From: Bdellovibrionales bacterium
Lineage (GTDB): Bacteria; Bdellovibrionota; Bdellovibrionia; Bdellovibrionales; UBA1609
DNA: 64,000 bases
Assembly: GCA_027459485.1 (NCBI GenBank)
Contig: DAIDIG010000005.1
Span: forward strand, 1-64,000
Reading direction: 5' to 3'
A program made the translations under genes and the position numbers. Shown here one piece after another: positions 1-64,000 of the stretch (positions are counted from its first letter, which is position 1; each line of letters opens with the position of its first letter). A model generated the notes under the pieces. The model worked only from the letters and a program-made list of their open reading frames with translations, was not told the DNA's origin and did no database searches.

Positions 1-86
1 TAGATTCTTTCAGGCGGATCGTTTTTTAAACACAGGATTTTTTAGAGTCTGAAGATTCTAGAAGACCGTAAACGAAAGGAATGACT
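1..86. other. Leader of glutamine synthetase gene, cut by window edge
   Basis: AT-rich non-coding sequence. The only recognisable signal is the ribosome-binding site AAAGGA at 75-80. No promoter is convincing in the part that is present; a sigma-54 site could lie upstream of the window. Confidence 0.4.
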
Positions 87-2309
87 ATGCCGTCCACCGC
101 GACCGAGCGTGCCTCTGCGCTCAGAACCGCAGTTCAAACACAGATTCGAAATTTTGAAAAAGCACTGGGCGCCAACGGGCAACCTATACCGGTTTCTGAT
201 TATTTCGGCAGCCTCACATTCGGGCTCGCGCAAATGCGCGAGAAAATATCGAAAGAAGCTTACGACGACCTCTTGCAAACGCTCGATTTGGGCAAGAAGT
301 TGAAACCTGAAACTGCGCATGCGATCGCTGTCGTCATCAAAGATTGGGCGGTCGCTAAAGGCGTGACACATTTCTGCCATTGGTTTCAACCTATGACTGG
401 GCTCACCGCTGAAAAGCACGACGCCTTTATTTCAATCCATCATTCGCATCATTCTGAATTGCGGGTAGTAGAAAAGTTCACAGGGTCACAGCTCATTCAA
501 GGCGAACCGGATGCGTCGAGCTTTCCGAGCGGCGGAATGCGGTCAACGTTTGAAGCACGCGGGTACACGGCTTGGGACCCCGGCTCGCCACTTTTTATTA
601 TGGAAGACGAAACCGGTAAAACACTTTGCATCCCCACCATTTTTTTTGGTTACCACGGGCAAGCGCTAGATAACAAAACCCCGCTACTCCGTTCTGTGGA
701 TTCATTGTCGCGCGAAGCCTGCGAATTTTTGAAGTTGGTCGGCGATGTCGATGTCAAGAACGTTCAGGCCACCCTTGGCGCTGAACAAGAATACTTTCTT
801 ATCGATAAAAATTTCGTGGCTTTGCGACCCGACCTTATTATGACGGGGCGCACGCTACTTGGCGCACCATCGACTCGCGGTCAGCAGCTCGAAGATCATT
901 ATTTCGGCGCCATCCCTCGCCGCGTAAAGGCATTTATGGAAGACGCCGAACACGAACTTTACAAGTTGGGCATACCCGTCAAAACACGCCACAATGAAGT
1001 GGCCCCAAGCCAATTCGAGGTGGCGCCGATTTTTGAAGATGTCGGTATCAGTGCCGATCACAATACAATCACGATGGAAGTCTTAAAAAAGACCGCTCTT
1101 CGGCACGGCATGGTGTGTTTGCTTCACGAAAAGCCATTCGCCGGGATCAACGGAAGCGGCAAGCACAACAATTGGAGTATCCGAAACGACAAAGGCGAAA
1201 ATCTGCTCGACCCAGGCACCACACCCCACCAGAATCTGCGGTTCTTGGCCGTTCTCGCGATCGTTCTGAAATCTGTGTACGATCACGCCGATGTTTTACG
1301 CGCAAGTATCGCCACACCAGGCAATGATCACCGTCTCGGCGCGAACGAAGCTCCACCCGCTATAATTTCGGTGTTTCTTGGCTCGCTGTTGGGTCAAATT
1401 CTCGATAACATCGAAGCCGGCAAAGCGGTGCAAGCGACAGAGCGACAAATTCTTGACCTCGGCGTTGCAAAAATACCGAATATCTCGCGTGACTATACGG
1501 ATCGCAACCGAACAAGCCCATTTGCATTCACTGGCAACAAATTTGAATTTCGCGCGGTCGGTTCGTCCGCTAACGTCGCCGTACCGATGACATTTCTTAA
1601 CGGCGCCGTTGCGTTTGGTTTCAAGCAGGCGGCTCAACGTTTGAAAGATCTTCTAAAAGGCAAAGCAAATCGTGACGAATCGGTGATGGAGCTCATTCGT
1701 CAATTGATAACGGAATCGAAAAAAGTACGCTTCGAAGGCAACGGCTACTCCGAGGAATGGAAGGCCGAAGCAAAACGCCGAGGCCTGCCGATTATGAATA
1801 CAAGCGTTGAAGCGCTGCAAGTTCTCAATAATGCGAAGGCCACCGCGTTTTTGACTGAGATGAATATATTAACGGCAGAAGAGATCTCGAGTCGCTATCA
1901 CATCGCCGTCGAGCGGTACGTAAAGACACTTGAGATTGAACTCGGCTCGCTCGCCGAACTCGTGCAGACCCACGTCATCTCGGCAGTTGAGAAGCAGCTC
2001 ACACTGCACGCGAAGGTGAGTGAAGGCATCGGCGCGAGCGAATTGAAAAAGACCCATCGAAAGCGAATTGAGACGCTCGAAAAGGTCTTTGCTGCGGTAC
2101 TTGACCGCCTCGACTCTCTTGAAGAGAAACTCGACGAAATTCGCGGCATGCACGATGAATCGAAAAAAATGAAACTCATCGCCGATGAAGCCGTACCGGC
2201 GGCGGCGAAACTGCGCGAAGCCGCGGATGAAGCGGAACGGCTGGTCGCCGACGAACTTTGGCCGCTACCGAAATATCGCGAGATGCTGTTCGCGAATTCG
2301 CTCGCTTAA
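87..2309 (+). CDS. glnN: Type III glutamine synthetase
   Basis: Cytoplasmic enzyme that makes glutamine from glutamate, ammonium and ATP, the main entry of nitrogen. At 740 residues it fits the long GSIII class rather than GSI (about 470). Core motifs visible are LGAEQEYFLID near residue 230, RHNEVAPSQFEVAP near 300, GSGKHNNWS near 355 and NRTSPFAFTGNKFEFR near 474. The last 170 residues are highly charged and helical. An in-frame ATG lies at 81, but AAAGGA ends at base 80, so the ATG at 87 has the normal spacing and is preferred. A sigma-54 activator gene lies 1 kb downstream, but a regulatory link is only a guess. Confidence 0.95.
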   Translation: MPSTATERASALRTAVQTQIRNFEKALGANGQPIPVSDYFGSLTFGLAQMREKISKEAYDDLLQTLDLGKKLKPETAHAIAVVIKDWAVAKGVTHFCHWFQPMTGLTAEKHDAFISIHHSHHSELRVVEKFTGSQLIQGEPDASSFPSGGMRSTFEARGYTAWDPGSPLFIMEDETGKTLCIPTIFFGYHGQALDNKTPLLRSVDSLSREACEFLKLVGDVDVKNVQATLGAEQEYFLIDKNFVALRPDLIMTGRTLLGAPSTRGQQLEDHYFGAIPRRVKAFMEDAEHELYKLGIPVKTRHNEVAPSQFEVAPIFEDVGISADHNTITMEVLKKTALRHGMVCLLHEKPFAGINGSGKHNNWSIRNDKGENLLDPGTTPHQNLRFLAVLAIVLKSVYDHADVLRASIATPGNDHRLGANEAPPAIISVFLGSLLGQILDNIEAGKAVQATERQILDLGVAKIPNISRDYTDRNRTSPFAFTGNKFEFRAVGSSANVAVPMTFLNGAVAFGFKQAAQRLKDLLKGKANRDESVMELIRQLITESKKVRFEGNGYSEEWKAEAKRRGLPIMNTSVEALQVLNNAKATAFLTEMNILTAEEISSRYHIAVERYVKTLEIELGSLAELVQTHVISAVEKQLTLHAKVSEGIGASELKKTHRKRIETLEKVFAAVLDRLDSLEEKLDEIRGMHDESKKMKLIADEAVPAAAKLREAADEAERLVADELWPLPKYREMLFANSLA

Positions 2310-2319
2310 AGTCATGCGA

Positions 2320-2351
2320 ACCGACGATAGGCCAATCCGGACTTCGTCGGT
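2320..2351. terminator. Hairpin between convergent genes
   Basis: ACCGACGA and TCGTCGGT form an 8-bp perfect stem with a 16-nt loop, placed 10 nt after the glutamine synthetase stop and 17 nt after the stop of the reverse-strand gene. There is no T-run on either side, so termination by this hairpin is an inference from position. Confidence 0.45.
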
Positions 2352-2368
2352 CCAGCTGCCTAGCGGAA

Positions 2369-3079
2369 TTAATACTGGCGCTGCACGGTTGAAATCAGGT
2401 CTAGCTCGTCTTGAGAAAAGCCGGCTTGCGCGCGCAGATGAACCGCCATTTCAGCGCCGCGCGCAGGCAGCTTTTGCCGCCGATTGAGATCGTGAATCAT
2501 TGCTAGCATGGCGCCCTTAGGCTCAAGATCGGACTCATTTGCGATTCGACGAAACCATCGAGTGCCGAACGAAACGTGTTGAACTTCGTCACTTACAATT
2601 TTCGCGATAATCGCGTGCACATCTTGATTTTTAATCCCGCTCAATCGTCGTAAAAGAACCTCGCCCGAATCAAGCCCCGAACCTTCAAGATAACAATGAA
2701 CGATAAAAATTCGCTCGAGCAGTGTATCTTCAGGCGACACCGACGCGCTCAGCAATGCATGAACGGGCCACGCCCCCCATCGAAACCCGAGTTTCGCCAT
2801 GCCGCTTCGGCACAAATTAAAATGACCGATTTCTTCTTGAGTCAGAGCCGAAAGTTCAGTTCGAAATTCCGCGGGAGCGCTCGGGAACTCGTTCAATGTA
2901 CGAATTCCTAATTCGACTGCTTGCAATTCCACATTGGCAATATCATGAAGGAGCCGCGCTTGCCCATCTGGCGAATTCAGCCCAAGTTTGGGCGGCACCA
3001 TTTGCCTTTCAACTACCTGCACAGCTTGTCTTTGGTCGCGGGCCCACTGCGCAAGTTTGCTCAAATCCGTTTCAGTCAT
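2369..3079 (-). CDS. Ferritin-like DUF455 protein
   Basis: 236-residue soluble helical protein resembling the DUF455 ferritin-like family, a relative of the di-iron tRNA hydroxylase MiaE. A plausible metal-ligand set is visible: E51 in NVELQAVE, E83 and H86 in QEEIGHF, E132 in YLEGSGLD, and E165 and H168 in SDEVQHVSFGTRWF. Families with this fold bind two iron atoms and perform hydroxylation or redox chemistry, but the substrate of DUF455 proteins is not known to me. The ATG at 3079 follows a weak AAGG site. Two palindromes lie just upstream (3099-3140), so it may be regulated from there. Confidence 0.75.
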   Translation of the reverse strand: MTETDLSKLAQWARDQRQAVQVVERQMVPPKLGLNSPDGQARLLHDIANVELQAVELGIRTLNEFPSAPAEFRTELSALTQEEIGHFNLCRSGMAKLGFRWGAWPVHALLSASVSPEDTLLERIFIVHCYLEGSGLDSGEVLLRRLSGIKNQDVHAIIAKIVSDEVQHVSFGTRWFRRIANESDLEPKGAMLAMIHDLNRRQKLPARGAEMAVHLRAQAGFSQDELDLISTVQRQY

Positions 3080-3098
3080 AAAATTTCGCCTTCAGATT

Positions 3099-3140
3099 GA
3101 CAAATTGTCTCATTAACCTAAACATGATTGTCAAATTGAC
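3099..3140. promoter_or_regulatory. Pair of 11-bp palindromes, probable operator
   Basis: GACAAATTGTC (3099-3109) and GTCAAATTGAC (3130-3140) are both perfect palindromes with 5-bp arms and one central base. Their centres are 31 bp apart, close to three helical turns, which suits two dimers bound on one DNA face. They sit 20-60 bp upstream of the reverse-strand DUF455 gene and 140-180 bp upstream of the sigma-54 activator gene. Confidence 0.45.
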
Positions 3141-3223
3141 CCGTCGCTTCAACGAGCAGCTGATGCCCCGCTTGAAAACTCTTGTGGTATCAGCAACTTG
3201 CATCCAGTGATGAGTAACGATTT

Positions 3224-3238
3224 TGGCACAGCTATTGA
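3224..3238 (+). promoter_or_regulatory. Sigma-54-like promoter of the response regulator gene
   Basis: TTGGCAC, five bases, then TTGAA. The GG element (3225-3226) and the -12 element have the required 10-bp separation, but -12 reads GA instead of GC. Nine of the surrounding positions match the consensus sigma-54 site at 63728 (TTGGCACAGC.ATTG). Predicted start near 3250, 29 nt before the gene. The mismatch at -12 lowers confidence. Confidence 0.45.
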
Positions 3239-3278
3239 AGTGATCACTTTGTAGGGCCATTAACCAAGGACACTCCTA

Positions 3279-4682
3279 ATGAGAATTGAAAAGAAAGTAG
3301 CAGTCGTTGATGACGACGTCGAAATGGGGCGCGTTGTAAAAGATCTTCTGTCAGATGAGGGTTACGCCGTTTCACAATTTACATCGGCAGCCGATGCGCT
3401 CGTTGCATTCAAAAAAGAAAAACCTCAAGTTTTGATCACCGATCATAAAATGAAAGACATCGACGGACTCATGTTTCTGAAAAAGGTCCAATCCGATTAC
3501 CCCGAAATTACGTCACTGATGATGACGGCATTTGGATCGATCGATACAGCAATCGCGGCAATGAAAGCCGGCGCATTTCACTATATTGTGAAGCCGTTCA
3601 AAAACGACGAGCTCGTGCTATTTGTGAAACGCGCTTTTGAAAACGTAGATCTTAAGCAAGAAAACACATCCCTCAAGCAGCAAATTAACAAGAGTTTTAG
3701 TCTCGAAAATATTGTGGGCAAAAGCTCAGCGATTGCATCCGTTTTTGAATTGGTGAAGCTTGTTTCGGCGGCTTCCGCCAATGTTCTCATTCTTGGCGAA
3801 AGCGGCACTGGCAAAGAACTGATCGCGCGCGCGATTCACAACTCGAGCCCACGAAGTAACAAGTCGTTTGTGGCTGTCAATTGTACGGCCATCCCCGAAA
3901 ACCTTCTCGAAAGCGAAATGTTTGGTCACGTTCGAGGTGCGTTCACCGGAGCTATTGCCGACAAAAAGGGGCTATTTGAAGAAGCCCACGGCGGAACACT
4001 TTTCTTGGATGAAATCGGCGATCTTAGCTTGCCACTCCAAGCTAAACTGTTGCGTGTACTACAAGATCAGCAAATTCGCCCAGTCGGCAGTAGCCAATCT
4101 AAACAAGTCGATGTTCGCATCATTGCGGCCACCCACCGCGATTTAAAAATAATGGCAAAAGACGGCAAGTTTCGTGAAGATCTGTTTTACCGCCTCAACG
4201 TAATTCCGATTCAGGTCCCTCCACTTCGCGAACGCATGGAAGACGTCCCCCTACTTGTCGAGACTTTCATTACGAAATTTTCGGCTCGAAACAATTCTAA
4301 GGTTAAGAGCATTTCGCCCGAAGCCATGGCTCTCTTAATGGCCCACCCCTGGCCGGGAAATGTCAGAGAATTAGAAAACGTCATCGAAAGAGCGATGGTC
4401 TTAAGTCGTGGCGAATCGATTGAAAAAACAGTCGTTCTCGATAGCGCGCTTCAAGAAGCAAAACAAAACATCGAGCAATTGCACAGCGACACACCGACAC
4501 TCGAAAAACTCGAAGAACGCTACATCAAAATGACGCTTGCAAAAACCAATTACAAAAAAGACGAAACGGCGAAGATTCTGGGCATCAGTCGCCGAACACT
4601 TTATCGCAAAGAACGGGCTTACGGCATGATTTCGGGTGAAACGCCTGAGCCGCAAGACGAAACAGACGAAACCTCTAAATAG
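3279..4682 (+). CDS. Sigma-54-dependent response regulator, NtrC family
   Basis: 467 residues in the standard three-part order. A receiver domain (1-120) has the acidic pocket D11-D13, phospho-acceptor D55 in LITDHKM, T83 and K105. An AAA+ domain follows with Walker A GESGTGKE (173-180), the sigma-54 contact loop GAFTGA (220-225) and Walker B GGTLFLDEIGDL (about 238-249). A Fis-type helix-turn-helix ends the protein (ETAKILGISRRTLYRKERAYG, about 429-449). It should activate RpoN promoters when phosphorylated by a histidine kinase, none of which is adjacent. A good GAGG-poor leader contains AAGGACACTCCTA before the ATG. The upstream sigma-54-like element hints at autoregulation. Targets are unknown; the site at 63728 is one candidate. 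Confidence 0.92.
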   Translation: MRIEKKVAVVDDDVEMGRVVKDLLSDEGYAVSQFTSAADALVAFKKEKPQVLITDHKMKDIDGLMFLKKVQSDYPEITSLMMTAFGSIDTAIAAMKAGAFHYIVKPFKNDELVLFVKRAFENVDLKQENTSLKQQINKSFSLENIVGKSSAIASVFELVKLVSAASANVLILGESGTGKELIARAIHNSSPRSNKSFVAVNCTAIPENLLESEMFGHVRGAFTGAIADKKGLFEEAHGGTLFLDEIGDLSLPLQAKLLRVLQDQQIRPVGSSQSKQVDVRIIAATHRDLKIMAKDGKFREDLFYRLNVIPIQVPPLRERMEDVPLLVETFITKFSARNNSKVKSISPEAMALLMAHPWPGNVRELENVIERAMVLSRGESIEKTVVLDSALQEAKQNIEQLHSDTPTLEKLEERYIKMTLAKTNYKKDETAKILGISRRTLYRKERAYGMISGETPEPQDETDETSK

Positions 4683-4690
4683 AGGTTTCG
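4667..4690. terminator. Hairpin overlapping the response regulator stop codon
   Basis: CGAAACCTCT-AAAT-AGAGGTTTCG is a perfect 10-bp stem with a 4-nt loop. The TAG stop (4680-4682) begins at the end of the loop. No T-run follows on either strand, so it is terminator-like in shape only. It also lies 43 nt beyond the stop of the convergent cytochrome gene. Confidence 0.5.
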
Positions 4691-4732
4691 CTGAATTCAA
4701 TTCGACAATTTTCTATTTGCCTTTTTGTCTTT

Positions 4733-5722
4733 CTATTTTAGACCTTGAATATAGTTTGCCAGATTCGTCTCATCATCTTTTGTCAGATGCTGCACAAATG
4801 TTGGCATAACAGTGGCCTCAGTGCGCTCGCCTTTTTTGAAGGCCTCGAGTTGTCGCACAATATAATCCGAGAATTGCCCAGCTAGCCGCGGAGCCGAACC
4901 AGAGCCCTGGCCAGCGTCACCGTGACAAAGCATGCAGGCTGGCACACCTTGCGCCGGGATGCCGTTTTCAAAAATAGTTTTGCCAAGAGCCGCTCGAGCC
5001 GGGTCACCCGGCGTGTTGGCCACAGGCGTCTGCGTGCTAAAATATTCGGCGAGCAACTGAATAGTCGGATCGTCGAGACTTGAGGCCGGACCCCACATAT
5101 ACATTTGCGCATTATTATCTTTGCGCGCGTGGCTTCGAAACGCCTTCAGCTCCGTCTCAACGTACCAATCCTTTTGACCCGCGATTCGCGGAAAGATGGA
5201 CGACGTGCTATTGCCGTTATTACCGTGGCAAACAAAACACTCTTGGTTAAGAAGGTTTTGTATTGGAGCAAAATCGGGCGGCGGTTGAGGCGTTGGTGCA
5301 GGTGTCGGAGACGGTGATGGGCCCGGCGAAGGTGAAGGCGTCGGCCCGCCCCCGCTCGGTGCATCTTCCGGTGCACCGGCTTTGATCCAGGCGCCGATTT
5401 CTTGCCGTTCGCCCTCGGTGATAGCGGCAGCTTGAGCTGTACCGGGCGGCGGCATTTTATCTTCCACTACGGCCCATTGATAAATTTTGTCGCGAAACGA
5501 ATACGCCGTATTATAGTCCTGCCAGTTGGGTTCAGGTTTACCGGGGCCATGACAAGCTCCGCAGCGCTGAACAAAAATTGCTTTTATAGAGCCATTATAC
5601 GTCAGCATGCCGGCAACTACGGAGCCGCCAGCACCATCCATCGGCACATACAAATGCGGGCCGCTGGGATTACAACCAATAAGACTGAAAGCAAATAATG
5701 CGATGGCTATTATGAGTTTCAA
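4733..5722 (-). CDS. Three-haem c-type cytochrome lipoprotein
   Basis: 329-residue exported protein with lipobox LIGC17, so probably anchored in a membrane and facing the periplasm. Three haem sites are visible: C54GACH58, C162FVCH166 and C263MLCH267. A Pro/Ser/Thr linker (about 119-150) separates an N-terminal monohaem domain from two tandem class I domains that look like cytochrome c4 (FPRIAGQ and APRLAGQ after the haems). Such proteins shuttle electrons to terminal oxidases. The start is TTG: GAGGG lies 8 bases upstream and no ATG fits. It is divergent from the haem-porin gene, suggesting one electron route. Confidence 0.85.
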   Translation of the reverse strand: MKLIIAIALFAFSLIGCNPSGPHLYVPMDGAGGSVVAGMLTYNGSIKAIFVQRCGACHGPGKPEPNWQDYNTAYSFRDKIYQWAVVEDKMPPPGTAQAAAITEGERQEIGAWIKAGAPEDAPSGGGPTPSPSPGPSPSPTPAPTPQPPPDFAPIQNLLNQECFVCHGNNGNSTSSIFPRIAGQKDWYVETELKAFRSHARKDNNAQMYMWGPASSLDDPTIQLLAEYFSTQTPVANTPGDPARAALGKTIFENGIPAQGVPACMLCHGDAGQGSGSAPRLAGQFSDYIVRQLEAFKKGERTEATVMPTFVQHLTKDDETNLANYIQGLK

Positions 5723-5953
5723 TTGATATCCCTCTTTTTAATTGTCTCATTTTTATACAGCAATTTGCATGCCGCCGCCATAGAGTCAGGTGGTTCTAGA
5801 TAATTTTTTAACTGTGACAGTTTGTCGCCAAAGCTCGGCCAACTTGTCTCGCAAAATTGTGAGCTACATTGTAATCACTCGAGATTTCTATCGGCGACCC
5901 AATTGCAATTACAAAAATTACAGAGGATCAGTCTGACAAATTGGGAGGACACC
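5723..5953. promoter_or_regulatory. Divergent control region of the cytochrome island
   Basis: 231 bp between the two divergent cytochrome genes. It contains AATTGTCTCATT (5740-5751), identical to 3103-3114 upstream of the DUF455 gene, and TGACAAATTG (5934-5943), identical to 3098-3107. No clear -35/-10 pair was found. The shared words may mark a common regulator. Confidence 0.4.
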
Positions 5954-7219
5954 ATGGTTGTACTATTAACATTTCTGTCGCTCGCCTTTTTCGGCAGTAA
6001 CGTACATGCATTGCCGGCGTTCGCACGACGTTACAACGTTTCGTGTTCGATGTGCCACACCGACGGAGCCGCTCCCCACTTAACCGAGCTTGGGTACATC
6101 TTTCGTCGGATGGCGTTTCATTTGCCTGGTCAGCTGGGTGATGAGAAGGGCGACGACGCTAGCATGAAAGTGACTAACCACTCCGCTGTTGGCGTCAACG
6201 TTGCCTATCAATACGCATCTAATAGTAGTGCGGGCCAAACAACGACAAGCGCCAATGGTATCAACGTACCCGAAGTCGAGTTGTGGCCTTTAGTTGGAGG
6301 TTTTTTCGGTAATTGGGGCGTGTGGTCCGAAGTCGACGCCACACCCGCCACAAATACGGACGGCGGCGGTCTCGACATCCCGATGGCGGATGTGCGCTAT
6401 GCGTACGGTACGCCCGATTTGTTTTACAATTTTCGCGCCGGCATGATGGCGCCTGAGGGCTTCGGCGCATCCGACCAATGGCTGGATGACGGCAACATAC
6501 CGCTTATGGAACTTCTCACCCCCTACAAAAACCAAGACACCTTGGCCACTCCGCTAGGAGCGATGAACTCAGCCGAACTTGGATTCGAAGCTGGCATTAA
6601 TTATAAGCAATCGCATTTGACTCTCGGCTACTACGACGGTTACGCCGACCAAGCGTTGGCGCCCTCGTCTAGCAGTTCGTCAGCGCTGGTACCGGCGACG
6701 TTAAAAACGAACGACACCGGCATGCGAGACGTGAAAGTGCAACTCGATCAATTTGCCGGCAAATACGGCGAAATCACCGCGGCTTACTACCATGGCTCCA
6801 TCCCGCTCACATTTTTAGGCGATGCCACCCAGCCCTGGCTCGACAATTACGATCAGGAGCGCGTGTATCTGACGGCTTTTGCGATCCCGAACAAACTCGA
6901 TGTTGTGGCGGGTGCATCGTGGGCGCAAAACCAGTACGTCGACGTGAGCACGACGCCCGCTGGTAATTTCGAAAGCCGAGGCGAATTCGTCGGCGCCTAC
7001 TACTATGCAACGCCGCACATGGTAATCGCCGCGCGTGCCGACAAGTTCTTTTATAACTTCGAACAAAGCGCGACTGGCACCTCCCTACAGGTCAGCTTGC
7101 CATACGGTAACCACATCTTTATATTTCACTATAATCGCACGGCATCGGACATAGCTAACGGTCCGCTTTCGCAAGGCTGGAACAACGACGTCGGTTTCGA
7201 TTTGAGATTTTTACTCTAG
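5954..7219 (+). CDS. Cyc2-like fused monohaem cytochrome-porin
   Basis: 421 residues. A signal peptide (1-19, ending NVHA) is followed at once by the haem-binding stretch LPAFARRYNVSCSMCH (C31, C34, H35) and then a PhLteLGyiFRrm segment. This resembles the N-terminus of outer-membrane cytochrome-porins such as Cyc2. The remaining 350 residues alternate polar and aromatic positions and end in FLL, as expected for a beta-barrel. Family members carry electrons across the outer membrane; in Cyc2 the donor is Fe(II). Donor and direction here are unknown. The ATG at 5954 is chosen because GGGAGGA sits 6 bases upstream and the signal peptide begins there. A cytochrome c gene follows after 18 bp. Confidence 0.75.
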   Translation: MVVLLTFLSLAFFGSNVHALPAFARRYNVSCSMCHTDGAAPHLTELGYIFRRMAFHLPGQLGDEKGDDASMKVTNHSAVGVNVAYQYASNSSAGQTTTSANGINVPEVELWPLVGGFFGNWGVWSEVDATPATNTDGGGLDIPMADVRYAYGTPDLFYNFRAGMMAPEGFGASDQWLDDGNIPLMELLTPYKNQDTLATPLGAMNSAELGFEAGINYKQSHLTLGYYDGYADQALAPSSSSSSALVPATLKTNDTGMRDVKVQLDQFAGKYGEITAAYYHGSIPLTFLGDATQPWLDNYDQERVYLTAFAIPNKLDVVAGASWAQNQYVDVSTTPAGNFESRGEFVGAYYYATPHMVIAARADKFFYNFEQSATGTSLQVSLPYGNHIFIFHYNRTASDIANGPLSQGWNNDVGFDLRFLL

Positions 7220-7237
7220 ACTAGAAGGAGAATAGAA

Positions 7238-7579
7238 ATGAAAACAGCAGCATTCATAATCATCGCAATCGCAACCGCCTCGAGTTTAACCTACGCGAAA
7301 GACGCAGCCCTCGTAGCGAAAGGCAAAGCCATTTTCAAGGTGAATTGCGAAACTTGCCACGGCGAAAAGGCCGACGGTATGGGCCCCGCCGGTCAATACA
7401 TGTCGCCCCATCCGCGTAACCTTGTAAAAGATAAATTTAAAGCCGGTGATTCGACGGCTCAGATTTACAACACCGTCACAAACGGTTTGCCGAATACGGC
7501 GATGGTCGGCTTTCCGCAACTCACCGATGCCGATCGGCACGCGGTCGCAGCGTACGTTAAAAGCCTGCGCGCACACTAA
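7238..7579 (+). CDS. Small periplasmic cytochrome c, class I
   Basis: 113 residues: signal peptide (about 1-20, ending TYA), haem motif C37ETCH41, and a probable axial methionine M89 in NTAMVGFP, followed by a C-terminal helix (LTDADRHAVAAYVKSL). This is the standard monohaem fold. AGAAGGAG precedes the ATG by 8 bases. It lies 18 bp downstream of the haem-porin gene, so it is the likely periplasmic partner passing electrons to or from the barrel. Confidence 0.88.
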   Translation: MKTAAFIIIAIATASSLTYAKDAALVAKGKAIFKVNCETCHGEKADGMGPAGQYMSPHPRNLVKDKFKAGDSTAQIYNTVTNGLPNTAMVGFPQLTDADRHAVAAYVKSLRAH

Positions 7580-7580
7580 G

Positions 7581-7596
7581 CTCCAAGTGGAGTTTT
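7581..7596 (+). terminator. Weak terminator after the cytochrome c gene
   Basis: CTCC-AAGT-GGAG followed by TTTT, starting 2 nt after the stop codon. The stem is short, so function is uncertain. Confidence 0.35.
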
Positions 7597-7629
7597 ATCG
7601 TTTTGCGCTTACGTGCTCGATAAAAAATA

Positions 7630-7655
7630 AAATCGCCGGCCGCAGCCGGCGATTT
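7630..7655 (-). terminator. Rho-independent terminator of the ECF sigma operon
   Basis: AAATCGCCGGC-CGCA-GCCGGCGATTT is a perfect 11-bp stem with a 4-nt loop. Read on the reverse strand it is followed by TTTTATTTTTTA. It therefore ends transcripts coming from the operon at 7701-10800; on the forward strand only TTT follows. Confidence 0.85.
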
Positions 7656-7700
7656 CCCCGCAAGTCGTAGGCTTAGAGGCACTTTTGAATTTAGCTCAGC

Positions 7701-8108
7701 TCAATCACCATGTGAAGAGCCGGATTCGGCAGAGTCGCCTTTTTCATTTTGACCGTCGCGCTCATGGCCTACGGCATTGACATCATCATGATCGTCGGAT
7801 CGATCGACAGTCGCGCTATCCGGCACATCATGGTCTTCTTTCTCTTTTGCTTCGCGGTTCCATTTTTTAGAATGCTCAGCCCGCTCGCTGGCACTCTCGG
7901 TTGCCTCCTTTTGCGCTTCGTTTGCCACTGCTTGGCCAAATGCGGAGTCTTCAGCTTCGTGAGAGTTCGCTTGCGCGGCCTCATTGGTTTCTTCAACGGC
8001 TTTATCGAAACTTTGGCTGTCTGCGCTCGTCGCGGGCGCCAAAGTCTGCCCGAATGAGAGCGGCGAAAAGATCAGGCATATAGCCGCCGCGAAAATGATA
8101 CGCTTCAT
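7701..8108 (-). CDS. Small secreted acidic protein of unknown function
   Basis: 135 residues: signal peptide (about 1-20, ending SFGQ), then a very hydrophilic region rich in Glu, Asp, Lys, Ser and His with no cysteine and no recognisable domain, probably disordered. AAGGAGG lies 6 bases before the ATG. It is the last gene of the operon with the TPR barrel, sigma factor and probable anti-sigma factor and lies just before a strong terminator. I do not recognise it. Confidence 0.65.
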   Translation of the reverse strand: MKRIIFAAAICLIFSPLSFGQTLAPATSADSQSFDKAVEETNEAAQANSHEAEDSAFGQAVANEAQKEATESASERAEHSKKWNREAKEKEDHDVPDSATVDRSDDHDDVNAVGHERDGQNEKGDSAESGSSHGD

Positions 8109-8132
8109 GTTAGCCTCCTTGTGGCTATGGCT

Positions 8133-8696
8133 TTAAAGAGCCGATTTTTTCACGTTCGACAAAAAACGAATGGCCATCACGCGATTCTCGACCGGATTGC
8201 CACCTCGATCAAATATTCGCACTTTTAGTTCGGCGCGTTCCGGTTTGAGCCCGCGAATTACAAACGGAAGCTTCATAGCACGCTGACCGGGCTGAAATGC
8301 AAGACGCAATTTCCGCGCGCGATTGATCGCTGACCGAGACGAACGAAATTGGACCCCGTCAGGCAATTGCAACTCGATTGACCCAACCGAGCCGATTTCT
8401 TTCGGCGAAAATATATAATGAATGACGTAATCTTCGTTTACGAACCCGGCCGATTCGGCGATCGCCGAAATTCGCTTCGTCGTATCGAATCGAATCGTCA
8501 GTGCAACAGCACACATAATCGAGAGCGCCGGCATAAGAAATTTCAAAATTCGACGTTGTTTTTGTTTCAAGATGAGACGCTGCACAATGCGATGCTTGAG
8601 AAACGGTGGTGGCTCGATACTTTCTATGGCCGCGCTAAAGGCCGATTTAGATGCCCGCTCAATCTCCTGCTCATTACCATTTATGTCGTGACTCAT
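8133..8696 (-). CDS. Single-pass membrane protein, probable anti-sigma factor
   Basis: 187 residues. A basic cytoplasmic segment (about 1-50) precedes one membrane helix (FLMPALSIMCAVALTI), followed by a beta-rich periplasmic domain ending in RFLSN. The gene lies directly after an ECF sigma gene, the typical place of its anti-sigma factor, but no zinc HxxxCxxC motif is seen, so the role rests on context and topology. The ATG at 8696 is used; an in-frame TTG at 8717 would add seven residues. Neither has a clear ribosome-binding site, consistent with translational coupling. Confidence 0.6.
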   Translation of the reverse strand: MSHDINGNEQEIERASKSAFSAAIESIEPPPFLKHRIVQRLILKQKQRRILKFLMPALSIMCAVALTIRFDTTKRISAIAESAGFVNEDYVIHYIFSPKEIGSVGSIELQLPDGVQFRSSRSAINRARKLRLAFQPGQRAMKLPFVIRGLKPERAELKVRIFDRGGNPVENRVMAIRFLSNVKKSAL

Positions 8697-8728
8697 GCAC
8701 TTAAGACGGCGCAACAAGCGAAATCGTT

Positions 8729-9265
8729 TCAGTCGCCGCTCAAAATTTTTGCGAATCTCTTTCTGAGTCGAAATGCCCTTGATTTAACGGCGGATTCCGA
8801 CTCCCCCAATATTTCGGCTGCCTCGCCGTACGTAAATTCGGCCAAATCAACAAGGGCCAATAGGTATTTGTCTGGTGGGTCAAACTGAGACAAGGCCCGA
8901 CGGACGGCAATTGCATTCGTTGGTTCAAGGGCAGCCTCTTCTACCGCTTGGCTTTTGATCATCTCGCGGCCTTGAGCTCTCGTTTTTTCACTTCTTCGGT
9001 CGTCTAAATAGACATTTTTTGCAATTCGAAAAAGCCATGCCGAAAATTGACTCGGTTCCCGTAGCTTTCTGATTTTGGCAAAAGCTCGAATATACGTTTC
9101 TTGAAATAAATCATCCGCCAGGCTTTTGTCTGCGGTCAGAATGCTACAGAATCGGTATAGTTTGCTCTGAGTCTCTTCGATCAGCAATTCGAACGCACGC
9201 GTGTCGCCGGCTTGTACTAACTGAACCAGTTTACCGAGCGTCACGTGACGATCGACGTCAGCCAT
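8729..9265 (-). CDS. ECF-type sigma-70 family factor
   Basis: 178 residues. Region 2 is seen in ADDLFQETYIRAFAKI and SAWLFRIAKNVYLDDRR, region 4 in FTYGEAAEILGESESAVKSRAFRLRKRF; regions 1 and 3 are missing, as in ECF factors. It should direct RNA polymerase to a small regulon in response to an envelope signal. The ATG at 9265 overlaps the TAA of the upstream gene (TAATG) and has GGAG 9 bases before it; a GTG at 9280 would add five residues. The downstream gene looks like its anti-sigma factor. Confidence 0.9.
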   Translation of the reverse strand: MADVDRHVTLGKLVQLVQAGDTRAFELLIEETQSKLYRFCSILTADKSLADDLFQETYIRAFAKIRKLREPSQFSAWLFRIAKNVYLDDRRSEKTRAQGREMIKSQAVEEAALEPTNAIAVRRALSQFDPPDKYLLALVDLAEFTYGEAAEILGESESAVKSRAFRLRKRFAKILSGD

Positions 9266-10800
9266 TACAGACTGCTCCACGAGACGCCGAGAAGAACGAT
9301 CTGATCGTTGTAATTAAAATCAACAACACTGGTGGCCCCCAACGTTGACCCGTTATTCGTGTCTGAAAGCGAAAGGTAGCCTGAAAATTGATTCGTCCAA
9401 GTGCGGATGGCTCTCAATTCATATTCGGTTTCATCGTCGTTGCGGCTGCCACCGGGGACGGCTTGGTGCAAAAATGTTCGTTTAATCTGCGCCAACTTTC
9501 CACTGGCCATCCAATCTTTATTGATTCGCCATAGACACTGAGCTCCGACGCCGTAATAGTTGTCGGCTTCCGGCAACACATTGCCATTCGTGTACGTGAT
9601 ATCGCCGATACCGTCCTGCCCGGCCAGCACGTACAATTGAGCGAAAATGGGTTTATTATCGTATCCGGCAAAAAGGCGAATGTTCGTTACGTTCCCGCTT
9701 AAATATGAATAAAGCGATTGGTCAGCGGACTCCTTGCCGAAATCCGCCGTGGCTCCCCATTGAAAATGGTTCACATACTTGAACAGTTTGAGCTTAGCAC
9801 CCCAAATATCATAGGCGCCTTGGCCGCCCCAATCCGTAAGTTCGTAATATGGGCCCACCTGCAAATGCCATTGGTGCTTCGTGTAGCCATACGTGAGCCA
9901 CACCCGATGAGAGACAACTTGCAAACTTGAAACTGAAAATACGTTATAAAGACTGCCGTAATAGTTGAGTAATAGATAACGACTGCCCCAACGGTTCAAC
10001 TCTCCACCCAGACCCCAGAAATCCTCATTGATTAAGCGGCTAGTTGGTGATGCGTACGACGGGACTTGATAGACATTCGACTCTTGCCCCAGCGACACGT
10101 TAACATAACCCCAAATTTTTCTTTTCGACACTTGAGCCATTTCAATTTCGTCGAGCAAATTCCGCGCTTCTCTTGAATTTATATTTTTCAAAAGCTCACG
10201 CGTCTCATTCAGACGATTCATTTTTTTCAAAATTAGACTTTTCAGTATCAGCACATTCTTCGACGGATTTTGTATACGGTTAACGGCTTGAAGCGCCTGT
10301 TTATAACGATGCCTTTGATAAAGATGCAACGCATTGAACTCCATGTTGGAGTTCAGCGAAGATGCAAAATTCTCGTTCAAATCTTTCTCAATCGCGCGCC
10401 GCACAGGTGATGCCAAGGATTCAGTATTCAATATCTCTCTCAGCTCTTTGCGAGCTTGATTTTTATCCCCGCGCTTAAACAATGCCTTCGCTCTGTACCA
10501 TCGTGCCGCAACTCTCAAACCGTCATTGCCCCTGATGACATGATTGTAGCAGCGTATCGCGAATTCATATTTGCCCAGCATGAAATAGGAGTTCGCAAGA
10601 TTAAACCAATACACATTATTTTGAGGATCTTTTTTGACGAGTTGATAAAACGCGTGCTCGCTTAGCTGAAATTTGTGAGCGTTGTATAGATTAAGTGCCG
10701 CTTTGAAATCTGTCGCATCAGAGAATGCACGCTGGCCGGGCAGGCAGCACACGACTAACAGGACGAATCTAATTGCTCTAGCATTGAATTTTAAAACCAC
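9265..10800 (-). CDS. TPR protein with C-terminal outer-membrane barrel
   Basis: 511 residues. A signal peptide (about 1-27, ending RAFS) leads into TPR-like helical repeats to about residue 220 (for example YWFNLANSYFMLGKYEFAIRC). The remainder, from KRKIWGYVNVSLGQE, is rich in aromatic beta strands. This layout recalls surface-lipoprotein assembly modulators (Slam) and exopolysaccharide porins such as PgaA. Sequence alone does not decide between them. It overlaps the ECF sigma gene by one start/stop junction, so barrel and sigma factor are made together, as in cell-surface signalling. The start is GTG; no ribosome-binding site is obvious. Confidence 0.65.
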   Translation of the reverse strand: MVLKFNARAIRFVLLVVCCLPGQRAFSDATDFKAALNLYNAHKFQLSEHAFYQLVKKDPQNNVYWFNLANSYFMLGKYEFAIRCYNHVIRGNDGLRVAARWYRAKALFKRGDKNQARKELREILNTESLASPVRRAIEKDLNENFASSLNSNMEFNALHLYQRHRYKQALQAVNRIQNPSKNVLILKSLILKKMNRLNETRELLKNINSREARNLLDEIEMAQVSKRKIWGYVNVSLGQESNVYQVPSYASPTSRLINEDFWGLGGELNRWGSRYLLLNYYGSLYNVFSVSSLQVVSHRVWLTYGYTKHQWHLQVGPYYELTDWGGQGAYDIWGAKLKLFKYVNHFQWGATADFGKESADQSLYSYLSGNVTNIRLFAGYDNKPIFAQLYVLAGQDGIGDITYTNGNVLPEADNYYGVGAQCLWRINKDWMASGKLAQIKRTFLHQAVPGGSRNDDETEYELRAIRTWTNQFSGYLSLSDTNNGSTLGATSVVDFNYNDQIVLLGVSWSSL

Positions 10801-10896
10801 GACTGCTCTCGACTCGTTGTATGTTTGTTAAATTCTATATTTTAATCGATATCTTTCGTAATCTAAAAGCAAATCGGGTTTGTGTAGTGATTGGAT
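10801..10896. other. Spacer between TPR-barrel gene and tRNA-Met
   Basis: AT-rich 96 bp on the leader side of the reverse-strand operon. TTACGA and TATAGA read on the reverse strand could be a weak promoter, but the match is poor. The tRNA is transcribed towards this region and no terminator was seen, so co-transcription with the operon is possible. Confidence 0.3.
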
Positions 10897-10973
<77 letters not shown>

Positions 10974-11113
10974 ACGTAAACCATTCACCCGCGCCAGAAG
11001 CTCGAAAGCCGAGGCAAACAAATGAACGAGAGCGTCATTTCTACCGGCCGCTCCCTACACAGTCAACAGACGACACCCAAGAACCCCAGCCGCCGGATAA
11101 ACAGGAAGTTCGC

Positions 11114-11143
11114 TTGACTCAAGTCGGGCAATGTCAGTTCAAT
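11114..11143 (+). promoter_or_regulatory. Possible sigma-70 promoter for the 11190 gene
   Basis: TTGACT (11114-11119), 18-bp spacer, TTCAAT (11138-11143), 47 bp before the chosen start codon. The -10 box matches 4 of 6 bases. The rest of 10974-11168 shows no other signal. Confidence 0.4.
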
Positions 11144-11189
11144 AATAACTGACTGAAGTAAGGGTCAGATGGAACTGACAGGGGGAGTC

Positions 11190-12707
11190 ATGAATCGATC
11201 GTTTCAATCACTCAGCATTTTCACCGTGGTCGTGTCGACCGTTATCGGATTAGGATTTACGGCCCGGGCAACATCCATAACAATCGAAAATTCGCTGGGC
11301 CAACCGCTCGCCGATGCGAGCGTTCTCATCGGCGATACAGATCAAAAGCCGTTTGCCAACAATCAGCTTTTAACCAATGCGCAGGGCACGTTTACCATTC
11401 CGCCGCAATGGCAGACGGCCGAGCCGATGACCATTGAAGCCAACGGTTACATCACGACGACCTTTCTGAATGTTGAGCCGACGGCGTCAGTTTATCAACT
11501 CAACGCCGTCGACAGCACGACCGATCTGCCGATCAACGGGCAAACAACGGGTTTTCAAAACCCAGGCCAAGACGGCAAAATGGATTTCGCGCTGGTGTAC
11601 CCCGCGCTCACTCGTCGTCAGCTGGCGCAGTTTGATGTCAACGCCGTGATCAGCCCAAATTTTGTGAAGTTACCCGTTTTGTTTGCGAGCGTTTCGGTAC
11701 CGAGCAATTTGACCCTCCCCGATCAAACGCAAAATTATTATCTGCCCATCGAGTTCAATAAACCCGATTATGCGATGTACGTGCACGCGCCGGGCCAGTA
11801 CAAGATGGTGGGTATTCACGGGCGATTCCCCTTCAGTCAGGTCGTTGACGCTCTTCGCGGCGGCAAATCTTTCTACGATGTGTTGAACCGCTTTCAGTTT
11901 CTTGAAGGTGGTAAGATCAATGCGAACGTTACATCTGCGGGTGCCGATCAACAAGACATCGCGATCAATCAAATGACATTTGATAATCACGTGACAGTGC
12001 AAGCGCCGCAAGTGGCAGCTGGAATGGCCATGGTATCATTGCCGATGGTGAAAGAAGGCAATGTTTACTACGCCACCGACTTGAAAGAATTGAACTCGAA
12101 AACGTCGCAGAGCTTGGCCATACCGTCGCAGGCGAATGCTCATAATATTCTAAGCTTGTTAATGCCGAAGAAAAAGAAACTTGCGGCCTCGATGACAGAT
12201 GAAGTGGCGATGCACCCCGAACTCAGCTTGCAACTCATCATCGACAATCTACTACTGAGCGTGAAGCCAATATCGCATGTGGCTCCGTTCTTAGCGGACA
12301 CGCCGAGCGGCCAAAGCGTGGCGTTTCAGAGCAGCCAAAATAAACTCGCGCAGTTTTTGCCGCTCGTCTCCCCGCCTGTAGTGAATAGCGACGGCTCGCT
12401 CACGCTCGCTCCACCCGCGACAACAGCGGGCATCGCGCCGGTCGCCACATATGTGGTTTTTTCGCGCTTAGATCCGATCAATGCCGGCAAGTACAAACTC
12501 ATGCGCCGGTTTCGCTTGTTTGAAGCCTACAGCCAGGGTTGGGTTTCAACCGTTAACTTTCCGCACGTGATAGACCCGCTCAAATCGGGGCAAACGTATC
12601 GATGGGAGGTCTTCTTTCTCGGTCGCGACAATTCCGCGCCGACTGCGGGATATTTCTTGGACACCATCACCCATGTCAGTCGAAATCAGTACGACTTTAC
12701 GGAGTAA
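11190..12707 (+). CDS. Secreted protein with carboxypeptidase-like regulatory domain
   Basis: 505 residues. The signal peptide ends near RATS. An N-terminal domain (about 25-90; SLGQPLADASVLIGD and TNAQGTFTIPPQW) resembles the seven-stranded CarboxypepD_reg fold found in many envelope proteins. The rest has no motif I recognise; a C-terminal FnIII-like stretch (YVVFSRLDPINAGKYKL, YRWEVFFLGRD) may be a second beta domain. The ATG at 11190 follows AGGGGG closely and starts a clean signal peptide; an ATG at 11169 with AAGG is an alternative. The lipoprotein gene starts four bases after its stop. Confidence 0.65.
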   Translation: MNRSFQSLSIFTVVVSTVIGLGFTARATSITIENSLGQPLADASVLIGDTDQKPFANNQLLTNAQGTFTIPPQWQTAEPMTIEANGYITTTFLNVEPTASVYQLNAVDSTTDLPINGQTTGFQNPGQDGKMDFALVYPALTRRQLAQFDVNAVISPNFVKLPVLFASVSVPSNLTLPDQTQNYYLPIEFNKPDYAMYVHAPGQYKMVGIHGRFPFSQVVDALRGGKSFYDVLNRFQFLEGGKINANVTSAGADQQDIAINQMTFDNHVTVQAPQVAAGMAMVSLPMVKEGNVYYATDLKELNSKTSQSLAIPSQANAHNILSLLMPKKKKLAASMTDEVAMHPELSLQLIIDNLLLSVKPISHVAPFLADTPSGQSVAFQSSQNKLAQFLPLVSPPVVNSDGSLTLAPPATTAGIAPVATYVVFSRLDPINAGKYKLMRRFRLFEAYSQGWVSTVNFPHVIDPLKSGQTYRWEVFFLGRDNSAPTAGYFLDTITHVSRNQYDFTE

Positions 12708-12711
12708 ACAA

Positions 12712-13221
12712 TTGCTCCGTTCATTTTTTTTGGCCAGCGCCGCTTTATTCGGCGCAATTTCGATCAGCGGGTGCGCGAGCGTTGATGCCCCCACTCTACG
12801 TTATGGCCCGCGCAGCCTCGTGCTGCAGGCCTCTTACGATGAAGTGTGGCAAGCCGTACAAAAGGCGCTGGCAAACTATCCGATTCAGGTCAACAACGTC
12901 GACTCGGGTACGATTGTTACAGACTCGCTCAAAGGGAGTTCAATTTGGGCGCCGCCCTTCGACGAAAAGTTGAAGTACCACGATTTCAAATACGTTTTAA
13001 AAGTGCAGGTCATACGCGGAAAAATCAGCGGTCTTGATTCCTGCCAAATTTTTGTGACAAAAACTTCCACCGCTCGGCCGGATTTCTTTTCAGGCCCCGT
13101 TAAACTCCCCAGCGATGGTTTTGAAGAGGGCGCGATTCTTTATCGAATTGAGCGCCAAGTCGCCATTCAAAGGTCGCTCAAGAATGCGTTCGAACGCGAA
13201 AGCAGTAGTGGCGGTTCTTAA
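12712..13221 (+). CDS. Lipoprotein of unknown function
   Basis: 170 codons counted from a TTG start at 12712, which has GGAG seven bases upstream and lies just after the previous stop. An ATG at 12673 would overlap the previous gene by 35 bp and add a hydrophilic head before the signal peptide. The lipobox is SISGC, with mature CASVDAPTLRYGPR. The body (YDEVWQAVQKALANYPI, IVTDSLKG) resembles small periplasmic lipoproteins of the BamC/DUF3576 kind in shape only. Probably co-transcribed with the gene before it. Confidence 0.65.
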   Translation: MLRSFFLASAALFGAISISGCASVDAPTLRYGPRSLVLQASYDEVWQAVQKALANYPIQVNNVDSGTIVTDSLKGSSIWAPPFDEKLKYHDFKYVLKVQVIRGKISGLDSCQIFVTKTSTARPDFFSGPVKLPSDGFEEGAILYRIERQVAIQRSLKNAFERESSSGGS

Positions 13222-13231
13222 AACCGCCACT
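13207..13231. terminator. Hairpin with the lipoprotein stop codon in its loop
   Basis: AGTGGCGGTT-CTTAA-AACCGCCACT: perfect 10-bp stem. The TAA stop (13219-13221) lies in the 5-nt loop, so the left arm also encodes the last residues. No T-run follows. Confidence 0.5.
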
Positions 13232-13248
13232 GTGGGATGAGTTTAAAA

Positions 13249-13773
13249 TTATTTTCCGTTCACTCTGTTAAATACTTCTCTTTTACTATTGAAAGTCAGG
13301 CTTAGTTTGCTGCCGTTGCTACCAATAAATATTCGAACGGGACCAATCATACATTCGAGAGGGTCAACCCCTTGAGTGGTGGCCGGGCACAAACGCGTTT
13401 GATCTTTGTCAGCGCCGATTTGAACTTGGCCGCTTGAAAAACCAGGCGAGCCAACCACACCATAGGTCGCGTCGGTGACTTCGCTATCTGAATAAAAGTA
13501 ACCGCTACCCGAGCAACTGGTGTTGCTGAATTCGCGCAAATTTGAAGCAAATTTCTTATCGCGCGAGAACGATAACTCCTGCTGGTTCGACGACGAGTTG
13601 CTTAGTTTTTCGCACGGTCCCAGCCAAGTTCCGACGATATCCGAGCTCAACCCTTTACGGTCGACTGGGCCGACATTTTGGTCGCTAGGGCCGGCAATGT
13701 GATGAGATGCGGCTCCGCAGCCGGCGATAAACATAAGCGACAACACGCCGATGCAAATATGACTCGATTTCAT
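13249..13773 (-). CDS. Lipoprotein of unknown function
   Basis: 174 residues with a classical lipoprotein signal (MKSSHICIGVLSLMFIAGC, Cys19). The mature part carries four further cysteines (GPCEKL, TSCSGSG, RLCPATT, LECMIG) that could form disulfides. The sequence IVGTWLGPCE is like the opening strand of lipocalin-type or other small beta-barrel lipoproteins; I do not recognise a family. GGAGAG lies 5 bases before the ATG. It faces the 12712 lipoprotein gene with 27 bp between stops. Confidence 0.65.
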   Translation of the reverse strand: MKSSHICIGVLSLMFIAGCGAASHHIAGPSDQNVGPVDRKGLSSDIVGTWLGPCEKLSNSSSNQQELSFSRDKKFASNLREFSNTSCSGSGYFYSDSEVTDATYGVVGSPGFSSGQVQIGADKDQTRLCPATTQGVDPLECMIGPVRIFIGSNGSKLSLTFNSKREVFNRVNGK

Positions 13774-13886
13774 GATCTCTCCTTTTTTTCACAATTCAAC
13801 AGTGCGATAGACTGGCAAACTGCGCGCCAATGCCGCGAGCGGTTTTATTGTTTAAAAAGTCGACAACCGTGAAATTTGGTGAACGA

Positions 13887-13905
13887 ATCGCCGCTTATTG
13901 GCGAT
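13887..13905 (-). terminator. Hairpin around the stop codon of the HEAT-like gene
   Basis: ATCGCC and GGCGAT form a 6-bp stem with a 7-nt loop that holds the TAA stop (13895-13897). No T-run follows on the reverse strand. Confidence 0.4.
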
Positions 13906-14476
13906 ACAAGCGGCGCAAGGTCAACTCGGCCACCCGGCGCAACGACGGGTCGCGATCGGTAAGTAGTCGTTTAAAATGGCGGCTATCTGCGCGCGTGGCC
14001 ATTTCCGACAAAGTCTCGGCAATGTTTTTTCGAATCCAAAGCGAATCTCCGTGGCGATAGTTTTCACTGGAGTATAATTTTGCCCATAGCCGTGGCCGTG
14101 CCGACATTGCATGAAGCCTCCGCAAAGATTCGACGGCGGAGGTCCTAACGACGAGGGCGGGATCGTCGAGCATAACTTGACTCCAATGAATGGCCCAGCG
14201 ACGGTCGCCGTAGTGCGAAGCAACAATCGCAGCATCTCGCAAAAACCATTCGGGGCGGATCATAGCTTGCTCCAAAAAGTGCTCAGCTCGAGGCCCATAT
14301 AAACGCGCGGCCGAAGTCACAGCCCGCCAGCGAGCCGACATTGCCGTATTTTTGCTGAAGGCGATTGATTGCAGATGAGCTAAACTGACCCGATTCGGAT
14401 TTGGATTTATACGAACGACAGCTCGGGCGGAAGCACTCACGCACACGACGGCAACCAGAGCAAAAAGAGAATTCAT
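13895..14476 (-). CDS. Secreted HEAT-repeat-like protein
   Basis: 193 residues. Signal peptide (1-19, ending ARA), then helical repeats of about 30 residues (FLRDAAIVASHYGDRRWA, VVRTSAVESLRRLHAM, LWIRKNIAETLSEMA, SLRRVAELTLRRLY) that fit HEAT-type solenoids, usually protein-binding. The ATG directly follows the TAA of the upstream coiled-coil gene (TAAATG), so the two are translationally coupled and may act together in the periplasm. Confidence 0.65.
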   Translation of the reverse strand: MNSLFALVAVVCVSASARAVVRINPNPNRVSLAHLQSIAFSKNTAMSARWRAVTSAARLYGPRAEHFLEQAMIRPEWFLRDAAIVASHYGDRRWAIHWSQVMLDDPALVVRTSAVESLRRLHAMSARPRLWAKLYSSENYRHGDSLWIRKNIAETLSEMATRADSRHFKRLLTDRDPSLRRVAELTLRRLYRQ

Positions 14477-15547
14477 TTAGGCTCCATTTTTTGTGAGCTT
14501 TTCAGCTTCATTGGTCAGCTTGTCGAGGTTGGCCGGTTCTTCGAGAGTTTCTGCGCCAGCCTGTAGATCACCATTTAAGTCTTTGAGCTCCTCGAGCATT
14601 CGGTTCGTGTCAATTTCGCCCAGTTGAGCTAGCGGATCAGCTCCCTCAGCCTCGGGGCCTGAAAATTCGGCAAAGATGTCACCTTTAGGTGTAGCATCGG
14701 CCGGTTTAATTCCACCCATCTTTTCAGATTGCGACGCCAGTACGGCCGCTTGAGCCGCTTCGACGGCTGCAGTCGTCGCTTGTTGTTCACGGGTTTTCGT
14801 CTCTTCTTGAGCTGTCGTCTCGACCTTCTGAGACTCAGTCGGCATTGGCTGTTCGGCAACTTTGACGCCTTCGTTTGGTTTTGGCGTCACTACTGCTTCT
14901 TTCGGCGGTGCAGCCTGTGACGGCGCGGCCGCAGTCTCATCGGTCGCGCTCGGAGCACTCACAGTCGACGCTTTCGCAGCCGGCGCGCTTGCTGTTGCCG
15001 CAAACTGATCAACTTGCGCCGGCCCGCCACGCTTCAACTGCTCGAGTTCCGTTTTTAAACGCGCATTTTCTTCTTTATAGTGAGAAAGATCGGCGATATC
15101 GTCTTCGATAATTTCATACTCGGCGAGTTTGCCTTCCAAATCTTTAATCTTAGCAAGCAACTCGGCCGATGCCCCATCATTCGATTGCGCCGACGACACT
15201 TGCTTTTTTAAAGCTTCAATAACCGTCGCACGCTCTTCGAGTTCTTTTTTCAGAGCTAAGACCTCTGTACTGCCGGCTGTGGCGGCTACTCCAGTCGCGC
15301 CAGCGGAGTGAGCGGCACCATCGACATCTGCCGAAACCGTTTGCAAGGCAACGTTAGTCTGATTAAGAAGGCGCTTCAACGTGTCTTCGATTTTCGCAAA
15401 GTCAATGCCTTCAACGACGCTTGTCTTAGGCCCGAACACCTGGCGAAATACGACGTAAACCGAAAGCAAGCAAATGAGCCCGATTGTCAGAAGGATAATG
15501 GTTTCATTATGGGCGATGATAAAGTGCAAAAACGAATTTAGATTCAC
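14477..15547 (-). CDS. Membrane-anchored coiled-coil protein, Ala/Pro-rich
   Basis: 356 residues. One membrane helix (about 17-35, IILLTIGLICLLSVYVVF) is followed by heptad-rich coiled coils (98-175: ALKKELEERATVIEALKKQ, ELLAKIKDLEGKL), a low-complexity Ala/Pro/Glu region (about 180-290) and an acidic C-terminal part. There is no catalytic motif. The short N-terminus before the helix suggests most of the protein faces the cytoplasm or periplasm as a scaffold; which side is not certain. Coupled to the secreted HEAT-like gene that follows. Confidence 0.65.
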   Translation of the reverse strand: MNLNSFLHFIIAHNETIILLTIGLICLLSVYVVFRQVFGPKTSVVEGIDFAKIEDTLKRLLNQTNVALQTVSADVDGAAHSAGATGVAATAGSTEVLALKKELEERATVIEALKKQVSSAQSNDGASAELLAKIKDLEGKLAEYEIIEDDIADLSHYKEENARLKTELEQLKRGGPAQVDQFAATASAPAAKASTVSAPSATDETAAAPSQAAPPKEAVVTPKPNEGVKVAEQPMPTESQKVETTAQEETKTREQQATTAAVEAAQAAVLASQSEKMGGIKPADATPKGDIFAEFSGPEAEGADPLAQLGEIDTNRMLEELKDLNGDLQAGAETLEEPANLDKLTNEAEKLTKNGA

Positions 15548-15635
15548 CTTATTATTGTCCTAGAGGCACGATTTCACCGTCAACAGCTGCACAATGGTCT
15601 AGTCTTCGGTCGAGCCTCGTGATACCTGTGAGGAT

Positions 15636-17000
15636 ATGTCTGAATCGGGCTCATTCGATCTTGTGATTTCCGGTGCCTCCGTTGTCGCGCCCAAACCCAA
15701 GCATCCGAAGCAATGGATCGTGGAATCCGCGGACGTCGGCACACGCGACGGAAAAATCGCCGCCATCGGCTCGCTCTCAGGTTCTGCGGCGAAGATGACG
15801 ATTCAAGCGCGGGGTTTGACTCTTCTACCGGGCGTGATTGATACGCAAGTGCATTTTCGTGATCCGGGTTTTCCGGAAAAAGAAGACCTCGTGAGCGGTT
15901 CGCGCGCCGCGCTCGTTGGCGGAGTGACGACATTTTTCGACATGCCGAACACGCAACCGCCGACTCTGACAGCAATAGCCATCGCCGATAAAGTGAGTCG
16001 CGCTGAAAAAAGATCATGGGTGAATTACGCTTTTTATGCCGGTGCGTCACCTACGAACGTCGACAAACTTTCAGAACTTGAAAAGCTGCCCAATGTTTGC
16101 GGAGTCAAAATTTTTATGGGGAGTTCAACCGGCAACCTTGTGATCGGTTCGGATGATAATTTGGAGCAAGCGGTGGCACAGCTGAATCGCCCGTTTGCTG
16201 TTCATGCCGAAGACGAATCAAGATTAAGAGAGCGCCGGCACCTCGTCGAAGAAAACCCGGGGCGCGTTGAGCTCCATCCGGTTTGGCGAGACGTTGAGAC
16301 AGCGCTAATTGCCACTAAAAAAATAGTCGCATTGGCGGAGAAATATAAAAAGCGAGTACATGTCCTTCACATCACGACAGCGGAAGAAATCGCGTTTTTC
16401 AAAAGCCACCCCGCCCGCCAGGCGGGCCAAGTGACATTCGAGATCACACCGCAACACCTGACTCTATGGGCACCAGATTGCTACGAACGGCTCGGCGCGC
16501 TTGTCCAAATGAACCCTCCAATTCGCGAGAAGCGCCACTACGATGCCCTTTGGTCGGCGGTCCGTGACGGTATTGCGACGACGATTGGGTCCGACCATGC
16601 TCCTCACACTCTCGCTGAAAAGCGGCAAGTGTACCCGAAAACACCCTCGGGCATGGCCGGTGTTCAAACCCTGCTGCCACTCATGCTCGATCACGTTCAC
16701 AAAGGTCGATTGCCTCTGAGTCGCCTTGTGGAGCTAACATCGGCCAACCCCGCGCAACTATTCGAACTGAAAAGCAAGGGCAGCATCGAAGTCGGTAAAG
16801 ATGCCGATTTCGCTCTTGTCGATTTGACCACGCAAAAAACCATCACGAATTCTTGGATACAAAGTCGTTGCGGCTGGACGCCATTTGACGGCGTTAAAGT
16901 GCATGGATGGGTCGCCGCCACGATCGTCGGCGGTCACATCAGCATGCGAGACGGTGAGATCATTGGGTCGCCGAAGGGCAGTCCGGCGCTAAGAATGTGA
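15636..17000 (+). CDS. pyrC: Dihydroorotase family amidohydrolase
   Basis: 454 residues, TIM-barrel amidohydrolase. Motifs: DTQVHFRDPG (69-78), FDMPNT (101-106), the lysine that is carboxylated in this family in GVKIFMG (K158), HAED (H190), VLHITT (about 246) and TIGSDHAPHT (Asp near 319). Dihydroorotase makes carbamoyl aspartate and dihydroorotate interconvert in pyrimidine synthesis. The first His of the usual HxH metal motif is Gln71, a variant I recall from Bacteroidetes-type dihydroorotases; allantoinase or hydantoinase are alternatives. GAGG precedes the ATG at short distance. The 3' end overlaps the convergent gene by 41 bp. Confidence 0.8.
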   Translation: MSESGSFDLVISGASVVAPKPKHPKQWIVESADVGTRDGKIAAIGSLSGSAAKMTIQARGLTLLPGVIDTQVHFRDPGFPEKEDLVSGSRAALVGGVTTFFDMPNTQPPTLTAIAIADKVSRAEKRSWVNYAFYAGASPTNVDKLSELEKLPNVCGVKIFMGSSTGNLVIGSDDNLEQAVAQLNRPFAVHAEDESRLRERRHLVEENPGRVELHPVWRDVETALIATKKIVALAEKYKKRVHVLHITTAEEIAFFKSHPARQAGQVTFEITPQHLTLWAPDCYERLGALVQMNPPIREKRHYDALWSAVRDGIATTIGSDHAPHTLAEKRQVYPKTPSGMAGVQTLLPLMLDHVHKGRLPLSRLVELTSANPAQLFELKSKGSIEVGKDADFALVDLTTQKTITNSWIQSRCGWTPFDGVKVHGWVAATIVGGHISMRDGEIIGSPKGSPALRM

Positions 17001-17424
17001 CCGCAGTATCGGTCGAATCATTTATCATTGCGGCGCGAATCTCAACTTGATCAGCACACGATGAAAACGCCAAATCATTCAGAGTCACAGTAAAGGCGCC
17101 GCTTTCGCATTGTACTTGGCCCGAATTAATCACCTGATTCGGGTTCTGTGCCGGGATCGCCGCCCAATTGACGAGCGTGCCGTCGGCGACCCCCAAGCAA
17201 ACGCCCTTGATCACGGTCGAAGCCGTACTGACCGTTTGCGAAGGGGCTAAGAATTCGACTGGCGATTGTTGATATGTGCCGTCGACGATTTTCACCGTGC
17301 CAGGCGAAGACGCACCCGGCGCACCCGCGAACTTGGCGGCGGGGGCGCAGTTTTGAAACTTAAACAGCACGAGTAAACCCAGAGTCGCGATCGGTATCAC
17401 TCGAGAAAAGAGGCGATCCTTCAT
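16960..17424 (-). CDS. Putative lipoprotein
   Basis: 154 residues with a basic start, a hydrophobic stretch (ATLGLLVLFKFQNC) and Cys27 in FQNC. That lipobox is unusual, but this FQNC form is one I associate with Bdellovibrio-type lipoproteins. The mature part is a low-charge beta-rich domain with cysteine pairs (GVCLGV, QVQCES, SSCADQ, APDCPS). Its C-terminal 14 codons overlap the end of pyrC on the other strand. Unknown function. It follows the RsmB-like gene by 4 bp. Confidence 0.6.
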   Translation of the reverse strand: MKDRLFSRVIPIATLGLLVLFKFQNCAPAAKFAGAPGASSPGTVKIVDGTYQQSPVEFLAPSQTVSTASTVIKGVCLGVADGTLVNWAAIPAQNPNQVINSGQVQCESGAFTVTLNDLAFSSCADQVEIRAAMINDSTDTAVTFLAPDCPSATQ

Positions 17425-17428
17425 ATTT

Positions 17429-18586
17429 TTAGTTTAGCGCACGAGTGAGGCGACACGCAAAAAATCCGTCAAACGGCGTTTCAATCGGAGACACTTGCCA
17501 TTGTGTCTCAATTTGAAACTCGTTATCGGTGCGATTAGCGAAATCCTGAACGCGCAAAAGGTTTTCTGACGGTAAAACACTGCATGTCGAATAAACCAGC
17601 ACTCCCCCAGGTTTTACCATTTTGCTGTAGTTCACGAGAATATTCATCTGCAGTTCAGCCAGGCGATCGAGGTCGGCTTGAGTGAGCTTCCATTTCGCAT
17701 CGGGGTTACGGCGGATGACCCCCGTACCCGAACACGGCACGTCGAGCAGCACCCGATCGGCTTTACCTTCGAGGCGCTTGATGACCTTTGTCGAATCGAT
17801 GAGACGCGTTTCAATATTCGAGGCCCCCGCCCGGCGCGCGCGTCTTTGCAGTTCATCTAGCTTCCACTGCTGAACGTCCATCGCGAGCACACGACCGCGA
17901 TTTTTCATCAATGCGGCCAAATGCAAAGCCTTGCCTCCGCCGCCGGCACAGGCGTCGATGATGAACTCCCCTGCCTTTGGCTTGAGAAAGGGTGCGATCA
18001 ATTGCGAACCTGCGTCTTGCATCTCAACCCATCCATCTTGAAATGCGCGCGATTTAAAAATATTTTGCCGTTTGATCAAACGAAGGGCGTGGGGTGTCTC
18101 GAATGTCGGTTGCGCTACAGGCACTGTTTCAATCTCTTCTTCGGCGAGCCGCGCTTGAACCGTGTCTCGCGTAGCCTTGAGTTCATTCGCGCGCAAAGTG
18201 TGCGGTGCCGGTTCATTCAGCGCGCGAAGTAAAGATGACGCGCGCTCGAGACCCACTTCTTGGGTCATCCTAGCCACCATCCAGTCGGGGTACGATTCAC
18301 GAATGGCCAGCGGCAGTTCGCTCGCATGCGTGCGAAACTGGTCTTTTTCAGCGGCGTAATATTCGACGAGTTTTCGCGCCTCTTCACTACCAGACAATAC
18401 AGAGAGCAGGCGGCGCCAGCGCACAATATCGTAAACGGTTTCGGCGAACATCCGCCGATCTCGCGAGCCCCACTTTCGCTGCGTGCGAAGGGCATGCTCG
18501 ATGACTTTATCGGCGTGGCGCGACTCGCTGAAAATATTTTGTATAGCTGTGATACACGCGGTTTCAACCGGACGATGCAGATTCAT
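17429..18586 (-). CDS. RsmB/NOP2-type RNA cytosine-5 methyltransferase
   Basis: 385 residues. SAM-binding motif DACAGGGGKALHL (211-223), catalytic pair C285 in DVPCSGTGV and C335 in VYSTCSVLPSEN, as in m5C RNA methyltransferases. The N-terminal 70 residues look like a shortened NusB-like domain, so it is nearest to RsmB (16S rRNA m5C967), although full RsmB is about 430 residues. Another member of the NOP2/Sun group is possible. It lies directly downstream of an outer-membrane protein gene. Confidence 0.85.
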   Translation of the reverse strand: MNLHRPVETACITAIQNIFSESRHADKVIEHALRTQRKWGSRDRRMFAETVYDIVRWRRLLSVLSGSEEARKLVEYYAAEKDQFRTHASELPLAIRESYPDWMVARMTQEVGLERASSLLRALNEPAPHTLRANELKATRDTVQARLAEEEIETVPVAQPTFETPHALRLIKRQNIFKSRAFQDGWVEMQDAGSQLIAPFLKPKAGEFIIDACAGGGGKALHLAALMKNRGRVLAMDVQQWKLDELQRRARRAGASNIETRLIDSTKVIKRLEGKADRVLLDVPCSGTGVIRRNPDAKWKLTQADLDRLAELQMNILVNYSKMVKPGGVLVYSTCSVLPSENLLRVQDFANRTDNEFQIETQWQVSPIETPFDGFFACRLTRALN

Positions 18587-18609
18587 CGGTAGTCCTTAAT
18601 TTCTCTACT

Positions 18610-19398
18610 TTAGAATAAGAACACGCCACCGGCGGAGAGATAGACACCTTGCTGTTGGCCGACGCTCAACAGATTCACGAGGCCTTGGTACCCGACCTCC
18701 ATATACAACCCGCCACTGCCGAATAGGTTCGGAAATCGCGCGCCCGCCAATACGACATAATTGAGGCCCAAATCACCGGAACTGTTGATCTGCTTAAGAA
18801 AAATACCGGGGCCAAGCCCGCCGCCGAAATACATCGGAAACCCGCTACGCGCATTGGGGAATGCAATAATCGGCATCATCGCCAGCTGGCCGGCACTGCC
18901 GCCGGTCAAATTGTAGGTCAAATATTGAGCGCGAAACCATAAGTCGAACGAATTTGCGAATTCGTTAATTCGGTAGGTGACATCAAACATCATCGAACCG
19001 ACGTTGTCCTGGTGAGCGGCGCCCCAACTCCACTCTTTGTCATTAAGAAAGGTGCCAAAGCCGAGCATCAAATAACGATCGCCACTCGATTCTGAAACCG
19101 AATCGGGGCCCCGGTCACCCCCACCGTCGCGGACTTCCTTTTCATGAGCCTCACGGGCCACGAAATACGAGCGCGCCGCCGCCTTGCCCGTCCGAACCGA
19201 ATCGGACGGCGAGTCGTCAAAATCATTTTGCGAGTCATTGGCCGAATCGCTGCTCGAATCAGAAGGTAGCCGCGACACCGAACCGCTGGAGTCAGCCGCA
19301 CCCGGGTTTACGCCGTCATCAATCAATATTTGGCCAAATCCGTGCGCACTGCCGAAAAGCACCGCCAAGAGCGCACTCGCCAAGAGGTATTTTTTCAT
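18610..19398 (-). CDS. Outer-membrane beta-barrel protein with Ser/Asp-rich linker
   Basis: 262 residues. Signal peptide ends near AHGFG. Residues about 35-100 are low-complexity Ser/Asp/Asn (SSSDSANDSQNDFDDS), probably exposed and flexible. The rest is made of amphipathic strands and ends in GGVFLF, the terminal Phe being typical of barrel insertion by BAM. The ATG at 19398 is used; a TTG at 19404 would add two residues. Function unknown. Confidence 0.65.
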   Translation of the reverse strand: MKKYLLASALLAVLFGSAHGFGQILIDDGVNPGAADSSGSVSRLPSDSSSDSANDSQNDFDDSPSDSVRTGKAAARSYFVAREAHEKEVRDGGGDRGPDSVSESSGDRYLMLGFGTFLNDKEWSWGAAHQDNVGSMMFDVTYRINEFANSFDLWFRAQYLTYNLTGGSAGQLAMMPIIAFPNARSGFPMYFGGGLGPGIFLKQINSSGDLGLNYVVLAGARFPNLFGSGGLYMEVGYQGLVNLLSVGQQQGVYLSAGGVFLF

Positions 19399-19479
19399 TC
19401 CCAACCATTATTGCAACGTGCCAATCAAATCGACAAGCGAAAATTGACCCGTGTTGCGAAGCGACTTAGGTTGTCGCGA

Positions 19480-19917
19480 ATGAAAAAATTAAGCGATCAA
19501 AACAAGCAACCAAGCGGGCCGCGTAGAAGAGCACGTGAAATTTCTCTGCAAATTTTATTTCAACGAGAATTCACCCCCGAAATGAGCATTGAGGCAAGTT
19601 TAAAATATTTTAGCACCTACATTTCGGCCGCCGACGAGGCTTGGCAGTACGCCGAGTCGCTCCTTAAAGGCGTGGCCGAACGCGGTCAAGAGATCGATCG
19701 CCTGATCAGCGAATCCAGCCGCAATTGGAAGATCGAGCGCATTTCGCCGGTTGATCTTTGCCTGCTTCGTCAAAGTGTATATGAAATCATTTCTGAGAGT
19801 GCACCGTTCAAAGTTGCGATTGACGAGGCGGTCGAACTGGCAAAAAAATATGGTAGTACCGAATCCGCACACTTCATCAACGGTATACTGGATGACGTGC
19901 ACCGGCGCTCGTCATAG
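19480..19917 (+). CDS. nusB: Transcription antitermination factor NusB
   Basis: 145 residues, the usual length. Motifs include RRRAREISLQILFQREF at the N-terminus, LLRQSVYEI and FKVAIDEAVELAKKYGSTESAHFINGILDDVH at the C-terminus. NusB with S10 binds boxA RNA in rRNA leaders and keeps RNA polymerase from stopping. The ATG at 19480 is chosen because homology begins there; AGG lies 9 bases upstream. An upstream in-frame extension would run across the divergent promoter region. It starts a short operon with the next two genes. Confidence 0.93.
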   Translation: MKKLSDQNKQPSGPRRRAREISLQILFQREFTPEMSIEASLKYFSTYISAADEAWQYAESLLKGVAERGQEIDRLISESSRNWKIERISPVDLCLLRQSVYEIISESAPFKVAIDEAVELAKKYGSTESAHFINGILDDVHRRSS

Positions 19918-19926
19918 GAGTCGACA

Positions 19927-20379
19927 TTGCTAACTATCAACCGCGCCCATGCATTCAGCCCGGGCTCTGACCTTTGGATTTTGCCCGCAAGTGCCGCACA
20001 ATCGCCGATCGCCCGCCGGATTGATTGGTACTTGAATTTTCAGCTGTCGCGCGCGCGAATGAGAAAACCTCATGAAATCCCGGTGTCGGTCAAAAAAATT
20101 CTGACTGAGAATAAAATGGACGAATTGCTGCAAGATCCGGAGCGCAACGAAGACGCGAGACCGCTCGCCGTTATGGCCATCGATCGACTGCCGGCCAACA
20201 TGGTCGTCGAGTTGCCGTATGCCAAGTCTGGTGAATGGATCTTAAATGCAAAAGCCGTGTGGGAAGGCTTCAGTAAGCCTCGCGTGCGCGTCTTTTTGCC
20301 GTCCGATTTGGAGCCGGCCCTACTCGCGAAACATTGGCCGGCCTCTTTGTCAGACGAATTCTCGATCGTTAGTTTATGA
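19927..20379 (+). CDS. Conserved-looking protein of unknown function
   Basis: 150 residues, soluble, no signal peptide or membrane segment, no motif I recognise (NMVVELPYAKSGEWILNAKAVWEGF). It begins with TTG, preceded by AGGAG at 19916-19920, 10 nt after the nusB stop. Its TGA overlaps the ATG of the following PPDK regulator gene (ATGA). The tight packing suggests co-expression with both neighbours. Confidence 0.7.
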   Translation: MLTINRAHAFSPGSDLWILPASAAQSPIARRIDWYLNFQLSRARMRKPHEIPVSVKKILTENKMDELLQDPERNEDARPLAVMAIDRLPANMVVELPYAKSGEWILNAKAVWEGFSKPRVRVFLPSDLEPALLAKHWPASLSDEFSIVSL

Positions 20380-21218
20380 CCGCCCCCACCCGAAATCTTT
20401 TTATTATTTCGGACGGCACCGGAGAAACGGCAAGCCAAATGGTGCGGGCCGGGATTGTACAGTACGCTCATCAGGATATTCACATTGTAAAATGCAAAAA
20501 CGTACGGACCGAGTCTCAAGTTGACCCGATCATTAGTGAAGCCGCCGACAAACAGGGGATGATCGTGTTTACTGTAGTGAGTCGATTGTTACGTCAGCAC
20601 ATAAGCAATGAATCGACTCGCCATGGCGTCGTAGCGATCGATTTATTGGGACCGCTACTCATGGGCCTAGAAGGTTTTTTCGGTTTGAGTGGGCAAGACC
20701 CGAAAGCCGGTCTTTTGCGTACGGTGGACGACAGATACTTCAAACGAATCGACGCCATCGAGTACACGGTCAAACACGACGATGGCAAAACGCTTTCCGA
20801 ACTCGACAACGCCGATATCATATTGGTCGGCATCAGTCGCACGAGCAAGACACCGCTGTCGATTTTTTTGAGCCACAAAGGGTTCAAAGTGGCGAACATT
20901 CCGGTTGTACTCAACGTGCCACTCCCCGAGGAGTTGTTCAAAGCAGATCAACGTAAAGTTGTCGGCCTCATTATTGATTCAGATACTTTGCTGAGGATTC
21001 GCCGTAAACGCCTCGAAAAATTCGGGCAAGACCCCGGTAGCGAGTACGCAAGCCGCGAACATATTTTCAAAGAAATCGATTACGCCAACGCACTCTTCAA
21101 GCAGAACCGAAGGTGGCCTGTGTTCAACATCACCGATCGCGCACTAGAAGAAACAGCCGCTGAAATCGTCCGATTGGTCGGGTCGCGTATGGATTTGCCT
21201 TACGATGCCTTGCTGTAA
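20376..21218 (+). CDS. PPDK/PEP synthase regulatory kinase-phosphorylase
   Basis: 280 residues, DUF299 family. The N-terminus NLFIISDGTGETA and the P-loop GISRTSKT (152-159) before PLSIFLS are diagnostic. These bifunctional enzymes phosphorylate (with ADP) and dephosphorylate a threonine of pyruvate phosphate dikinase or PEP synthase and so switch the pyruvate to PEP step. Which of the two is the target cannot be told from sequence; neither gene is in the window. Translationally coupled to the preceding gene. Confidence 0.9.
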   Translation: MTAPTRNLFIISDGTGETASQMVRAGIVQYAHQDIHIVKCKNVRTESQVDPIISEAADKQGMIVFTVVSRLLRQHISNESTRHGVVAIDLLGPLLMGLEGFFGLSGQDPKAGLLRTVDDRYFKRIDAIEYTVKHDDGKTLSELDNADIILVGISRTSKTPLSIFLSHKGFKVANIPVVLNVPLPEELFKADQRKVVGLIIDSDTLLRIRRKRLEKFGQDPGSEYASREHIFKEIDYANALFKQNRRWPVFNITDRALEETAAEIVRLVGSRMDLPYDALL

Positions 21219-21241
21219 TTGCGGCCAGCTCTAAAAAACGT

Positions 21242-22144
21242 TTATGATAACATCTGCTGTTGGATCGCCCGATAAAACGTATCCGCCATCGGTTGAATCG
21301 ACGGCGACTTCAACGAGTACAGATTCACATTCACCGAGTACTTCAGCTCATCAACGTGAATGCGGTGAAGTCGTCGCGTTTTCACTTGTTTGCGAATGCT
21401 GTGCGCCGGCAGAAAGCCCCAACCCACGCCAGCCTCGACGACGCGCTTGAGAGTCCCAACGTTATCCGATTCGAATGTCGGGCGGATTTTCACTTTTTCG
21501 TTGTCTAGGTGATTGTTGAGCATGCGTTTAAATAACGGATACATCGCGGCGTCCGAAACCATCGGGCGCGCCGGCAATTCAGAAATTCGCGCCGATTCGG
21601 GCACTGAGGCATCTCGGCCCGAAGCCACGAGCCACACTTCGTCTTGCATCACGAAACGCTCATCGTAACGGTCGAAACCGATACCGTATTCGTTTTTCAA
21701 ATCAGGCAAAATGGCCATGTCTATCGAGGCCTTTTTCATTTCACCGATGATTTGTTCGGCTGTGCCGTAAACTAATTTGAGACTGAGGCGCGTATTGTGT
21801 TTAAGAAACAAGCCCACAACTGGGCTCACCAAATGAAGGCCGAAGGCGCTGGTTGTGCCGATGCGCATTTCGCCGGCCAGCTCTTGAGAGAACGTATGAA
21901 TGGCGACTTCCGCCTGTTGCGTGAGAAATAAAATCTTTTTTGCATAGTCGTAAAGCAGCTGCCCTTGAATAGAAGGTTTAACTTGGCGCACTCCTCGCAC
22001 GAGCAGCGGTACTTGAAGTTCGTCTTCGAGCGCCCGAATCTGTTGGCTGACCGCCGGCTGAGTTAAATTCAGCTTTTCAGCCGCCGCCGTCATGCTGCCT
22101 TCGCTGATCACCCGGCAAAACGTTCCCAATTGTTGCAGGTTCAT
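21242..22144 (-). CDS. LysR-family transcriptional regulator
   Basis: 300 residues. Winged helix-turn-helix at the N-terminus (SMTAAAEKLNLTQPAVSQQI, residues 17-36) and a periplasmic-binding-protein-like effector domain (MRIGTTSAFGLHLVSPVVGLF onward). The strong site GGAGG is 7 bases before the ATG. A perfect inverted repeat upstream (22167-22183) is a good candidate operator for autoregulation and for a divergent target, the subtilisin-like gene at 22460. Effector unknown. Confidence 0.92.
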   Translation of the reverse strand: MNLQQLGTFCRVISEGSMTAAAEKLNLTQPAVSQQIRALEDELQVPLLVRGVRQVKPSIQGQLLYDYAKKILFLTQQAEVAIHTFSQELAGEMRIGTTSAFGLHLVSPVVGLFLKHNTRLSLKLVYGTAEQIIGEMKKASIDMAILPDLKNEYGIGFDRYDERFVMQDEVWLVASGRDASVPESARISELPARPMVSDAAMYPLFKRMLNNHLDNEKVKIRPTFESDNVGTLKRVVEAGVGWGFLPAHSIRKQVKTRRLHRIHVDELKYSVNVNLYSLKSPSIQPMADTFYRAIQQQMLS

Positions 22145-22166
22145 GAAAAAACCTCCGTCTTTTATG

Positions 22167-22183
22167 TATAAGTGACTCTTATA
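22167..22183. promoter_or_regulatory. LysR-type operator dyad
   Basis: TATAAG-TGACT-CTTATA, perfect 6-bp arms with 5-bp spacer, 23 bp upstream of the LysR start codon. It contains the T-N11-A pattern expected for LysR-type binding. Confidence 0.55.
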
Positions 22184-22433
22184 TCAGATTTTATGCGGCA
22201 CGTAAAATTCATTGTAATACTGTAAGGGCTACTCGGCTCAACATTGCAACGACCGGAATAAATTTCACTTTTTACATTTGGATGAAATACTTTTTTCAGG
22301 TCATCAACTGCTCGTTCAAAAATAATTTAACGTAACTCATTGATTCTAATGATGTTTGTTGGCACATATTAAAATTCGTTATCGCCGTGAAAATTTTGTC
22401 TTTGATTGAAAAAATTTTTCAGGCGGAGGATCG

Positions 22434-22455
22434 TCCCCTGCATCTTCGGGGGGAG
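22434..22455 (+). promoter_or_regulatory. Hairpin competing with the protease ribosome-binding site
   Basis: TCCCC (22434-22438) can pair with the start of GGGGGGAG (22448-22455), which also holds the ribosome-binding site 4 bases before the ATG. Folding could lower translation. Confidence 0.3.
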
Positions 22456-22459
22456 ATAA

Positions 22460-24268
22460 ATGAAAAATTCAATACTGATTCTAGCGGGGGCGATGGCGCT
22501 GACAGCGTGTGGGAGCAAAAGCCACAACTCAGCGATTCCAGTCATCCCTAAAAATCAAACGGTTTATTACGCACCGACCGGCAAGACCGAAACCGGGGTG
22601 ATCGTTTCTGGCATTTCGAAATCGGCGTTAGAAAAACTGGTCGCGCAAAATAAGCAGTTGCGGGTTCGTATCGTAAATCCGCTGCGCGGCCTTTACGAAT
22701 TTTTCGGCCAAGATTTGCGAACCGTGACCGCCGAGGTTGACACAAAAAGTGTGCTTGTTGAACAAAACTCATACGTCGACAGCCCTCGTAAAAAGGTTCT
22801 TGATTCAAACTGGTCGAATTTGAAGAATTTGGCGACCGCAAGCTCCGGCGGTCAACTAAATGATAATCCTCTCGTCTACTTATACAAAAAGCTTCAGGGC
22901 GTAACAGTCACAGGCCCTCAGCTCGACTTCGTCAACAGTTGTCATTTTGATGAAAGTCGCGCACCAAAAGTAACTGTGCTGACCTCGCAGCCCCAAAACC
23001 TGCAAAAAACCATGACGTTCTTCGACCTTGGCCAGAGCGTCAACTTAGACGGAGATCAATCTCAGAGCCTTGACGGCTCGGCTCTGTCGTATCAGTGGTT
23101 GGTCACTGTTCCTGAAGATTCAGACCTTGGGCCGACTTTTGGCAGTTCGAGTCAAATGAACTTCACTCCGGATACGACGGGAATGCATATTTACTCGCTT
23201 GTCGTTAAAGATTCGAATGGCTTCTGTAACGCGAAGTTCAGATACATGTACGTTTCAGCGAAAGATCCATTTAAGGTGGGCCCGTACTTCCCAGCGTCGT
23301 TATTGGCCAAAGTCGACCCGAACGGCAAAATGTTTTGGCCGGTTTTTCAAGTGGGCTCCGTCGCGGGCTGGCCGCAATCCACCGGCCGCGGTGTGACGAT
23401 CGCGGTTATCGACTCGGGTGTGAATTACAATCATCCGGCATTGCAGCCCAATATTTGGCAGAATATTGGCGAAATACCCGATAACCAAATCGACGACGAT
23501 AACAACGGCTTTATTGATGACTACGTCGGCTATAATTTTTCACAGAACGACGCTTATCCGTTTGACGACTACGGCCACGGTAGTCACGTAGCAGGCATTG
23601 CAGCCAGCCAACTTTTTGGCGCGGCTCGCGAAGCTCATATCATGCCGGTGAAAGCAACCTTCATCGGAAACGGCTTTGATATCGCTACCGTTGCGGGTGC
23701 GGTCGAGTACGCCGTCGATAACGGGGCGAACGTCATCAATATGTCGGTCGGTTGGCAGGATGACTATCCGGTCATGCGGCAAGCGTTCGAATACGCGCAA
23801 AAACATGACGTGCTGATTGTGGTCGCGGCCGGTAACGATTCGTCTAATAACGATGCCGTGGCTGATTACCCCGCCAACTACAACTTTGACAACGTAATTG
23901 CAGTGGCGGCGTCTGATCGAAAAAACAATCTGGCTTTTTATTCCAATTTCGGTGCCCACAACGTGCCGATCGCCGCTCCGGGCGGTACGCAAAACAAGAT
24001 GGTATGGTCCGCTTACAAAAAGAATCCTCGCAACCTTCTTTTTGTGGGCATGGCAGGTACCTCGATGGCGTCACCGCTCGTAGCGGGAGTTGCGGCCCAA
24101 GTTTGGGGGGTGAACCCCGGCATGACCGCTCAACAGGTAAAACAAATCTTGCTGAGCACGACGAAGTATTCGGCGGCACTTGCCGGCAAAGTCACATCCG
24201 GCGGTGTTGTTGACGCTCAAGCGGCTATTGCAGCGGCTGAAAAAACTTTGGGCAGCCCCCTTCTTTAG
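22460..24268 (+). CDS. Subtilisin-like serine protease lipoprotein (S8)
   Basis: 602 residues. Lipobox ALTAC17 directs it to the envelope. Residues about 160-275 form an Ig/PKD-like domain (LGQSVNLDGDQSQSLDGSALSYQWLV). The C-terminal half is a peptidase S8 domain with a full triad: D318 in AVIDSGVN, H373 in YGHGSHVAG and S535 in GTSMASPLVAG; N459 in VAAGND is the oxyanion-hole asparagine. It should degrade proteins at the outer membrane or, if exported to the surface, outside the cell. The N-terminal part (FGQDLRTVTAEV) may be an inhibitory prodomain. Divergent from the LysR gene. Confidence 0.9.
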   Translation: MKNSILILAGAMALTACGSKSHNSAIPVIPKNQTVYYAPTGKTETGVIVSGISKSALEKLVAQNKQLRVRIVNPLRGLYEFFGQDLRTVTAEVDTKSVLVEQNSYVDSPRKKVLDSNWSNLKNLATASSGGQLNDNPLVYLYKKLQGVTVTGPQLDFVNSCHFDESRAPKVTVLTSQPQNLQKTMTFFDLGQSVNLDGDQSQSLDGSALSYQWLVTVPEDSDLGPTFGSSSQMNFTPDTTGMHIYSLVVKDSNGFCNAKFRYMYVSAKDPFKVGPYFPASLLAKVDPNGKMFWPVFQVGSVAGWPQSTGRGVTIAVIDSGVNYNHPALQPNIWQNIGEIPDNQIDDDNNGFIDDYVGYNFSQNDAYPFDDYGHGSHVAGIAASQLFGAAREAHIMPVKATFIGNGFDIATVAGAVEYAVDNGANVINMSVGWQDDYPVMRQAFEYAQKHDVLIVVAAGNDSSNNDAVADYPANYNFDNVIAVAASDRKNNLAFYSNFGAHNVPIAAPGGTQNKMVWSAYKKNPRNLLFVGMAGTSMASPLVAGVAAQVWGVNPGMTAQQVKQILLSTTKYSAALAGKVTSGGVVDAQAAIAAAEKTLGSPLL

Positions 24269-24304
24269 GTTGGTGACCATAGCTGACCTAGACCTCTGTA
24301 CTGC

Positions 24305-24331
24305 CGATGACGAAAACATCTATCGTCATCG
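24305..24331. terminator. Inverted repeat after the protease gene
   Basis: CGATGACG and CGTCATCG form a perfect 8-bp stem with an 11-nt AT-rich loop, 36 nt after the protease stop. No T-run; terminator or operator. Confidence 0.35.
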
Positions 24332-24350
24332 ACCTCAATTGACGGATAAT

Positions 24351-24375
24351 AGAAGCATCTTCTAGAGGTGCTTCT
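24351..24375 (+). promoter_or_regulatory. Hairpin presenting the ribosome-binding site of the 24376 gene
   Basis: AGAAGCA pairs with TGCTTCT (7 bp). The 11-nt loop ends in GAGG, the ribosome-binding site, and the right arm ends at the base before the ATG. Confidence 0.4.
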
Positions 24376-25119
24376 ATGTTTCGGCGGCTTGGACCGGCCC
24401 TGCTCTGCGCGCTGACCTTCGCAATTCTGGCTATTTTACCTGAAACCGCTTTTGCTAATTTATTTCGCAACTCATACATCAGTTTTGAGTTGCCACCATC
24501 GTGGACGTGCAAGCCAGATGGCACCGATTGGATCTGCACGAACTCTTACTTTAGCAATGCCAAACAGGCCATGATCATTTTCACCGCTAAGGCGGCTGGG
24601 CCGTCTGACACATTGGCCGAATATAAAAATCATCTGCTTATACCAAAATCGATACCCGATCAGTTGGGCCGATACGCAACTTCGCGGGTTGAAGAAGTCA
24701 AACAAAGACAAATTAACGGCCAGCCTTGGGTCGACGGGTTGCAGCTTGGCTCAGAGGTCACCCAATACTACACACGGTATTTGGGAACTATCAAAGACGG
24801 CGTTGCGATACTGGTGACCTTCAGTGCGCACAAGGATTATTACACGAAGTATAGCGGCGATTTTATCAACGCGATCAACAGTCTTCAGGTCGTGGCGGCC
24901 AAAGATATTTTGGCTGGTCATCCACAGCAAATGATCGCGCCCCAAGGTCACGAAACGATCGGAGCCCCGATCACTCCCGAGCCTTGGAGTAGCCCTAACG
25001 GAGTGCCGCCCGAACCGAATGGCGGACATAAAGATTTGGCATCGAAGCTTTTTGCAGTCGCGTTGCTTTTGGCCGCGGCTGGAATTTATTTATGGCGAAA
25101 GAAAAAGAAAAAATCGTAG
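24376..25119 (+). CDS. Exported membrane-anchored protein, tandem paralogue 1
   Basis: 247 residues. Signal peptide (about 1-27, ending AFA), a compact extracytoplasmic domain with a WTCKP...WICTN cysteine pair and the block QINGQPWVDGLQLGS..TQYYTRYL, a Pro/Gly-rich linker (about 185-220), and a C-terminal membrane helix (LFAVALLLAAAGIYLW) followed by a lysine-rich tail. The next gene has the same layout and clear similarity (NGQ.W, YYT.YL), so this is a tandem duplication. I do not recognise the family. The domain faces the periplasm, with the tail in the cytoplasm. Confidence 0.65.
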   Translation: MFRRLGPALLCALTFAILAILPETAFANLFRNSYISFELPPSWTCKPDGTDWICTNSYFSNAKQAMIIFTAKAAGPSDTLAEYKNHLLIPKSIPDQLGRYATSRVEEVKQRQINGQPWVDGLQLGSEVTQYYTRYLGTIKDGVAILVTFSAHKDYYTKYSGDFINAINSLQVVAAKDILAGHPQQMIAPQGHETIGAPITPEPWSSPNGVPPEPNGGHKDLASKLFAVALLLAAAGIYLWRKKKKKS

Positions 25120-25763
25120 CACTCATTTTCGCATTTTTCTTACTGGGCGGAACTGCGCACGCTGAGACCTACGGGCCACTCACTTTTTCACTCCCAACCG
25201 GGTGGCAATGCACTATTCAAAAGTCCAGTGATGTATGCCTAGACAAAAATGCTTCAAAACCGAACGGCGTACTCGTCGTCACATTTAAAAATCGGACGCC
25301 CGAAGACACTCTCGTCTACTATCAAAACCAGTTGAGTGCCCCAAGACCGCTTAAGACCGGTGAGGTCATCACACCTTCGCAGGTCAAACTCATTCGGCAG
25401 ATCACGCTCAATGGGCAACAATGGATCGAAGCCGTTCACCACAATTCAGAAATTTTAGGTTACTACACGCATTATTTGGTCACAGTCGCGGACCCTTATG
25501 CTGTCCTCGTCTCAATTACCGTGAGTGATCAAGATTATGCGGAGCTCATGACGAACCTTGGGCCGACGATCAATTCAATGAAGGTCGCCGTTCAACAACC
25601 GGCAACCGCACAAAATTCACCGCCGCAGACGGTATCGGCCCCGCAAGCGCCCGTGCAAGACGTCACTCCAGCGCCGGCCCGGCATAAGAGTAAAATGCTG
25701 CTCTATTTAGGAGTGGGCCTCGCCGTCGCGCTTTTTCTTTTGGTCTACGCGATCGTGCAGTAA
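25092..25763 (+). CDS. Exported membrane-anchored protein, tandem paralogue 2
   Basis: 223 residues, starting inside the end of its paralogue (28-bp overlap). Signal peptide ends AHA; the domain has WQCTIQ...DVCLD and TLNGQQWIEAVHHNSEILGYYTHYL, matching the first copy; a Pro/Gln/Ala linker (about 165-195) leads to a C-terminal membrane helix (LLYLGVGLAVALFLLVYAIV). It lacks the long basic tail of copy 1. The overlap implies co-translation, and two similar single-anchor proteins could pair as a complex. Confidence 0.65.
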   Translation: MAKEKEKIVALIFAFFLLGGTAHAETYGPLTFSLPTGWQCTIQKSSDVCLDKNASKPNGVLVVTFKNRTPEDTLVYYQNQLSAPRPLKTGEVITPSQVKLIRQITLNGQQWIEAVHHNSEILGYYTHYLVTVADPYAVLVSITVSDQDYAELMTNLGPTINSMKVAVQQPATAQNSPPQTVSAPQAPVQDVTPAPARHKSKMLLYLGVGLAVALFLLVYAIVQ

Positions 25764-25782
25764 CGAAGCCCGAAGAAACCGG

Positions 25783-27177
25783 TTACAGCCCGACAGCGAG
25801 CTCTTTGAACGACTTCACTTCGACCGCGCCAAGCGGTCGCAATTCGGCGAGATCGGGCGATTTCGGCCCGTAGACGACAATTCGCATATTGTTCGGGTGA
25901 AAATACTTTTTGATCACATGATTGACGTCTCGGGATGAGATGCGATCCAAATTCTCATCGTAATGAACGAGATACGATTCGCTCACTCCGTAAAAACGAA
26001 GTGCCATGAGCTGACTGGCGAGATCGGATGGCGTCTCGATTCGCTGCGGGAATGTGCCGCGCAAATAGCTTTTCGCATCGGCGACTTCTTGATCGGTCAC
26101 ACCTTTGTCACGAAAGTCTTTAAGAACCTGAATGGTGTCGGCCACGACTTCGCCGGTTTTCTCGTTTCGCGTATTCGTGGTGACAACAAACGGGCCGATA
26201 TCTTTCAGAGCTTCAAAAGAGGCGTCGATACCGTAGGTCAACCCCTTGTTAACGCGGATTTCGCGTACAAGGCGGCTGTTAAAGCCTTCGCTTAAAATCA
26301 CATCGGCAACTGACAGCGCCTGGTAGTCGTCGTTTTTTCGACGGATGCCGAAATGCCCGATACGAATTTCGGTTTGCTTCAAGCCCGCACGGTTCACGAA
26401 TAAAATGTTTTCGCCGTGAATTTTCGCAAGTTGCGGAACCACCGGCGGCACCAAAGCTTTTGATTGCCAATTCGATAAACGAGATTCAAGCGCGGCCGTT
26501 GTTTTGGGGTCCCAATCCCCCACCAGCACAAGATCGCAGTTGTTCGGCACAAAAACCGACGAGTAAAATTGCACAACATCATTGCGGTGGATGCTGGCGA
26601 CATCGCGAAGCGTGCCGATGCCCGCTCGCGCGTATGGATGCGAGCCGTACAGCGACTGCGCAAAAATTCTCGAAGCCACCCACGCCGGCTGGTCGTAATC
26701 TCGCCGAATTTCAGCCAGGACTTCGTGACGGCGACGGTCGACTTCTTGTTTATTGAATGTCGGTTGCGTGATGACTTCAAAAAATAAATCGAGAAGTTTG
26801 CTTTGATCTTTCGCCAGCGCGGCGCTCGAAAAATACATGAAATCGCGATTGGCGTCGCTTGAAAACTCCGAGCCCAGCAGCGCGAATTCGTCGGCGATTT
26901 GAAGAGCCGAGTGAGTCTTCGTCCCGCGCGAGAGCAGCGAAGCCGTCAGACTCGCGAGGCCCGATTTTGAAATCGGGTCATCAGCCGTTCCCGTTCTCAC
27001 CATAAGCCCGATGCTCACATACGGCAGTGAATGATTCGGAATTGTTAATATGTGAAGCCCGTTTTTCAATGTTGTTTCAGAATGAGCCGCAAGCATTGTC
27101 GATTTCACGGACCCCGTCGAACAACCGGATACAAAAAGCGCAGCGCCGATTACGGCCGACAAAATCAGGCATTTCAT
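25783..27177 (-). CDS. M16 peptidase-like lipoprotein, non-catalytic subunit
   Basis: 464 residues with lipobox VSGC19. It has the two-half M16 fold and the C-terminal substrate-binding pattern GLTYGIDASF, but where HxxEH should be (after SGLA) it has S76LTAS80, so it cannot bind zinc. In this family such proteins pair with an active partner, as in alpha/beta mitochondrial processing peptidase. The active partner is the gene just upstream; the ATG of this gene overlaps its TGA (4 bp). Confidence 0.85.
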   Translation of the reverse strand: MKCLILSAVIGAALFVSGCSTGSVKSTMLAAHSETTLKNGLHILTIPNHSLPYVSIGLMVRTGTADDPISKSGLASLTASLLSRGTKTHSALQIADEFALLGSEFSSDANRDFMYFSSAALAKDQSKLLDLFFEVITQPTFNKQEVDRRRHEVLAEIRRDYDQPAWVASRIFAQSLYGSHPYARAGIGTLRDVASIHRNDVVQFYSSVFVPNNCDLVLVGDWDPKTTAALESRLSNWQSKALVPPVVPQLAKIHGENILFVNRAGLKQTEIRIGHFGIRRKNDDYQALSVADVILSEGFNSRLVREIRVNKGLTYGIDASFEALKDIGPFVVTTNTRNEKTGEVVADTIQVLKDFRDKGVTDQEVADAKSYLRGTFPQRIETPSDLASQLMALRFYGVSESYLVHYDENLDRISSRDVNHVIKKYFHPNNMRIVVYGPKSPDLAELRPLGAVEVKSFKELAVGL

Positions 27178-28538
27178 TTTTGTTCTCCCTTCGATGCGGA
27201 GCCGCCGCCGATTTTCGGTACAATTTGGACGGTGCTGAGCCGCGATGGAACCAAATATTTTTTAGCCACTCGCCGAACATCGCGACGCGTGACGGCCGAC
27301 ATTTTGTCAAGCTGCGTGAACAGCTGGGTGTAGTCGCCGAACATGATTTCATTGTAGGCAAGAGACTCAGCCTTGCTGGCGTCTGTCTGCAATCCGCGTA
27401 CGTATCCGAGCAAAGCCGCATTTCTCACTTTGGTCATTTCATCCGGGCTAACGAGATCCGTTTTGACCTTGACGATTTCGCTGTCGATCAGACGAACGCC
27501 GTGTTGCACCTTGGCGCTTGGGTTCCAACCAATGCCGATTGCTATATCACCCGCCAAACGGTTTTCATCCGAGCTCATCCACACCGATGTAGCCAAATGG
27601 CCACGGTAAATAAGCGATTTATAGAGCCGGCTTGAGGGCCCGTCGGCCATTATGCTTGCAAGCATATCGAGCGCATATTGATCGGGGTCGCCCGCTTTGA
27701 CGCCGGGGTAACCGAGAATCATCGAGACACCGTGCACGTCTTTTTGCTCATCGGCCGATCGCGGGGCCATCTGCGGCGCTTCGGGAGTCGGATGAAACGG
27801 CGGCAACTGACTCGGCGGGATCGCCCCGTAATATTTGGCAATTAGCTTTTTGATCTTGATTGTGTCGACATCGCCAACCACAACCACCACGGCATTGTTG
27901 GGAGCGTAATAATTATGATACCACTGGCGAAATTCTTCGAGCTTCATGGCGTTTAGATCAGGCATGTACCCAATGACCGGCCAGTGATAGGGGCTCGTCT
28001 TATAAAGTGTCGACCGAAACAGCAGCCAAAGTGCTCCCGACACGCTATTCTCGTAGCGCATCCGCCGCTCTTCTTCGACGACCTGCCGTTCGCTGTTGAT
28101 GAGCTTGTTATCAAATTGCAGGTTATGCATGCGATCGGATTCCAAATCGATCGCGAGTTCCACTTTCGAACTCGGCAATGTCATATAAAATCCTGTGTAA
28201 TCTTCGGTGGTAAACGCATTGAAGCTGGCACCGTTGACTTCCATAAGGTGATTGAAATCAACTTCAGGATGTTTGATCGTGCCCTTGAACATCAGGTGTT
28301 CGAAAAAATGCGCGAGGCCCGTGTGCCCGACACTTTCGTAGCTTGAGCCAACGCGAAACCATTGCTGATAACTCACCAACGGCGCTTTGTGATCTTCAGC
28401 GATCAACACGGTGAGCCCGTTGGGCAGATTAAATTTTGTAACCGGAAACCGAATTTGGTCGCTCGGTTTTGCTAAAGCGAACGCCCCAACAAAAAGAATA
28501 AGGGACGCAGCGAAAAAGGGTTTCGCGAGATTCCGCAT
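27174..28538 (-). CDS. M16 zinc metallopeptidase, catalytic subunit
   Basis: 454 residues. Signal peptide (1-23, ending ALA), inverted zinc motif H77FFEH81 in GLAHFFEHLMFKGT and the third ligand among the glutamates of RQVVEEERRM (about E157). Pitrilysin-type peptidases act on peptides and small proteins in a closed chamber; here in the periplasm. It pairs with the inactive M16 lipoprotein encoded next, so the complex is probably held at the outer membrane. Confidence 0.9.
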   Translation of the reverse strand: MRNLAKPFFAASLILFVGAFALAKPSDQIRFPVTKFNLPNGLTVLIAEDHKAPLVSYQQWFRVGSSYESVGHTGLAHFFEHLMFKGTIKHPEVDFNHLMEVNGASFNAFTTEDYTGFYMTLPSSKVELAIDLESDRMHNLQFDNKLINSERQVVEEERRMRYENSVSGALWLLFRSTLYKTSPYHWPVIGYMPDLNAMKLEEFRQWYHNYYAPNNAVVVVVGDVDTIKIKKLIAKYYGAIPPSQLPPFHPTPEAPQMAPRSADEQKDVHGVSMILGYPGVKAGDPDQYALDMLASIMADGPSSRLYKSLIYRGHLATSVWMSSDENRLAGDIAIGIGWNPSAKVQHGVRLIDSEIVKVKTDLVSPDEMTKVRNAALLGYVRGLQTDASKAESLAYNEIMFGDYTQLFTQLDKMSAVTRRDVRRVAKKYLVPSRLSTVQIVPKIGGGSASKGEQK

Positions 28539-28597
28539 AGGTGGCTCCTTACGATGAGCCTTTTATCTTGCGGACTCACGATGTGAGAGTCAACGCG

Positions 28598-29092
28598 CTA
28601 CTGCACTTGAAATTTTGTGAAATAGACGTTTTTCACAACGCCGTGTTTAAGCTGCTTGTTGAGATAGGCGATAATGTCATTTTTCAATTGCAGCTTGCCT
28701 TGTACGGAATCGATTTGGTCGTAACGTTTGCTGTTAAGAATTCGCAAGATCGCGTCACGGCCGCGCCCGCCCAAAGTCACGATCTCCTCAAACCCGCCCT
28801 TGTCATACATTTCTATCGCCACTTGCATGCGGATGAATCGGCGAGGCAAGCCGTCTAGGTTCGTATTGAAAGGGTCCATCGTGTACAAAATCGGCGGTTG
28901 TTCGAGCGATTTGCGAAACTGGATCATCTCTTTGTCGAGATCCGCCTCTAGAAGCGCGGGCGATCGATAACCCAGCGTGCCGGCGTAAGCAAGATAGGCA
29001 CCACCGCCGACGATAGTAAAATTCGCCACGATAAAAATAAGCGCCAAGAGCTTTTTGCTATTGCCTTTCGGCTTCTCTGCTTCTTCAGCCAT
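28598..29092 (-). CDS. fliL: FliL-family flagellar basal-body protein
   Basis: 164 residues: short basic N-terminus, one membrane helix (LLALIFIVANFTIVGGGAYLA, about 15-35) and a periplasmic stomatin-like domain (PLDGFNTNL-like PFNTNLDGLPRRFIRMQVAIEM, then LKNDIIAYLNKQL and VKNVYFTKFQVQ). FliL surrounds flagellar stators and supports torque. No flagellar genes are nearby, so this may be a second, stand-alone FliL. It lies 60 bp upstream of the M16 pair on the same strand. Confidence 0.85.
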   Translation of the reverse strand: MAEEAEKPKGNSKKLLALIFIVANFTIVGGGAYLAYAGTLGYRSPALLEADLDKEMIQFRKSLEQPPILYTMDPFNTNLDGLPRRFIRMQVAIEMYDKGGFEEIVTLGGRGRDAILRILNSKRYDQIDSVQGKLQLKNDIIAYLNKQLKHGVVKNVYFTKFQVQ

Positions 29093-29159
29093 ACCTCTCT
29101 TTCGGTCGGAGCGACAAAAGTCTTAAAGGTCGAAGAAATTGCCCAACTGTTAGACAGAG

Positions 29160-29188
29160 TTGACTCTTTGCCAATACGCGTCTCTAAT
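29160..29188 (+). promoter_or_regulatory. Strong sigma-70 promoter of the Csd6-like gene
   Basis: TTGACT (29160-29165), 17-bp spacer, TCTAAT (29183-29188; 5 of 6 match). Predicted start near 29195, only about 6 nt before the ATG, and no ribosome-binding site, so the mRNA is almost leaderless. Confidence 0.65.
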
Positions 29189-29200
29189 AAATGCTGAGCA

Positions 29201-30229
29201 ATGCGAAAATCCATCCTCTTGTTTTTTCTCATTTTGGGATGCGGGACGGCCTATGCCGTTGCCGATGCCAGCCAATCTTTGCCGCCGGACCCGACGGCCG
29301 TCAAACCACCCGATCATCTTGTGCCTGATAATTTAATCGCGGTCGATGGCGGATTATTTCACCCGCAGTACATTTTTATCGCAGATAAGCGCAATCGTAC
29401 TCTGTCGGTGTGGGGCCATAAAAACGGCGTTCCAAACCTTGTTGCCTACTACCCAATGGATATCGGCAAAAACAGCGGAGACAAAACCGCGAGCGGAGAC
29501 GACCGTACTCCCGAAGGGATTTACTTCATACAAAGCCGCCTCGAAATGTCGAAGGTGAACTACGAAAATTACGGCATTCGCGCGTTCACTCTTAATTACC
29601 CCAACTTTTTTGATCGATTCGAGCATAAATCCGGCTTCGGCATTTGGCTTCACGCCATACCTGAAACAAAATCGCTCCGCCGTGGGTCAGAAGGCTGTGT
29701 GGTTGTACGTAACGACACCCTTCAAAAGTTAACACCTCTTGTGACGTTAAAGCGCACGCCGGTCATCATTGTCGATCATGTGAATTACGTTACGCCCGAT
29801 CAATTGGCGAAAGAAAAAAAGTCGGCATTGGATTGGCTCGAGTCATGGCGGCAAGCGTGGCAGACAAAAAATCTCGATGCTTATATGGATCATTACGCCG
29901 ACGATTTCAGGGGCAGTTACAAAAAGTTGAAAATGGATAAGCGTCGGTGGCGCGCTTATAAAGGATGGCTCAACAAGCGTTACAAAACGATTCAAGTGGC
30001 AGTGAATGACCCGCTTGTACTGACGCACGATAATCAGGCTATATTTCACTTCGTCCAAAAATATCAATCCACCGGCAAAAACGACACAGGCGAAAAAACT
30101 CTATACGCCCGGCGCGATCCGAATGGTCAGTTTAAAATATTGTCAGAAGTCTGGGGGCCGCTTGGGCCTGATGCGTACCCATCCAAAGGCCCCGCCATCA
30201 GCGTGCGCGGCGCCGAAGCCCGAAACTAG
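29201..30229 (+). CDS. YkuD-domain cell-wall enzyme with NTF2-like domain
   Basis: 342 residues. The exported N-terminus (possible lipobox LILGC14, otherwise SPase I site near AYA) is followed by an L,D-transpeptidase catalytic domain with H151 and the nucleophile C166 in RRGSEGCVVVR. The C-terminal part (about 207-325; WLESWRQAWQTKNLDAYMDHYADDFRG) is an NTF2-like domain. The same two-domain plan is found in Csd6/Pgp2 L,D-carboxypeptidases, which set cell shape, and in the E. coli LdtF/YafK group, which releases Lpp from peptidoglycan. Which reaction applies here is open. Confidence 0.85.
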   Translation: MRKSILLFFLILGCGTAYAVADASQSLPPDPTAVKPPDHLVPDNLIAVDGGLFHPQYIFIADKRNRTLSVWGHKNGVPNLVAYYPMDIGKNSGDKTASGDDRTPEGIYFIQSRLEMSKVNYENYGIRAFTLNYPNFFDRFEHKSGFGIWLHAIPETKSLRRGSEGCVVVRNDTLQKLTPLVTLKRTPVIIVDHVNYVTPDQLAKEKKSALDWLESWRQAWQTKNLDAYMDHYADDFRGSYKKLKMDKRRWRAYKGWLNKRYKTIQVAVNDPLVLTHDNQAIFHFVQKYQSTGKNDTGEKTLYARRDPNGQFKILSEVWGPLGPDAYPSKGPAISVRGAEARN

Positions 30230-30232
30230 CGT

Positions 30233-30439
30233 TTAATTTTCAGGTTCAGAAAAATGATCGTCGTCAAGATCGTTGGCTTGAGATTTATCAAGATCCAGCG
30301 TGAGAGCTTGATCTTGTAAATCTCGCAGTCCGGCCAAATGTTTACTGAGATCTTCATTCGTGAGGATGTGCGATTTTAAGTTGATGTCCTGCATGCGCGC
30401 ATCGAATTTCAGATTGTCAATGCAACGACGTAAACTCAT
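30233..30439 (-). CDS. Small acidic protein of unknown function
   Basis: 68 residues (MSLRRCIDNLKFDARMQDIN...), predicted helical, ending in an acidic tail (ANDLDDDHFSEPEN). The ATG at 30439 has GGAG 7 bases upstream; a start 16 codons earlier would overlap the rhomboid gene and has no such site. It follows rhomboid on the same strand and converges with the Csd6-like gene with a 3-bp gap. No domain recognised. Confidence 0.6.
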   Translation of the reverse strand: MSLRRCIDNLKFDARMQDINLKSHILTNEDLSKHLAGLRDLQDQALTLDLDKSQANDLDDDHFSEPEN

Positions 30440-30477
30440 TTTTAATCTCCTCGTATTTGCCGGCGTATGTGCCTCGG

Positions 30478-31227
30478 CTAGTTCCAATAACGGCTCGGCC
30501 CACGCCCGTCATGCCGATCATTATCTACCACCAATTTCAGCTTGCGTCCATTTGTTCGATTCCGGCTGCGGACCAAGTAGTCACGAATTCGTGGGCCTAT
30601 CTTCAGAATTACCCATCCGACGATGACTCCACCCAGATGGGCCAAGTCCGCGACTTGGCTCGTGGGCCCCTGCGAGAGCAGGTTCATTAGCGCTACCCCG
30701 CCAATGATCATAACAAAATATTTGGCCTTCATCGGGAATAGCATAAGAAACAATATCACGCGCTCGCCGAATATAATGCCATAGGCGAGTAGCAAACCGA
30801 AAATAGCCCCGGACGCCCCGATCATCGGCTCAACAAGTACCGTCACATTATTCGAAAACCAGTAATAAACAAATACGCCGAGACAGTAGATAAGTGCAGC
30901 GCCAATACCGCAGGCTAAATAATAAAAAAGAAAATATTTCGAACCCCAGTATGTTTCAAGCTCAGCGCCCACCCACCACAGCATGAGCATGTTAAACAGG
31001 ATGTGAAAAACATTATTGGCATGAAAAAACATGTACGTAAACGGCTGCCAAACCCAAAATTCGGTAAAAAATCGGCCGGGTACGAAGCCGAACCATTGAA
31101 AAATGCGGTCATCGTGGAATACGAAATTGCTCAAGATTAAAACGCCGAATATCCAAATCGCGACATTGGCGATGACAAGGCGCCGTACGTGACCACGAAA
31201 AGGCATGACGATCTGAAAATCAGGCAT
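30478..31227 (-). CDS. Rhomboid intramembrane serine protease
   Basis: 249 residues with six membrane helices. The nucleophile motif GASGAIFG (Ser near 139) and the histidine in LAHLGGVIVGW (near 195) form the Ser-His dyad; the L1 loop WR is here WVWQPFTYMFFHAN and HILFNMLMLWWVG is the typical helix 2. It cleaves membrane proteins within the bilayer. The C-terminal 30 residues are basic and cytoplasmic. It overlaps the epimerase gene by 8 bp in a long co-oriented run starting at cmk. Confidence 0.92.
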   Translation of the reverse strand: MPDFQIVMPFRGHVRRLVIANVAIWIFGVLILSNFVFHDDRIFQWFGFVPGRFFTEFWVWQPFTYMFFHANNVFHILFNMLMLWWVGAELETYWGSKYFLFYYLACGIGAALIYCLGVFVYYWFSNNVTVLVEPMIGASGAIFGLLLAYGIIFGERVILFLMLFPMKAKYFVMIIGGVALMNLLSQGPTSQVADLAHLGGVIVGWVILKIGPRIRDYLVRSRNRTNGRKLKLVVDNDRHDGRGPSRYWN

Positions 31228-31633
31228 TCGGTTGGCTCAGTTCGATCAGAACCCCTCCCGTCGAGGATGGATGCACAAACGCAACTTCGCAATCATGAGC
31301 GCCTCGAAACGGCTCGTCGTGGATAAGGCGCACACCGGCCGCTTTCAGCCTTTTTAGCGTCGCACGTATATCGGTTACTCGTAAACAGATGTGATGAATG
31401 CCCGGACCGCGCTTTTGTAAAAATCTGGCGACCGTGCTTTCGGGCGAGGTCGGCTCTAACAGTTCGACGCGGCAGCGGTTCTGCAAATCGAACATCTGCA
31501 CCTGAACCTTTTCGGACGCGACCGTTTCTTTCGGCCCGACAGCTAGACCAAGCGCTTGATAAAAACCGGAAGACTCATTTAGAGAGGCGACTGCAATGCC
31601 AACGTGATCAAATTCAAACTCGCCAGGCCTCAT
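31220..31633 (-). CDS. mce: Methylmalonyl-CoA epimerase
   Basis: 137 residues, vicinal-oxygen-chelate fold with two beta-alpha-beta halves. Visible family motifs are FDHVGIAVASL (metal His), VELLEPTSPESTVARFLQKRGPGIHHICLRV (second metal His in GIHHICL) and the C-terminal GVLIELSQ. It interconverts (R)- and (S)-methylmalonyl-CoA in propionate breakdown. The mutase is not in this window. Overlaps neighbours on both sides (8 bp with rhomboid, 4 bp with the HIT gene). Confidence 0.9.
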   Translation of the reverse strand: MRPGEFEFDHVGIAVASLNESSGFYQALGLAVGPKETVASEKVQVQMFDLQNRCRVELLEPTSPESTVARFLQKRGPGIHHICLRVTDIRATLKRLKAAGVRLIHDEPFRGAHDCEVAFVHPSSTGGVLIELSQPNA

Positions 31634-32256
31634 TTTACACCCGCAAAGTGCTTGGCATATCTCGCGAATGTTTGTTCGAGTGTCTCAGGCAACACCTTGG
31701 TTTCGGCCAGAAGCGGAAAAAAATTGGTGTCGCCCATCCAACGGGGGACGATGTGCCAGTGCAAATGATCAGGCAAACCAGCGCCGGCGATGCGGCCCAT
31801 GTTGAGCCCGATGTTCATGCCTTCAACTCGGTATTCAGCTTTCACGATTTTTGCGGTCACTCGCACAAGCTCTTGCACAGCTGCGTATTCGTCATCTTGC
31901 AATTCAACCAAATCGCCGCAGTGACGAGTCGGCAATATCATGATGTGGCCCGTATTGTAGGGATATTTATTGAGTACGGCCATGGCTGAATCATTTTTAT
32001 ATACGCACAACGAATCGGGCTTCACACCATTATCACGAGCCTGACAAAAAACACATCCGTTCATGATAATCGCGTTTCGGACGTAGCGCAGACGCTCGGG
32101 GCGAACGATGATATCGCGTTCGCGCGGCCAAATATCCGCCCACTCTTTGTTGTTTAATCTCTTCGAGGCAATGGTAGCTCGAACCTTTTTGCCACTACCC
32201 GGGCTGACTTTATTTTTTACTCGCGTAGATTTAATTTTAGATCGAGTGCCGGCCAT
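31630..32256 (-). CDS. HIT-family nucleotide hydrolase/transferase
   Basis: 208 residues. The histidine triad is HLHWHIVPRW; GCVFCQARD near the middle may bind zinc; TGHIMILPTRHCGDLVEL is the typical preceding strand. Proteins of this kind split dinucleoside polyphosphates or nucleoside phosphoramidates. The basic N-terminal 35 residues (AGTRSKIKSTRVKNK) are unusual and could bind nucleic acid. The ATG at 32256 overlaps the TAA of sppA (TAATG); a longer reading would extend into sppA. Confidence 0.88.
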   Translation of the reverse strand: MAGTRSKIKSTRVKNKVSPGSGKKVRATIASKRLNNKEWADIWPRERDIIVRPERLRYVRNAIIMNGCVFCQARDNGVKPDSLCVYKNDSAMAVLNKYPYNTGHIMILPTRHCGDLVELQDDEYAAVQELVRVTAKIVKAEYRVEGMNIGLNMGRIAGAGLPDHLHWHIVPRWMGDTNFFPLLAETKVLPETLEQTFARYAKHFAGVK

Positions 32257-33188
32257 TACCGACCGCCTAGAAAATTCATCGCCCCCGGTAAAATCAGGAG
32301 CGGCTCGCCCCAAAGTTGCGCGTGCAACAAATTGCGAACGGATTCATCGATATTTGGGACGTGGGTACGAGAACTCAACAAATCCATAATGTTATATTGA
32401 TTACGCGGCGGTGGAACAAAGATTTCAGGGTGATCACCGATACCGGCCATCTTGCCCAGCAATTGTTCCGCATCGTGCAAAGTGCCGATTTGATCAGCTA
32501 AGTGAAGCTGAATCGCTTTTTCGCCCGTGAAAACGCGGCCGTCAGCCAAAGTCGTGACGTCCGCCATCGATAGATGGCGCGAATTCGCCACAGCTGTTTT
32601 GAATTGCTCGAGCACTTCGTCAGCCATCGATTGAAACACCGCCTTTTCGTCCGGGCGCATGTCACGATATTCGGCTCCTGAGTCTTTGTATGCGCCGGTT
32701 TTGATCACATAGCGTTTAATCTTGGCCCAGGCGTACAATTTCTCGAGGTCAGCAAACTCCATGATAACGCCGATCGAACCAATCAAACTGCCGGGATTGG
32801 TCACGATTTTATCGGCGCCCATCGATGCGTAAAAAGCACCGCTCGCGGCCATCGAACCGACCGACACCACAACCGGTTTATGCAGTTTTGTGCGGACGCG
32901 GTTCAATTCAGCATAAATTTCTTGGCTTGGCCCAACGACGCCGCCCGGCGAGTTGATGCGAACCAAGACACCTTTTATCTCTTTCTCGCGCGAGTATTTG
33001 TCGAGATCGCCTAAAAAATCGCGACCGTCGACAATCACCCCGTTGAGCCTGAGGAGCAAAATCGAACCCTTCGCAATTTTTGGCTGCTCGAGGTGGAGCT
33101 GCTGCATGAGATTATTCATCACCATCAAGCAGCCCGCAAAGAAGAACACGAGAATAACGATAAAAACAGTGCCTAAAAATTTACGCAT
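32256..33188 (-). CDS. sppA: Signal peptide peptidase SppA, short form
   Basis: 310 residues, the short SppA form. N-terminal membrane anchor (FIVILVFFFAGCLMV), then a ClpP-like fold with nucleophile S116 in SMAASGAFYAS and general base K168 in TGAYKDSGAEYR (52 residues later, as in the Bacillus enzyme). It degrades cleaved signal peptides in the membrane. It lies 5 bp after rpsA and runs into the HIT gene by a TAATG overlap. Confidence 0.92.
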   Translation of the reverse strand: MRKFLGTVFIVILVFFFAGCLMVMNNLMQQLHLEQPKIAKGSILLLRLNGVIVDGRDFLGDLDKYSREKEIKGVLVRINSPGGVVGPSQEIYAELNRVRTKLHKPVVVSVGSMAASGAFYASMGADKIVTNPGSLIGSIGVIMEFADLEKLYAWAKIKRYVIKTGAYKDSGAEYRDMRPDEKAVFQSMADEVLEQFKTAVANSRHLSMADVTTLADGRVFTGEKAIQLHLADQIGTLHDAEQLLGKMAGIGDHPEIFVPPPRNQYNIMDLLSSRTHVPNIDESVRNLLHAQLWGEPLLILPGAMNFLGGR

Positions 33189-33193
33189 TCGCC

Positions 33194-35017
33194 TTAATCT
33201 TGTTTTTTCGCAGCGTCTTTCAGCGCGTCACCAAAAAGTTCACCGAGGCTCGTTTTGGACGAGGTCGTGGCTTTCTTCACGTAATCAGCGACATCCGCTT
33301 TCTGCTCACGCAGCTTCACAAGTTTAGCACTCAACGCGATTTTTCGCGCGTCTTTGTCGATCGAAATCACTTCGGCTCGAATCGTGTCGTCAACTTTCAC
33401 GACGTCTTCGGGTTTGTCGACACGTTTAGTGGCCAATTCCGAAATATGGATCAACCCTTCAACGTTTTCAGCGAGTTCAACAAACACACCGAAATCCGCC
33501 GTCTTCACAACGCGCACGTCGTGCTGTGACCCGATTGGGAACGTTTGATCGACCATCGACCACGGGTCCGCCTCAAGTTGTTTAATGCCGAGGCTAAAGC
33601 GTTCGTTTTCGATATCAACGCCCAAGACCACCGCGCGCACGCGCTCGCCTTTTTGGAACATTTCAGATGGATGGTTCACACGTTTCGTCCATGAAAAATC
33701 GGAAACATGCACAAGGCCATCGATACCTTCTTCAACGCCGACAAAAATACCGAAGTCCGTCACCGACTTGACTTCGCCTTCGATGATCGTGCCTGGCGGA
33801 TAGGTATCTTTCAGTTCGACCCACGGGTTCGGCTCAAGTTGCTTCAAGCCAAGGCTGATGCGACGGTTCGTCTGATCGACTTCGAGAACCTGAACTTCGA
33901 CTTCGTCGTCCACTTTCAAAAGTTGGTTCGGGTGTTTCACCCGCTTTGTCCAGCTCATTTCAGAAACGTGGATAAGACCTTCAACGCCTTCGGCGAGTTC
34001 GACAAACGCGCCGTACTCAGTCAGGCTCACAACTCGCCCCTTCACTTTTTGACCGGGCACGAATTCGGCGGCTACCTTAGTCCACGGGTCGGGTTTCAAC
34101 TGCTTGAGACCCAAGCTCACGCGCTCTTTTGAATTATCGTATTTGAGCACCATGACTTCGAGTTCGTCACCGACATTGAGCACTTCAGACGGGTGCTTGA
34201 TTCGGCCCCAGCTCATGTCCGTGATGTGCAAAAGACCATCCATGCCCCCAAGATCGATAAAGGCACCATAATCGGTTATATTTTTCACTATTCCGCGTAC
34301 GACCGATCCTTCTTTCATCGAATCAAGCGTTTGCGACCGGAGGTTTTCGCGTTCCGCTTCGAGCAGCGCGCGGCGGGAGAGAACGATATTGCCACGGCGT
34401 TTGTTGAATTTAATGACTTTAAATTTGTAGGTTTTGCCGATGTATTGGTCCATGTTACGAACGGGGCGCAAATCAATTTGACTGCCTGGTAAAAACGCCT
34501 TCACGCCGATATCGACGCTCAAGCCGCCTTTCACTTTGGCGATTATCGTCCCCTCGATCACTTCTTCGTTTTCGGCCGCGCGAGAAATGTCATCCCAGGC
34601 GCGCAGCATATCGGCTTTGTCTTTTGACAAAACGATCATGCCATTTTCATTTTCAATTTTATCGATATAGACTTGAACTTCCTGACCGACTTGCACGTTT
34701 CGCGCGCCTTCAACCATGCGAAATTCACTGATGGGGATAAGCCCCTCACTTTTATAGTTAATATCCACAAGCACATAGTCGTCTTGAACTTCAACGACCC
34801 GCCCGTTCACCACGTCGCCGACTTTGAAGTCTTGTTTATCAACTTCGGCTTTAAAGAGTCTTTCAAACGATTCGTCGGGGCGTTTTTTGTCGAACGTAAA
34901 CAAGCTCGGATTCGCCGGAACTTGATCATCATTGGCGTCTAATGCGGCCAACACCTCTTCCAAGGCCACCTTCGCCTTTGATTTGCTGTGTGCTTTATTA
35001 CTATCTGTCATGTGCAA
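33194..35017 (-). CDS. rpsA: 30S ribosomal protein S1
   Basis: 607 residues with six S1 RNA-binding domains. The first two are diverged (VVNGRVVEVQDDYVLVDI, IEGTIIAKVKGGLSVDIG) and dock S1 on the ribosome; the last four share GxVxxxxxYGAFVxL..GLxHxSEMSW and bind mRNA. The start is TTG at 35017: AGGAGG lies 6 bases upstream of it but 12 bases before the next ATG (35011). A stable hairpin lies just upstream in the leader. It follows cmk, the common cmk-rpsA pair. Confidence 0.95.
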   Translation of the reverse strand: MHMTDSNKAHSKSKAKVALEEVLAALDANDDQVPANPSLFTFDKKRPDESFERLFKAEVDKQDFKVGDVVNGRVVEVQDDYVLVDINYKSEGLIPISEFRMVEGARNVQVGQEVQVYIDKIENENGMIVLSKDKADMLRAWDDISRAAENEEVIEGTIIAKVKGGLSVDIGVKAFLPGSQIDLRPVRNMDQYIGKTYKFKVIKFNKRRGNIVLSRRALLEAERENLRSQTLDSMKEGSVVRGIVKNITDYGAFIDLGGMDGLLHITDMSWGRIKHPSEVLNVGDELEVMVLKYDNSKERVSLGLKQLKPDPWTKVAAEFVPGQKVKGRVVSLTEYGAFVELAEGVEGLIHVSEMSWTKRVKHPNQLLKVDDEVEVQVLEVDQTNRRISLGLKQLEPNPWVELKDTYPPGTIIEGEVKSVTDFGIFVGVEEGIDGLVHVSDFSWTKRVNHPSEMFQKGERVRAVVLGVDIENERFSLGIKQLEADPWSMVDQTFPIGSQHDVRVVKTADFGVFVELAENVEGLIHISELATKRVDKPEDVVKVDDTIRAEVISIDKDARKIALSAKLVKLREQKADVADYVKKATTSSKTSLGELFGDALKDAAKKQD

Positions 35018-35032
35018 TTGTTACCTCCTGCG

Positions 35033-35068
35033 GGAAGTCCACTCAGTCCGGCCGGAAGGGTGAACTCC
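35033..35068 (-). promoter_or_regulatory. Structured rpsA leader
   Basis: On the reverse strand GGAGTTCAC pairs with GTGGACTTCC, a 9-bp stem with one bulge. The loop contains the self-complementary TCCGGCCGGA. It ends about 5 nt before the AGGAGG of rpsA, a good position for translational control of S1 synthesis. Confidence 0.45.
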
Positions 35069-35120
35069 AGCAGGCCAGGTATCGGTCCCTTATTATTTTT
35101 TGAGCAAGCGCTCTCGGTAC

Positions 35121-35807
35121 TTATAAGTGTGAGAGGCTTTGTTGGGCAAGCTCTTTCCCAATAACGGCGTCAACTTGTTCAACCACTTGGTCCAGGGTCA
35201 AAGCCGTTGTGTCTATAATGTGAGCCTGAGTCGGGATTTGCATGGGAGCCGTCTGGCGGGAGCTATCTTGATAATCGCGTTGAACCTGGGCCTGGCGCAT
35301 TTCTTCAACATTACCGCCTTGTTGCCGGGCCCGTCGGGCGGCTCGATCGAGAGTGCCGGCCGTCAAATAAAATTTCACATTGGCGTCAGGGAAAACAATC
35401 GTGCCGCAATCTCGCCCCTCGGCCACCAGCGCGTCCAAGCTGTCGGCACACGCTCGTTGGGCCCCGAGCAAGTTCGCACGGACTTTGGGGTACCGGCTAA
35501 CCAAACTCGCGGCAAGACCGATGTCTTCAGCGTAAATTTCGTCCGTCACGTCTTCGCTTCGCAAAAATACCTTCGTGCGATCATCGCCCATTTCAACGCG
35601 CCAAATGGATGACAGGCATAGATTCGCGAGTGCGTCCTCATCGTTCACAGATACGTTCTCGCGCGAGGCTACAAATGCAAGTCCACGGTAAAAAGCTCCC
35701 GTTGAGATCCAAGCCCAACCGCGCTTCAAAGCAAGCAAGCGGCTCACTGACGTCTTGCCCGAAGCCGCAGGCCCATCGATGGTGACAATAAAGGATGCTG
35801 ACCGCAT
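35121..35807 (-). CDS. cmk: Cytidylate kinase
   Basis: 228 residues. P-loop IDGPAASGKTSVSR at residues 10-23, GWAWISTGAFYRGLA (CMP-binding Thr-Gly-x-x-Tyr/Phe-R) and VAEGRDCGTIVFPDANVKFYL, all diagnostic of bacterial CMP kinase, followed by RRARQQG (lid). It phosphorylates CMP and dCMP with ATP. It heads the run cmk-rpsA-sppA-HIT-mce-rhomboid on the reverse strand. Its stop codon lies in the self-complementary ACTTATAAGT. Confidence 0.94.
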   Translation of the reverse strand: MRSASFIVTIDGPAASGKTSVSRLLALKRGWAWISTGAFYRGLAFVASRENVSVNDEDALANLCLSSIWRVEMGDDRTKVFLRSEDVTDEIYAEDIGLAASLVSRYPKVRANLLGAQRACADSLDALVAEGRDCGTIVFPDANVKFYLTAGTLDRAARRARQQGGNVEEMRQAQVQRDYQDSSRQTAPMQIPTQAHIIDTTALTLDQVVEQVDAVIGKELAQQSLSHL

Positions 35808-35833
35808 AAGAAATTTAAAATAGGATCAGACCT

Positions 35834-37225
35834 ATGTCCTGGTCAATCGGATTGCACCTTGGCGATCATCTCGTCGATATCGTCGCTAAAAACCTTGAAG
35901 ACCGGTCCACGGTGAAACGGCGCTTTTTTTTCCCACACACGAACGCCGAAGCCGCGCTTGGGCTGGTTTTACAGGAGTTGAACTTGAACGCCATTTCAAG
36001 GCTGATGCTCATGACCGATTTACCAATTCGCCTGGCCCTTAAATGTTACGGTGGTGAATCTGCCGTTTTGATCACGTCGGGATTCGAAAATTGGCTGGAG
36101 ATGACATCGCCTATAAAAACGCCCAATTTTAGCAGTACCGCTCAGCGTTTTCCTATGCCGATTGAGCGCGAGCTGTTTTTCGGCGTCACGGAGCGGGTCA
36201 ATGCGCACGGAGAAATTGAGAAATCGGTGGACCCAGACGATCTCGAATTTCTCGCTGCCAAACTTCAGCTGAACCAAATTAAAAACGTCGCCGTTTGTCT
36301 TTTGCACTCGACCCTCAACAATCAGAACGAGCGTGCGATCAAAGAATATTTAGAGCCGAAAGGGTTTCGCGTACATTTGAGTTCCGCCGTTTCAACACCC
36401 GAAGCCGTCGGCTTTGCGGTTGATGAAAAAGAGCGATTTTGGACCGCAATATTGAGCGCGTATGTATTTGAAATGTTCGCTAACCGAATAAAAAAGATTC
36501 AAGCGATTTTTGAGCCGATACTCGAATCGAACGCTGTCATAACATTTGGACATTATCCACTCAGCGACTTATGGAACGGCCAAGTGCCCCTGTTACAAAC
36601 GGCCAACCTATTCTACGAGCAGCTTGCTAAAAACATCGCGGGCAATGGCCCAGTTTTTTATGCAGGAACCGATTTTTTTGCATTACTGCACGGTGGTGGG
36701 CGCCGCCAAACGAGCTGGAACTCACCTTGGGGTCCTGTCGCGCTGTCGGCTCCGGCACATGCGACAACGCGAATCCGCCCGCTCACATCGCTTGCCAAAA
36801 ATTTTATTTCGCCGATCGGTTTTTCATCGGAATACGGCACGTACGATCAGGGGCCAATGATTTTCGGGCGCAGCCAGGTACCTACTTTTTTTGATTTAAT
36901 GGCGCTCAATATCAATCCGAAAGACGAGTGCATCGCGAGAAAAATAGCCGAGCCGACTATTGAGCGCGGCCGGCGTAACCTGATCGAACAATTATCGGCT
37001 TACAAACGAAGCTTCACCGACGTCCATTCTCTAACTGGTGAGGAACTCGGAGCCCGCTTGTTCGAACTCGGTTGCGAAATTCTCCGGGATGAAATTCACG
37101 CCCACTTGCTCGACGCGAACGCAGCGGCGAAATTGCAAATCTGCGGTCCGCTGGCCGCGACTCTTGCTAAACCGTTGAGAGGCCGGCTCGTCGACCCCGC
37201 ATTGGAGCCGCCATGCATCGATTGA
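35834..37225 (+). CDS. Degenerate hydantoinase/oxoprolinase A-like protein
   Basis: 463 residues, shorter than HyuA (about 680). It shares the HyuA order: an N-terminal actin-like fold, AVCLLHSTLNNQNERAIKEYL and STPEAVGFAVDEKERFWTAILSAYV, then YDQGPMIFGRSQVPTFFDL (like the GPACYGRGG.PTVTDA motif). The N-terminal phosphate loop, normally DxGGTFTD, reads HLGDHLVD, so ATP binding is doubtful. It overlaps the next gene (HyuB-like) by 13 bp, so the two form a complex or an enzyme with relaxed chemistry. Substrate unknown. Confidence 0.7.
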   Translation: MSWSIGLHLGDHLVDIVAKNLEDRSTVKRRFFFPHTNAEAALGLVLQELNLNAISRLMLMTDLPIRLALKCYGGESAVLITSGFENWLEMTSPIKTPNFSSTAQRFPMPIERELFFGVTERVNAHGEIEKSVDPDDLEFLAAKLQLNQIKNVAVCLLHSTLNNQNERAIKEYLEPKGFRVHLSSAVSTPEAVGFAVDEKERFWTAILSAYVFEMFANRIKKIQAIFEPILESNAVITFGHYPLSDLWNGQVPLLQTANLFYEQLAKNIAGNGPVFYAGTDFFALLHGGGRRQTSWNSPWGPVALSAPAHATTRIRPLTSLAKNFISPIGFSSEYGTYDQGPMIFGRSQVPTFFDLMALNINPKDECIARKIAEPTIERGRRNLIEQLSAYKRSFTDVHSLTGEELGARLFELGCEILRDEIHAHLLDANAAAKLQICGPLAATLAKPLRGRLVDPALEPPCID

Positions 37226-38685
37226 CAAGTTTGCGGCTTTACGAAAAATGCCGCAGCCTAATGACCCCACTTCAGCGGTCCGCACTTTTAACTGCGGATT
37301 TAGAAATTCTTTACCTCAAACCCGAATCGTTGAGCGACTTGGGCACACTCCCGCAGTCTGTCGAAGTCACTCACAAATATTTGCAGTTGTACGACGGCGA
37401 TATCACTCTTACGAGCGACCCCTACTCGGGTGGCACGGTCGTGACATCTCCGACTCTTGTCATGGGGGTCGGCAATTGCCAAAAGAAGACCGGCGCCGAA
37501 AAGGGCAAAGTACCAGCTGAAATTTTGGTCGCCGCACGACTGACCTTCCAGGCCAAACCGGGCCAGCCAAAAACGATCGACGACGAGGGGCTGCGAATCC
37601 CGCCGACCCCGATCTATTCTCAAACGACGCGTCTCAACACGGCCGTCACTGACGCGATCAAGAGCCATCCGCTGGCGCCGGCGGATCTCATCCCGAGGGT
37701 AGAAGCCGAAATCGAGAAGCTTTTGAAGCTGCGGGTTCTTCTTAAAGAAGAATTACGTGGTGGAGTTTTTGATCGCGCAACGGTCCGCCAGTTTTTGGCT
37801 GATTGTGAACGCGAGTTCGCCCATCAGCTGGATGAGTTTTCAGAAGGGGTGGGAACATCCGAACTCGGTCTCAGCGAGACTGAGACAATTCGGGTTAAAG
37901 CCGAAATTCACGACGGGAGCGTTCACTTCGATTTCACCGGTACAACCCCCGGCAAAAACATTTTTATCACCGATTCTTGCACAATCGGCACAGCCGTCGG
38001 TACGTTTATTTCGCTTTTTAAAGCGGAAGTGCCAGTGAACACAGGTGTACTTTCTCGGTTCGAGATCAAAGCGCCACGAGATACGCTCGTCAATTCTTCA
38101 TTCCCTCGACCATTGTTTCTTGGCCACACTGATGGAGTTAGCTTTTTAGCAAACGCCGTACTGTTAGCTCTTAGTCACATCGACCCGAAACTCAGCTGGG
38201 CGATGACGGGCCCCAGCTATTGCGCTGTTGAGCTGAAATTTGAAAATGGGAGTGCACATTACACTTCTCTCCCTTCAGGAGTTGGCGCGACAAATGCCGG
38301 GCCTGGTCTTGATGGAGCCATTGCCTGGCGCAAATTTGTATTCGGGCATTCCGTTGAAGAGGTGGAGCGAAAATTCCCGGTGCAACTTCTTCATTGCGGT
38401 TTTCGTGCCAATTCCAATGGCCAAGGTAAATTCACGGGTGGTCTCGGCGCGTCCGAATCGCTGCGCTTACTCGAGCCCGCCGTTCTGCGCTGGAGCTATT
38501 TGAAGGCGCCCCAAAAGCCGATCGGTCTCAATGGCGGTAAATCGGGTCAAGATTCAGAGATTATTGTCCAGCGGGCCAGCGGACAAAAAACGGTGCTACC
38601 ATTCGCGGGCGAAATGACACTGCAAGCAGGCGACATTATTACAATGCTCTCTGCCGGTGGCGGCGGATACGGCACTTTAGACTAA
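37213..38685 (+). CDS. Hydantoinase B/oxoprolinase B-like protein
   Basis: 490 residues. HyuB-type motifs: SDPYSGGTVVTSPTLVMGVG (like NDPYxGGTHxxD), VHFDFTGTTPG, GVGATNAGPGLDGA and FRANSNGQGKFTGGLGASESL. HyuB-type subunits open the ring of hydantoins or 5-oxoproline with ATP from HyuA. The family metal/substrate positions are only partly kept (for example no His after GG in DPYSGG), in line with the degenerate partner. Its stop overlaps the end of the convergent threonine deaminase gene by 4 bp. Confidence 0.75.
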   Translation: MHRLTSLRLYEKCRSLMTPLQRSALLTADLEILYLKPESLSDLGTLPQSVEVTHKYLQLYDGDITLTSDPYSGGTVVTSPTLVMGVGNCQKKTGAEKGKVPAEILVAARLTFQAKPGQPKTIDDEGLRIPPTPIYSQTTRLNTAVTDAIKSHPLAPADLIPRVEAEIEKLLKLRVLLKEELRGGVFDRATVRQFLADCEREFAHQLDEFSEGVGTSELGLSETETIRVKAEIHDGSVHFDFTGTTPGKNIFITDSCTIGTAVGTFISLFKAEVPVNTGVLSRFEIKAPRDTLVNSSFPRPLFLGHTDGVSFLANAVLLALSHIDPKLSWAMTGPSYCAVELKFENGSAHYTSLPSGVGATNAGPGLDGAIAWRKFVFGHSVEEVERKFPVQLLHCGFRANSNGQGKFTGGLGASESLRLLEPAVLRWSYLKAPQKPIGLNGGKSGQDSEIIVQRASGQKTVLPFAGEMTLQAGDIITMLSAGGGGYGTLD

Positions 38686-39884
38686 ATAATTCGCACTCCC
38701 TCACGCGTTAGTGCTTCGCGAATTTCAGCGATATGCTCACGATTCTTAGTTTCAAGAATAAAAGAAATTCGTGTTTCGCGAATTTGCAAGATCGGGTCAA
38801 TGCGGTCATGTTCGACCTGCAGAATATTTGCGCCACTCGCCGCGACAACTCCAGTGAGCCGATGAAGCGTGCCGGGGCGATCGTCGACCACAACTGAAAT
38901 ACGCGTCATTCGCCCGTTTCGGGTCAAACCACGATCCAAAATTTCGCCCATGAGCGTGAGATCAATGTTGCCGCCACCAATCACAAGGCATGTCCGCTTG
39001 CCGAGCCGTGCTCCCAACTGTTTAGCTGCGGCATAAGTGATCGCACCCGAACCTTCAGCTACCGCTTTCGCCCGCTCAAGCAGAAAGACAATGGACTCAG
39101 CGATATCATCTTCGCTGATCGTGATGACATCGTCGACAAGCGGCTCGATGAAACTTCGAAACATCGTCTCGCTCGGAGCTTTCACTGCAATACCGTCGGC
39201 GATTGACATACAGGATGATCTTTTTACGGGCGCAACGCTTCGAAACATTTCGGCCATAGCGGGGGCATTGCCAGCGACCGCTCCATAGACTTTTACAGAT
39301 GGTCGCTTTGACTTAATCGCGGTGGCAATACCGGAAATCAGACCACCGCCACCAATTGCCACGACCACCGAGTCGACATCCGGCAAATCTTCTAAAATTT
39401 CCAGGCCGATCGTCCCTTGACCGGCGACTATCAGCGGATCTTCGAAAGCGTGAATGAAAATCGAACCGGTCGACTTCTCGAGTTCACGCGCGTGCTGGTA
39501 CGCTTCGTCGTAAATATCGCCCTCGAGCAAAACGCGCGCACCATAGTTGCGTGTCGCCTCTTGTTTTACAATAGACGACGTTCTCGGCATCACAACAGTC
39601 GATTGAACCCCCAAAAGATTTGAACTCAGCGCGACACCTTGCGCGTGGTTGCCGGCCGAAGCGGCAATCACCCCGCGCTTTTTATCCGCGTCAGAAAGGG
39701 TCGAAATTTTGTTAAGCGCACCGCGGATTTTAAAACTTCCCGTTCGCTGCAAATTTTCAAATTTAAAGAACGTATCGGCGCCGATGGTTCGGCTCGCGGT
39801 TGTCGAATGTTCGACGGGAGTTCGGCGCGCGACACCCGCAATTCGTTCGCGTGCAGCTTCGATATCGGCGAGTTGAATTTTCAT
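38682..39884 (-). CDS. ilvA: Threonine ammonia-lyase with ACT domain
   Basis: 400 residues, fold-type II PLP enzyme. PLP lysine K52 in NLQRTGSFKIRGA, the glycine-rich phosphate loop IGGGGLISGIA and AAKQLGARLGKRTCLVIGGGNID. The C-terminal 75 residues are one ACT domain (ISVVVDDRPGTLHRLTGVVAASGANI), which fits the medium-length threonine dehydratase class. It makes 2-oxobutyrate for isoleucine synthesis; catabolic TdcB-type use is possible. The ATG at 39884 starts the conserved part; a GTG at 39905 would add seven residues. Confidence 0.88.
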   Translation of the reverse strand: MKIQLADIEAARERIAGVARRTPVEHSTTASRTIGADTFFKFENLQRTGSFKIRGALNKISTLSDADKKRGVIAASAGNHAQGVALSSNLLGVQSTVVMPRTSSIVKQEATRNYGARVLLEGDIYDEAYQHARELEKSTGSIFIHAFEDPLIVAGQGTIGLEILEDLPDVDSVVVAIGGGGLISGIATAIKSKRPSVKVYGAVAGNAPAMAEMFRSVAPVKRSSCMSIADGIAVKAPSETMFRSFIEPLVDDVITISEDDIAESIVFLLERAKAVAEGSGAITYAAAKQLGARLGKRTCLVIGGGNIDLTLMGEILDRGLTRNGRMTRISVVVDDRPGTLHRLTGVVAASGANILQVEHDRIDPILQIRETRISFILETKNREHIAEIREALTREGVRII

Positions 39885-39938
39885 GAGGGCCCCATCCGCC
39901 AGCACTATCAGCTGACGCTTTCTGGCGCCATCGTATTC

Positions 39939-40169
39939 TTAAAAACTCTCCCAGTAAACAGTCAGGCCAAGCAGCGGGGCAAATTCCCCCGGCAAATCCG
40001 GCGGTCGGAGCATGCGATCACTCAAGATAGGGGTCAATCGATCATCGAAATAATGGAAGCGGGCCATCGGCTTACCGCAGTGATCGCAGTGTTCGATGTG
40101 CTCGTGTCCATCGCGATGACTGATTTCACCGCATAAATGACAGCGGCGGAAATATAATGGTTTTTCCAT
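39939..40169 (-). CDS. Small zinc-ribbon protein
   Basis: 76 residues with C10xxC13 and C28xxC31, spaced as in a zinc ribbon, and a His-rich stretch between them (SHRDGHEHIEH). The C-terminal 40 residues carry no motif. No ribosome-binding site precedes the ATG, and the best promoter places +1 at the ATG itself, so the mRNA may be leaderless. Function unknown; likely nucleic-acid or protein binding. Confidence 0.7.
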   Translation of the reverse strand: MEKPLYFRRCHLCGEISHRDGHEHIEHCDHCGKPMARFHYFDDRLTPILSDRMLRPPDLPGEFAPLLGLTVYWESF

Positions 40170-40175
40170 AGTGAC

Positions 40176-40205
40176 ATTTTAGCCGGAACCTAGACTAAAG
40201 GCCAA
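40176..40205 (-). promoter_or_regulatory. Promoter of the zinc-ribbon gene, leaderless type
   Basis: Reverse strand TTGGCC (40200-40205), 18-bp spacer, TAAAAT (40176-40181). The start codon begins 7 bases after the -10 box, where +1 is expected. The rest of 40206-40327 shows nothing further. Confidence 0.45.
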
Positions 40206-40327
40206 TTTGGCGGCGCGAGTTAAGTTATGAACTCGACGAAGGATTCACTGTCTCAAAATTGTACAGCAGGTTCGGTACAGTTCCCGACGCCGATGGCCAT
40301 CCAGAAATGTGTTTGGCCTCTCTTTTT

Positions 40328-41479
40328 CTAACTGCGGCTACGCGACTCGGCCTGCGACAAAATATTTGTTATGGCAGACTCTATTTTCGCGAATGGGATC
40401 TGCTCGACGCAGGGGAAGCGCTGATCAAAATGATATCGGCAATGGTGGTGACAATCAAAGCATTCACGCTTGTCATAAACCGCATGCAAAGCCGGATCGC
40501 TCGAATGAAAATGATGAAAATTGCCCCCCGGCATAATCATAACCGTTGGCCGCCCCATGATCCAAGACGCATGACCGAGGCCCGTTTCATTTGTCAGCGT
40601 GAATCGCGCCCCCGCGAGAATACCCAATGACTCCTCGATCGACGTTTTTGTCGTGAGGTCGATCACCCGCTCTGTGGCAGCTAACGACTCCAGCTCAGAA
40701 ATTCTATCAGCCGATAAAAAGACGGCGGACCACCCTGTTCTTTGAATTGTACTTCTTGCGAGCTCGATGAACCGGCCGCGCGGGTAGGTACGACGACTAT
40801 CGCCAGTCGAAGGCAAAACGCAAAAATAGTTCGCCGGGAGCGGCCGATCCACTTTCGGTAGCCCCTCGGTGGGTAAAAATGGCCGTGAGACCGATGGGTC
40901 GAATGGGTGTTCAAACGCAGCTTCGAGCAGAAAATGCTCTTTGCGATGGGCGCCACACAAAAATTTCGAATCCGGCTGCTCATCGGGTGGATGCGCACCG
41001 AGCCGGGTGTACAAATGGGCTCGTCGGCGTTTCTTCGCGGCTGGATCATCGGTTGATACAATCGCAATTTTTGGCCGCGAAAAGACCCGCGCGATTTGAT
41101 CGGCGAAGGACGATCGCAGACTCGAGGTCACGACAAGGCTCGGCCTCAGTGCTTGGAATTTAACCAGCCACTCCATCCTGTATGTGAATTCCGTGTCGAA
41201 TTTCTCTTTGTCGATCTCTAGAATTTTCGCGGGCTGCGCGTACAATAACGCGATCGAATGAACATTTGGGGTACAAACGATGTACACTTCTTTAAATCGC
41301 GATTGCAATTCGCGAATCATCGCGGTTCCAAACAAAAAGTCGCCGATAGCATCGTCTTTGACATAAATCGCGACGTCCGGATTGGGTTCGAAACTGCCCA
41401 CATATTTTCGCATCAGCACAATCGAAGCCAATCGAACCCAATGCCTTCTTAATTTATTCAAGCCTTTTGCTCCAGCCAT
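40328..41479 (-). CDS. Glycosyltransferase family 9 (heptosyltransferase-like)
   Basis: 383 residues, GT-B fold. N-terminal VAIYVKDDAIGDFLFGTAMIRELQ (family DxIGDxLL motif), PSLVVTSSLRSSFADQIARV in the acceptor domain, and the nucleotide-sugar site LTNETGLGHASWIMGRPTVMIMPGG. GT9 enzymes add heptose or similar sugars to the lipopolysaccharide core. Last gene of the reverse-strand glycan operon (polymerase/ligase, sugar epimerase, GT9); overlaps the epimerase by 22 bp. Confidence 0.87.
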   Translation of the reverse strand: MAGAKGLNKLRRHWVRLASIVLMRKYVGSFEPNPDVAIYVKDDAIGDFLFGTAMIRELQSRFKEVYIVCTPNVHSIALLYAQPAKILEIDKEKFDTEFTYRMEWLVKFQALRPSLVVTSSLRSSFADQIARVFSRPKIAIVSTDDPAAKKRRRAHLYTRLGAHPPDEQPDSKFLCGAHRKEHFLLEAAFEHPFDPSVSRPFLPTEGLPKVDRPLPANYFCVLPSTGDSRRTYPRGRFIELARSTIQRTGWSAVFLSADRISELESLAATERVIDLTTKTSIEESLGILAGARFTLTNETGLGHASWIMGRPTVMIMPGGNFHHFHSSDPALHAVYDKRECFDCHHHCRYHFDQRFPCVEQIPFAKIESAITNILSQAESRSRS

Positions 41480-42459
41480 TCACTCGTGCGGCGAAGGCCC
41501 TCGGGCAAAGAGACCTTTGGGCACCACGGTGATAAAAGCTGTTTGGCGCGCGACAAATCCGGACGTCTTTGTCTCGGATCATCTTTCGGCAGCGGTTGTC
41601 GGATGATTGTCAGCTTCTTATTCGCGTGGAGCGACCTCACTCGCTCGGCGAGTTCTAAAATAGTGAACTCGACGTCATTGCCCAGATTCACGGGCTCGGT
41701 GATATCGGATTCGGCATAACGTAAAACTCCATCCAACAAATCATCGATGTAACAAAAACTGCGGGTTTGACTGCCGTCGCCGTAAATCGTGAGAGGTTCG
41801 TTATCACGCGCCTGCTTTAAGAGGTTAATGACAACTCGCCCGTCGTGAGGGTTCATTCGAGGGCCATAGGTATTAAAAATTCGAACGAGGCCGTGTTGAG
41901 TTTTTTTCTTCCAGTTATGAGTAAACAACAGCGCTTCGCCGAAGCGTTTCGCTTCGTCGTAGCAAGAGCGGATGCCAAAGCTGTTCACCCTGCCCCAATA
42001 ACTTTCAGGTTGCGGGCTCACCTCGGGGTCACCGTATATCTCGCTCGTCGACGAAAAAATCAACCGAGCGCCACAGCCCGTGGATTTCAGCGAATCGGCG
42101 AATTCCAGAGCATTTTTAAGCCCGAGTGAATTCACCCAAAGAGTGGAAAACGCCAGTTCTTGATACAGAGGTGGTGAGGCTGGAGAGGCGAAATGAAAAA
42201 CGTGGCTGAGTTTCTGCATCCACTCGTGCGGAATACTCTTCTGCCATTGCCACGGTTCGATGACGTCGGCTTCTATGAATTTCAGCGATCGCGCGTTTGC
42301 GTGCTTAGTCAGAAAATCGATGTTCGAGCGCATCCCCGTTGAAAAGTTATCAACGGCCACGACCGGCACGTTTCGGTTCAAGAGAGCGTCGCATAGATGC
42401 GAGCCGATAAAGCCGGCGGCCCCTGTTACAACTGCGCCTTTGACCTGAAAAACACTCAC
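41458..42459 (-). CDS. NAD-dependent sugar epimerase/decarboxylase (SDR)
   Basis: 333 residues, extended short-chain dehydrogenase. NAD loop GAAGFIGSHLCDAL, VVAVDNFSTGMRSNI, active site SSTSEIYGDPE plus Y/K in YDEAKRFGEALLF, and FCYIDDLLDGVLRYAES. The overall pattern is closest to UDP-glucuronate decarboxylase (UXS, giving UDP-xylose), with dTDP-glucose dehydratase as an alternative. GTG start; the TGA of the upstream polymerase gene overlaps it (GTGA). Confidence 0.85.
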   Translation of the reverse strand: MSVFQVKGAVVTGAAGFIGSHLCDALLNRNVPVVAVDNFSTGMRSNIDFLTKHANARSLKFIEADVIEPWQWQKSIPHEWMQKLSHVFHFASPASPPLYQELAFSTLWVNSLGLKNALEFADSLKSTGCGARLIFSSTSEIYGDPEVSPQPESYWGRVNSFGIRSCYDEAKRFGEALLFTHNWKKKTQHGLVRIFNTYGPRMNPHDGRVVINLLKQARDNEPLTIYGDGSQTRSFCYIDDLLDGVLRYAESDITEPVNLGNDVEFTILELAERVRSLHANKKLTIIRQPLPKDDPRQRRPDLSRAKQLLSPWCPKVSLPEGLRRTSEWLEQKA

Positions 42460-43739
42460 TTAGCAATCCCCCGTTGCGGAATCGACGGCAACCGTTTTGC
42501 ATCAAGCGCAATAACGAAGGCCCACCCGAGAATAAGTACGTGCACATTCTTCGCGTCAAAAAAAGTCGCCTGAGTCAAACCGCCAAAGTGAAAAAAGATC
42601 TGAGCGCCAAGACTACCGAGAGCGACCGCGCGTTCAAATGTACCAGGCGCCGACTCGACGAAAAGCCGCCATGTGCGCCAGAAAAAATAAATGCAAATCG
42701 AGAGCCAAAGAAGAAAGCCAAAAACCCCGCTACCGGCCAACACTTCGAGAACGTTGTTGTGGGCATTGCCGCTAAAACCCGGGTGACCCAAAACCTTCAA
42801 ATTGTATTCAGGAGTGTAGTAGTAATTGTAACCGTAACCCACGCCAAACCATGGATGATCTTCGAACATCCGCCAATTCACGTGCCAGACTTCGTAACGT
42901 TGAGCGACCGAAACCTGACCTTTTGGTTCATGCAGGATGCTCTCAAGCCGCATCCGGATGCCAGACGAGAAAATCGCCAAAACGGTGATAAATACGAAAA
43001 TACCAGCCGCCACTTGAACGCCCAGCTTTTTGCGATGAAAAAACGCGATTGCCACAAAGCCGAGGATGGCGCCTAACCAGGCTCCCCGAGTGAAAGTAAA
43101 GATTAGACCCACGGCAAGCCATATAAAAATTGCGAAAAGCCAGTTGCGCGATTTTTTCGGCAGTTTGGCCGCCAAAAACAATGCGTAGGCATAACAGGCT
43201 ATTTGCCCCAGGCAATATGCGAAAGACATGCAATTAGAAAAAAAACCGCGTGCACGCCAAGTCACGAGGTGACCGTACACATCCGGGGGTATGTCGTAGG
43301 CCGGCCGAAAGAAAAAGCCGATATTGAATAAGGCCTGGCCAATTCCGAACAAAACAGCGACCGCATAGCAAATAAACAATATCCATAGCGTATCGATTGA
43401 TGCCGCCGTTGGCGACGCAATCAAAAACGCGACCAATGCATAAAAGAGCGGGATCCACCTCTGTTGACCGACGACATCGATTCGAAACCGAAGAGGTAAA
43501 TGCGGGCTTGTGACAGCGCCAATAATTACGATTACCAATAGCAGTAGAAAGGCCCATTCGATCTTGGCCTTACCCGAGTGCATCGTCCGCACGCGCAATT
43601 CAAACTTGTTTCGGTAGACTAGCCAATGGCCAAAAATAAGGGTGGCGAAGGTGTACCCGAATGTTTCCATACCCGCCATAGACGTTGCGAGACTCACGCA
43701 ATAAAGGATGAAAATGACCGAAAGCACCCTCTTAAACAT
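42456..43739 (-). CDS. O-antigen ligase/polymerase family membrane protein
   Basis: 427 residues with about 11-12 membrane helices. The Wzy_C/WaaL hallmark is the periplasmic loop DHPWFGVGYGYN...GNAHNNVLEVLAGSGVFG with the key histidine in AHNN, and FTRGAWLG before it. Such proteins either polymerise O units or ligate them to lipid A core; sequence does not decide. The ATG at 43739 begins the first helix; longer readings run across the divergent promoter. A perfect 17-bp palindrome covers the start codon and the expected +1 region. Confidence 0.85.
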   Translation of the reverse strand: MFKRVLSVIFILYCVSLATSMAGMETFGYTFATLIFGHWLVYRNKFELRVRTMHSGKAKIEWAFLLLLVIVIIGAVTSPHLPLRFRIDVVGQQRWIPLFYALVAFLIASPTAASIDTLWILFICYAVAVLFGIGQALFNIGFFFRPAYDIPPDVYGHLVTWRARGFFSNCMSFAYCLGQIACYAYALFLAAKLPKKSRNWLFAIFIWLAVGLIFTFTRGAWLGAILGFVAIAFFHRKKLGVQVAAGIFVFITVLAIFSSGIRMRLESILHEPKGQVSVAQRYEVWHVNWRMFEDHPWFGVGYGYNYYYTPEYNLKVLGHPGFSGNAHNNVLEVLAGSGVFGFLLWLSICIYFFWRTWRLFVESAPGTFERAVALGSLGAQIFFHFGGLTQATFFDAKNVHVLILGWAFVIALDAKRLPSIPQRGIAK

Positions 43740-43754
43740 AGGCTCTGAGCCTAT
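43738..43754. promoter_or_regulatory. 17-bp palindrome at the polymerase gene start
   Basis: ATAGGCTC-T-GAGCCTAT: perfect 8-bp arms. It begins at the base after the -10 box and ends in the start codon of the polymerase gene. As DNA it is in operator position; as RNA, AUAGGC/GCCUAU would hide the AUG. Confidence 0.55.
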
Positions 43755-43784
43755 ATGATAATCGCCGCTCGCACAATCTGTTGA
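43755..43784 (-). promoter_or_regulatory. Promoter of the reverse-strand glycan operon
   Basis: Reverse strand TCAACA (43779-43784), 18-bp spacer, TATCAT (43755-43760; 5 of 6 match). The -35 box overlaps a divergent TTGACT (43781-43786) that may serve wecE, so the two directions could interfere. Confidence 0.5.
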
Positions 43785-43817
43785 CTCGTTCGCACGCTCC
43801 GACGACCATGGGCGGGC

Positions 43818-44948
43818 ATGAGCACAAGTATTCCATTTAACTCTCCGACACTCATGGGGCGCGAACTTGATTACGTTCGCGAAGTTTTGGCGTCCGCTAA
43901 ATGGTGCGGCGACGGGCCATTTACCCAGCGATGCGAACAATGGCTGGAGAAGCATTTCGGTGCCAAACGTGTCCTTTTGACCACATCCTGCACCGATGCG
44001 CTCGAAATGTCGGCTCTCGTGCTCGACATCCAGCCCGGTGACGAAGTTTTGATTCCGTCATTTACTTTTGTTTCATCCATCAACGCGTTCATTTTGCGTG
44101 GCGCTCGCCCCGTTTTTATTGATGTGCGAGCTGATACCGTCAACATTGATGAACGCCTGATTGAGAAAAAAATCACTCCGCGCACGAAGGCCATTGTTGT
44201 TGTTCACTACGCAGGGGTCGCTTGTGACATGCAAAAGATCGGCGCCATTGCCCAACGCCACGGTCTGGCTGTCGTTGAAGACAACGCGCATGGCCTGTTC
44301 GCGAAGTATCAAGGCCAGCGGCTCGGCACGTTTGGGCGAATGTCCACCCTCAGCTTTCATGAAACGAAAAACATCACGTGCGGTGAAGGCGGCGCGCTGG
44401 TCATTAACGATGAGCGCGACATCGAACGGGCCGAAATCCTGCGCGAAAAAGGCACCAATCGACGGCGCTTTATGCGCGGGCAAGTCGATAAGTACACTTG
44501 GGTCGACGTCGGCTCGAGCTTTTTACCGGCCGATATAAACGCGGCCGTTCTTTATGGGCAACTTGAGAAATTTGATAAAATTCAATCTTTGCGCCACGAA
44601 ATTTGGCGACGCTATTCGGCGGGAGTTGCCGATTGGTGCGCACGGCATGACGTGAAACAACCGACGATCCCCGAAGGATGCGAACACTCGGCTCACATGT
44701 ATTATCTGGTGACACCGAACCTCGAATTTCGCTCGCGCTTGATGGCCCACCTGAAAGCGCAAGGGGTCGCCACCGCATTTCACTATCAATCTCTGCATTT
44801 GTCGGATATGGGCCGCCGATACGGAGGTCGCGACGGCGATTGCCCGGTGACTGAAAAGATGAGTGATTGTCTCATCCGCTTGCCTATGTGGAATGGAATG
44901 TCTCACGAACAAGTTCACACCGTTATCGCCGCAGTGAACAGTTTTTAA
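43818..44948 (+). CDS. wecE: dTDP-4-amino-4,6-dideoxygalactose transaminase
   Basis: 376 residues, DegT/DnrJ/EryC1 aminotransferase with very close similarity to E. coli WecE as I remember it: CGDGPFTQRCEQWLEKHFGA, LLDIQPGDEV-like LVLDIQPGDEVLIPSFTFVSS, HYAGVACDM, SFHETKN with PLP lysine K184, and REKGTNR..F.RGQVDKYTW. It turns dTDP-4-keto-6-deoxyglucose plus glutamate into dTDP-4-amino-4,6-dideoxygalactose, the precursor of Fuc4NAc in surface glycans. The genes for dTDP-glucose synthesis are not in the window. Divergent from the glycan polymerase operon. Confidence 0.92.
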   Translation: MSTSIPFNSPTLMGRELDYVREVLASAKWCGDGPFTQRCEQWLEKHFGAKRVLLTTSCTDALEMSALVLDIQPGDEVLIPSFTFVSSINAFILRGARPVFIDVRADTVNIDERLIEKKITPRTKAIVVVHYAGVACDMQKIGAIAQRHGLAVVEDNAHGLFAKYQGQRLGTFGRMSTLSFHETKNITCGEGGALVINDERDIERAEILREKGTNRRRFMRGQVDKYTWVDVGSSFLPADINAAVLYGQLEKFDKIQSLRHEIWRRYSAGVADWCARHDVKQPTIPEGCEHSAHMYYLVTPNLEFRSRLMAHLKAQGVATAFHYQSLHLSDMGRRYGGRDGDCPVTEKMSDCLIRLPMWNGMSHEQVHTVIAAVNSF

Positions 44949-44959
44949 AGCGCTTGTTA

Positions 44960-46108
44960 ATGTCAAAACCTCTCGCCGTTCATTACATTCAAGATTACCT
45001 GATACCCACAACTCAGTGGATTTACGGGCAAATCCGTTCAAACCCCGAATTCGAGCCGCTTGTCTTGAGCCGGCACCTTGTGAATCCTGAAAAATTCCCG
45101 GTCGAAAATATCGTGGCCATTGATCAAATGCCGGCGGCCAGCCGCAAAGTGGACGAATTAATTGCCCGACTTTGCGGCTTCAGTCGTTTTTTTGAAAAAG
45201 GCGTGCTGAACATTCAATCCACCGGTAAAAACGTAGCGCTGATTCATGCCCATTTCGGCCACATTGGCTACAAAGCACTGGGGCTCGCGCAGCGGCTCAA
45301 CCTGCCGCTGATCACAAGTTTTTACGGTTACGATGTTTCAGCGCTGGGTCGCGAACCTCGTTACCGCAAGCGTTTTTCACGATTATTCACCGAAGGGACT
45401 TTGTTTCTGGCCGAAGGGCCCCACCTTGCGAAATCCCTCGAAGAACTCGGTTGCCCGAATGAAAAAATTCGAATTTTTCATCTCGGTGTGGACGTGGTTC
45501 CACTTGATAAAATGAAGTCGACCGAACACAGCCGGCCCGATATCCGCGTTTTGTTTGCCGCCACATTTACCGAAAAAAAAGGTTGGGCGGACGCACTTCA
45601 TGCATTTGCTCAAACGGCCGCTCGCGTGCCGCAACTTCGCTTACGCCTAATAGGCGGCGGCGAAGACGAAGACAAGGTCACAACAACGATTCGCGAACTA
45701 GGCATCGAAGCGCGCGTCGACCGCACGAGTTACGTCACGCACGAGCAGCTGTTAGTAGAAATGCAAAACAGCGACATTTTCTTACAACCTAGCCGAACGG
45801 CGGCGAACGGTAATACTGAAGGCGGCGCACCTGTCACGCTGATCGATGCGCAATCGATGAAACTCGCTATTTGCGCGACCACTCATGCGGATATACCTGA
45901 AGTTTCTCCACATGGCGTATCGGCGCTACTTGCCCCCGAAGGCAACATCCGGCAAATCGGTGAAAATTTAGAAAAGCTTGCACTGAATGCGGAACTACGA
46001 CGTGAACTCGGTAATAAAGGTCGCACTCGCGTCGAGACTGAATACAATTGGGCCATTCAAGGCCCGCGCTTGGCGAAAATATATCATTCATGTATAACCA
46101 GCCGATGA
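44960..46108 (+). CDS. Glycosyltransferase family 4
   Basis: 382 residues, GT-B fold. ALIHAHFGHIGYKALGLA and LITSFYGYDVSAL in the acceptor half, VLFAATFTEKKGWADALHAFA at the domain joint, and the donor-binding EGGAPVTLIDAQSMKLAI in the C-terminal half (GT4 E-x7-E motif region). It should add one sugar to a surface glycan. The ATG at 44960 follows the wecE stop by 11 bp and begins the conserved part; no good ribosome-binding site is seen, so coupling to wecE is likely. Its TGA overlaps the next ATG. Confidence 0.87.
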   Translation: MSKPLAVHYIQDYLIPTTQWIYGQIRSNPEFEPLVLSRHLVNPEKFPVENIVAIDQMPAASRKVDELIARLCGFSRFFEKGVLNIQSTGKNVALIHAHFGHIGYKALGLAQRLNLPLITSFYGYDVSALGREPRYRKRFSRLFTEGTLFLAEGPHLAKSLEELGCPNEKIRIFHLGVDVVPLDKMKSTEHSRPDIRVLFAATFTEKKGWADALHAFAQTAARVPQLRLRLIGGGEDEDKVTTTIRELGIEARVDRTSYVTHEQLLVEMQNSDIFLQPSRTAANGNTEGGAPVTLIDAQSMKLAICATTHADIPEVSPHGVSALLAPEGNIRQIGENLEKLALNAELRRELGNKGRTRVETEYNWAIQGPRLAKIYHSCITSR

Positions 46109-48003
46109 CCACGGGCCCGTCGCTACGCGAATACATCACAAAAGCGGATTCGCCGATCGTATCAGACGGAGGCATGGCCACTTCGCTTTACGACAAAGGT
46201 TTTTATTTCAATCGCAGTTTTGAGGAGCTCTGCCTCACTCACCCCGAAGCCGTGCGCGAAGTGACGACCGGTTTTCGGCGAGCCGGCGCAAAAATTCTCG
46301 GCACCAACACGTTTGGCGCCAGCATCCCCAAACTTTGCGAATTTGGTTTGCAAGATCAGATGGAGTCAATTTTGCGAGCGTCAGTCGACATCGCTCGCGC
46401 GGCGGCAATAGACGACGATAGCGCGTATGTGGTCGCCTCAGTTGGCCCGCTGGGGTTATTGATCGAACCGCTTGGTTCGACAAGCGTAACAGAGGCCGAA
46501 GACCTGTTCGCGGAACAAACGCGCATCCTGGGCGAGGCCGGCGTCGATGGTTTTTCAATTGAAGGCTTTCACGATCTGAATGAGTGGGCGGCTGTCATTC
46601 GGGCGATACGGCGGCATTCGAAGCTCCCTATTTTGAGCCATGTGAGCATTCAAGACAGCCAGAAGACAAATTATGGCCACACCCTTGTTGAATATGTCGA
46701 GCGCGCACATGATCTGGATGTCGATGTAATCGGCCTGGCCGGTGACGTCGGGCCAAGCGGCATGCTAACTGCTTTAGAAACCATTCGGCCACTTACGAAA
46801 AGGCCGATTTCGTTACGGCCGAATGCCGGTTTCCCCCGTTACGTGAATGATCAGTATATTTATTTATGCAACCCCGATTACCTAGGTAAATTCGCCAAGC
46901 GGTTCGTGCAAGCCGGCGCCAATATCATCGGGGGGCACGCGGGAGTTCATCACGAACACATACGGGCGGTGGCGAATGCGGTGCGCATGACGATGTCGCT
47001 GCAAGCGAACGCGACTGCCGCCACTCCGAAAGAATTTAAAGTGCGGGGCATTCGGCCGATTTTAGATACCCCGCAACAGTCCATTCATCTTCAAGATCGC
47101 TCGCGTCTCGGCGAAAAGTTGGTGAACGGCTCGCGCATTGTTTCAATTGAGATCGTACCCCCGCGCGGGAGCGACACCGAGAAATTTTTGGCGCTGTGCA
47201 AACAGCTCGAATCATCGGGCATTGATTTCGTAAATATTCCGGACGGTGCGCGGGCTGTCGCGCGCATGAGCTCGCTGCAACTTGCGACATACGTGAAACA
47301 ACATTTTGGGCTTGAACCGATCCCTCACTTTACGGCGCGCGATCGAAATTTATTGGGCTTGCAAAGCGATCTGCTCGGCGCCCACTTGAACGGCGTTCGC
47401 AATGTGCTACTTGTGACGGGCGATCCGCCGAAACTGGGGAATTGCCCCGGCGCCACTGGCGTTTATGACGTCGACGCGATCGGCCTGACCCATATTGTGT
47501 CGCGGCTTAACCGCGGCCTCGATCTCGGTGGCTCGGCGATCGGCGCACCCACACAATTTGTCGTGGGGGTGGCGCTTAACCCGACCGCTCCGAATATTGA
47601 ACTCGAAATTCGCCGATTCCGTTACAAAATCGAAGCCGGGGCCGACTTCGCAATTACACAACCGATTTACGACCTTGAGTCGTATCAAAAGTTCTTCGAA
47701 AAATTGGGTGACGTGCCGATCCCAATCGTCATGGGGATATGGCCACTTGTCAGCTTGAGAAACGCGGAGTTTCTCAAGAATGAAGTACCGGGTGTTTCGG
47801 TGCCCGACTGGGTGGTGGCCGAAATGGAAAAGGCCGGCGATCCAAAGACGATGGATGGCAAGAATGAAGCGATTCGGCGGGGGCTCGAGATCGCCGTACG
47901 CACGATCGACCGCGCCCGCAACTGGGTTGCGGGGTTTCAAGTGAGCGCGCCGTTTAATCGCGTCGATCTGGCGGTCGAGGTAGCTAACCATGCCCGGCAC
48001 TAA
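46105..48003 (+). CDS. Homocysteine methyltransferase-like/MTHFR fusion, zinc site lost
   Basis: 632 residues. The N-terminal third is a homocysteine S-methyltransferase fold ([32 protein letters not shown]). The zinc cysteines are gone: GxNC is GLAG (residues 210-213) and GGCC is GGHA (276-279), so methyl transfer to homocysteine is unlikely. The C-terminal half is a methylenetetrahydrofolate reductase ([42 protein letters not shown]). The fusion is otherwise known as bifunctional YitJ-type protein. The ATG overlaps the TGA of the GT4 gene (ATGA), and metH starts 14 bp before its end: it should supply methyltetrahydrofolate to MetH. Confidence 0.88.
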
Positions 48004-51000
48004 AACGCATGTCGCTCAAGAACTTCGCGATATTATCAACGAACGCATTTTAATTCTCGACGGTGCCATGGGGACTATGCTCCAGCGGCACAACCTGCAA
48101 GAGCACGATTTTCGCGGCGATCGATTTCGCAATCATTACAACAATTTAAAAGGCAACAACGATCTGCTCAATCTCACGCAACCGAATATCGTGCAGTCCA
48201 TTCACATGGCCTATTTCGAAGCCGGCGCCGATATTGTCGAGACCAACACATTCAACGCCAACCGAATTTCGCAAGCCGATTTCAAGACCGAAAAGTGGGT
48301 GCGCGAGATGAATCTTGAAGGAGCGCGCCTCGCTCGCGCCGCCGCAGATGAAGTGAAAAAGCGAGGTCGCAGCTGTTTTGTCGCTGGCTCGATCGGCCCC
48401 ACGAACCGTACTCTTTCGATGTCACCCGATGTCGCAAGGCCCGAGTTCCGCGCGGTGACATTCGACGAAATGCGCGAAAGCTACGAAGAACAGATCGATT
48501 CCCTTCTCGCCGGCGGCGTCGATTTGCTACTCCCCGAGACGACGTTTGACACGCTCAATTTAAAGGCGGCCATAGTCGCAATTGAGAACAGTTTCGAAAA
48601 AATTAAAAGGCGAGTGCCGGTCATTTTGTCGGTGACGATCACGGATTTGTCAGGGCGAACTCTTTCAGGCCAAACACTCGAGGCTTTTTGGATTTCAATC
48701 GCGCACGCTCGACCCTTCGCCGTCGGGCTCAACTGCGCTCTCGGCGCGCGCGAAATGCGTCCGTTTGTCGAAACGCTGTCGCGAATGGCCGACTGCTATA
48801 CATGTTGTTACCCAAACGCAGGCTTACCCAATCCGTTGAGTGCAACAGGGTACGACGAGCGCCCTGAAGACACCGCTAAACACGTGAGTGAGATGGCGCG
48901 CGACGGTCTCGTGAACATTGTAGGCGGATGTTGCGGCACAACGCCTGAACATATCCGCGCAATCGTTCAGTCGGTTGCGGCGTTGGCTCCCCGTAAACCC
49001 GCTCAACCGCGACCGGCCTCGAGGCTTGCGGGTCTCGAGCCACTGATTTCATTCGACGATGCCATTGAACGCGCGCCCTTTTTAGTCATCGGTGAGCGCA
49101 CGAACGTCACTGGATCACCGAAATTTGCGACCGCTGTGAAGGCCGGCGATTTCGAACAAGCAACGCAAATCGCGCGACAACAAGTCGACAACGGCGCCAA
49201 CATTCTCGATATCAATTTCGACGAAGGCATGCTCGATTCAGAGGCGTGCATGCGACATTTTCTCAATAGAATTGCGACCGAGCCCGACATCGCGCGGGTC
49301 CCCATAATGATCGACAGCTCAAAGTGGAGCGTGATCGAAGCCGGGCTCAAATGCGTGCAAGGCAAAGGCGTCGTCAATTCATTAAGTCTCAAGGAAGGCG
49401 ACGAGGAATTTATACGCCAAGCACGACTGGCCCAGCGCTATGGGGCGGCCGTAGTCATCATGGCGTTCGATGAACGCGGGCAGGCGACAACTCTTAACGA
49501 CAAAGTGGCGATCGCCCGTCGAGCGTATGAATTGCTGACGACGCGGCTTAACTTCGATCCGCACGATATTATTTTTGACTCGAACATTCTTACAGTTGCG
49601 ACCGGCATTGAAGAGCACGATGACTATGCGAAAAACTTTATCGAGGCGGTCGCGGCGATCAAGACCCAATGCCCGGGCAGCCGTACAAGCGGCGGTGTCA
49701 GTAATTTATCTTTCTCATTTCGCGGCAACAATCACGTTCGCGAAGCGCTCCATTCCGTTTTTCTTTACCATGCGATCAAAGCCGGACTCGACATGGCCAT
49801 TCTCAACGCCGGCATGATCGGCATTTACGACGATCTTGAACCTGAGCTTCGCCTGCTTGCCGAGAATTTGATTTTTAATCGACGCGATTTACGCGGTCGC
49901 AACGAGGCCGACCCACTCTCGCCGACCGAGGCATTGCTGGCCTATGCCGAGCGGGTCAAACAAAACTCAGATGGGCGCTCGCGTGCAGCCACACAAAAGC
50001 CGTGGCGCGAATTTTCTGTCGAAAAACGAATTGAGCACGCGCTCGTCAACGGGCTCGACGAATTCATCGAACGTGACACGGCCGAGGCGCTAGAAAAATA
50101 CAAAACTCCCCTGCGGGTAATTGAAGAACCGTTGATGGAAGGGATGAAAGTCGTCGGCGAGCTGTTCGGCTCCGGCAAAATGTTTTTACCTCAGGTTGTG
50201 AAAAGCGCCCGAGTGATGAAGCGCGCCGTGGCTTATCTCGAACCGTTAATGGCCGCAACCAAAGCGGATATGTCGAGTCAGGGCACGGTTGTTCTCGCGA
50301 CGGTCAAAGGCGACGTGCACGATATCGGAAAAAATATCGTATCGGTTGTCCTCAGCTGCAACGGGTATAAGGTGATCGATTTGGGAGTGATGATCCCGTG
50401 CGAGAAAATTATCGAAGCGGCGCGCGCGCACAAAGCCGATTTCGTCGGCTTGAGTGGTCTGATCACACCTTCGCTTGAAGAAATGATATACAATGCCAAG
50501 GAGTTCGAGCGCATCGGTTTCACCGTTCCGCTATTGATTGGCGGCGCCACCACGAGCCGCGCCCACACGGCGATTAAAATCGCGCCTCACTATTCGCCGC
50601 CGACCGTGCAAATCGGCGATGCTTCTCTCGTCGTCGGCGTCCTCAACCAATTGAAAAACCCAGCCCTGAGTCAGGATTACATCGCCAAACTTCGCCGGCA
50701 ACAGGACGAAATCCGCGTCCATTACGCGGCAAAAAACAACGGCGATCGAAAATTCGTACCGATTTCAGAGGCGCGCCAAACAAAGCCAAAGTGGAACTCA
50801 GAAATAGCCGACATCCAAAAGCCGCAGTCGCTCGAGCGTGTCATCGCCGAACCCACAAACATAAAAGAGCTGCTGCCGTTTCTCGACTGGTCGCCGTTGT
50901 TCTGGGCTTGGGGGCTCAAAGGCGTGTACCCGAAAATTTTCGACCACCCCACACAAGGTGCCGAGGCGAAAAAGTTGTTCGCCGATGCCGAGCGCGTTTT

Positions 51001-51739
51001 AAAAATGCTCATCGAACGAAAGGTCGTGCGCCCGCGCGCGGTCGCCCAGATTTGGCCGGCCGCAAGTCGTGGCGACGACATTGTGCTTTACGATTCGCGC
51101 ACCACTATGCAGAGCGGCCAATCCGATCAGAAAAAAATAGTTGGAATGCTCCACTTCTTAAGACAGCAAACGATCAAGGTCGAATCATCACAAAATGCGC
51201 CCTATTACAGATGTCTCGCCGATTTGGTAGCCCCAGAGGAATTGGGAGTTGAAGATTATGTCGGAGCTTTTGCTGTCACGGCCGGCCCCGAAGTTGAACG
51301 TCTTGCCAAACAATTTCGCGAACGCGGCGACGATTTCACAGCCATCATGGTCAAAGCACTGGGAGATCGACTGGCCGAAGCATGCACGGAGTGGCTGCAC
51401 TTTAAAGTCAGGCGCGCGTGGTATGCTCGCGACGAAAATTATTCGACCGAAGAATTACTTTCAGAGCTATATAGGGGCATTCGCCCAGCGCCGGGATATC
51501 CGGCCTGCCCAGATCACAGCGAAAAGGCCGAGATTTGGCGACTTCTCGATGTCGAACGCGCGATCGGGCTGGAACTTACCGAAACGTTTGCGATGAATCC
51601 GCCCTGTTCGGTTTCTGGCTTTTACTTCGCTCATCCGCAAGCGAAGTACTTCATGGTTGGGCCCGTGGGCGACGATCAGATTCAAGAATATGCGTGTAGA
51701 AAAGATACCACCGTTGAAAACGTGCAGAGATGGCTTTAG
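47990..51739 (+). CDS. metH: Cobalamin-dependent methionine synthase
   Basis: 1249 residues (E. coli 1227), all four modules present. Homocysteine module with zinc ligands C249 (GLNCALGA), C314 and C315 (VGGCCGTT); pterin module from about 350 ([25 protein letters not shown]); B12 module with H777 in [10 protein letters not shown] and [11 protein letters not shown]; and the C-terminal S-adenosylmethionine reactivation module ([18 protein letters not shown]). It makes methionine from homocysteine using methyltetrahydrofolate. GAGG lies 9 bases before the ATG. It ends in a hairpin starting at the last base of the stop codon. Confidence 0.96.
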
Positions 51740-51759
51740 TCATTCGCATCTCGAATGAC
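51739..51759 (+). terminator. Hairpin at the metH stop codon
   Basis: GTCATTCG-CATCT-CGAATGAC: perfect 8-bp stem, 5-nt loop, beginning at the last base of the TAG stop. Followed by AATTCAG, so no T-run. Confidence 0.5.
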
Positions 51760-51842
51760 AATTCAGTCATCGAGTAAAAAAAATTTATGACATGGGGTAG
51801 TTGCCTCTGTACAAAGCGGCGGTTCGCGATCATAAGAACACC

Positions 51843-52520
51843 ATGCGTGTATTAGTAATAGAAGACGAAGTAAAAACAGCTCAATCTCTTCAACAAGGGC
51901 TTTCAGAAGCCGGCTTTGATGTGGACGTAGCGAATGACGGCGATGAAGGTCTCTCGCGAGCCGAACAATCCAATTACGATGTTTTGATTTTGGATGTGAT
52001 GCTCCCCAAACGTGATGGCTGGTCGGTCATTACAGAACTACGCAATCGTGGCAAGCAAACCTTGACCCTTATGCTCACCGCTCGTGACCACTTGGATGAT
52101 CGGGTGAAAGGTCTTGATCTCGGCGCTGACGCTTATTTGATTAAACCGTTCGCTTTTCCTGAACTTGTCGCTCAAGTTAAATCGCTGCTTCGTCGTGGTG
52201 TTCAACGCACTCCCGAAGATCTTCACGTCGCCGATCTTCAAATTAATTTTTATCAACGAAAAGTTTTACGACAGGGCCGCGCAGTTGATTTGACCCCGAA
52301 AGAATTTTCGATTTTGGGCCTGCTCGCTCGCCGCAAAGGTGAGATTATTTCGCGCTCCGTATTGGCGGAGCAAGTTTGGGGCATAAACTTTGAAAGTGAA
52401 ACAAATGTCGTTGACGTTCATATGCGGCGACTGCGTTCAAAAATTGACGACCCCTTCAACTCGAAATTGATCCATACAGTGCGCGGTATGGGCTACGTAC
52501 TACGTGACCCGGCAAGCTAA
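51843..52520 (+). CDS. OmpR-family response regulator
   Basis: 225 residues. Receiver domain with acidic EDE (7-9), phospho-acceptor D51 in LILDVMLPKRDGW, T/K pair in LTARD and IKPFAFPEL; winged-helix domain with LTPKEFSILGLLARRKGEIISRSVL and VHMRRLRSKIDD. Most like the CusR/CopR group that answers to heavy metals or envelope stress. The ATG at 51843 starts the conserved part; a TTG at 51801 would add 14 residues. The kinase gene starts inside its last codons (17-bp overlap, GTG). Confidence 0.92.
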   Translation: MRVLVIEDEVKTAQSLQQGLSEAGFDVDVANDGDEGLSRAEQSNYDVLILDVMLPKRDGWSVITELRNRGKQTLTLMLTARDHLDDRVKGLDLGADAYLIKPFAFPELVAQVKSLLRRGVQRTPEDLHVADLQINFYQRKVLRQGRAVDLTPKEFSILGLLARRKGEIISRSVLAEQVWGINFESETNVVDVHMRRLRSKIDDPFNSKLIHTVRGMGYVLRDPAS

Positions 52521-53910
52521 GAAAAGTTATTCTTTATCATCTCGCGTGCCCCTTTGGTTTGCCCTCAATCTTTTGATCGCGGGAGTGATCATCGCCACGG
52601 CCGTGCATGCCGGTCTTAAACGATACATGCTCGATGAGGCGCGAATCGACTTGCAAAACCGGATAGAGGCAATGACATTCGCATTGCAGAGACCGGGCGC
52701 GCTTCAGCGATTCAAACCACAGCTTGAGAACGAATGGCAGTCGCGCGGCGGAGAACTCGTGTACGTTCGGGTGCTCGATCCGCAAAAACACGAAATTGTT
52801 TCATCTTCGGCTATTAAACGGCAGCACCTTGAGGCTCTTTTCGCCGGCGAATCAACGGTAACAAAGCCGATTGTTCGCGAGCTCAATAAAAAAAGCTATT
52901 TGGTGGTGACGACACACTTAAGAACCGAAGACCCCGAGCTCAATCAAGCGTCTTTTGAATTCGCCGCCGACATGACCCAGCACCAACGGCTGTTACTGCG
53001 CTACTACAGGCTTTTTTGGTCGGTATTTTTATGTGGCGCACTCGTATCGGTCATGTGGTCTTGGTACATCATTCGCTCGTCGTTTTCTCCGCTGCGAAAC
53101 GTGATAGATCGAATTCAACAGTCGCAAAATGCGCTTCATGAGCGTTTGCCGTCAGAAAACTTACCGCAAGAATTGGTCGTTCTAATTGAAACCTTTAACG
53201 GCATGCTCGCAAAAATTGAAGATGCATTTGATCGCTTATCGCGATTCTCGGCCGATATCGCCCACGAGCTTAAAGCGCCGATCATGAACATAACCAGCTC
53301 CACCGAAATTAAACTCAGCCGCACACGAACGATCGACGACTATCGCGAGGCGCTGCATTCTAATCTCGAAGAGATGCGCCGGATCGCGCAAATCGTCGAA
53401 AGTCTGTTGTTTGTCGCCCGTTCAGAATCGCCCGATCAAAATTTGAAAACTGAAAGTTTGAATTTGCGCCAAATGGTCGAGAAGCTCGTCGAGTTTTATC
53501 AGGGGCTTGCCGATGAGAAAAATGTACGGCTCGTAGCCGACATCAATGAAAATCTTTATGTTATCGCCGAGCGTACGCTACTCGAGCGGGCGATTTCAAA
53601 TCTATTATCAAACGCCATCAAGTACTCGCCGGAAAATGGCCGAGTGATCGTCGGCGCTCATCAAACGGCGGATAAGTTAATCCTGACGGTTACGGACCAA
53701 GGCGCGGGCATCCCGGCTGAAGATCTACCGTTTATTTTTGATCGATTTTATCGCGGGCGTACCGAACTGACGAAAGGCCCCACGCCCGGTCATGGCCTTG
53801 GCCTCACGATCGTTCAATCGGTCATGCGCCTTCATAAAGGTCATTGCAAAATTTCAACTCGCGTCGGGTCAGGCACGACCGTTTCGCTCGAATTCCCGCT
53901 AGAAATATAG
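52504..53910 (+). CDS. Membrane sensor histidine kinase, CusS-like
   Basis: 468 residues. Two membrane helices (about 17-36 and 171-190) flank a periplasmic sensor domain of 130 residues. A HAMP linker follows (SSFSPLRNVIDRIQQSQ), then the phosphorylation site H254 in FSADIAHELKAPI, N box LLSNAIKYSPENG, G1 VTDQGAGIP and G2 GHGLGLTIV. The FSADIAHEL form of the H box is typical of the CusS heavy-metal group, though the signal is not evident. GTG start, overlapping the regulator gene, so they work as a pair. Its 3' end overlaps the convergent outer-membrane gene by 12 bp. Confidence 0.92.
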   Translation: MTRQAKKSYSLSSRVPLWFALNLLIAGVIIATAVHAGLKRYMLDEARIDLQNRIEAMTFALQRPGALQRFKPQLENEWQSRGGELVYVRVLDPQKHEIVSSSAIKRQHLEALFAGESTVTKPIVRELNKKSYLVVTTHLRTEDPELNQASFEFAADMTQHQRLLLRYYRLFWSVFLCGALVSVMWSWYIIRSSFSPLRNVIDRIQQSQNALHERLPSENLPQELVVLIETFNGMLAKIEDAFDRLSRFSADIAHELKAPIMNITSSTEIKLSRTRTIDDYREALHSNLEEMRRIAQIVESLLFVARSESPDQNLKTESLNLRQMVEKLVEFYQGLADEKNVRLVADINENLYVIAERTLLERAISNLLSNAIKYSPENGRVIVGAHQTADKLILTVTDQGAGIPAEDLPFIFDRFYRGRTELTKGPTPGHGLGLTIVQSVMRLHKGHCKISTRVGSGTTVSLEFPLEI

Positions 53911-54711
53911 AGAGATCTTCGCGGCAGCGCGGGTGTCATTGAAAACACTGCCCACTTCCGCACCCAGTCGTAAGATCCCGAGATTAAAGTCGGCGCCGAC
54001 CATCAAGATATTGCCGGTGACGTTTTCAGTATCGCTCATAACGCCAGTGCTGAATACCTGTGTTGAACCGGTGATGTCCATTTTACCGCTAGCTTGAATA
54101 ATCCCGGCTTTTGCATACGGCTCGAAGAACAATAATTTCTTGCTGACTTCAAAAACCGCGCCCGACATATCGTCATTCAAATCAAATGTCGTGTAAACGC
54201 TGGGCGATGTGCCAACATTGCCGGCAAATTTAAATTCGTCCCACGTACCGAACGCTTTGACCGAGAGATCAACTGGCAGGTTTAACATTTGCGAGAATGT
54301 CCATTTCAAAGCCAACGATTCTGATTGCGCGCTCACCCCGGCGACCGTGGTGTCGGGTATGCCCTCAGCTTCAACTGTTAAACCATACGGAACAGTGATC
54401 GCGCCGAACAATGCCGCCGAAGGCAACTGCGCGATCGACCCCGCACCCGCTGATTGAGACAGGCTGTTGACTTTGGGAGTGTCCGCTCCGCCGCCGATCA
54501 CACCGAGCTCGAAGCCAAAAATATGGCCGAGGCTCGAAGCTCCTGACACCGACGTGTACGACCAGGCCGACGAAATGTCTTTCAACGCTCCTTTATAGTC
54601 GTCCGTGGTCAAGTTATAGAACAACGGGCTTGATGCCGTCGCGGTGAGCGGAAAAGACAACACACAAAATGTGAGCACTGCAAGAAAACGAGTGTACTTA
54701 AATTTTTTCAT
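53899..54711 (-). CDS. Outer-membrane beta-barrel protein of unknown function
   Basis: 270 residues. Signal peptide (about 1-27, ending ATAS), then amphipathic strands and a final Phe in AAKISLYF, the BAM signal. The pattern LGHIFGFELGVIGGG with PSAALFGAITVPYGL recalls the DUF6588 outer-membrane family; not certain. The start codon is 16 bp from that of the divergent TauE gene, so promoters must lie within the neighbouring coding sequences. Confidence 0.7.
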   Translation of the reverse strand: MKKFKYTRFLAVLTFCVLSFPLTATASSPLFYNLTTDDYKGALKDISSAWSYTSVSGASSLGHIFGFELGVIGGGADTPKVNSLSQSAGAGSIAQLPSAALFGAITVPYGLTVEAEGIPDTTVAGVSAQSESLALKWTFSQMLNLPVDLSVKAFGTWDEFKFAGNVGTSPSVYTTFDLNDDMSGAVFEVSKKLLFFEPYAKAGIIQASGKMDITGSTQVFSTGVMSDTENVTGNILMVGADFNLGILRLGAEVGSVFNDTRAAAKISLYF

Positions 54712-54727
54712 GTACTAATTAAAGCGA

Positions 54728-55645
54728 ATGATCATGACGACAGCAACAATTTTCGGATTGGCAGGACTCGGCGTGTTCGCCGGCCTCCTTGGGGCGTTAG
54801 TCGGCATTGGCGGGGGTATCGTGTTGATCCCGGCCCTTGTTTTAATTTTCGGTATAAATATCAAAATTGCGGTCGCGGCTTCGCTTGTCGCAGTTGTGGC
54901 GACGTCGACAGCTGCCGGCAGCGTCTATGTCGGCAAAGGTCTTTCTAATATGCGCCTTGGTATGACACTCGAGATCGCTACGACAATGGGCGGGTTGAGC
55001 GGCGGGTTACTGGCGGCATGGGTACCCGCGCGCATACTATCGGAATTGTTCGCAGTGTTGGTGATCATCACCGCCTATTTTATGCTAAAGTCGAAGGAGC
55101 ACGCGAGCACATCGGCGCCCACCCCTTCGAGCACGACTTCGCCCCCGCCTGATTCAACGACGCTCACGGCCGTCTCGTTAAAGCGCGATTTCGACGGGCA
55201 TGAAGAGATCGGTCGATTGGCTGGTTCTTATTTCGACCCGCAAAAGAAATCCACGATTCATTATCAAGCGGTACGCATCTATTTTGGCGCGGCCATTTCA
55301 TACCTTGCCGGAGTGTTATCCGGCTTACTCGGAGTTGGCGGCGGATTTATAAAAGTCCCCGCAATGAATTTAGGCATGAAGGTGCCGCTGAAAGTAGCGG
55401 CTGCGACTTCGAATTTCATGATCGGGGTTACGGCGATATCAAGTCTTTTTGTTTATTTTGCGCGAGGCCTTGTCCATCCATGGATCGCGGCGCCGGCAGC
55501 CGTCGGCATCGTTGTCGGTGCTTTGGCGGGCACTCGCCTCGCGGGGCGCGCCTCACATCGCGTCTTGAAGTCGACTTTAGCGATTGTTTTGATCGCTGTT
55601 GCAATTCAAATGGCCTTGAAGTCTCTCGGGGTATCACTTGGTTAA
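54728..55645 (+). CDS. TauE/SafE-family anion exporter
   Basis: 305 residues with about eight membrane helices in two halves, each opening with the family pattern (LLGALVGIGGGIVLIPALVLIFG at 20-42 and LLGVGGGFIKVPAMNLGMKVPLKVA in the second half). A hydrophilic loop of about 55 residues (STSAPTPSSTTSPPPDSTT) splits the halves. The family moves sulfite, sulfoacetate or other anions. The partner gene DUF1634 overlaps its end, the common pair. Confidence 0.88.
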   Translation: MIMTTATIFGLAGLGVFAGLLGALVGIGGGIVLIPALVLIFGINIKIAVAASLVAVVATSTAAGSVYVGKGLSNMRLGMTLEIATTMGGLSGGLLAAWVPARILSELFAVLVIITAYFMLKSKEHASTSAPTPSSTTSPPPDSTTLTAVSLKRDFDGHEEIGRLAGSYFDPQKKSTIHYQAVRIYFGAAISYLAGVLSGLLGVGGGFIKVPAMNLGMKVPLKVAAATSNFMIGVTAISSLFVYFARGLVHPWIAAPAAVGIVVGALAGTRLAGRASHRVLKSTLAIVLIAVAIQMALKSLGVSLG

Positions 55646-56018
55646 TTCTCAGCGACACAATACTCACGGGGACGAAAAAACTCTCGCGAATGATCGAGGC
55701 GTGGTGCAGGCTCTTCTTCGATCAGGACTCGCGCTTTCAGTCTTATTCATGTTGGCCGGCGCTATTCTTGATTTGAGTTCGCACCACCTACTCGTAACCA
55801 GCGTGCGTTTCGACGATCTTTTTGGTATGGGCGCGCGGCCCTTAACTCTTGGCGATAAGCTGATGGGATGGGGAATATTAATTTTAGCCGCAACTCCCGC
55901 TTTTCGCGTGATCGCACTTTTTATATTGTGGATGCGCGAACGCGATTGGAAGTTTGTGATCGTCGCAGCCGTCGTCATGATCACGCTCGCCCTTTCGATC
56001 ATTCTTGGCAGAGGTTAG
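55638..56018 (+). CDS. DUF1634 membrane protein, TauE partner
   Basis: 126 residues, three membrane helices (LRSGLALSVLFMLAGAILDL; LMGWGILILAATPAFRVIAL; WKFVIVAAVVMITLALSIIL). DUF1634 proteins are usually encoded next to TauE/SafE transporters, as here with 8-bp overlap, and probably form a complex with them. The start is TTG. The first 25 residues are polar and cytoplasmic. Confidence 0.8.
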   Translation: MVNSQRHNTHGDEKTLANDRGVVQALLRSGLALSVLFMLAGAILDLSSHHLLVTSVRFDDLFGMGARPLTLGDKLMGWGILILAATPAFRVIALFILWMRERDWKFVIVAAVVMITLALSIILGRG

Positions 56019-56019
56019 C

Positions 56020-56916
56020 GTGGGCCGATATCAACTGCTCGACTCAGGCAACTTTATGCGGCTAGAGCAAGTCGGCCCGTACCGCATCGCACGCCCCGCC
56101 GCCGCGGCGGTATGGCAACCGACACTTTCTGACGACAAATGGCGCGCGGCTGATGCCACCTTTCACCGAATTGAACAAAAGGCCGGCCAGGCTCGAGGTG
56201 AATGGAGTTATCGCTCGTCGGCGATACAGTCACAGCTGCAAAATTCTTGGGAGATTCAGTTCGACGACATTCGCTTGCTTCTGAAGCTCACGAGCTTCGG
56301 TCATATCGGCCTGTTTGCCGAGCAAGAAAAAAACTGGGGCGAGATCAAACGAGTTATATCTCGACAGAAAGAAACGACGCCCGGCGAGCCCATTCGTATT
56401 CTCAACTTGTTCGCTTACACTGGCGCCGCGACCCTGTTCGCCGCGATGGCAGGGGCTGAAGTCGTTCATCTCGACGCTTCTAAAGGAACAGTCAAATGGG
56501 CACGCGACAACGCCGAAACTTCAAAGCTGGCCGACCGCCCGATTCGCTGGATTGTCGACGATGCGAAGTCATTTGTAAAAAAAGAACTTCGCCGCGGTAG
56601 CCGTTATCACGGGATTTTGCTCGACCCGCCGACCTATGGGCGCGGGGCTGACGGCGAAGTTTGGAAGATTGAAGATCATCTGCTCCCGCTTTTAAACGAC
56701 TGCGTGCAGCTCTTCGAAAAGAATTTTTCATTTTTTCTGCTGTCGTCCCATTCGCCCGGCTATACGCCCATCGCGCTCAAAAATATTATGCAGCAATCTC
56801 TTGGCTCTCGCGGCAACGACGGGCGCTACGAGGCGGCGGAAATGGTCATTACCGATTCAACGGGTAAGCCATTGCCAAGCGGCGCCGACTGTTTATTTAC
56901 ACGAGCGATTATTTAG
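56020..56916 (+). CDS. Class I SAM-dependent methyltransferase, RlmI-like
   Basis: 299 residues (from GTG at 56020, with AGAGG 5 bases upstream; a TTG at 56005 would add five). SAM motif ILNLFAYTGAATLFAAMAGA, motif II VVHLDASKGTVKWARDNAETS, motif IV ILLDPPTYGRG, as in RlmI/RlmK-type 23S rRNA cytosine methyltransferases, but without a PUA domain. The target, probably rRNA, is inferred. It starts just after the DUF1634 stop. Confidence 0.82.
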   Translation: MGRYQLLDSGNFMRLEQVGPYRIARPAAAAVWQPTLSDDKWRAADATFHRIEQKAGQARGEWSYRSSAIQSQLQNSWEIQFDDIRLLLKLTSFGHIGLFAEQEKNWGEIKRVISRQKETTPGEPIRILNLFAYTGAATLFAAMAGAEVVHLDASKGTVKWARDNAETSKLADRPIRWIVDDAKSFVKKELRRGSRYHGILLDPPTYGRGADGEVWKIEDHLLPLLNDCVQLFEKNFSFFLLSSHSPGYTPIALKNIMQQSLGSRGNDGRYEAAEMVITDSTGKPLPSGADCLFTRAII

Positions 56917-56924
56917 CGTCGCGG

Positions 56925-59381
56925 TTATTTTGTACGTCCGCGCCTGAGAGTCACACCATCCGCGACAGGTTCAGCTGGCGGTTGAACAGCAGCGATCAGC
57001 TTACCGTCGCGCATGTGCGGGTACTCCATTCGTTGGTGATACATGGCGAGAAGTAATCGCTTGAATGTTTCTTTGATGGTCGCCAGATCGCGAATCGACA
57101 AATTACACTCATCGAGCTGACCGTCCATGAATTTACTCTCGATTATATTTTCGACGATCGATTGAAGGCGCCCGGCCGTGGGGTCATCAAGCGATCGGGC
57201 CGTCGCTTCGATACTGTCGGCGAGCATCACAAGCGCCGCCTCTTTGAACTGCGGCTTGGGGCCGGGGTAGCGAAAATCACTTTCTTCGATGGAGCCGGTG
57301 GTATCGTCGTCCTGCTCCTCGAGTGCCTTGTTATAAAAATACGAGATGAGTGTCGTGCCGTGATGCTGCAAAATGCCGTCGACGATCGGCTTACCTAGTT
57401 TGTATGCGATCGCCATTTCGGCGCCGTCTTTCACGTGCGCGACGAGAATCGTTTTACTCATGTGCGGAGAAATTTGCTCGTGCGGGTTGTGGCCCGGCCG
57501 CTGATTTTCGATGAAATATTGTGCGTGTTCCATTTTGCCGATGTCATGGTAAAAGGCCATGACTTTGCCAAGGAGCGGGTTGGCGCCGATCTCCTGAGCG
57601 GCGGCGTCGACCATGTTGCCCACATTCATCGCGTGATGATACGTGCCCGGCGCCTTCATCATCAATTGCTGCATCAGCGGGTGGTTCAAATTGGCGAGCT
57701 CGAGCAACTTGATATCCGTCGTTACACTGAAAGCCGATTCGAGAAGCGGTAAAAAGGTCATCGCGACAAAAGAAGAAAATAGGCCGCCGCAAAAACCGGC
57801 AACGGCGCAGACCAATGCACCGAACAAAATATGCCTGTCGGCCATGTTCTCCATGATGAAAATGAGAAGCGACGTCAAACCGGCGACGGCACCCGTGCGC
57901 AGACCGGCGAAATATATATCGTTACGCTTTTTGCACCCGAAAACTCCGCGTGCGGCGGCCACACCTCCGATCAATGTGACGAGAAACACTCCCAAATTGA
58001 GGTCGGTCATCACGGCGAGAACTGTCGCCAAAAACGCGATAAAGATCCATACAATCTCCGCGGAGTCGACGAGCAACCCGACAAGCATCGGCCCCGCCGC
58101 CGCCGGCGCCGCGACCTGAAAGGCGAAATCGGGCAATATATCGCCGAAGCGGTCAGCCAACCCCACGTTCGTCAGATAAAGTATCAAACGGCACAGCATG
58201 ACGACGAGGACGGTGACAGAACCCATAATAAGAATATCTTTCGTCTCAATCCGAATTTTGTCGCGCGAATATCGACGCAAAAACGAGAAAAAGATGACAA
58301 CCAAAAGCACGAATAAAACGGCCGAGAAAAGCGCCAAAAAGTCTTTTCGACGAGCCGCCCGCACGCTGCGAATTTCGTTCAAAATCAACAAATGTACGGG
58401 TTGAATCGTCGCGCCTTTTTCGATGATCGTCTGGTTTTTTTTGATTGAAATTTGCACAGGCAAAACACTGTCACGCGCCTTTTTCTGTCTCTGAGCATAG
58501 TCTTGCTTGTTCATGGTGAGATTCGGGATGAGCAAACTATGCGCGAGCTGAGCAATGTTCGCTTGCCCCCGCGTTGTGAGACGCGAAAAACCGCGAACGC
58601 CGTCGAGCGAAAAACGGCTCATATCCTGCATGTTCTTGATCGCGGCCATCTTCATGAGCATTTCGTGACCCGGCACTCCACCCGGCATGATTTCACGGAC
58701 AATGACCGGTCGATCGGGGTCGCGAAATGCAGGGTCGACGATATCGGCGATTTTTTCATTCGCCCACTGCGAGGCCACGCGAATGAGAATGTTTTCGATT
58801 TCGACGCTGAATTCGTTTTCAATCAGCCATTCGAAGACGTGGTCGGGTACGCGCACGCCGAGCTCGTGGTCAAATTGGGGTTTGTTCCGAATGAAATTCT
58901 TAATGGCGATTTCGCGTTGAATCTCAGACTGCGGCCAGTGCATCTGCGCAACCAGGTTGCGCATATCACGAAACGATTTGTAAATGCGATTATATAACGG
59001 CTCATAGACGTCGAAATCATAGTCCAGCAGAACCGGTTCGGCCTTCTCGGCCGCGGTTCGCTTTTCTTCCGTCGCCACTTCATCGACGACGGTCACGTTC
59101 ATCGGTGATTTGATGTCGGCTTGAGCCACGTCGCCGACTGAATAGTTCGTCGGCACTGAAAAATCCCAAAACATGAGAAACGAAAGCCCGAGCGCAAAAA
59201 GAAATAAGAGCAAGATTCGTCGCAGCCCGAACCGATGCTCCAAATAAAATGCAACGCGCCCGAGATAACTCTTCTCGAAACCGAGCTGGTTGACCCAATT
59301 CAGAAACTGATGAGACGGGTCGACGTATTGCGTTCTTAAATTAGCCGGCTTTTTGCCAAACGGCGCCACTGGGATCGACAC
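56925..59381 (-). CDS. PgpH-type 7TM HD phosphodiesterase
   Basis: 818 residues. One N-terminal helix, an extracytoplasmic 7TMR-HDED domain (about 60-330), seven membrane helices (about 360-560) and a cytoplasmic HD domain with H in GTYHHAMN (near 580), HD in AFYHDIGKM (near 610), later His residues in AHVKDG and QHHGTTLI, and D in VMLADSIEA (near 718). PgpH enzymes hydrolyse cyclic di-AMP to pApA. AGGAGG directly touches the GTG at 59381; a GTG four codons on (59369) has 11-base spacing and may be the true start. Confidence 0.88.
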   Translation of the reverse strand: MSIPVAPFGKKPANLRTQYVDPSHQFLNWVNQLGFEKSYLGRVAFYLEHRFGLRRILLLFLFALGLSFLMFWDFSVPTNYSVGDVAQADIKSPMNVTVVDEVATEEKRTAAEKAEPVLLDYDFDVYEPLYNRIYKSFRDMRNLVAQMHWPQSEIQREIAIKNFIRNKPQFDHELGVRVPDHVFEWLIENEFSVEIENILIRVASQWANEKIADIVDPAFRDPDRPVIVREIMPGGVPGHEMLMKMAAIKNMQDMSRFSLDGVRGFSRLTTRGQANIAQLAHSLLIPNLTMNKQDYAQRQKKARDSVLPVQISIKKNQTIIEKGATIQPVHLLILNEIRSVRAARRKDFLALFSAVLFVLLVVIFFSFLRRYSRDKIRIETKDILIMGSVTVLVVMLCRLILYLTNVGLADRFGDILPDFAFQVAAPAAAGPMLVGLLVDSAEIVWIFIAFLATVLAVMTDLNLGVFLVTLIGGVAAARGVFGCKKRNDIYFAGLRTGAVAGLTSLLIFIMENMADRHILFGALVCAVAGFCGGLFSSFVAMTFLPLLESAFSVTTDIKLLELANLNHPLMQQLMMKAPGTYHHAMNVGNMVDAAAQEIGANPLLGKVMAFYHDIGKMEHAQYFIENQRPGHNPHEQISPHMSKTILVAHVKDGAEMAIAYKLGKPIVDGILQHHGTTLISYFYNKALEEQDDDTTGSIEESDFRYPGPKPQFKEAALVMLADSIEATARSLDDPTAGRLQSIVENIIESKFMDGQLDECNLSIRDLATIKETFKRLLLAMYHQRMEYPHMRDGKLIAAVQPPAEPVADGVTLRRGRTK

Positions 59382-59466
59382 CTCCTAGAAGACCTTATCG
59401 GTTTTCAGCCCGTGAATTCATAGATTTAGTTGAAGATTAGACGTTTGTCGAATACACCGTTTGCCG

Positions 59467-60279
59467 ATGACAACACCGCCAAATAATCCGCCCAATATCC
59501 CGCCAAAAGAAACCCGTACGTTTTCGGCTTTGGTCCAGGTTGTAGAAGCGCTGCGCGGCCCAAATGGCTGCCCGTGGGATAAAGAACAAACCCACGCCAC
59601 CCTCACGCAGTATGCGATTGAAGAAGCTCACGAACTTGCCGAGGCCATCGATCAAAATAATATGCCCGGCATCGTCGAAGAGCTGGGCGATTTACTTTTG
59701 CAGGTCGTCCTGCACGCTGAGATCGGCCGCCAAAGTGGCCAGTTTACGCTCGAAGACGTGATTCAAGCGATCACCGAAAAGATGATCCGGCGCCACCCGC
59801 ACGTATTCGGCGATACCAAAGTCTCAGGCAGCGGCGACGTCCTGACAAACTGGTCTCGACTCAAAGAGAAAGAAAGAGCGAACGGCGGCTGGGCGAGTTC
59901 AATCCCCGTCACACTCCCCGCGCTGATTCGCGCGCAAAAAATCGGCGACAAAACCGTGCGTCGTGGGTTCGATTGGTCGACCGCCACCGAGGTCTTGGGC
60001 AAGATCGATGAAGAGCTGGCGGAGTTGCGCGCGGCGATCGAAAAAAAAGATCTCGAAAATCAGCAAGAAGAGATTGGCGATGTCTTGTTTACCGTGGTGC
60101 AAGTCGCGCGACATCTTCATTTCGATGCCGAACAGGCGCTCCGCATGACCAATCGCAAATTTGAAAACCGTTTTCGTAAAATGTTCGATCTCATCGAGCG
60201 CGACGGCCGGAGCCGCGAAGAATTACCGCTCGCGGAGCTCGAAAAATATTGGCAAAAGGCGAAAGCGCTCGAGGGCTAA
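59467..60279 (+). CDS. mazG: Nucleoside triphosphate pyrophosphohydrolase MazG
   Basis: 270 residues, the double-domain form. The first domain starts GPNGCPWDKEQTHATL with the metal-binding pattern EEAHELAEAI...EELGDLLLQVV; the second has KIDEELAELRAAI...EEIGDVLFTVVQVARHL. It hydrolyses NTPs to NMP and pyrophosphate, guarding the pool and possibly lowering ppGpp. The ATG at 59467 is used; a TTG at 59461 is an alternative. It abuts rlmE tail to tail with no base between the two stop codons. Confidence 0.92.
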   Translation: MTTPPNNPPNIPPKETRTFSALVQVVEALRGPNGCPWDKEQTHATLTQYAIEEAHELAEAIDQNNMPGIVEELGDLLLQVVLHAEIGRQSGQFTLEDVIQAITEKMIRRHPHVFGDTKVSGSGDVLTNWSRLKEKERANGGWASSIPVTLPALIRAQKIGDKTVRRGFDWSTATEVLGKIDEELAELRAAIEKKDLENQQEEIGDVLFTVVQVARHLHFDAEQALRMTNRKFENRFRKMFDLIERDGRSREELPLAELEKYWQKAKALEG

Positions 60280-60873
60280 TCACCCCCGCTTGCCAATTCC
60301 GACAAGATAAATTTCAGAACTTTCTTTGCGAACGCCTTTCGGGCGAAAAAGGTGGTGGCTTTTGAAGCGAGATTTGACGGCATTTTCGACGGTCTTCGCG
60401 CCTCCGCCCATAAAAAGCTTCATGACGATGTGACCGCCGGGGGCCAAAATCGAACCCGACAACTCCACCACTTTCATGCATAACTCTTCGGAGCGCGTCT
60501 TGTCGGTGATTGCAATCCCGGTCGTGTTCGGCGCCATGTCGCTCAAGATGACGTCGTACGGCGCCTCGGCGTACTGTTCGCGCGGCACCGTAAAAATATC
60601 TCCGACCATGAAATGTGCGTTCGTCGCGCGCAGGTTGAGTACCGACGCGTCCACCGGTTTCAAGTCGATGCCGCGCAAAATTCCGGTCGGCCCTAAAATT
60701 TTCAGTACAATTTGACTCCACGAGCCGGGCGAACAGCCAAGATCGAGAACCTTGGCATCTCGACGAATCAAATGCCAGCGCTTTTGAATCTCGTCGAGTT
60801 TGTAAGCCGAGCGTGCGACGAAACCTTCTTTTTTGGCGAGCTTAAAATAATGATCTTGCGGATTGTAAGGCAT
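60280..60873 (-). CDS. rlmE: 23S rRNA 2'-O-methyltransferase RlmE
   Basis: 197 residues. FVARSAYKLDEIQKRW (catalytic Lys), SAM motif VLDLGCSPGSWSQ, D in ILSDMAPN, K in GHIVMKLFMGG and E in RKESSEIYLVG: the complete K-D-K-E set of the FtsJ/RrmJ group. It methylates the 2'-OH of U2552 (E. coli numbering) in the peptidyl-transferase A-loop of 23S rRNA. Divergent from the secreted nuclease gene with a 32-bp gap. Confidence 0.95.
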   Translation of the reverse strand: MPYNPQDHYFKLAKKEGFVARSAYKLDEIQKRWHLIRRDAKVLDLGCSPGSWSQIVLKILGPTGILRGIDLKPVDASVLNLRATNAHFMVGDIFTVPREQYAEAPYDVILSDMAPNTTGIAITDKTRSEELCMKVVELSGSILAPGGHIVMKLFMGGGAKTVENAVKSRFKSHHLFRPKGVRKESSEIYLVGIGKRG

Positions 60874-60905
60874 CGTGAGAAGTCCTTCCCGCGGAGGGAG
60901 CCATC

Positions 60906-62162
60906 ATGTCAACTCGTTTTGCAAATTCGCTCATTTTCACGGTCGCCGTCACACTCACAAGTCTTTCAACTGTCGCTCACGCGTGGGGCGAGCGCGGCCA
61001 CTTTCTCATCGGCTACACAGCCGCGCGCCTGTTCGAGACTCAACCGACAAAAGCCGACCAAGAAAAGCTGGGCGTGTTCTTTTCAAGCCGCACTATCATG
61101 TTCGGTCACCTGTCGAACATCCCCGATATTTCGTGGCGCGATCCACGTCACCCGGCTGTCGCCAAAGCCAACGACCCGAACCATCACTTCGACGTTGAAT
61201 ACATCACCGGCAGGCCCGACGGTTCACCCGCGTATTTAAACAATATCCGCCACATCGAACCGAATCTGGCGCTATTTCTCAAAAAATATAAAAACCAGCC
61301 GAGTGCGCTCAACCCCGGCGAAAAGATCGACATGTATTCGCTTGGCAGCGGCCCCTTTCGGGCGGAGCAGCTTTACAATGGAATGGTGGCCGCGTTTCGA
61401 TGCGCGAAATCGAAAGAAATCAGCGCGGATGAGTCGAAACCAAACGAAAGTTGGTCGGCGCACGACACGTTTCGCTTCAACATGGCCGCACGTAAGCATT
61501 TTCACCAACCACTGAAAGACGGCACGTATCGCTGCACGAAAAAAACAACACGCCTTGAAGATTTGGCGGCGGCGGTTGAACTGGGCGGAGTGATGTCTCA
61601 TTTTGTCGGCGATCTCGCCCAACCGTTTCACGTGTCGGCCGATTATGATGGATGGGCCACCGGCCATGGCGGAATCCACGCCTATTTCGAAACCTATCTC
61701 TTGCAATATCTCGACGAAAAACTCGAAAACGACGTACTGACCTCGGCGCAAAAACCCGCGCGACAAAAACAAATCATGAACCAACTCGATCTGACAACGT
61801 TCAAGAACAAACCGATTCCAACCATTATTTTTCATCTAATTGCGGACTCATTTTCGAAAAGAAAAGCGTTTTACGCGGCGGACGATCAATCGATCATAAG
61901 ACTCGGCACAAAATTCCCGTTAGGTGTGAAACATCCAAAAAACGCCCGCAAAGCCGTTCGCAAAGACTTTCGCGACCCGTCCGTGCAGGCGGCCTATCGT
62001 CCATTGATCGTCGAGCGACTGACGGTTGCGAGTTACCTGCTTTACAAACTTTGGTACCAAGCTTGGATCGACGGCGGACGGCCTGATGTGCACGATGCGA
62101 GTTATATTTCGATGCCTTATCCGCTGAACGTGCCGTTTGTGCGCGAACCGAAAGGACTGTAG
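60906..62162 (+). CDS. Secreted P1/S1-type nuclease or phospholipase C-like enzyme
   Basis: 418 residues. Signal peptide ends AHA26, so the mature protein begins W27GERGH32. A free N-terminal Trp followed by GxxGH is the trinuclear zinc hallmark of the S1/P1 nuclease and zinc phospholipase C superfamily. ISWRDPRHP, NHHFDVEY and MSHFVGDLAQPFHVSADYD...GGIHAYFE match the later ligand regions. These enzymes degrade single-stranded nucleic acid or phospholipid outside the cell. A nuclease is more likely from GDLAQPFHV. GGAGGGAG is well placed before the ATG. Confidence 0.85.
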   Translation: MSTRFANSLIFTVAVTLTSLSTVAHAWGERGHFLIGYTAARLFETQPTKADQEKLGVFFSSRTIMFGHLSNIPDISWRDPRHPAVAKANDPNHHFDVEYITGRPDGSPAYLNNIRHIEPNLALFLKKYKNQPSALNPGEKIDMYSLGSGPFRAEQLYNGMVAAFRCAKSKEISADESKPNESWSAHDTFRFNMAARKHFHQPLKDGTYRCTKKTTRLEDLAAAVELGGVMSHFVGDLAQPFHVSADYDGWATGHGGIHAYFETYLLQYLDEKLENDVLTSAQKPARQKQIMNQLDLTTFKNKPIPTIIFHLIADSFSKRKAFYAADDQSIIRLGTKFPLGVKHPKNARKAVRKDFRDPSVQAAYRPLIVERLTVASYLLYKLWYQAWIDGGRPDVHDASYISMPYPLNVPFVREPKGL

Positions 62163-62177
62163 AGCGCCCGAATTATT

Positions 62178-62209
62178 GCGGCTGAGTAAATTTTATGAGG
62201 TTAAGCCGC
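62178..62209 (-). terminator. Hairpin with the PilZ stop codon in its loop
   Basis: GCGGCT and AGCCGC form a 6-bp stem; the 20-nt loop holds the TAA of the PilZ gene (62201-62203). On the reverse strand AATAATTCGG follows, no real T-run. Confidence 0.4.
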
Positions 62210-62845
62210 GATCCAGAGTTCTAGGTTTCGCTCGTCGTCTACACTTTGTAAAGGAAGGATCGCAAGGCGATACCTCTCATCGACCGCCTGGCCTTTTATC
62301 AAACAGCACATGAGCTCAATTTGTTGCTTACTGTTCGGCTTCGCGATGCGAACCTTAAAATTGCCGTTCACCCAGTCGGGCAGACATTCTTCAATATTCA
62401 TCCCGCCGACCGAGATATCGCGCGTGTATGTACGAAATACCTTAGTGCCGGAGATTATGGTGACCTGCATCCGTTTTTTAAATCGCTTTTTGTCGCGCAC
62501 GACGAACTCGGTCGCCACCGCCAACGCATCGCTGATTTCTGCTGTTATTTGGCGAAATGAACTTTGCGATATCGGCGCCTCAGCCTGCAAAGAAGTTTCT
62601 TCGGTACCTTTCGGGGCGGGCGGTGGCATAACTGGCATCACTCGATAAATCATCTCCGTTATGCCTTCAATTTGATTGACAGGCCGCCAATCGGGCCACT
62701 CATCCTTCCAGGCAAACCAATTCTCGAGTTGGGCCGCATCCAGGTTTGAAATCAACGCGCGGGCCTCATCGAACAGAAGGCCGGATAGCATACGGCTATC
62801 CGCTTTGCAGAACAAGCACCAGAGATTTGGTCTTCGTTCTGCCAT
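62201..62845 (-). CDS. PilZ-domain protein with N-terminal GYF-like domain
   Basis: 214 residues. The C-terminal PilZ domain (about 115-212) carries the cyclic di-GMP motif RDKKRFKKR and DISVGGMNI (RxxxR and D/NxSxxG). The N-terminal 55 residues (FDEARALISNLDAAQLENWFAWKDEWPDWRPV) look like the small GYF_2-type domain often joined to PilZ. It should bind c-di-GMP and act on a partner protein. SD not obvious; AAATAATG precedes the coding region. Its neighbour is a coiled-coil membrane protein. Confidence 0.85.
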   Translation of the reverse strand: MAERRPNLWCLFCKADSRMLSGLLFDEARALISNLDAAQLENWFAWKDEWPDWRPVNQIEGITEMIYRVMPVMPPPAPKGTEETSLQAEAPISQSSFRQITAEISDALAVATEFVVRDKKRFKKRMQVTIISGTKVFRTYTRDISVGGMNIEECLPDWVNGNFKVRIAKPNSKQQIELMCCLIKGQAVDERYRLAILPLQSVDDERNLELWIAA

Positions 62846-62849
62846 TATT

Positions 62850-63578
62850 TCACCTCGTACCCTCTAGCCCGGCGTTCGCTTGTCGCTTTGCTTGTCTCGA
62901 GCGCAGAGCTTGTTCTTTTAGATAAACTATGCGCCGATCAAGTTGCTTTTTTCGCAATCGCAACGCGGAAATGTTTTTTGAAAGCAATGTGGTCTGTGTG
63001 CGATCTTGACGAATACGATACTCAAGAGATTTTTGTTCGTTGGTGTCTCGCGAGACGGACTGATTGAGCGTGTTTTGCTCATTTTTCGCCGCAGCCAAAT
63101 CGGCTTCAGCGATCCGAAGCCTCGTTCGAGTTTTCGCTAGCGCCGCCTCAATCTCGGCGATTTTTTTACGCGCCACCGCGACCTTCTTGGCATATACGTT
63201 TTGCTGGGCAATCGCGAGTCGCGTTTGTTCGTTATAGATTTGAATCTTACGTTTAGCAGCTACGGCTTTAAGACGAGCCTCGCGTTCTTTCTTTTGCGCT
63301 TGAGCGCGCATTTTCGCTTCGGCGAGCTTTGCTTTTCGGGCTCGCGCTTTCGCATCAGCAGCTTCGGCTTGGGCCGCGACGGAGTCTGACATGACCGCAT
63401 CAACGTCCGTTTCAACATCATCGACGGAGTCATCGGCATGCGCTGCACGGCCGAAGACCTGGAAGACCTGACTGACCGGTAATTTAAACGGGGCGTGCCA
63501 AACAATAAAAGCCCCAGCTGCTGCAATGGCGGCTGCGCAAATTCCAAGTGGAAGCCGATTTTTAATGCGATTTCTCAT
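62850..63578 (-). CDS. Membrane-anchored coiled-coil protein
   Basis: 242 residues from the ATG at 63578. One membrane helix (GICAAAIAAAGAFIVWHAPF) precedes an acidic stretch (ADDSVDDVETDVDAVMSDS) and about 160 residues of Ala/Lys/Arg/Glu-rich coiled coil (AKARARKAKLAEAKMRAQAQKK). No catalytic motif. TTAGGC lies before the ATG; a longer reading from 63677 crosses the palindrome at 63635. Adjacent to a PilZ gene and divergent from an amidase. Confidence 0.65.
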   Translation of the reverse strand: MRNRIKNRLPLGICAAAIAAAGAFIVWHAPFKLPVSQVFQVFGRAAHADDSVDDVETDVDAVMSDSVAAQAEAADAKARARKAKLAEAKMRAQAQKKEREARLKAVAAKRKIQIYNEQTRLAIAQQNVYAKKVAVARKKIAEIEAALAKTRTRLRIAEADLAAAKNEQNTLNQSVSRDTNEQKSLEYRIRQDRTQTTLLSKNISALRLRKKQLDRRIVYLKEQALRSRQAKRQANAGLEGTR

Positions 63579-63634
63579 GCCTAACACTTCGGATTTTTTC
63601 TCAAAAAAATGTATATTTTTCATGTAGATACCCA

Positions 63635-63649
63635 GAATAGAACCTATTC
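63635..63649. promoter_or_regulatory. Palindrome upstream of the sigma-54 promoter, candidate enhancer
   Basis: GAATAG-AAC-CTATTC, perfect 6-bp arms. It lies 79-93 bp before the sigma-54 promoter, a usual distance for an NtrC-type activator site. A degenerate second copy may lie near 63683-63698. Confidence 0.4.
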
Positions 63650-63727
63650 GATGTAAAGGACCCTTAATAGGCACCATTTATCTCGAATATAAGCGGTATT
63701 GATCGGTGCTCGATCCTGGCCGGACCT

Positions 63728-63743
63728 TGGCACAGCGATTGCT
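63728..63743 (+). promoter_or_regulatory. Consensus sigma-54 promoter
   Basis: TGGCAC, AGCGA, TTGCT: GG at 63729-63730 and GC at 63741-63742, exactly 10 bp apart, matching the RpoN consensus in full. Predicted +1 near 63754. Confidence 0.85.
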
Positions 63744-63753
63744 ATATGTATTT

Positions 63754-63807
63754 GGCATCCCCCCTTGGCGGCCTGGCCCCCCTTACCCTCCAGGTCGCTT
63801 TTTTTTT
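63754..63807 (+). ncRNA. Predicted 54-nt sigma-54-dependent RNA or amidase leader
   Basis: From the predicted +1 at 63754 to the end of the T-run at 63807. It holds a C-rich 5' tail and a hairpin whose 13-nt loop reads CCCCCCTTACCCT; with the next bases the loop includes CCCTCC, complementary to a GGAGGG ribosome-binding site. Either a small RNA or the terminated form of the amidase mRNA. Prediction only. Confidence 0.45.
63768..63807 (+). terminator. Rho-independent terminator before the amidase gene
   Basis: GCGGCCTGG pairs with CCAGGTCGC (9 bp, one G-U), 13-nt loop, then nine T. It lies between the sigma-54 promoter and the amidase ATG (63834). Confidence 0.82.
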
Positions 63808-63833
63808 GCCCAAAATAACTTTACGCTGAATGT

Positions 63834-64000
63834 ATGCTGTCTTTCTTTGGGCTTATTTTTATCGTTCAGTCCGCTTTCGCGTTTCAAGTTTTTTTAGACC
63901 CGGGCCACGGCGGCCATGATCAGGGCACAAGCCGAGGAAAAGTCACTGAAGCTTCTATTACTTTGAAAGTGGTTAAAAAAATTGGTGCCGACTTGTCGGC
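63834..64000 (+). CDS. N-acetylmuramoyl-L-alanine amidase (start only)
   Basis: 55 codons before the window ends. Signal peptide (MLSFFGLIFIVQSAFA), then FQVFLDPGHGGHDQGTSRG, the Amidase_3 opening with the first zinc histidine in DPGHGGHD. These periplasmic enzymes cut the link between muramic acid and the stem peptide. An ATG at 63830 is out of frame. No ribosome-binding site is near the start. The gene lies only 26 bp after a terminator, so its expression depends on readthrough, or on an internal start that I cannot see. Confidence 0.85.
   Translation, partial: MLSFFGLIFIVQSAFAFQVFLDPGHGGHDQGTSRGKVTEASITLKVVKKIGADLS

Follow-up and report, generated by a model that had tools for sequence, protein, structure and literature searches.

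The window, a 64,000-nucleotide stretch of the genome of a bacterium from the Bdellovibrionota, related to the predatory Bdellovibrio, carries a compact divergent locus in which a fused cytochrome-porin gene lies between two further c-type cytochrome genes. A sequence-only reading had placed a haem-porin, a periplasmic cytochrome c and a three-haem lipoprotein here, and all three genes are present in the window (gene coordinates include the stop codon):

4733..5722, minus strand: gene C, trihaem lipoprotein, 329 aa (coding 4736-5722)
4742..5269, minus strand: gene C dihaem domain, residues 152-327, nearest in the PDB to Acidithiobacillus ferrooxidans Cyc1 (1h1o)
5387..5602, minus strand: gene C N-terminal monohaem domain, approximately residues 41-112, with C54, C57, H58, M90 and P91 invariant in 9 rows
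5723..5953, no strand: 231-bp intergenic region separating the divergently oriented genes C and A
5954..7219, plus strand: gene A, Cyc2-like fused monohaem cytochrome-porin, 421 aa (coding 5954-7216)
6044..6058, plus strand: gene A haem attachment site CSMCH, residues 31-35, within HALPAFARRYNVSCSMCH, ALPAFARRYNVSCSMCH
6185..7213, plus strand: predicted 16-stranded beta-barrel of gene A, residues 78-420 (AlphaFold2 and structural matches)
6455..6490, plus strand: conserved motif EGFGASDQWLDD of gene A (residues 168-179), on the long loop joining strands 5 and 6
7238..7579, plus strand: gene B, monohaem class-I cytochrome c, 113 aa (coding 7238-7576)
7578..7595, plus strand: terminator-like stem-loop 3' of gene B (consensus match only)

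Only 18 bp separate the stop codon of gene A from the start of gene B, and gene C is oriented divergently from both. The CXXCH motif occurs in 4 of the 58 non-overlapping ORFs of at least 110 aa listed for the window, three of the four being genes A, B and C. The window contains 12 sigma-54-like sites against 10.4 expected, so the one at 5780-5767 (minus strand), adjacent to an NtrC-type gene, is no more than chance would give.

Gene A starts at an ATG behind GGGAGGACACC and encodes a single CXXCH, located N-terminally behind a signal peptide (judged by eye). C31, C34 and H35 of this haem site are unchanged across all 40 aligned relatives, and orthologues occur in other Bdellovibrionota at 39-75% identity; together, these observations argue that the haem-porin is not a chance reading of the sequence. 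The criteria given for Cyc2 comprise the motif AXPXFAR[Q/K][T/Y] upstream of CXXCH, a PXL located 4 residues downstream of CXXCH, a length of at least 365 aa, a 16-stranded porin, either a blastp match to Cyc2 references at 1e-5 or better or a score exceeding the FeGenie Cyc2 HMM cut-off, a place in Cyc2 tree cluster 1, 2 or 3, and Fe(II) oxidation with a suitable redox potential (PMC8406198). Gene A exceeds the length threshold, and its ALPAFARRY stretch agrees with the motif except for an R at the Q/K position, in a region that also varies among its clade-A relatives (FAIRE, FALRE, FARKE, FARRE). In its CHTDGAAPHL segment, the proline of PHL is the sixth residue after the haem histidine, rather than the fourth as in the Cyc2-like proteins of loci L165 and L167. 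Gene A thus shares with Cyc2 of Acidithiobacillus, Mariprofundus and Gallionellaceae, and with Cyt572 of Leptospirillum, the signal peptide, the lone N-terminal CXXCH in an A-P-FAR context, a length above 365 aa and cytochrome partner genes nearby; it differs in the substituted R, the longer PXL spacing and a pore-loop motif of its own. Neither Pfam nor NCBIfam returned anything above cut-off for gene A, although the NCBIfam blank is uninformative, since those models also miss the canonical-looking gammaproteobacterial proteins L167 and L195. A sequence search of the PDB gave chance matches only, and tblastn against a plasmid collection gave no match.

To the outer-membrane barrel proposed by the sequence-only reading, structure prediction lends support. 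A first AlphaFold2 model contains 16 strands at pLDDT 63 (one 4-residue strand left uncounted); a second, built from 40 sequences with 13-75% identity to the window protein, also contains 16 strands, at pLDDT 78.5 and pTM 0.80. The second model matches 16-stranded porins with Z scores of 23-24, including OprO (4rjw, Z 23.3) and OprP (2o4v, Z 23.1), in match lists from which the absence of any given family carries no evidential weight. OprO and OprP are the templates named for Cyc2 (PMC8406198), and the predicted fold of gene A would agree with a fused OprO/OprP-like porin of the Cyc2 kind. MtrAB, MtoAB and PioAB also serve extracellular electron transfer by means of c-type haem and a barrel in the outer membrane, but they are described as 26-stranded barrels with a separate decahaem protein (PMC8406198). 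An MtrAB-type complex was therefore rejected for gene A, in which one haem is fused to a predicted 16 strands.

The acidic motif loop of gene A falls between predicted strands 156-165 and 208-217, which by strand count would correspond to the constriction-loop position of general porins. Its core, EG.GA.D, is found in all eight rows of Bdellovibrionota clades A and B and in none of the other 98 rows of a 106-row set. This set comprises 117 extracted sequences less one identical row, one protein of a second haem-porin family (type 2, below) and 11 near-duplicates, plus L165 and L167; loci whose protein fell outside the extraction pattern, such as L046, L076, L081 and L142, are not among its rows.

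Gene A is a member of the wide Cyc2-like superfamily of fused cytochrome-porins but is not placed with canonical Cyc2. In a quick tree with long rows, it clusters with sequences from Omnitrophota, Elusimicrobiota and Nitrospinota (SH-aLRT 95 for the fork) and lies outside a 41-row gammaproteobacterial clade (SH-aLRT 99) that contains all four cyc1-adjacent rows, these being comparison rows rather than verified iron-oxidiser Cyc2 references. Its nearest branches, some of which represent a group already published as Cyc2-like (the Elusimicrobiota proteins; PMC8357290), share approximately 16-21% full-length identity with gene A and have a different pore loop. With the database size set to 720,000, gene A matches the four cyc1-adjacent rows at E values of 6.5e-5 to 0.009, and L200, from the same gammaproteobacterial clade, at 7e-10. 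This likeness depends on the first 60 residues, and the barrel alone gave no match to the gammaproteobacterial-clade profile. We rejected the filing of gene A as a true iron-oxidiser Cyc2, given its two departures from the Cyc2 motifs and its separate branch. The broader claim of a Cyc2-like fusion holds, in the form of a fused monohaem cytochrome-porin with cytochrome neighbours in a Bdellovibrionota genome. To call it unexpected in this lineage was too strong: at E <= 1e-6, 80 of the 369 genomes sampled from one class carried a superfamily member (in a survey that also includes a hand count of approximately 63 genomes), and a published table of MAGs with iron-oxidation genes already includes a Bdellovibrionota MAG (PMC12501874).

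Gene B has Pfam Cytochrom_C and CBB3 matches above cut-off. Its best NCBIfam model is cytochrome 579, at 53 bits far under the cut-off of 280; cytochrome 579 is described as the Leptospirillum partner in the Cyc572-Cyc579 system (PMC10654088). Among 40 genomes searched, its top three matches outside its own genome are copies beside or near a Cyc2-like porin in G308, G227 and G307 (53-61%). The pairing recurs more widely, with a small c-type gene next to or near the porin at five of the seven clade-A loci; at the other two (G005 and G212:C4), no cytochrome was found near the porin.

Gene C has Pfam Cytochrome_CBB3 and Cytochrom_C matches above cut-off, a lipobox LIGC (by eye) and an N-terminal monohaem domain joined through a Pro-rich linker to a C-terminal dihaem Cyc1/c4 domain. 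The three-haem c4-like lipoprotein of the sequence-only reading is accordingly confirmed, and the nearest solved relative of its dihaem half is Cyc1 of the iron oxidiser A. ferrooxidans (1h1o; 42% identity, E 2.3e-40 to 7.5e-40), with which it also shares a YMW stretch. The next-best c4 in the PDB reaches only E 5.2e-24, a gap of 16 orders of magnitude that argues against a match to just any c4. Among 25 sequences assembled by hand, the query itself included, the best match outside the genus is a cyc1-like gene beside the cyc2-like gene of L165 (49%). By these comparisons, the pair of c4-type CXXCH domains is more similar to Cyc1 than to the remaining c4 proteins; the tree split from other c4 is weak (42/47), and a single clade uniting the dihaem domain with Cyc1 is not rejected (p-AU 0.316). 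Cyc2 pathways use Cyc1 downstream, and in the rus operon cyc1 follows cyc2 (PMC10654088). In contrast to the stand-alone Cyc1, the dihaem unit of gene C is joined to a preceding third haem domain within one lipoprotein, whose gene is divergently oriented. No Cyc1-like domain was found at E <= 1e-10 in G227, G307 or G308, all of which have the porin.

Taken together, the parts suggest that the cell can exchange electrons with extracellular chemicals, dissolved iron possibly among them. That electrons cross the outer membrane, as the sequence-only reading had it, is the best reading of these parts and of the Cyc1-like neighbour, and we regard conduction by the gene A system as probable; what the tree and motifs do not support is membership in the iron-oxidiser Cyc2 group. 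We propose that gene A works like Cyc2, an overall account to which we give somewhat better than even chances. A small soluble reductant, Fe(II) being a first guess, would enter the pore of a gene A protein placed in the outer membrane, pass the acidic strand 5-6 loop and reduce the single haem, predicted to lie near the periplasmic mouth. The electron would then move to the adjacent periplasmic cytochromes, gene B and the trihaem lipoprotein C with its Cyc1-like dihaem half, and from these to a caa3-type oxidase encoded elsewhere in the genome, with O2 as the final acceptor. The genome has one haem-copper oxidase, whose cluster includes a haem-bearing subunit-II-like protein and a membrane cytochrome c matching gene B. 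RuBisCO was found in none of six genus genomes, so Calvin-cycle autotrophy was rejected and the route would represent a supplementary source of energy or electrons.

The direction of flow is less secure than the conduit itself, and inward transfer stands at about an even chance. The same parts could run in reverse, carrying electrons from the periplasm out to a soluble acceptor under O2 shortage. The predicted anatomy is symmetric as to direction, the lack of RuBisCO makes lithoautotrophy unlikely, and MtrA/MtrB-like proteins are reported in magnetotactic Bdellovibrionota (PMC13200544); on the other hand, the nearest characterised analogues, Cyc2 and Cyt572, oxidise Fe(II) (PMC8406198), and gene C resembles Cyc1, described as an oxidase-side protein (PMC10654088), which leaves outward flow unlikely. 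Fe(II) as the main donor is a tentative assignment, at less than even odds. The donor may differ, because none of the 98 other rows carries the pore-loop motif: a loop specific to Bdellovibrionota could select, for example, Mn(II), a reduced sulfur species, a reduced organic compound or a substance produced by another cell. Consistent with such a donor, the superfamily is far broader than the known iron oxidisers, and Cyc2 homologues of manganese oxidisers have been proposed to act on Mn(II) (PMC11442690); however, nothing positive points to any particular compound, and we rate this alternative as doubtful, if slightly less so than outward flow.

A haem plug at the porin mouth could also gate the pore or report redox state outside any electron chain, a role that would suit the two clade-A loci with no cytochrome neighbour. 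In other families of the phylum, the nearest kin of gene B nevertheless adjoin the porin or lie close to it, and the multihaem lipoprotein C fits transfer better than sensing, making a gated or sensing porin improbable. Returning to the Cyc2-like conduit, homologues of Cyc2 serve as a marker of iron oxidation even though most of the superfamily is functionally untested. This locus, from a phylum known mainly for predators, offers a compact, divergent and expressible system of porin, monohaem cytochrome and trihaem lipoprotein with which to distinguish whether a Cyc2-like fold signifies Fe(II) oxidation or a broader role in passing electrons across the outer membrane.

Bdellovibrionota may possess at least two unrecognised outer-membrane conduits built as fused monohaem cytochrome-porins, one Cyc2-like and the other a phylum-wide type-2 family (CXXCHxxPxGGG; apparently undescribed) with the trihaem lipoprotein as its standing partner; the lineage of the window would then have joined that lipoprotein to a Cyc2-like porin, such that conduits swap partners. 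We place this proposal a little short of even odds. If true, some bacteria in lineages noted for predation would take electrons from redox compounds outside the cell or release electrons to them. That a second haem-porin family shares the lipoprotein partner suggests greater frequency and modularity of single-haem porin conduits than the cited papers describe. Among 368 Bdellovibrionota genomes, 17 encode full-length trihaem lipoproteins (matches spanning model positions <=10 to >=320 of 328), of which 15 adjoin a type-2 porin, in a count whose places were copied by hand and for which 30 trihaem rows were entered (all full-length ones plus the strongest or N-terminal partial ones). The trihaem lipoprotein is thus not chiefly a Cyc2 partner and elsewhere in the phylum goes with a different haem-porin family; the window locus instead couples it to a Cyc2-like porin.

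Judged by the sequences and the structural model together, a haem-porin (gene A), a monohaem cytochrome c (gene B) and a trihaem lipoprotein (gene C) make up a predicted Cyc2-like conduit, genuine and divergent, served by cytochromes of its own. All three genes that the sequence-only reading had described are present in the window:

4736-5722, minus strand, gene C, trihaem lipoprotein (329 aa) with three CXXCH motifs
5954-7216, plus strand, gene A, haem-porin (421 aa) with one haem motif
7238-7576, plus strand, gene B, monohaem cytochrome c (113 aa)

The single haem motif of gene A lies immediately 3' of a signal-like segment, and 18 bp separate its stop codon from the start of gene B, which is followed by a terminator-like hairpin (a consensus match only). 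Gene C starts 231 bp from gene A on the opposite strand, and its N-terminus, judged by eye, carries a lipobox-like LIGC. By the tool's estimate, genome completeness is 99.83%. A sigma-54-like -24/-12 match (5767-5780, minus strand) lies upstream of gene C, such matches occurring in the window at chance level; near it, an NtrC-type sigma-54 activator gene (3279-4679, plus strand) is convergent with gene C.

The outer-membrane barrel proposed for gene A is supported by modeling. AlphaFold2 with an 8-sequence alignment (pLDDT 63, pTM 0.65) predicts 16 strands, with one 4-residue strand left uncounted, and with 40 sequences (pLDDT 78.5, pTM 0.80) exactly 16. The closest structural matches to the model are porins: Foldseek places general porins and AlgE at the top (best E 1.4e-11; OprO 1.5e-10; OprP 6.2e-10), and VIA-align gives Z = 24.2 for its top row, 23.3 for OprO and 23.1 for OprP. 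Cyc2, by the definition in PMC8406198, has an N-terminal monohaem domain, the motif AXPXFAR[Q/K][T/Y] and a 16-strand porin of the OprO/OprP kind. Gene A instead reads ALPAFARRY, and its PXL is shifted by two residues; because these two sequence features depart from a strict match, we call the protein Cyc2-like.

Relatives of gene A in named records come from Bdellovibrionales, Bdellovibrio sp. and Oligoflexia MAGs (locus L040 being the closest), which places the host in Bdellovibrionota. Full-length matches occur in three of the six genus genomes, its own counted, and matches at E <= 1e-6 in 9 of 368 phylum genomes. The wider Cyc2-like superfamily is large, with 49 loci in a single scan of named genomes and members in 80 of 369 genomes drawn from the class to which a Woeseiaceae genome belongs; in about 63 of those 80, by hand count, the match begins in the haem segment. 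In a 106-row tree, six Bdellovibrionota rows from three phylum families (f1, f8, f22) form one branch (clade A; SH-aLRT 100), which is joined by the two Bdellovibrionota rows of clade B and by rows from Omnitrophota, Elusimicrobiota and Nitrospinota (support 95), this assemblage being separate from a 41-row gammaproteobacterial clade (support 99). Four rows adjacent to cyc1-like genes (L165, L167, L180, L192) all fall inside the latter clade; they count as canonical only through motif and neighbour, no verified iron-oxidiser sequence being among the tree rows. Profile tests place the likeness of gene A to this clade in its first 60 residues (E 1.8e-8 alone) and not in the barrel, in agreement with the poor conservation of the porin domain described for Cyc2 generally in PMC8406198. 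The earlier proposal of a Cyc2-like haem-porin with its own cytochromes is supported by the haem motif, the barrel model and genes B and C, while a strict Cyc2 assignment is disfavoured by the two motif departures and by the position apart in the tree.

For the gammaproteobacterial cyc2-cyc1 pairs at L165, L167 and L180, inspection of a few kb by eye revealed no rusticyanin, and at L167 and L180 cyc1 comes before cyc2, opposite to the arrangement in the rus operon. At L192 (2846-3487 and onward), the pair is followed by an ORF with about 20 or more CXXCH, which runs off the stretch.

Between strands 5 and 6, at the site of the constriction loop of general porins, gene A carries EGFGASDQWLDD. 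Of the 106 rows, 8 carry the pattern EG.GA.D. These are the complete clade A and clade B set from Bdellovibrionota; the other 98, among them four more distantly related rows from the same phylum, all lack it. Acidic residues placed where the pore is narrowest may plausibly mark where the donor binds or enters, and the lack of such residues in the other rows would suggest that the donor preference of gene A has changed.

Against A. ferrooxidans Cyc1 (1h1o), gene C reaches E 7.5e-40 with the whole protein and 2.3e-40 with its dihaem half, for which the next solved c4 scores 5.2e-24. That half shares 42% identity with 1h1o, 33-34% with three other solved c4 and 49% with the cyc1-like gene at L165; in a 24-row tree, it splits only weakly from other c4. 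Outside its own genome, the three best matches to gene B among 40 genomes are copies near a Cyc2-like porin in G227 (61%), G308 (57%) and G307 (53%; one ORF intervening), within a wider family that is common (28 of 40 genomes at E <= 1e-10). Five of the seven clade-A loci (G000, the window's own genome, G004, G308, G227 and G307) have a small c-type gene next to the porin or close by, and the other two (G005, G212:C4) lack one. Across the wider superfamily, a small haem protein lies within 1.5 kb at 36 of 84 loci, counted where flanks reach at least 1 kb and with a crude signal-peptide rule. Elsewhere in the genome, a stand-alone Cyc1-like dihaem cytochrome (G000:C2:231991-232524; L117), which shares 61% identity with gene C's dihaem domain, has no haem neighbours in the 18 kb read.

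The unexpected part of the analysis was the association of the trihaem lipoprotein with a second, putative haem-porin family, type-2 (about 400 aa, one N-terminal CXXCH, motif CXXCHxxPxGGG), which lies near some Cyc2-like genes. With a cut-off of E <= 1e-20, 45 of the 368 phylum genomes carry it. Pfam and NCBIfam yielded no family for those members that were tested. Alignment of the type-2 and Cyc2-like profiles by hhalign spans 333 columns (probability 98.1%, E 1.2e-13), so type-2 probably represents a remote branch within the Cyc2-like superfamily. The window's own genome holds one copy:

G000:C11:82149-83330 (L134, L212), type-2 gene

Full-length matches to the gene C architecture occur in 17 genomes, and a type-2 gene lies within 2 kb of 15 of these lipoproteins, as it does at all nine shorter matches containing the N-terminal haem that entered the comparison. 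The two exceptions are G005 and the window, where the lipoprotein adjoins the Cyc2-like porin. This distribution argues that the lipoprotein is a partner of porin conduits in general, in the window apparently paired with a different porin. The putative fused monohaem porin of type-2 (the G000 copy; L125-L133) often has a c5-like cytochrome and a trihaem lipoprotein as neighbours.

Fe(II) as donor is a reasonable first guess, not a finding. Among the papers listed in searches of the Bdellovibrio, Bdellovibrionota and Oligoflexia literature, with subscription papers and preprints outside their reach, none was seen to describe the A/B/C system. One Bdellovibrionota MAG is listed, without detail, among MAGs with iron-oxidation gene families (PMC12501874); in magnetotactic Bdellovibrionota, FeGenie with default settings is reported to have detected no iron gene, and a relaxed threshold brought out MtrA/MtrB-like proteins (PMC13200544); and Cyc2-like proteins are reported in Elusimicrobiota and Eremiobacterota (PMC8357290).

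The single COX1 match in the genome shares its cluster with a subunit-II-like protein that carries CXXCH (judged by eye to be of caa3 type) and with a membrane cytochrome c matching gene B at 36%. RuBisCO was found in none of the six genus genomes; a subunit of an inorganic-carbon transporter, DabA, turned up in 4 of the 18 genomes searched, the window's among them. In G005, of the same genus, DabA and then a NuoL/DabB-like gene, an inorganic-carbon uptake pair, come after the Cyc2-like gene and share its strand (L008, G005:C13, 3-4868).

Follow-up and report, generated by a model that had tools for sequence, protein, structure and literature searches.

A candidate sigma-54-driven small RNA with two unpaired C-runs, conserved across the Bdellovibrionales

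Several bacterial small RNAs are known in which an unpaired pyrimidine-rich segment is directed at a purine-rich mRNA leader. In Helicobacter pylori, the C/U-rich terminator loop of RepG base-pairs with a homopolymeric G stretch of an mRNA leader, its target being the single G-repeat of tlpB-hp0102 (PMC8295292). The alpha-r14/cuckoo RNAs, among them NfeR1 of Sinorhizobium, carry pyrimidine-rich unpaired motifs complementary to the Shine-Dalgarno sequence; NfeR1 folds into three hairpins with an identical CCUCCUCCC, and PnfeR1 is without a sigma-54 signature (PMC10746234). A sigma-54 promoter is found at the enterobacterial sRNA GlmY, for which the QseF/GlrR site has been written as TGTC-N10-GACA (PMC8745638) or TGT-N12-ACA (PMC6075780). 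The first ncRNAs of the genus Bdellovibrio were reported in a study of B. bacteriovorus that also covers merRNA; its attack-phase sRNAs are 98–655 nt long, none being shorter than 98 nt, and are partly FliA-dependent, while growth-phase ncRNAs could not be defined (PMC3627812).

The locus described here lies in a genome of 2.75 Mb in 34 contigs, at the end of the stretch of 64,000 nucleotides that was analysed (the window). This end is a divergent intergenic region that holds a promoter, a C-run, a hairpin and a T-run on the + strand, arranged as follows.

62850–63677, − strand: ORF for an exported coiled-coil protein of 275 aa, the divergent neighbour
63727–63743, + strand: predicted sigma-54 (RpoN) −24/−12 element TTGGCAC-N5-TTGCT, TTGGCACAGCGATTGCT, with GG at 63729–63730 and GC at 63741–63742
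63754–63807, + strand: candidate sRNA gene of ~54 nt (about 55), from the predicted +1 at ~63754 to the end of the T-run
63759–63764, + strand: 5′ unpaired C-run (C6) at ~+6 of the RNA, probable contact segment 1
63768–63776, + strand: left arm of the 9-bp terminator stem, GCGGCCTGG
63777–63789, + strand: C-rich loop of 13 nt, CCCCCCTTACCCT, probable contact segment 2
63790–63798, + strand: right arm of the 9-bp terminator stem, CCAGGTCGC
63799–63807, + strand: T-run of the intrinsic terminator, nine T; a T-rich tail occurs in nearly all copies
63834–64000, + strand: Amidase_3 gene (PF01520, 5.9e-46), 259 aa, ATG at 63834, extending beyond the window; a neighbour, outside the RNA

An earlier sequence-only reading had reported an RpoN promoter TGGCAC-N5-TTGCT, a 9-bp hairpin at 63768–63798 and nine T, and all of these are present as described; the GC-rich hairpin is directly followed by the T-run, as in an intrinsic terminator. 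In the loop that it had quoted, CCCCCCTTACCCTCC, the last CC is part of the stem. From their sequences we take the genes that follow the amidase to be rph, rdgB, a short gene, prs, rplY, pth and ychF. A Pfam scan of the divergent coiled-coil protein (62850–63677) gave no match. Exported coiled-coil proteins adjoin the RNA in other loci too, being encoded downstream of it in L151 and L171, and these flanking genes sit on different sides of the RNA in the window's genus and in Bdellovibrio.

Homologues were collected at three levels. Across 84,980 species, a pattern that specified the hairpin only, with no promoter and no T-run, matched 92 stretches. Those titled Bdellovibrionota have a T-rich tail and, except for one (L104), GG-N10-GC as well; the stretches from other phyla are without a T-run. 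Because the scan fixed the letters of the stem, stem invariance among its matches is partly a result of selection. In the amidase upstream regions of relatives, the promoter–C-run–hairpin unit is kept while its distance to the amidase varies. Finally, 36 copies of the RNA part, with the promoter excluded, served to build a covariance model (R1). In the source genome R1 matches 63754–63808 with 71.3 bits as the sole copy, and no additional copy was found up to E = 10. Among the 141 genomes of the order Bdellovibrionales the model detects the RNA in 109 (51 of 66 genera), practically always as a single copy, and across the rest of the phylum in two more genomes only (G270 and G271), which belong to another order of the same class and took no part in model building. 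Both have the sigma-54 element, both C-runs and the downstream amidase, and the letters of their stem are changed yet still paired (GGCGACTTGG/CCAAGTCGCC). Loss of rpoN was considered as the cause of RNA absence in small genomes and was rejected, as most such genomes retain rpoN. On these sequence comparisons there is a strong case that the site is a real small-RNA gene, previously unlisted.

With respect to novelty, none of the Rfam 15 covariance models matches the RNA. A genome of 3,782,950 bases (G062), which we take to be that of B. bacteriovorus HD100, carries its copy on the minus strand at 2620001–2620058, a position for which the published table of attack-phase sRNAs from B. bacteriovorus has no entry (PMC3627812). 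No later description of the RNA was found in the open-access literature, which leaves its absence there unproven. The initial remark that no RNA of this kind had been described thus agrees with both the Rfam search and the published table.

Since R1 excludes the promoter, the sequence upstream of its matches could be assessed separately. Of the 109 copies, 107 have enough upstream sequence for this. A sigma-54 site, defined as GG-N10-GC that agrees with the consensus at no fewer than 8 of 12 letters, directly precedes 103 of them, compared with 2.0 expected from dinucleotide-block shuffles; in control windows taken from these loci the frequency of such a site is 1.1%. The element is missing from the copies of G013, G026 and G035 and from the weak copy of G045; the G040 copy is interrupted by a contig end. 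Two of these copies, in small genomes, have the C-runs and the hairpin with no recognisable sigma-54 site (L191, identical with L104, at G026:C9:22163-22222, and L190 at G013:C50:61-117), where another class of promoter may have taken over. In L198 (G035:C20:62392-62449), hairpin and loop are retained and the sigma-54 element and the 5′ C-run are both lost, a natural sign that these two work together. The source genome has rpoN (G000:C4:34606-35085), a gene detected in 127 of the 141 genomes of the order, as well as 20 matches to the sigma-54-activator domain, of which the lowest-scoring possibly belong to other AAA proteins; rpoN and enhancer-binding proteins are thus found in the same genome as the element. 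We infer from these features that the RNA is made under sigma-54 control.

At the single locus, neither the promoter nor the hairpin is significant when taken alone. The source genome contains 10 exact copies of TGGCACN5TTGCT versus 4 of the reversed control, and the fold of the hairpin reaches z = −1.5 against shuffles, values that would be compatible with a chance sigma-54 match in front of a hairpin that merely terminates another transcript. It is the conservation in relatives that makes the site real: the element stands at nearly fixed spacing from the homologous hairpins in the 103 of 107 copies, and the gene upstream in the window is divergent, leaving no transcript to end. We regard coincidence as extremely improbable.

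The RNA itself is conserved in structure and in its unpaired segments. Over 100 aligned copies, 99.4% of the stem cells are paired, in an alignment that was fitted to R1 and so favours structure, and controls in which it was slid drop to 16–52% paired. Two-sided changes occur at 5 of the 9 stem pairs, in 57 cells versus 24.1 in shuffles, around a conserved stem sequence GCGRCC/GGTCGC. In 106 of 109 copies the 5′ C-run is five or more C long. In most copies it starts 15–16 nt downstream of the C in the −12 GC, which would place its beginning only a few nucleotides into the RNA. A loop C-run of at least five is present in 102 of 109 copies and the loop is G-free in 90 of 109. Two C-runs of at least five occur together in 100 of 109 copies and CCTCC in just 54 of 109. 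The GC content of the loci ranges from 30 to 66%, and the C-runs are retained even at 30–38% GC. A short coding gene was rejected, as loop lengths are spread over the three frames (43/34/32) and no frame is kept. In genus g61, three copies (L182, L192 and L206) have CTAACCTTTTC or TCAACCTTTTC in place of the T-run after a perfect stem; termination may work differently in these copies.

We then considered whether the transcript could serve as a leader of the gene that follows. In most families, the amidase and rph follow downstream of the RNA and point the same way, an arrangement that is old because it is also present in the other order (G270 and G271); in the window's genus, only ~25–30 nt separate the T-run from the start codon in most members. 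Both observations would suit an attenuator, in which the sigma-54 transcript forms the leader of the amidase–rph operon and the hairpin must be overcome, and a terminator overridden for the amidase had been one of the two options offered by the sequence-only reading. However, the RNA has no constant same-strand link to one downstream gene. Members of the genus Bdellovibrio encode the amidase divergently from the RNA, behind its promoter; the gene that follows the RNA in G047 and G086 is convergent with it; in G026 the RNA precedes rph and no amidase was found beside it; and in G044, G053, G048 and others the RNA sits elsewhere in the genome. With divergent or convergent neighbours the attenuator fails, which argues that the function common to all copies is that of a free RNA. 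In addition, no alternative antiterminator hairpin is visible, the transcript has no G-run with which its C-runs could pair, and the operon includes housekeeping genes too. We consider an attenuator quite unlikely as the general explanation, although read-through may contribute to amidase expression in the genus of the window. The statement that no room is left for another promoter before the amidase is insecure, since three members of the genus have a −10-like TTACGCT, TTATGCT or TTAAGCT a few nucleotides upstream of the ATG; a leaderless amidase start from a promoter overlapping the T-run is possible on this sequence. The other option of the sequence-only reading, an activator-controlled small RNA, is strongly supported: the alignment of relatives that it had proposed as a check shows joint conservation of promoter, C-runs and hairpin across the order and outside it. 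We conclude that sequence comparison demonstrates the gene with its promoter, covarying hairpin and two C-runs, and likewise its single copy, its distribution and its lack of dependence on one particular downstream gene.

We therefore favour, with moderate confidence, an independent trans-acting sRNA of ~54 nt that is driven by sigma-54 and whose C-runs pair with G-rich stretches of mRNAs. An activated enhancer-binding protein would allow sigma-54 polymerase to start at ~63754, and transcription would stop at the hairpin, yielding an RNA that consists of the 5′ C-run and its own terminator with a G-free C-run loop. The exposed C-runs would pair with G-rich mRNA stretches, most simply G-rich Shine-Dalgarno regions, and this pairing would block translation without Hfq, much as RepG pairs with G-repeats.

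Predicted duplexes of either C-run with GGGGGG leaders range from −15 to −19 kcal/mol, those with AGGAGG from −6 to −9 kcal/mol. The suggestion that the loop pairs with GGAGG ribosome-binding sites is doubtful, given that the conserved feature is a plain C-run; ordinary GGAGG Shine-Dalgarno pairing was rejected on the weak predicted duplexes and on the low count of CCTCC (54 of 109 copies). GGGGGG-N3-9-ATG occurs 75 times in the source genome versus 23 in the reversed control (about threefold), and 76 versus 27 times in the HD100 genome. Genomes without the RNA show GGGGGG enrichment at start sites too, to an equal degree in several, and a GGGGGG regulon is thus not tied to the RNA. Signal peptides are modestly enriched in the source genome, being predicted for 31 of 46 GGGGGG genes versus 8 of 22 AGGAGG genes (p = 0.02), and for 20 of 47 genes of the window; the GGGGGG genes of HD100 have them in 8 of 26 cases, with no enrichment. 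Only three homologous pairs are common to the lists of the two genomes: one is esterase-like (33% identity), and the other two involve a single subtilase, whose two matches may be paralogues. A GGGGGG target regulon of the RNA is at this point a lead only. Within the window, a GGGGGG Shine-Dalgarno region (22448–22462) precedes a lipoprotein-like gene (22460–24268), one of ~45 such starts in the genome. In HD100, GGGGGG precedes the start codon of a flagellin gene (L307, G062:C1:562120-562132), which directly follows the published APsRNA3 (561,854–561,981).

Hfq was detected in 0 of 14 Bdellovibrionales genomes, the source genome included (E 0.001), in a search that did recover Hfq from control species such as E. 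coli and B. subtilis; this fits GC-only pairing that needs no chaperone. In its broadest form, an ancient Bdellovibrionia sRNA would act as a general chaperone-free translational brake, its C-runs silencing mRNAs with a GGGGGG Shine-Dalgarno sequence on one sigma-54 signal, and the silenced mRNAs would often be those for exported proteins, hydrolases or flagellin. We hold this generalisation to be rather unlikely.

The same C-runs could have a protein as their partner. CsrB-type RNAs hold CsrA, and by analogy two C-rich single strands might hold a C-binding protein of the KH, S1 or cold-shock type in place of mRNA. The two repeated C-runs of similar length, the avoidance of G in the loop and the conserved stem GCGRCC/GGTCGC, which suggests recognition of sequence besides shape, would all be in keeping with a decoy, but one gene copy and merely two sites per RNA speak against it, and we judge it unlikely.

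If the RNA is an sRNA controlled by a sigma-54 activator, a binding site for the activator would be expected upstream of the promoter. In family f8, a CTGTC-N9-GACAG palindrome (at least 8 of 10 letters) was found in 44 of 59 genomes, compared with 3.0 expected, and in family f10 in 4 of 8 genomes, mostly 46–80 nt upstream of the −24 element (for example L151 and L220). It is a likely candidate for the site of an enhancer-binding protein. No site of the f8 type was found in f1, the family of the window, indicating that the activator may differ there. In genera g38 and g61, a second block around CGACAATTGTCG lies further upstream of the palindrome and is another candidate activator site.

How the predatory cycle is controlled after transcription has hardly been studied in the Bdellovibrio group, where the search for Hfq also came out negative. 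To this group the locus adds a conserved regulatory RNA of defined promoter class that is small enough for clean deletion or mutation. It also offers a test of the terminator-loop C-run as a general, chaperone-free mode of regulation beyond Helicobacter.

Compared with the systems described at the outset, the RNA is like the attack-phase sRNAs and merRNA of B. bacteriovorus in being intergenic and in occurring in the same group of organisms (PMC3627812). With GlmY it shares a sigma-54 promoter, and the TGTC-N9-GACA of families f8 and f10 resembles the QseF/GlrR site; however, the spacer is one base shorter, RNA size and structure are unrelated, and f1 is without the site. Pyrimidine-rich unpaired motifs link it to the alpha-r14/cuckoo RNAs, but in place of three hairpins each with CCUCCUCCC it has one hairpin, C-runs and a sigma-54 promoter. 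Like RepG it is a single-copy sRNA with a run of C in its terminator loop (C/U-rich in RepG), with the difference that pairing is predicted here, that no shared sequence family is known, and that the present RNA is ~54 nt long and has an extra 5′ C-run and a sigma-54 promoter. From these comparisons, we class it as a new sRNA family, unrelated to RepG, whose action is probably that of a RepG under sigma-54 control.
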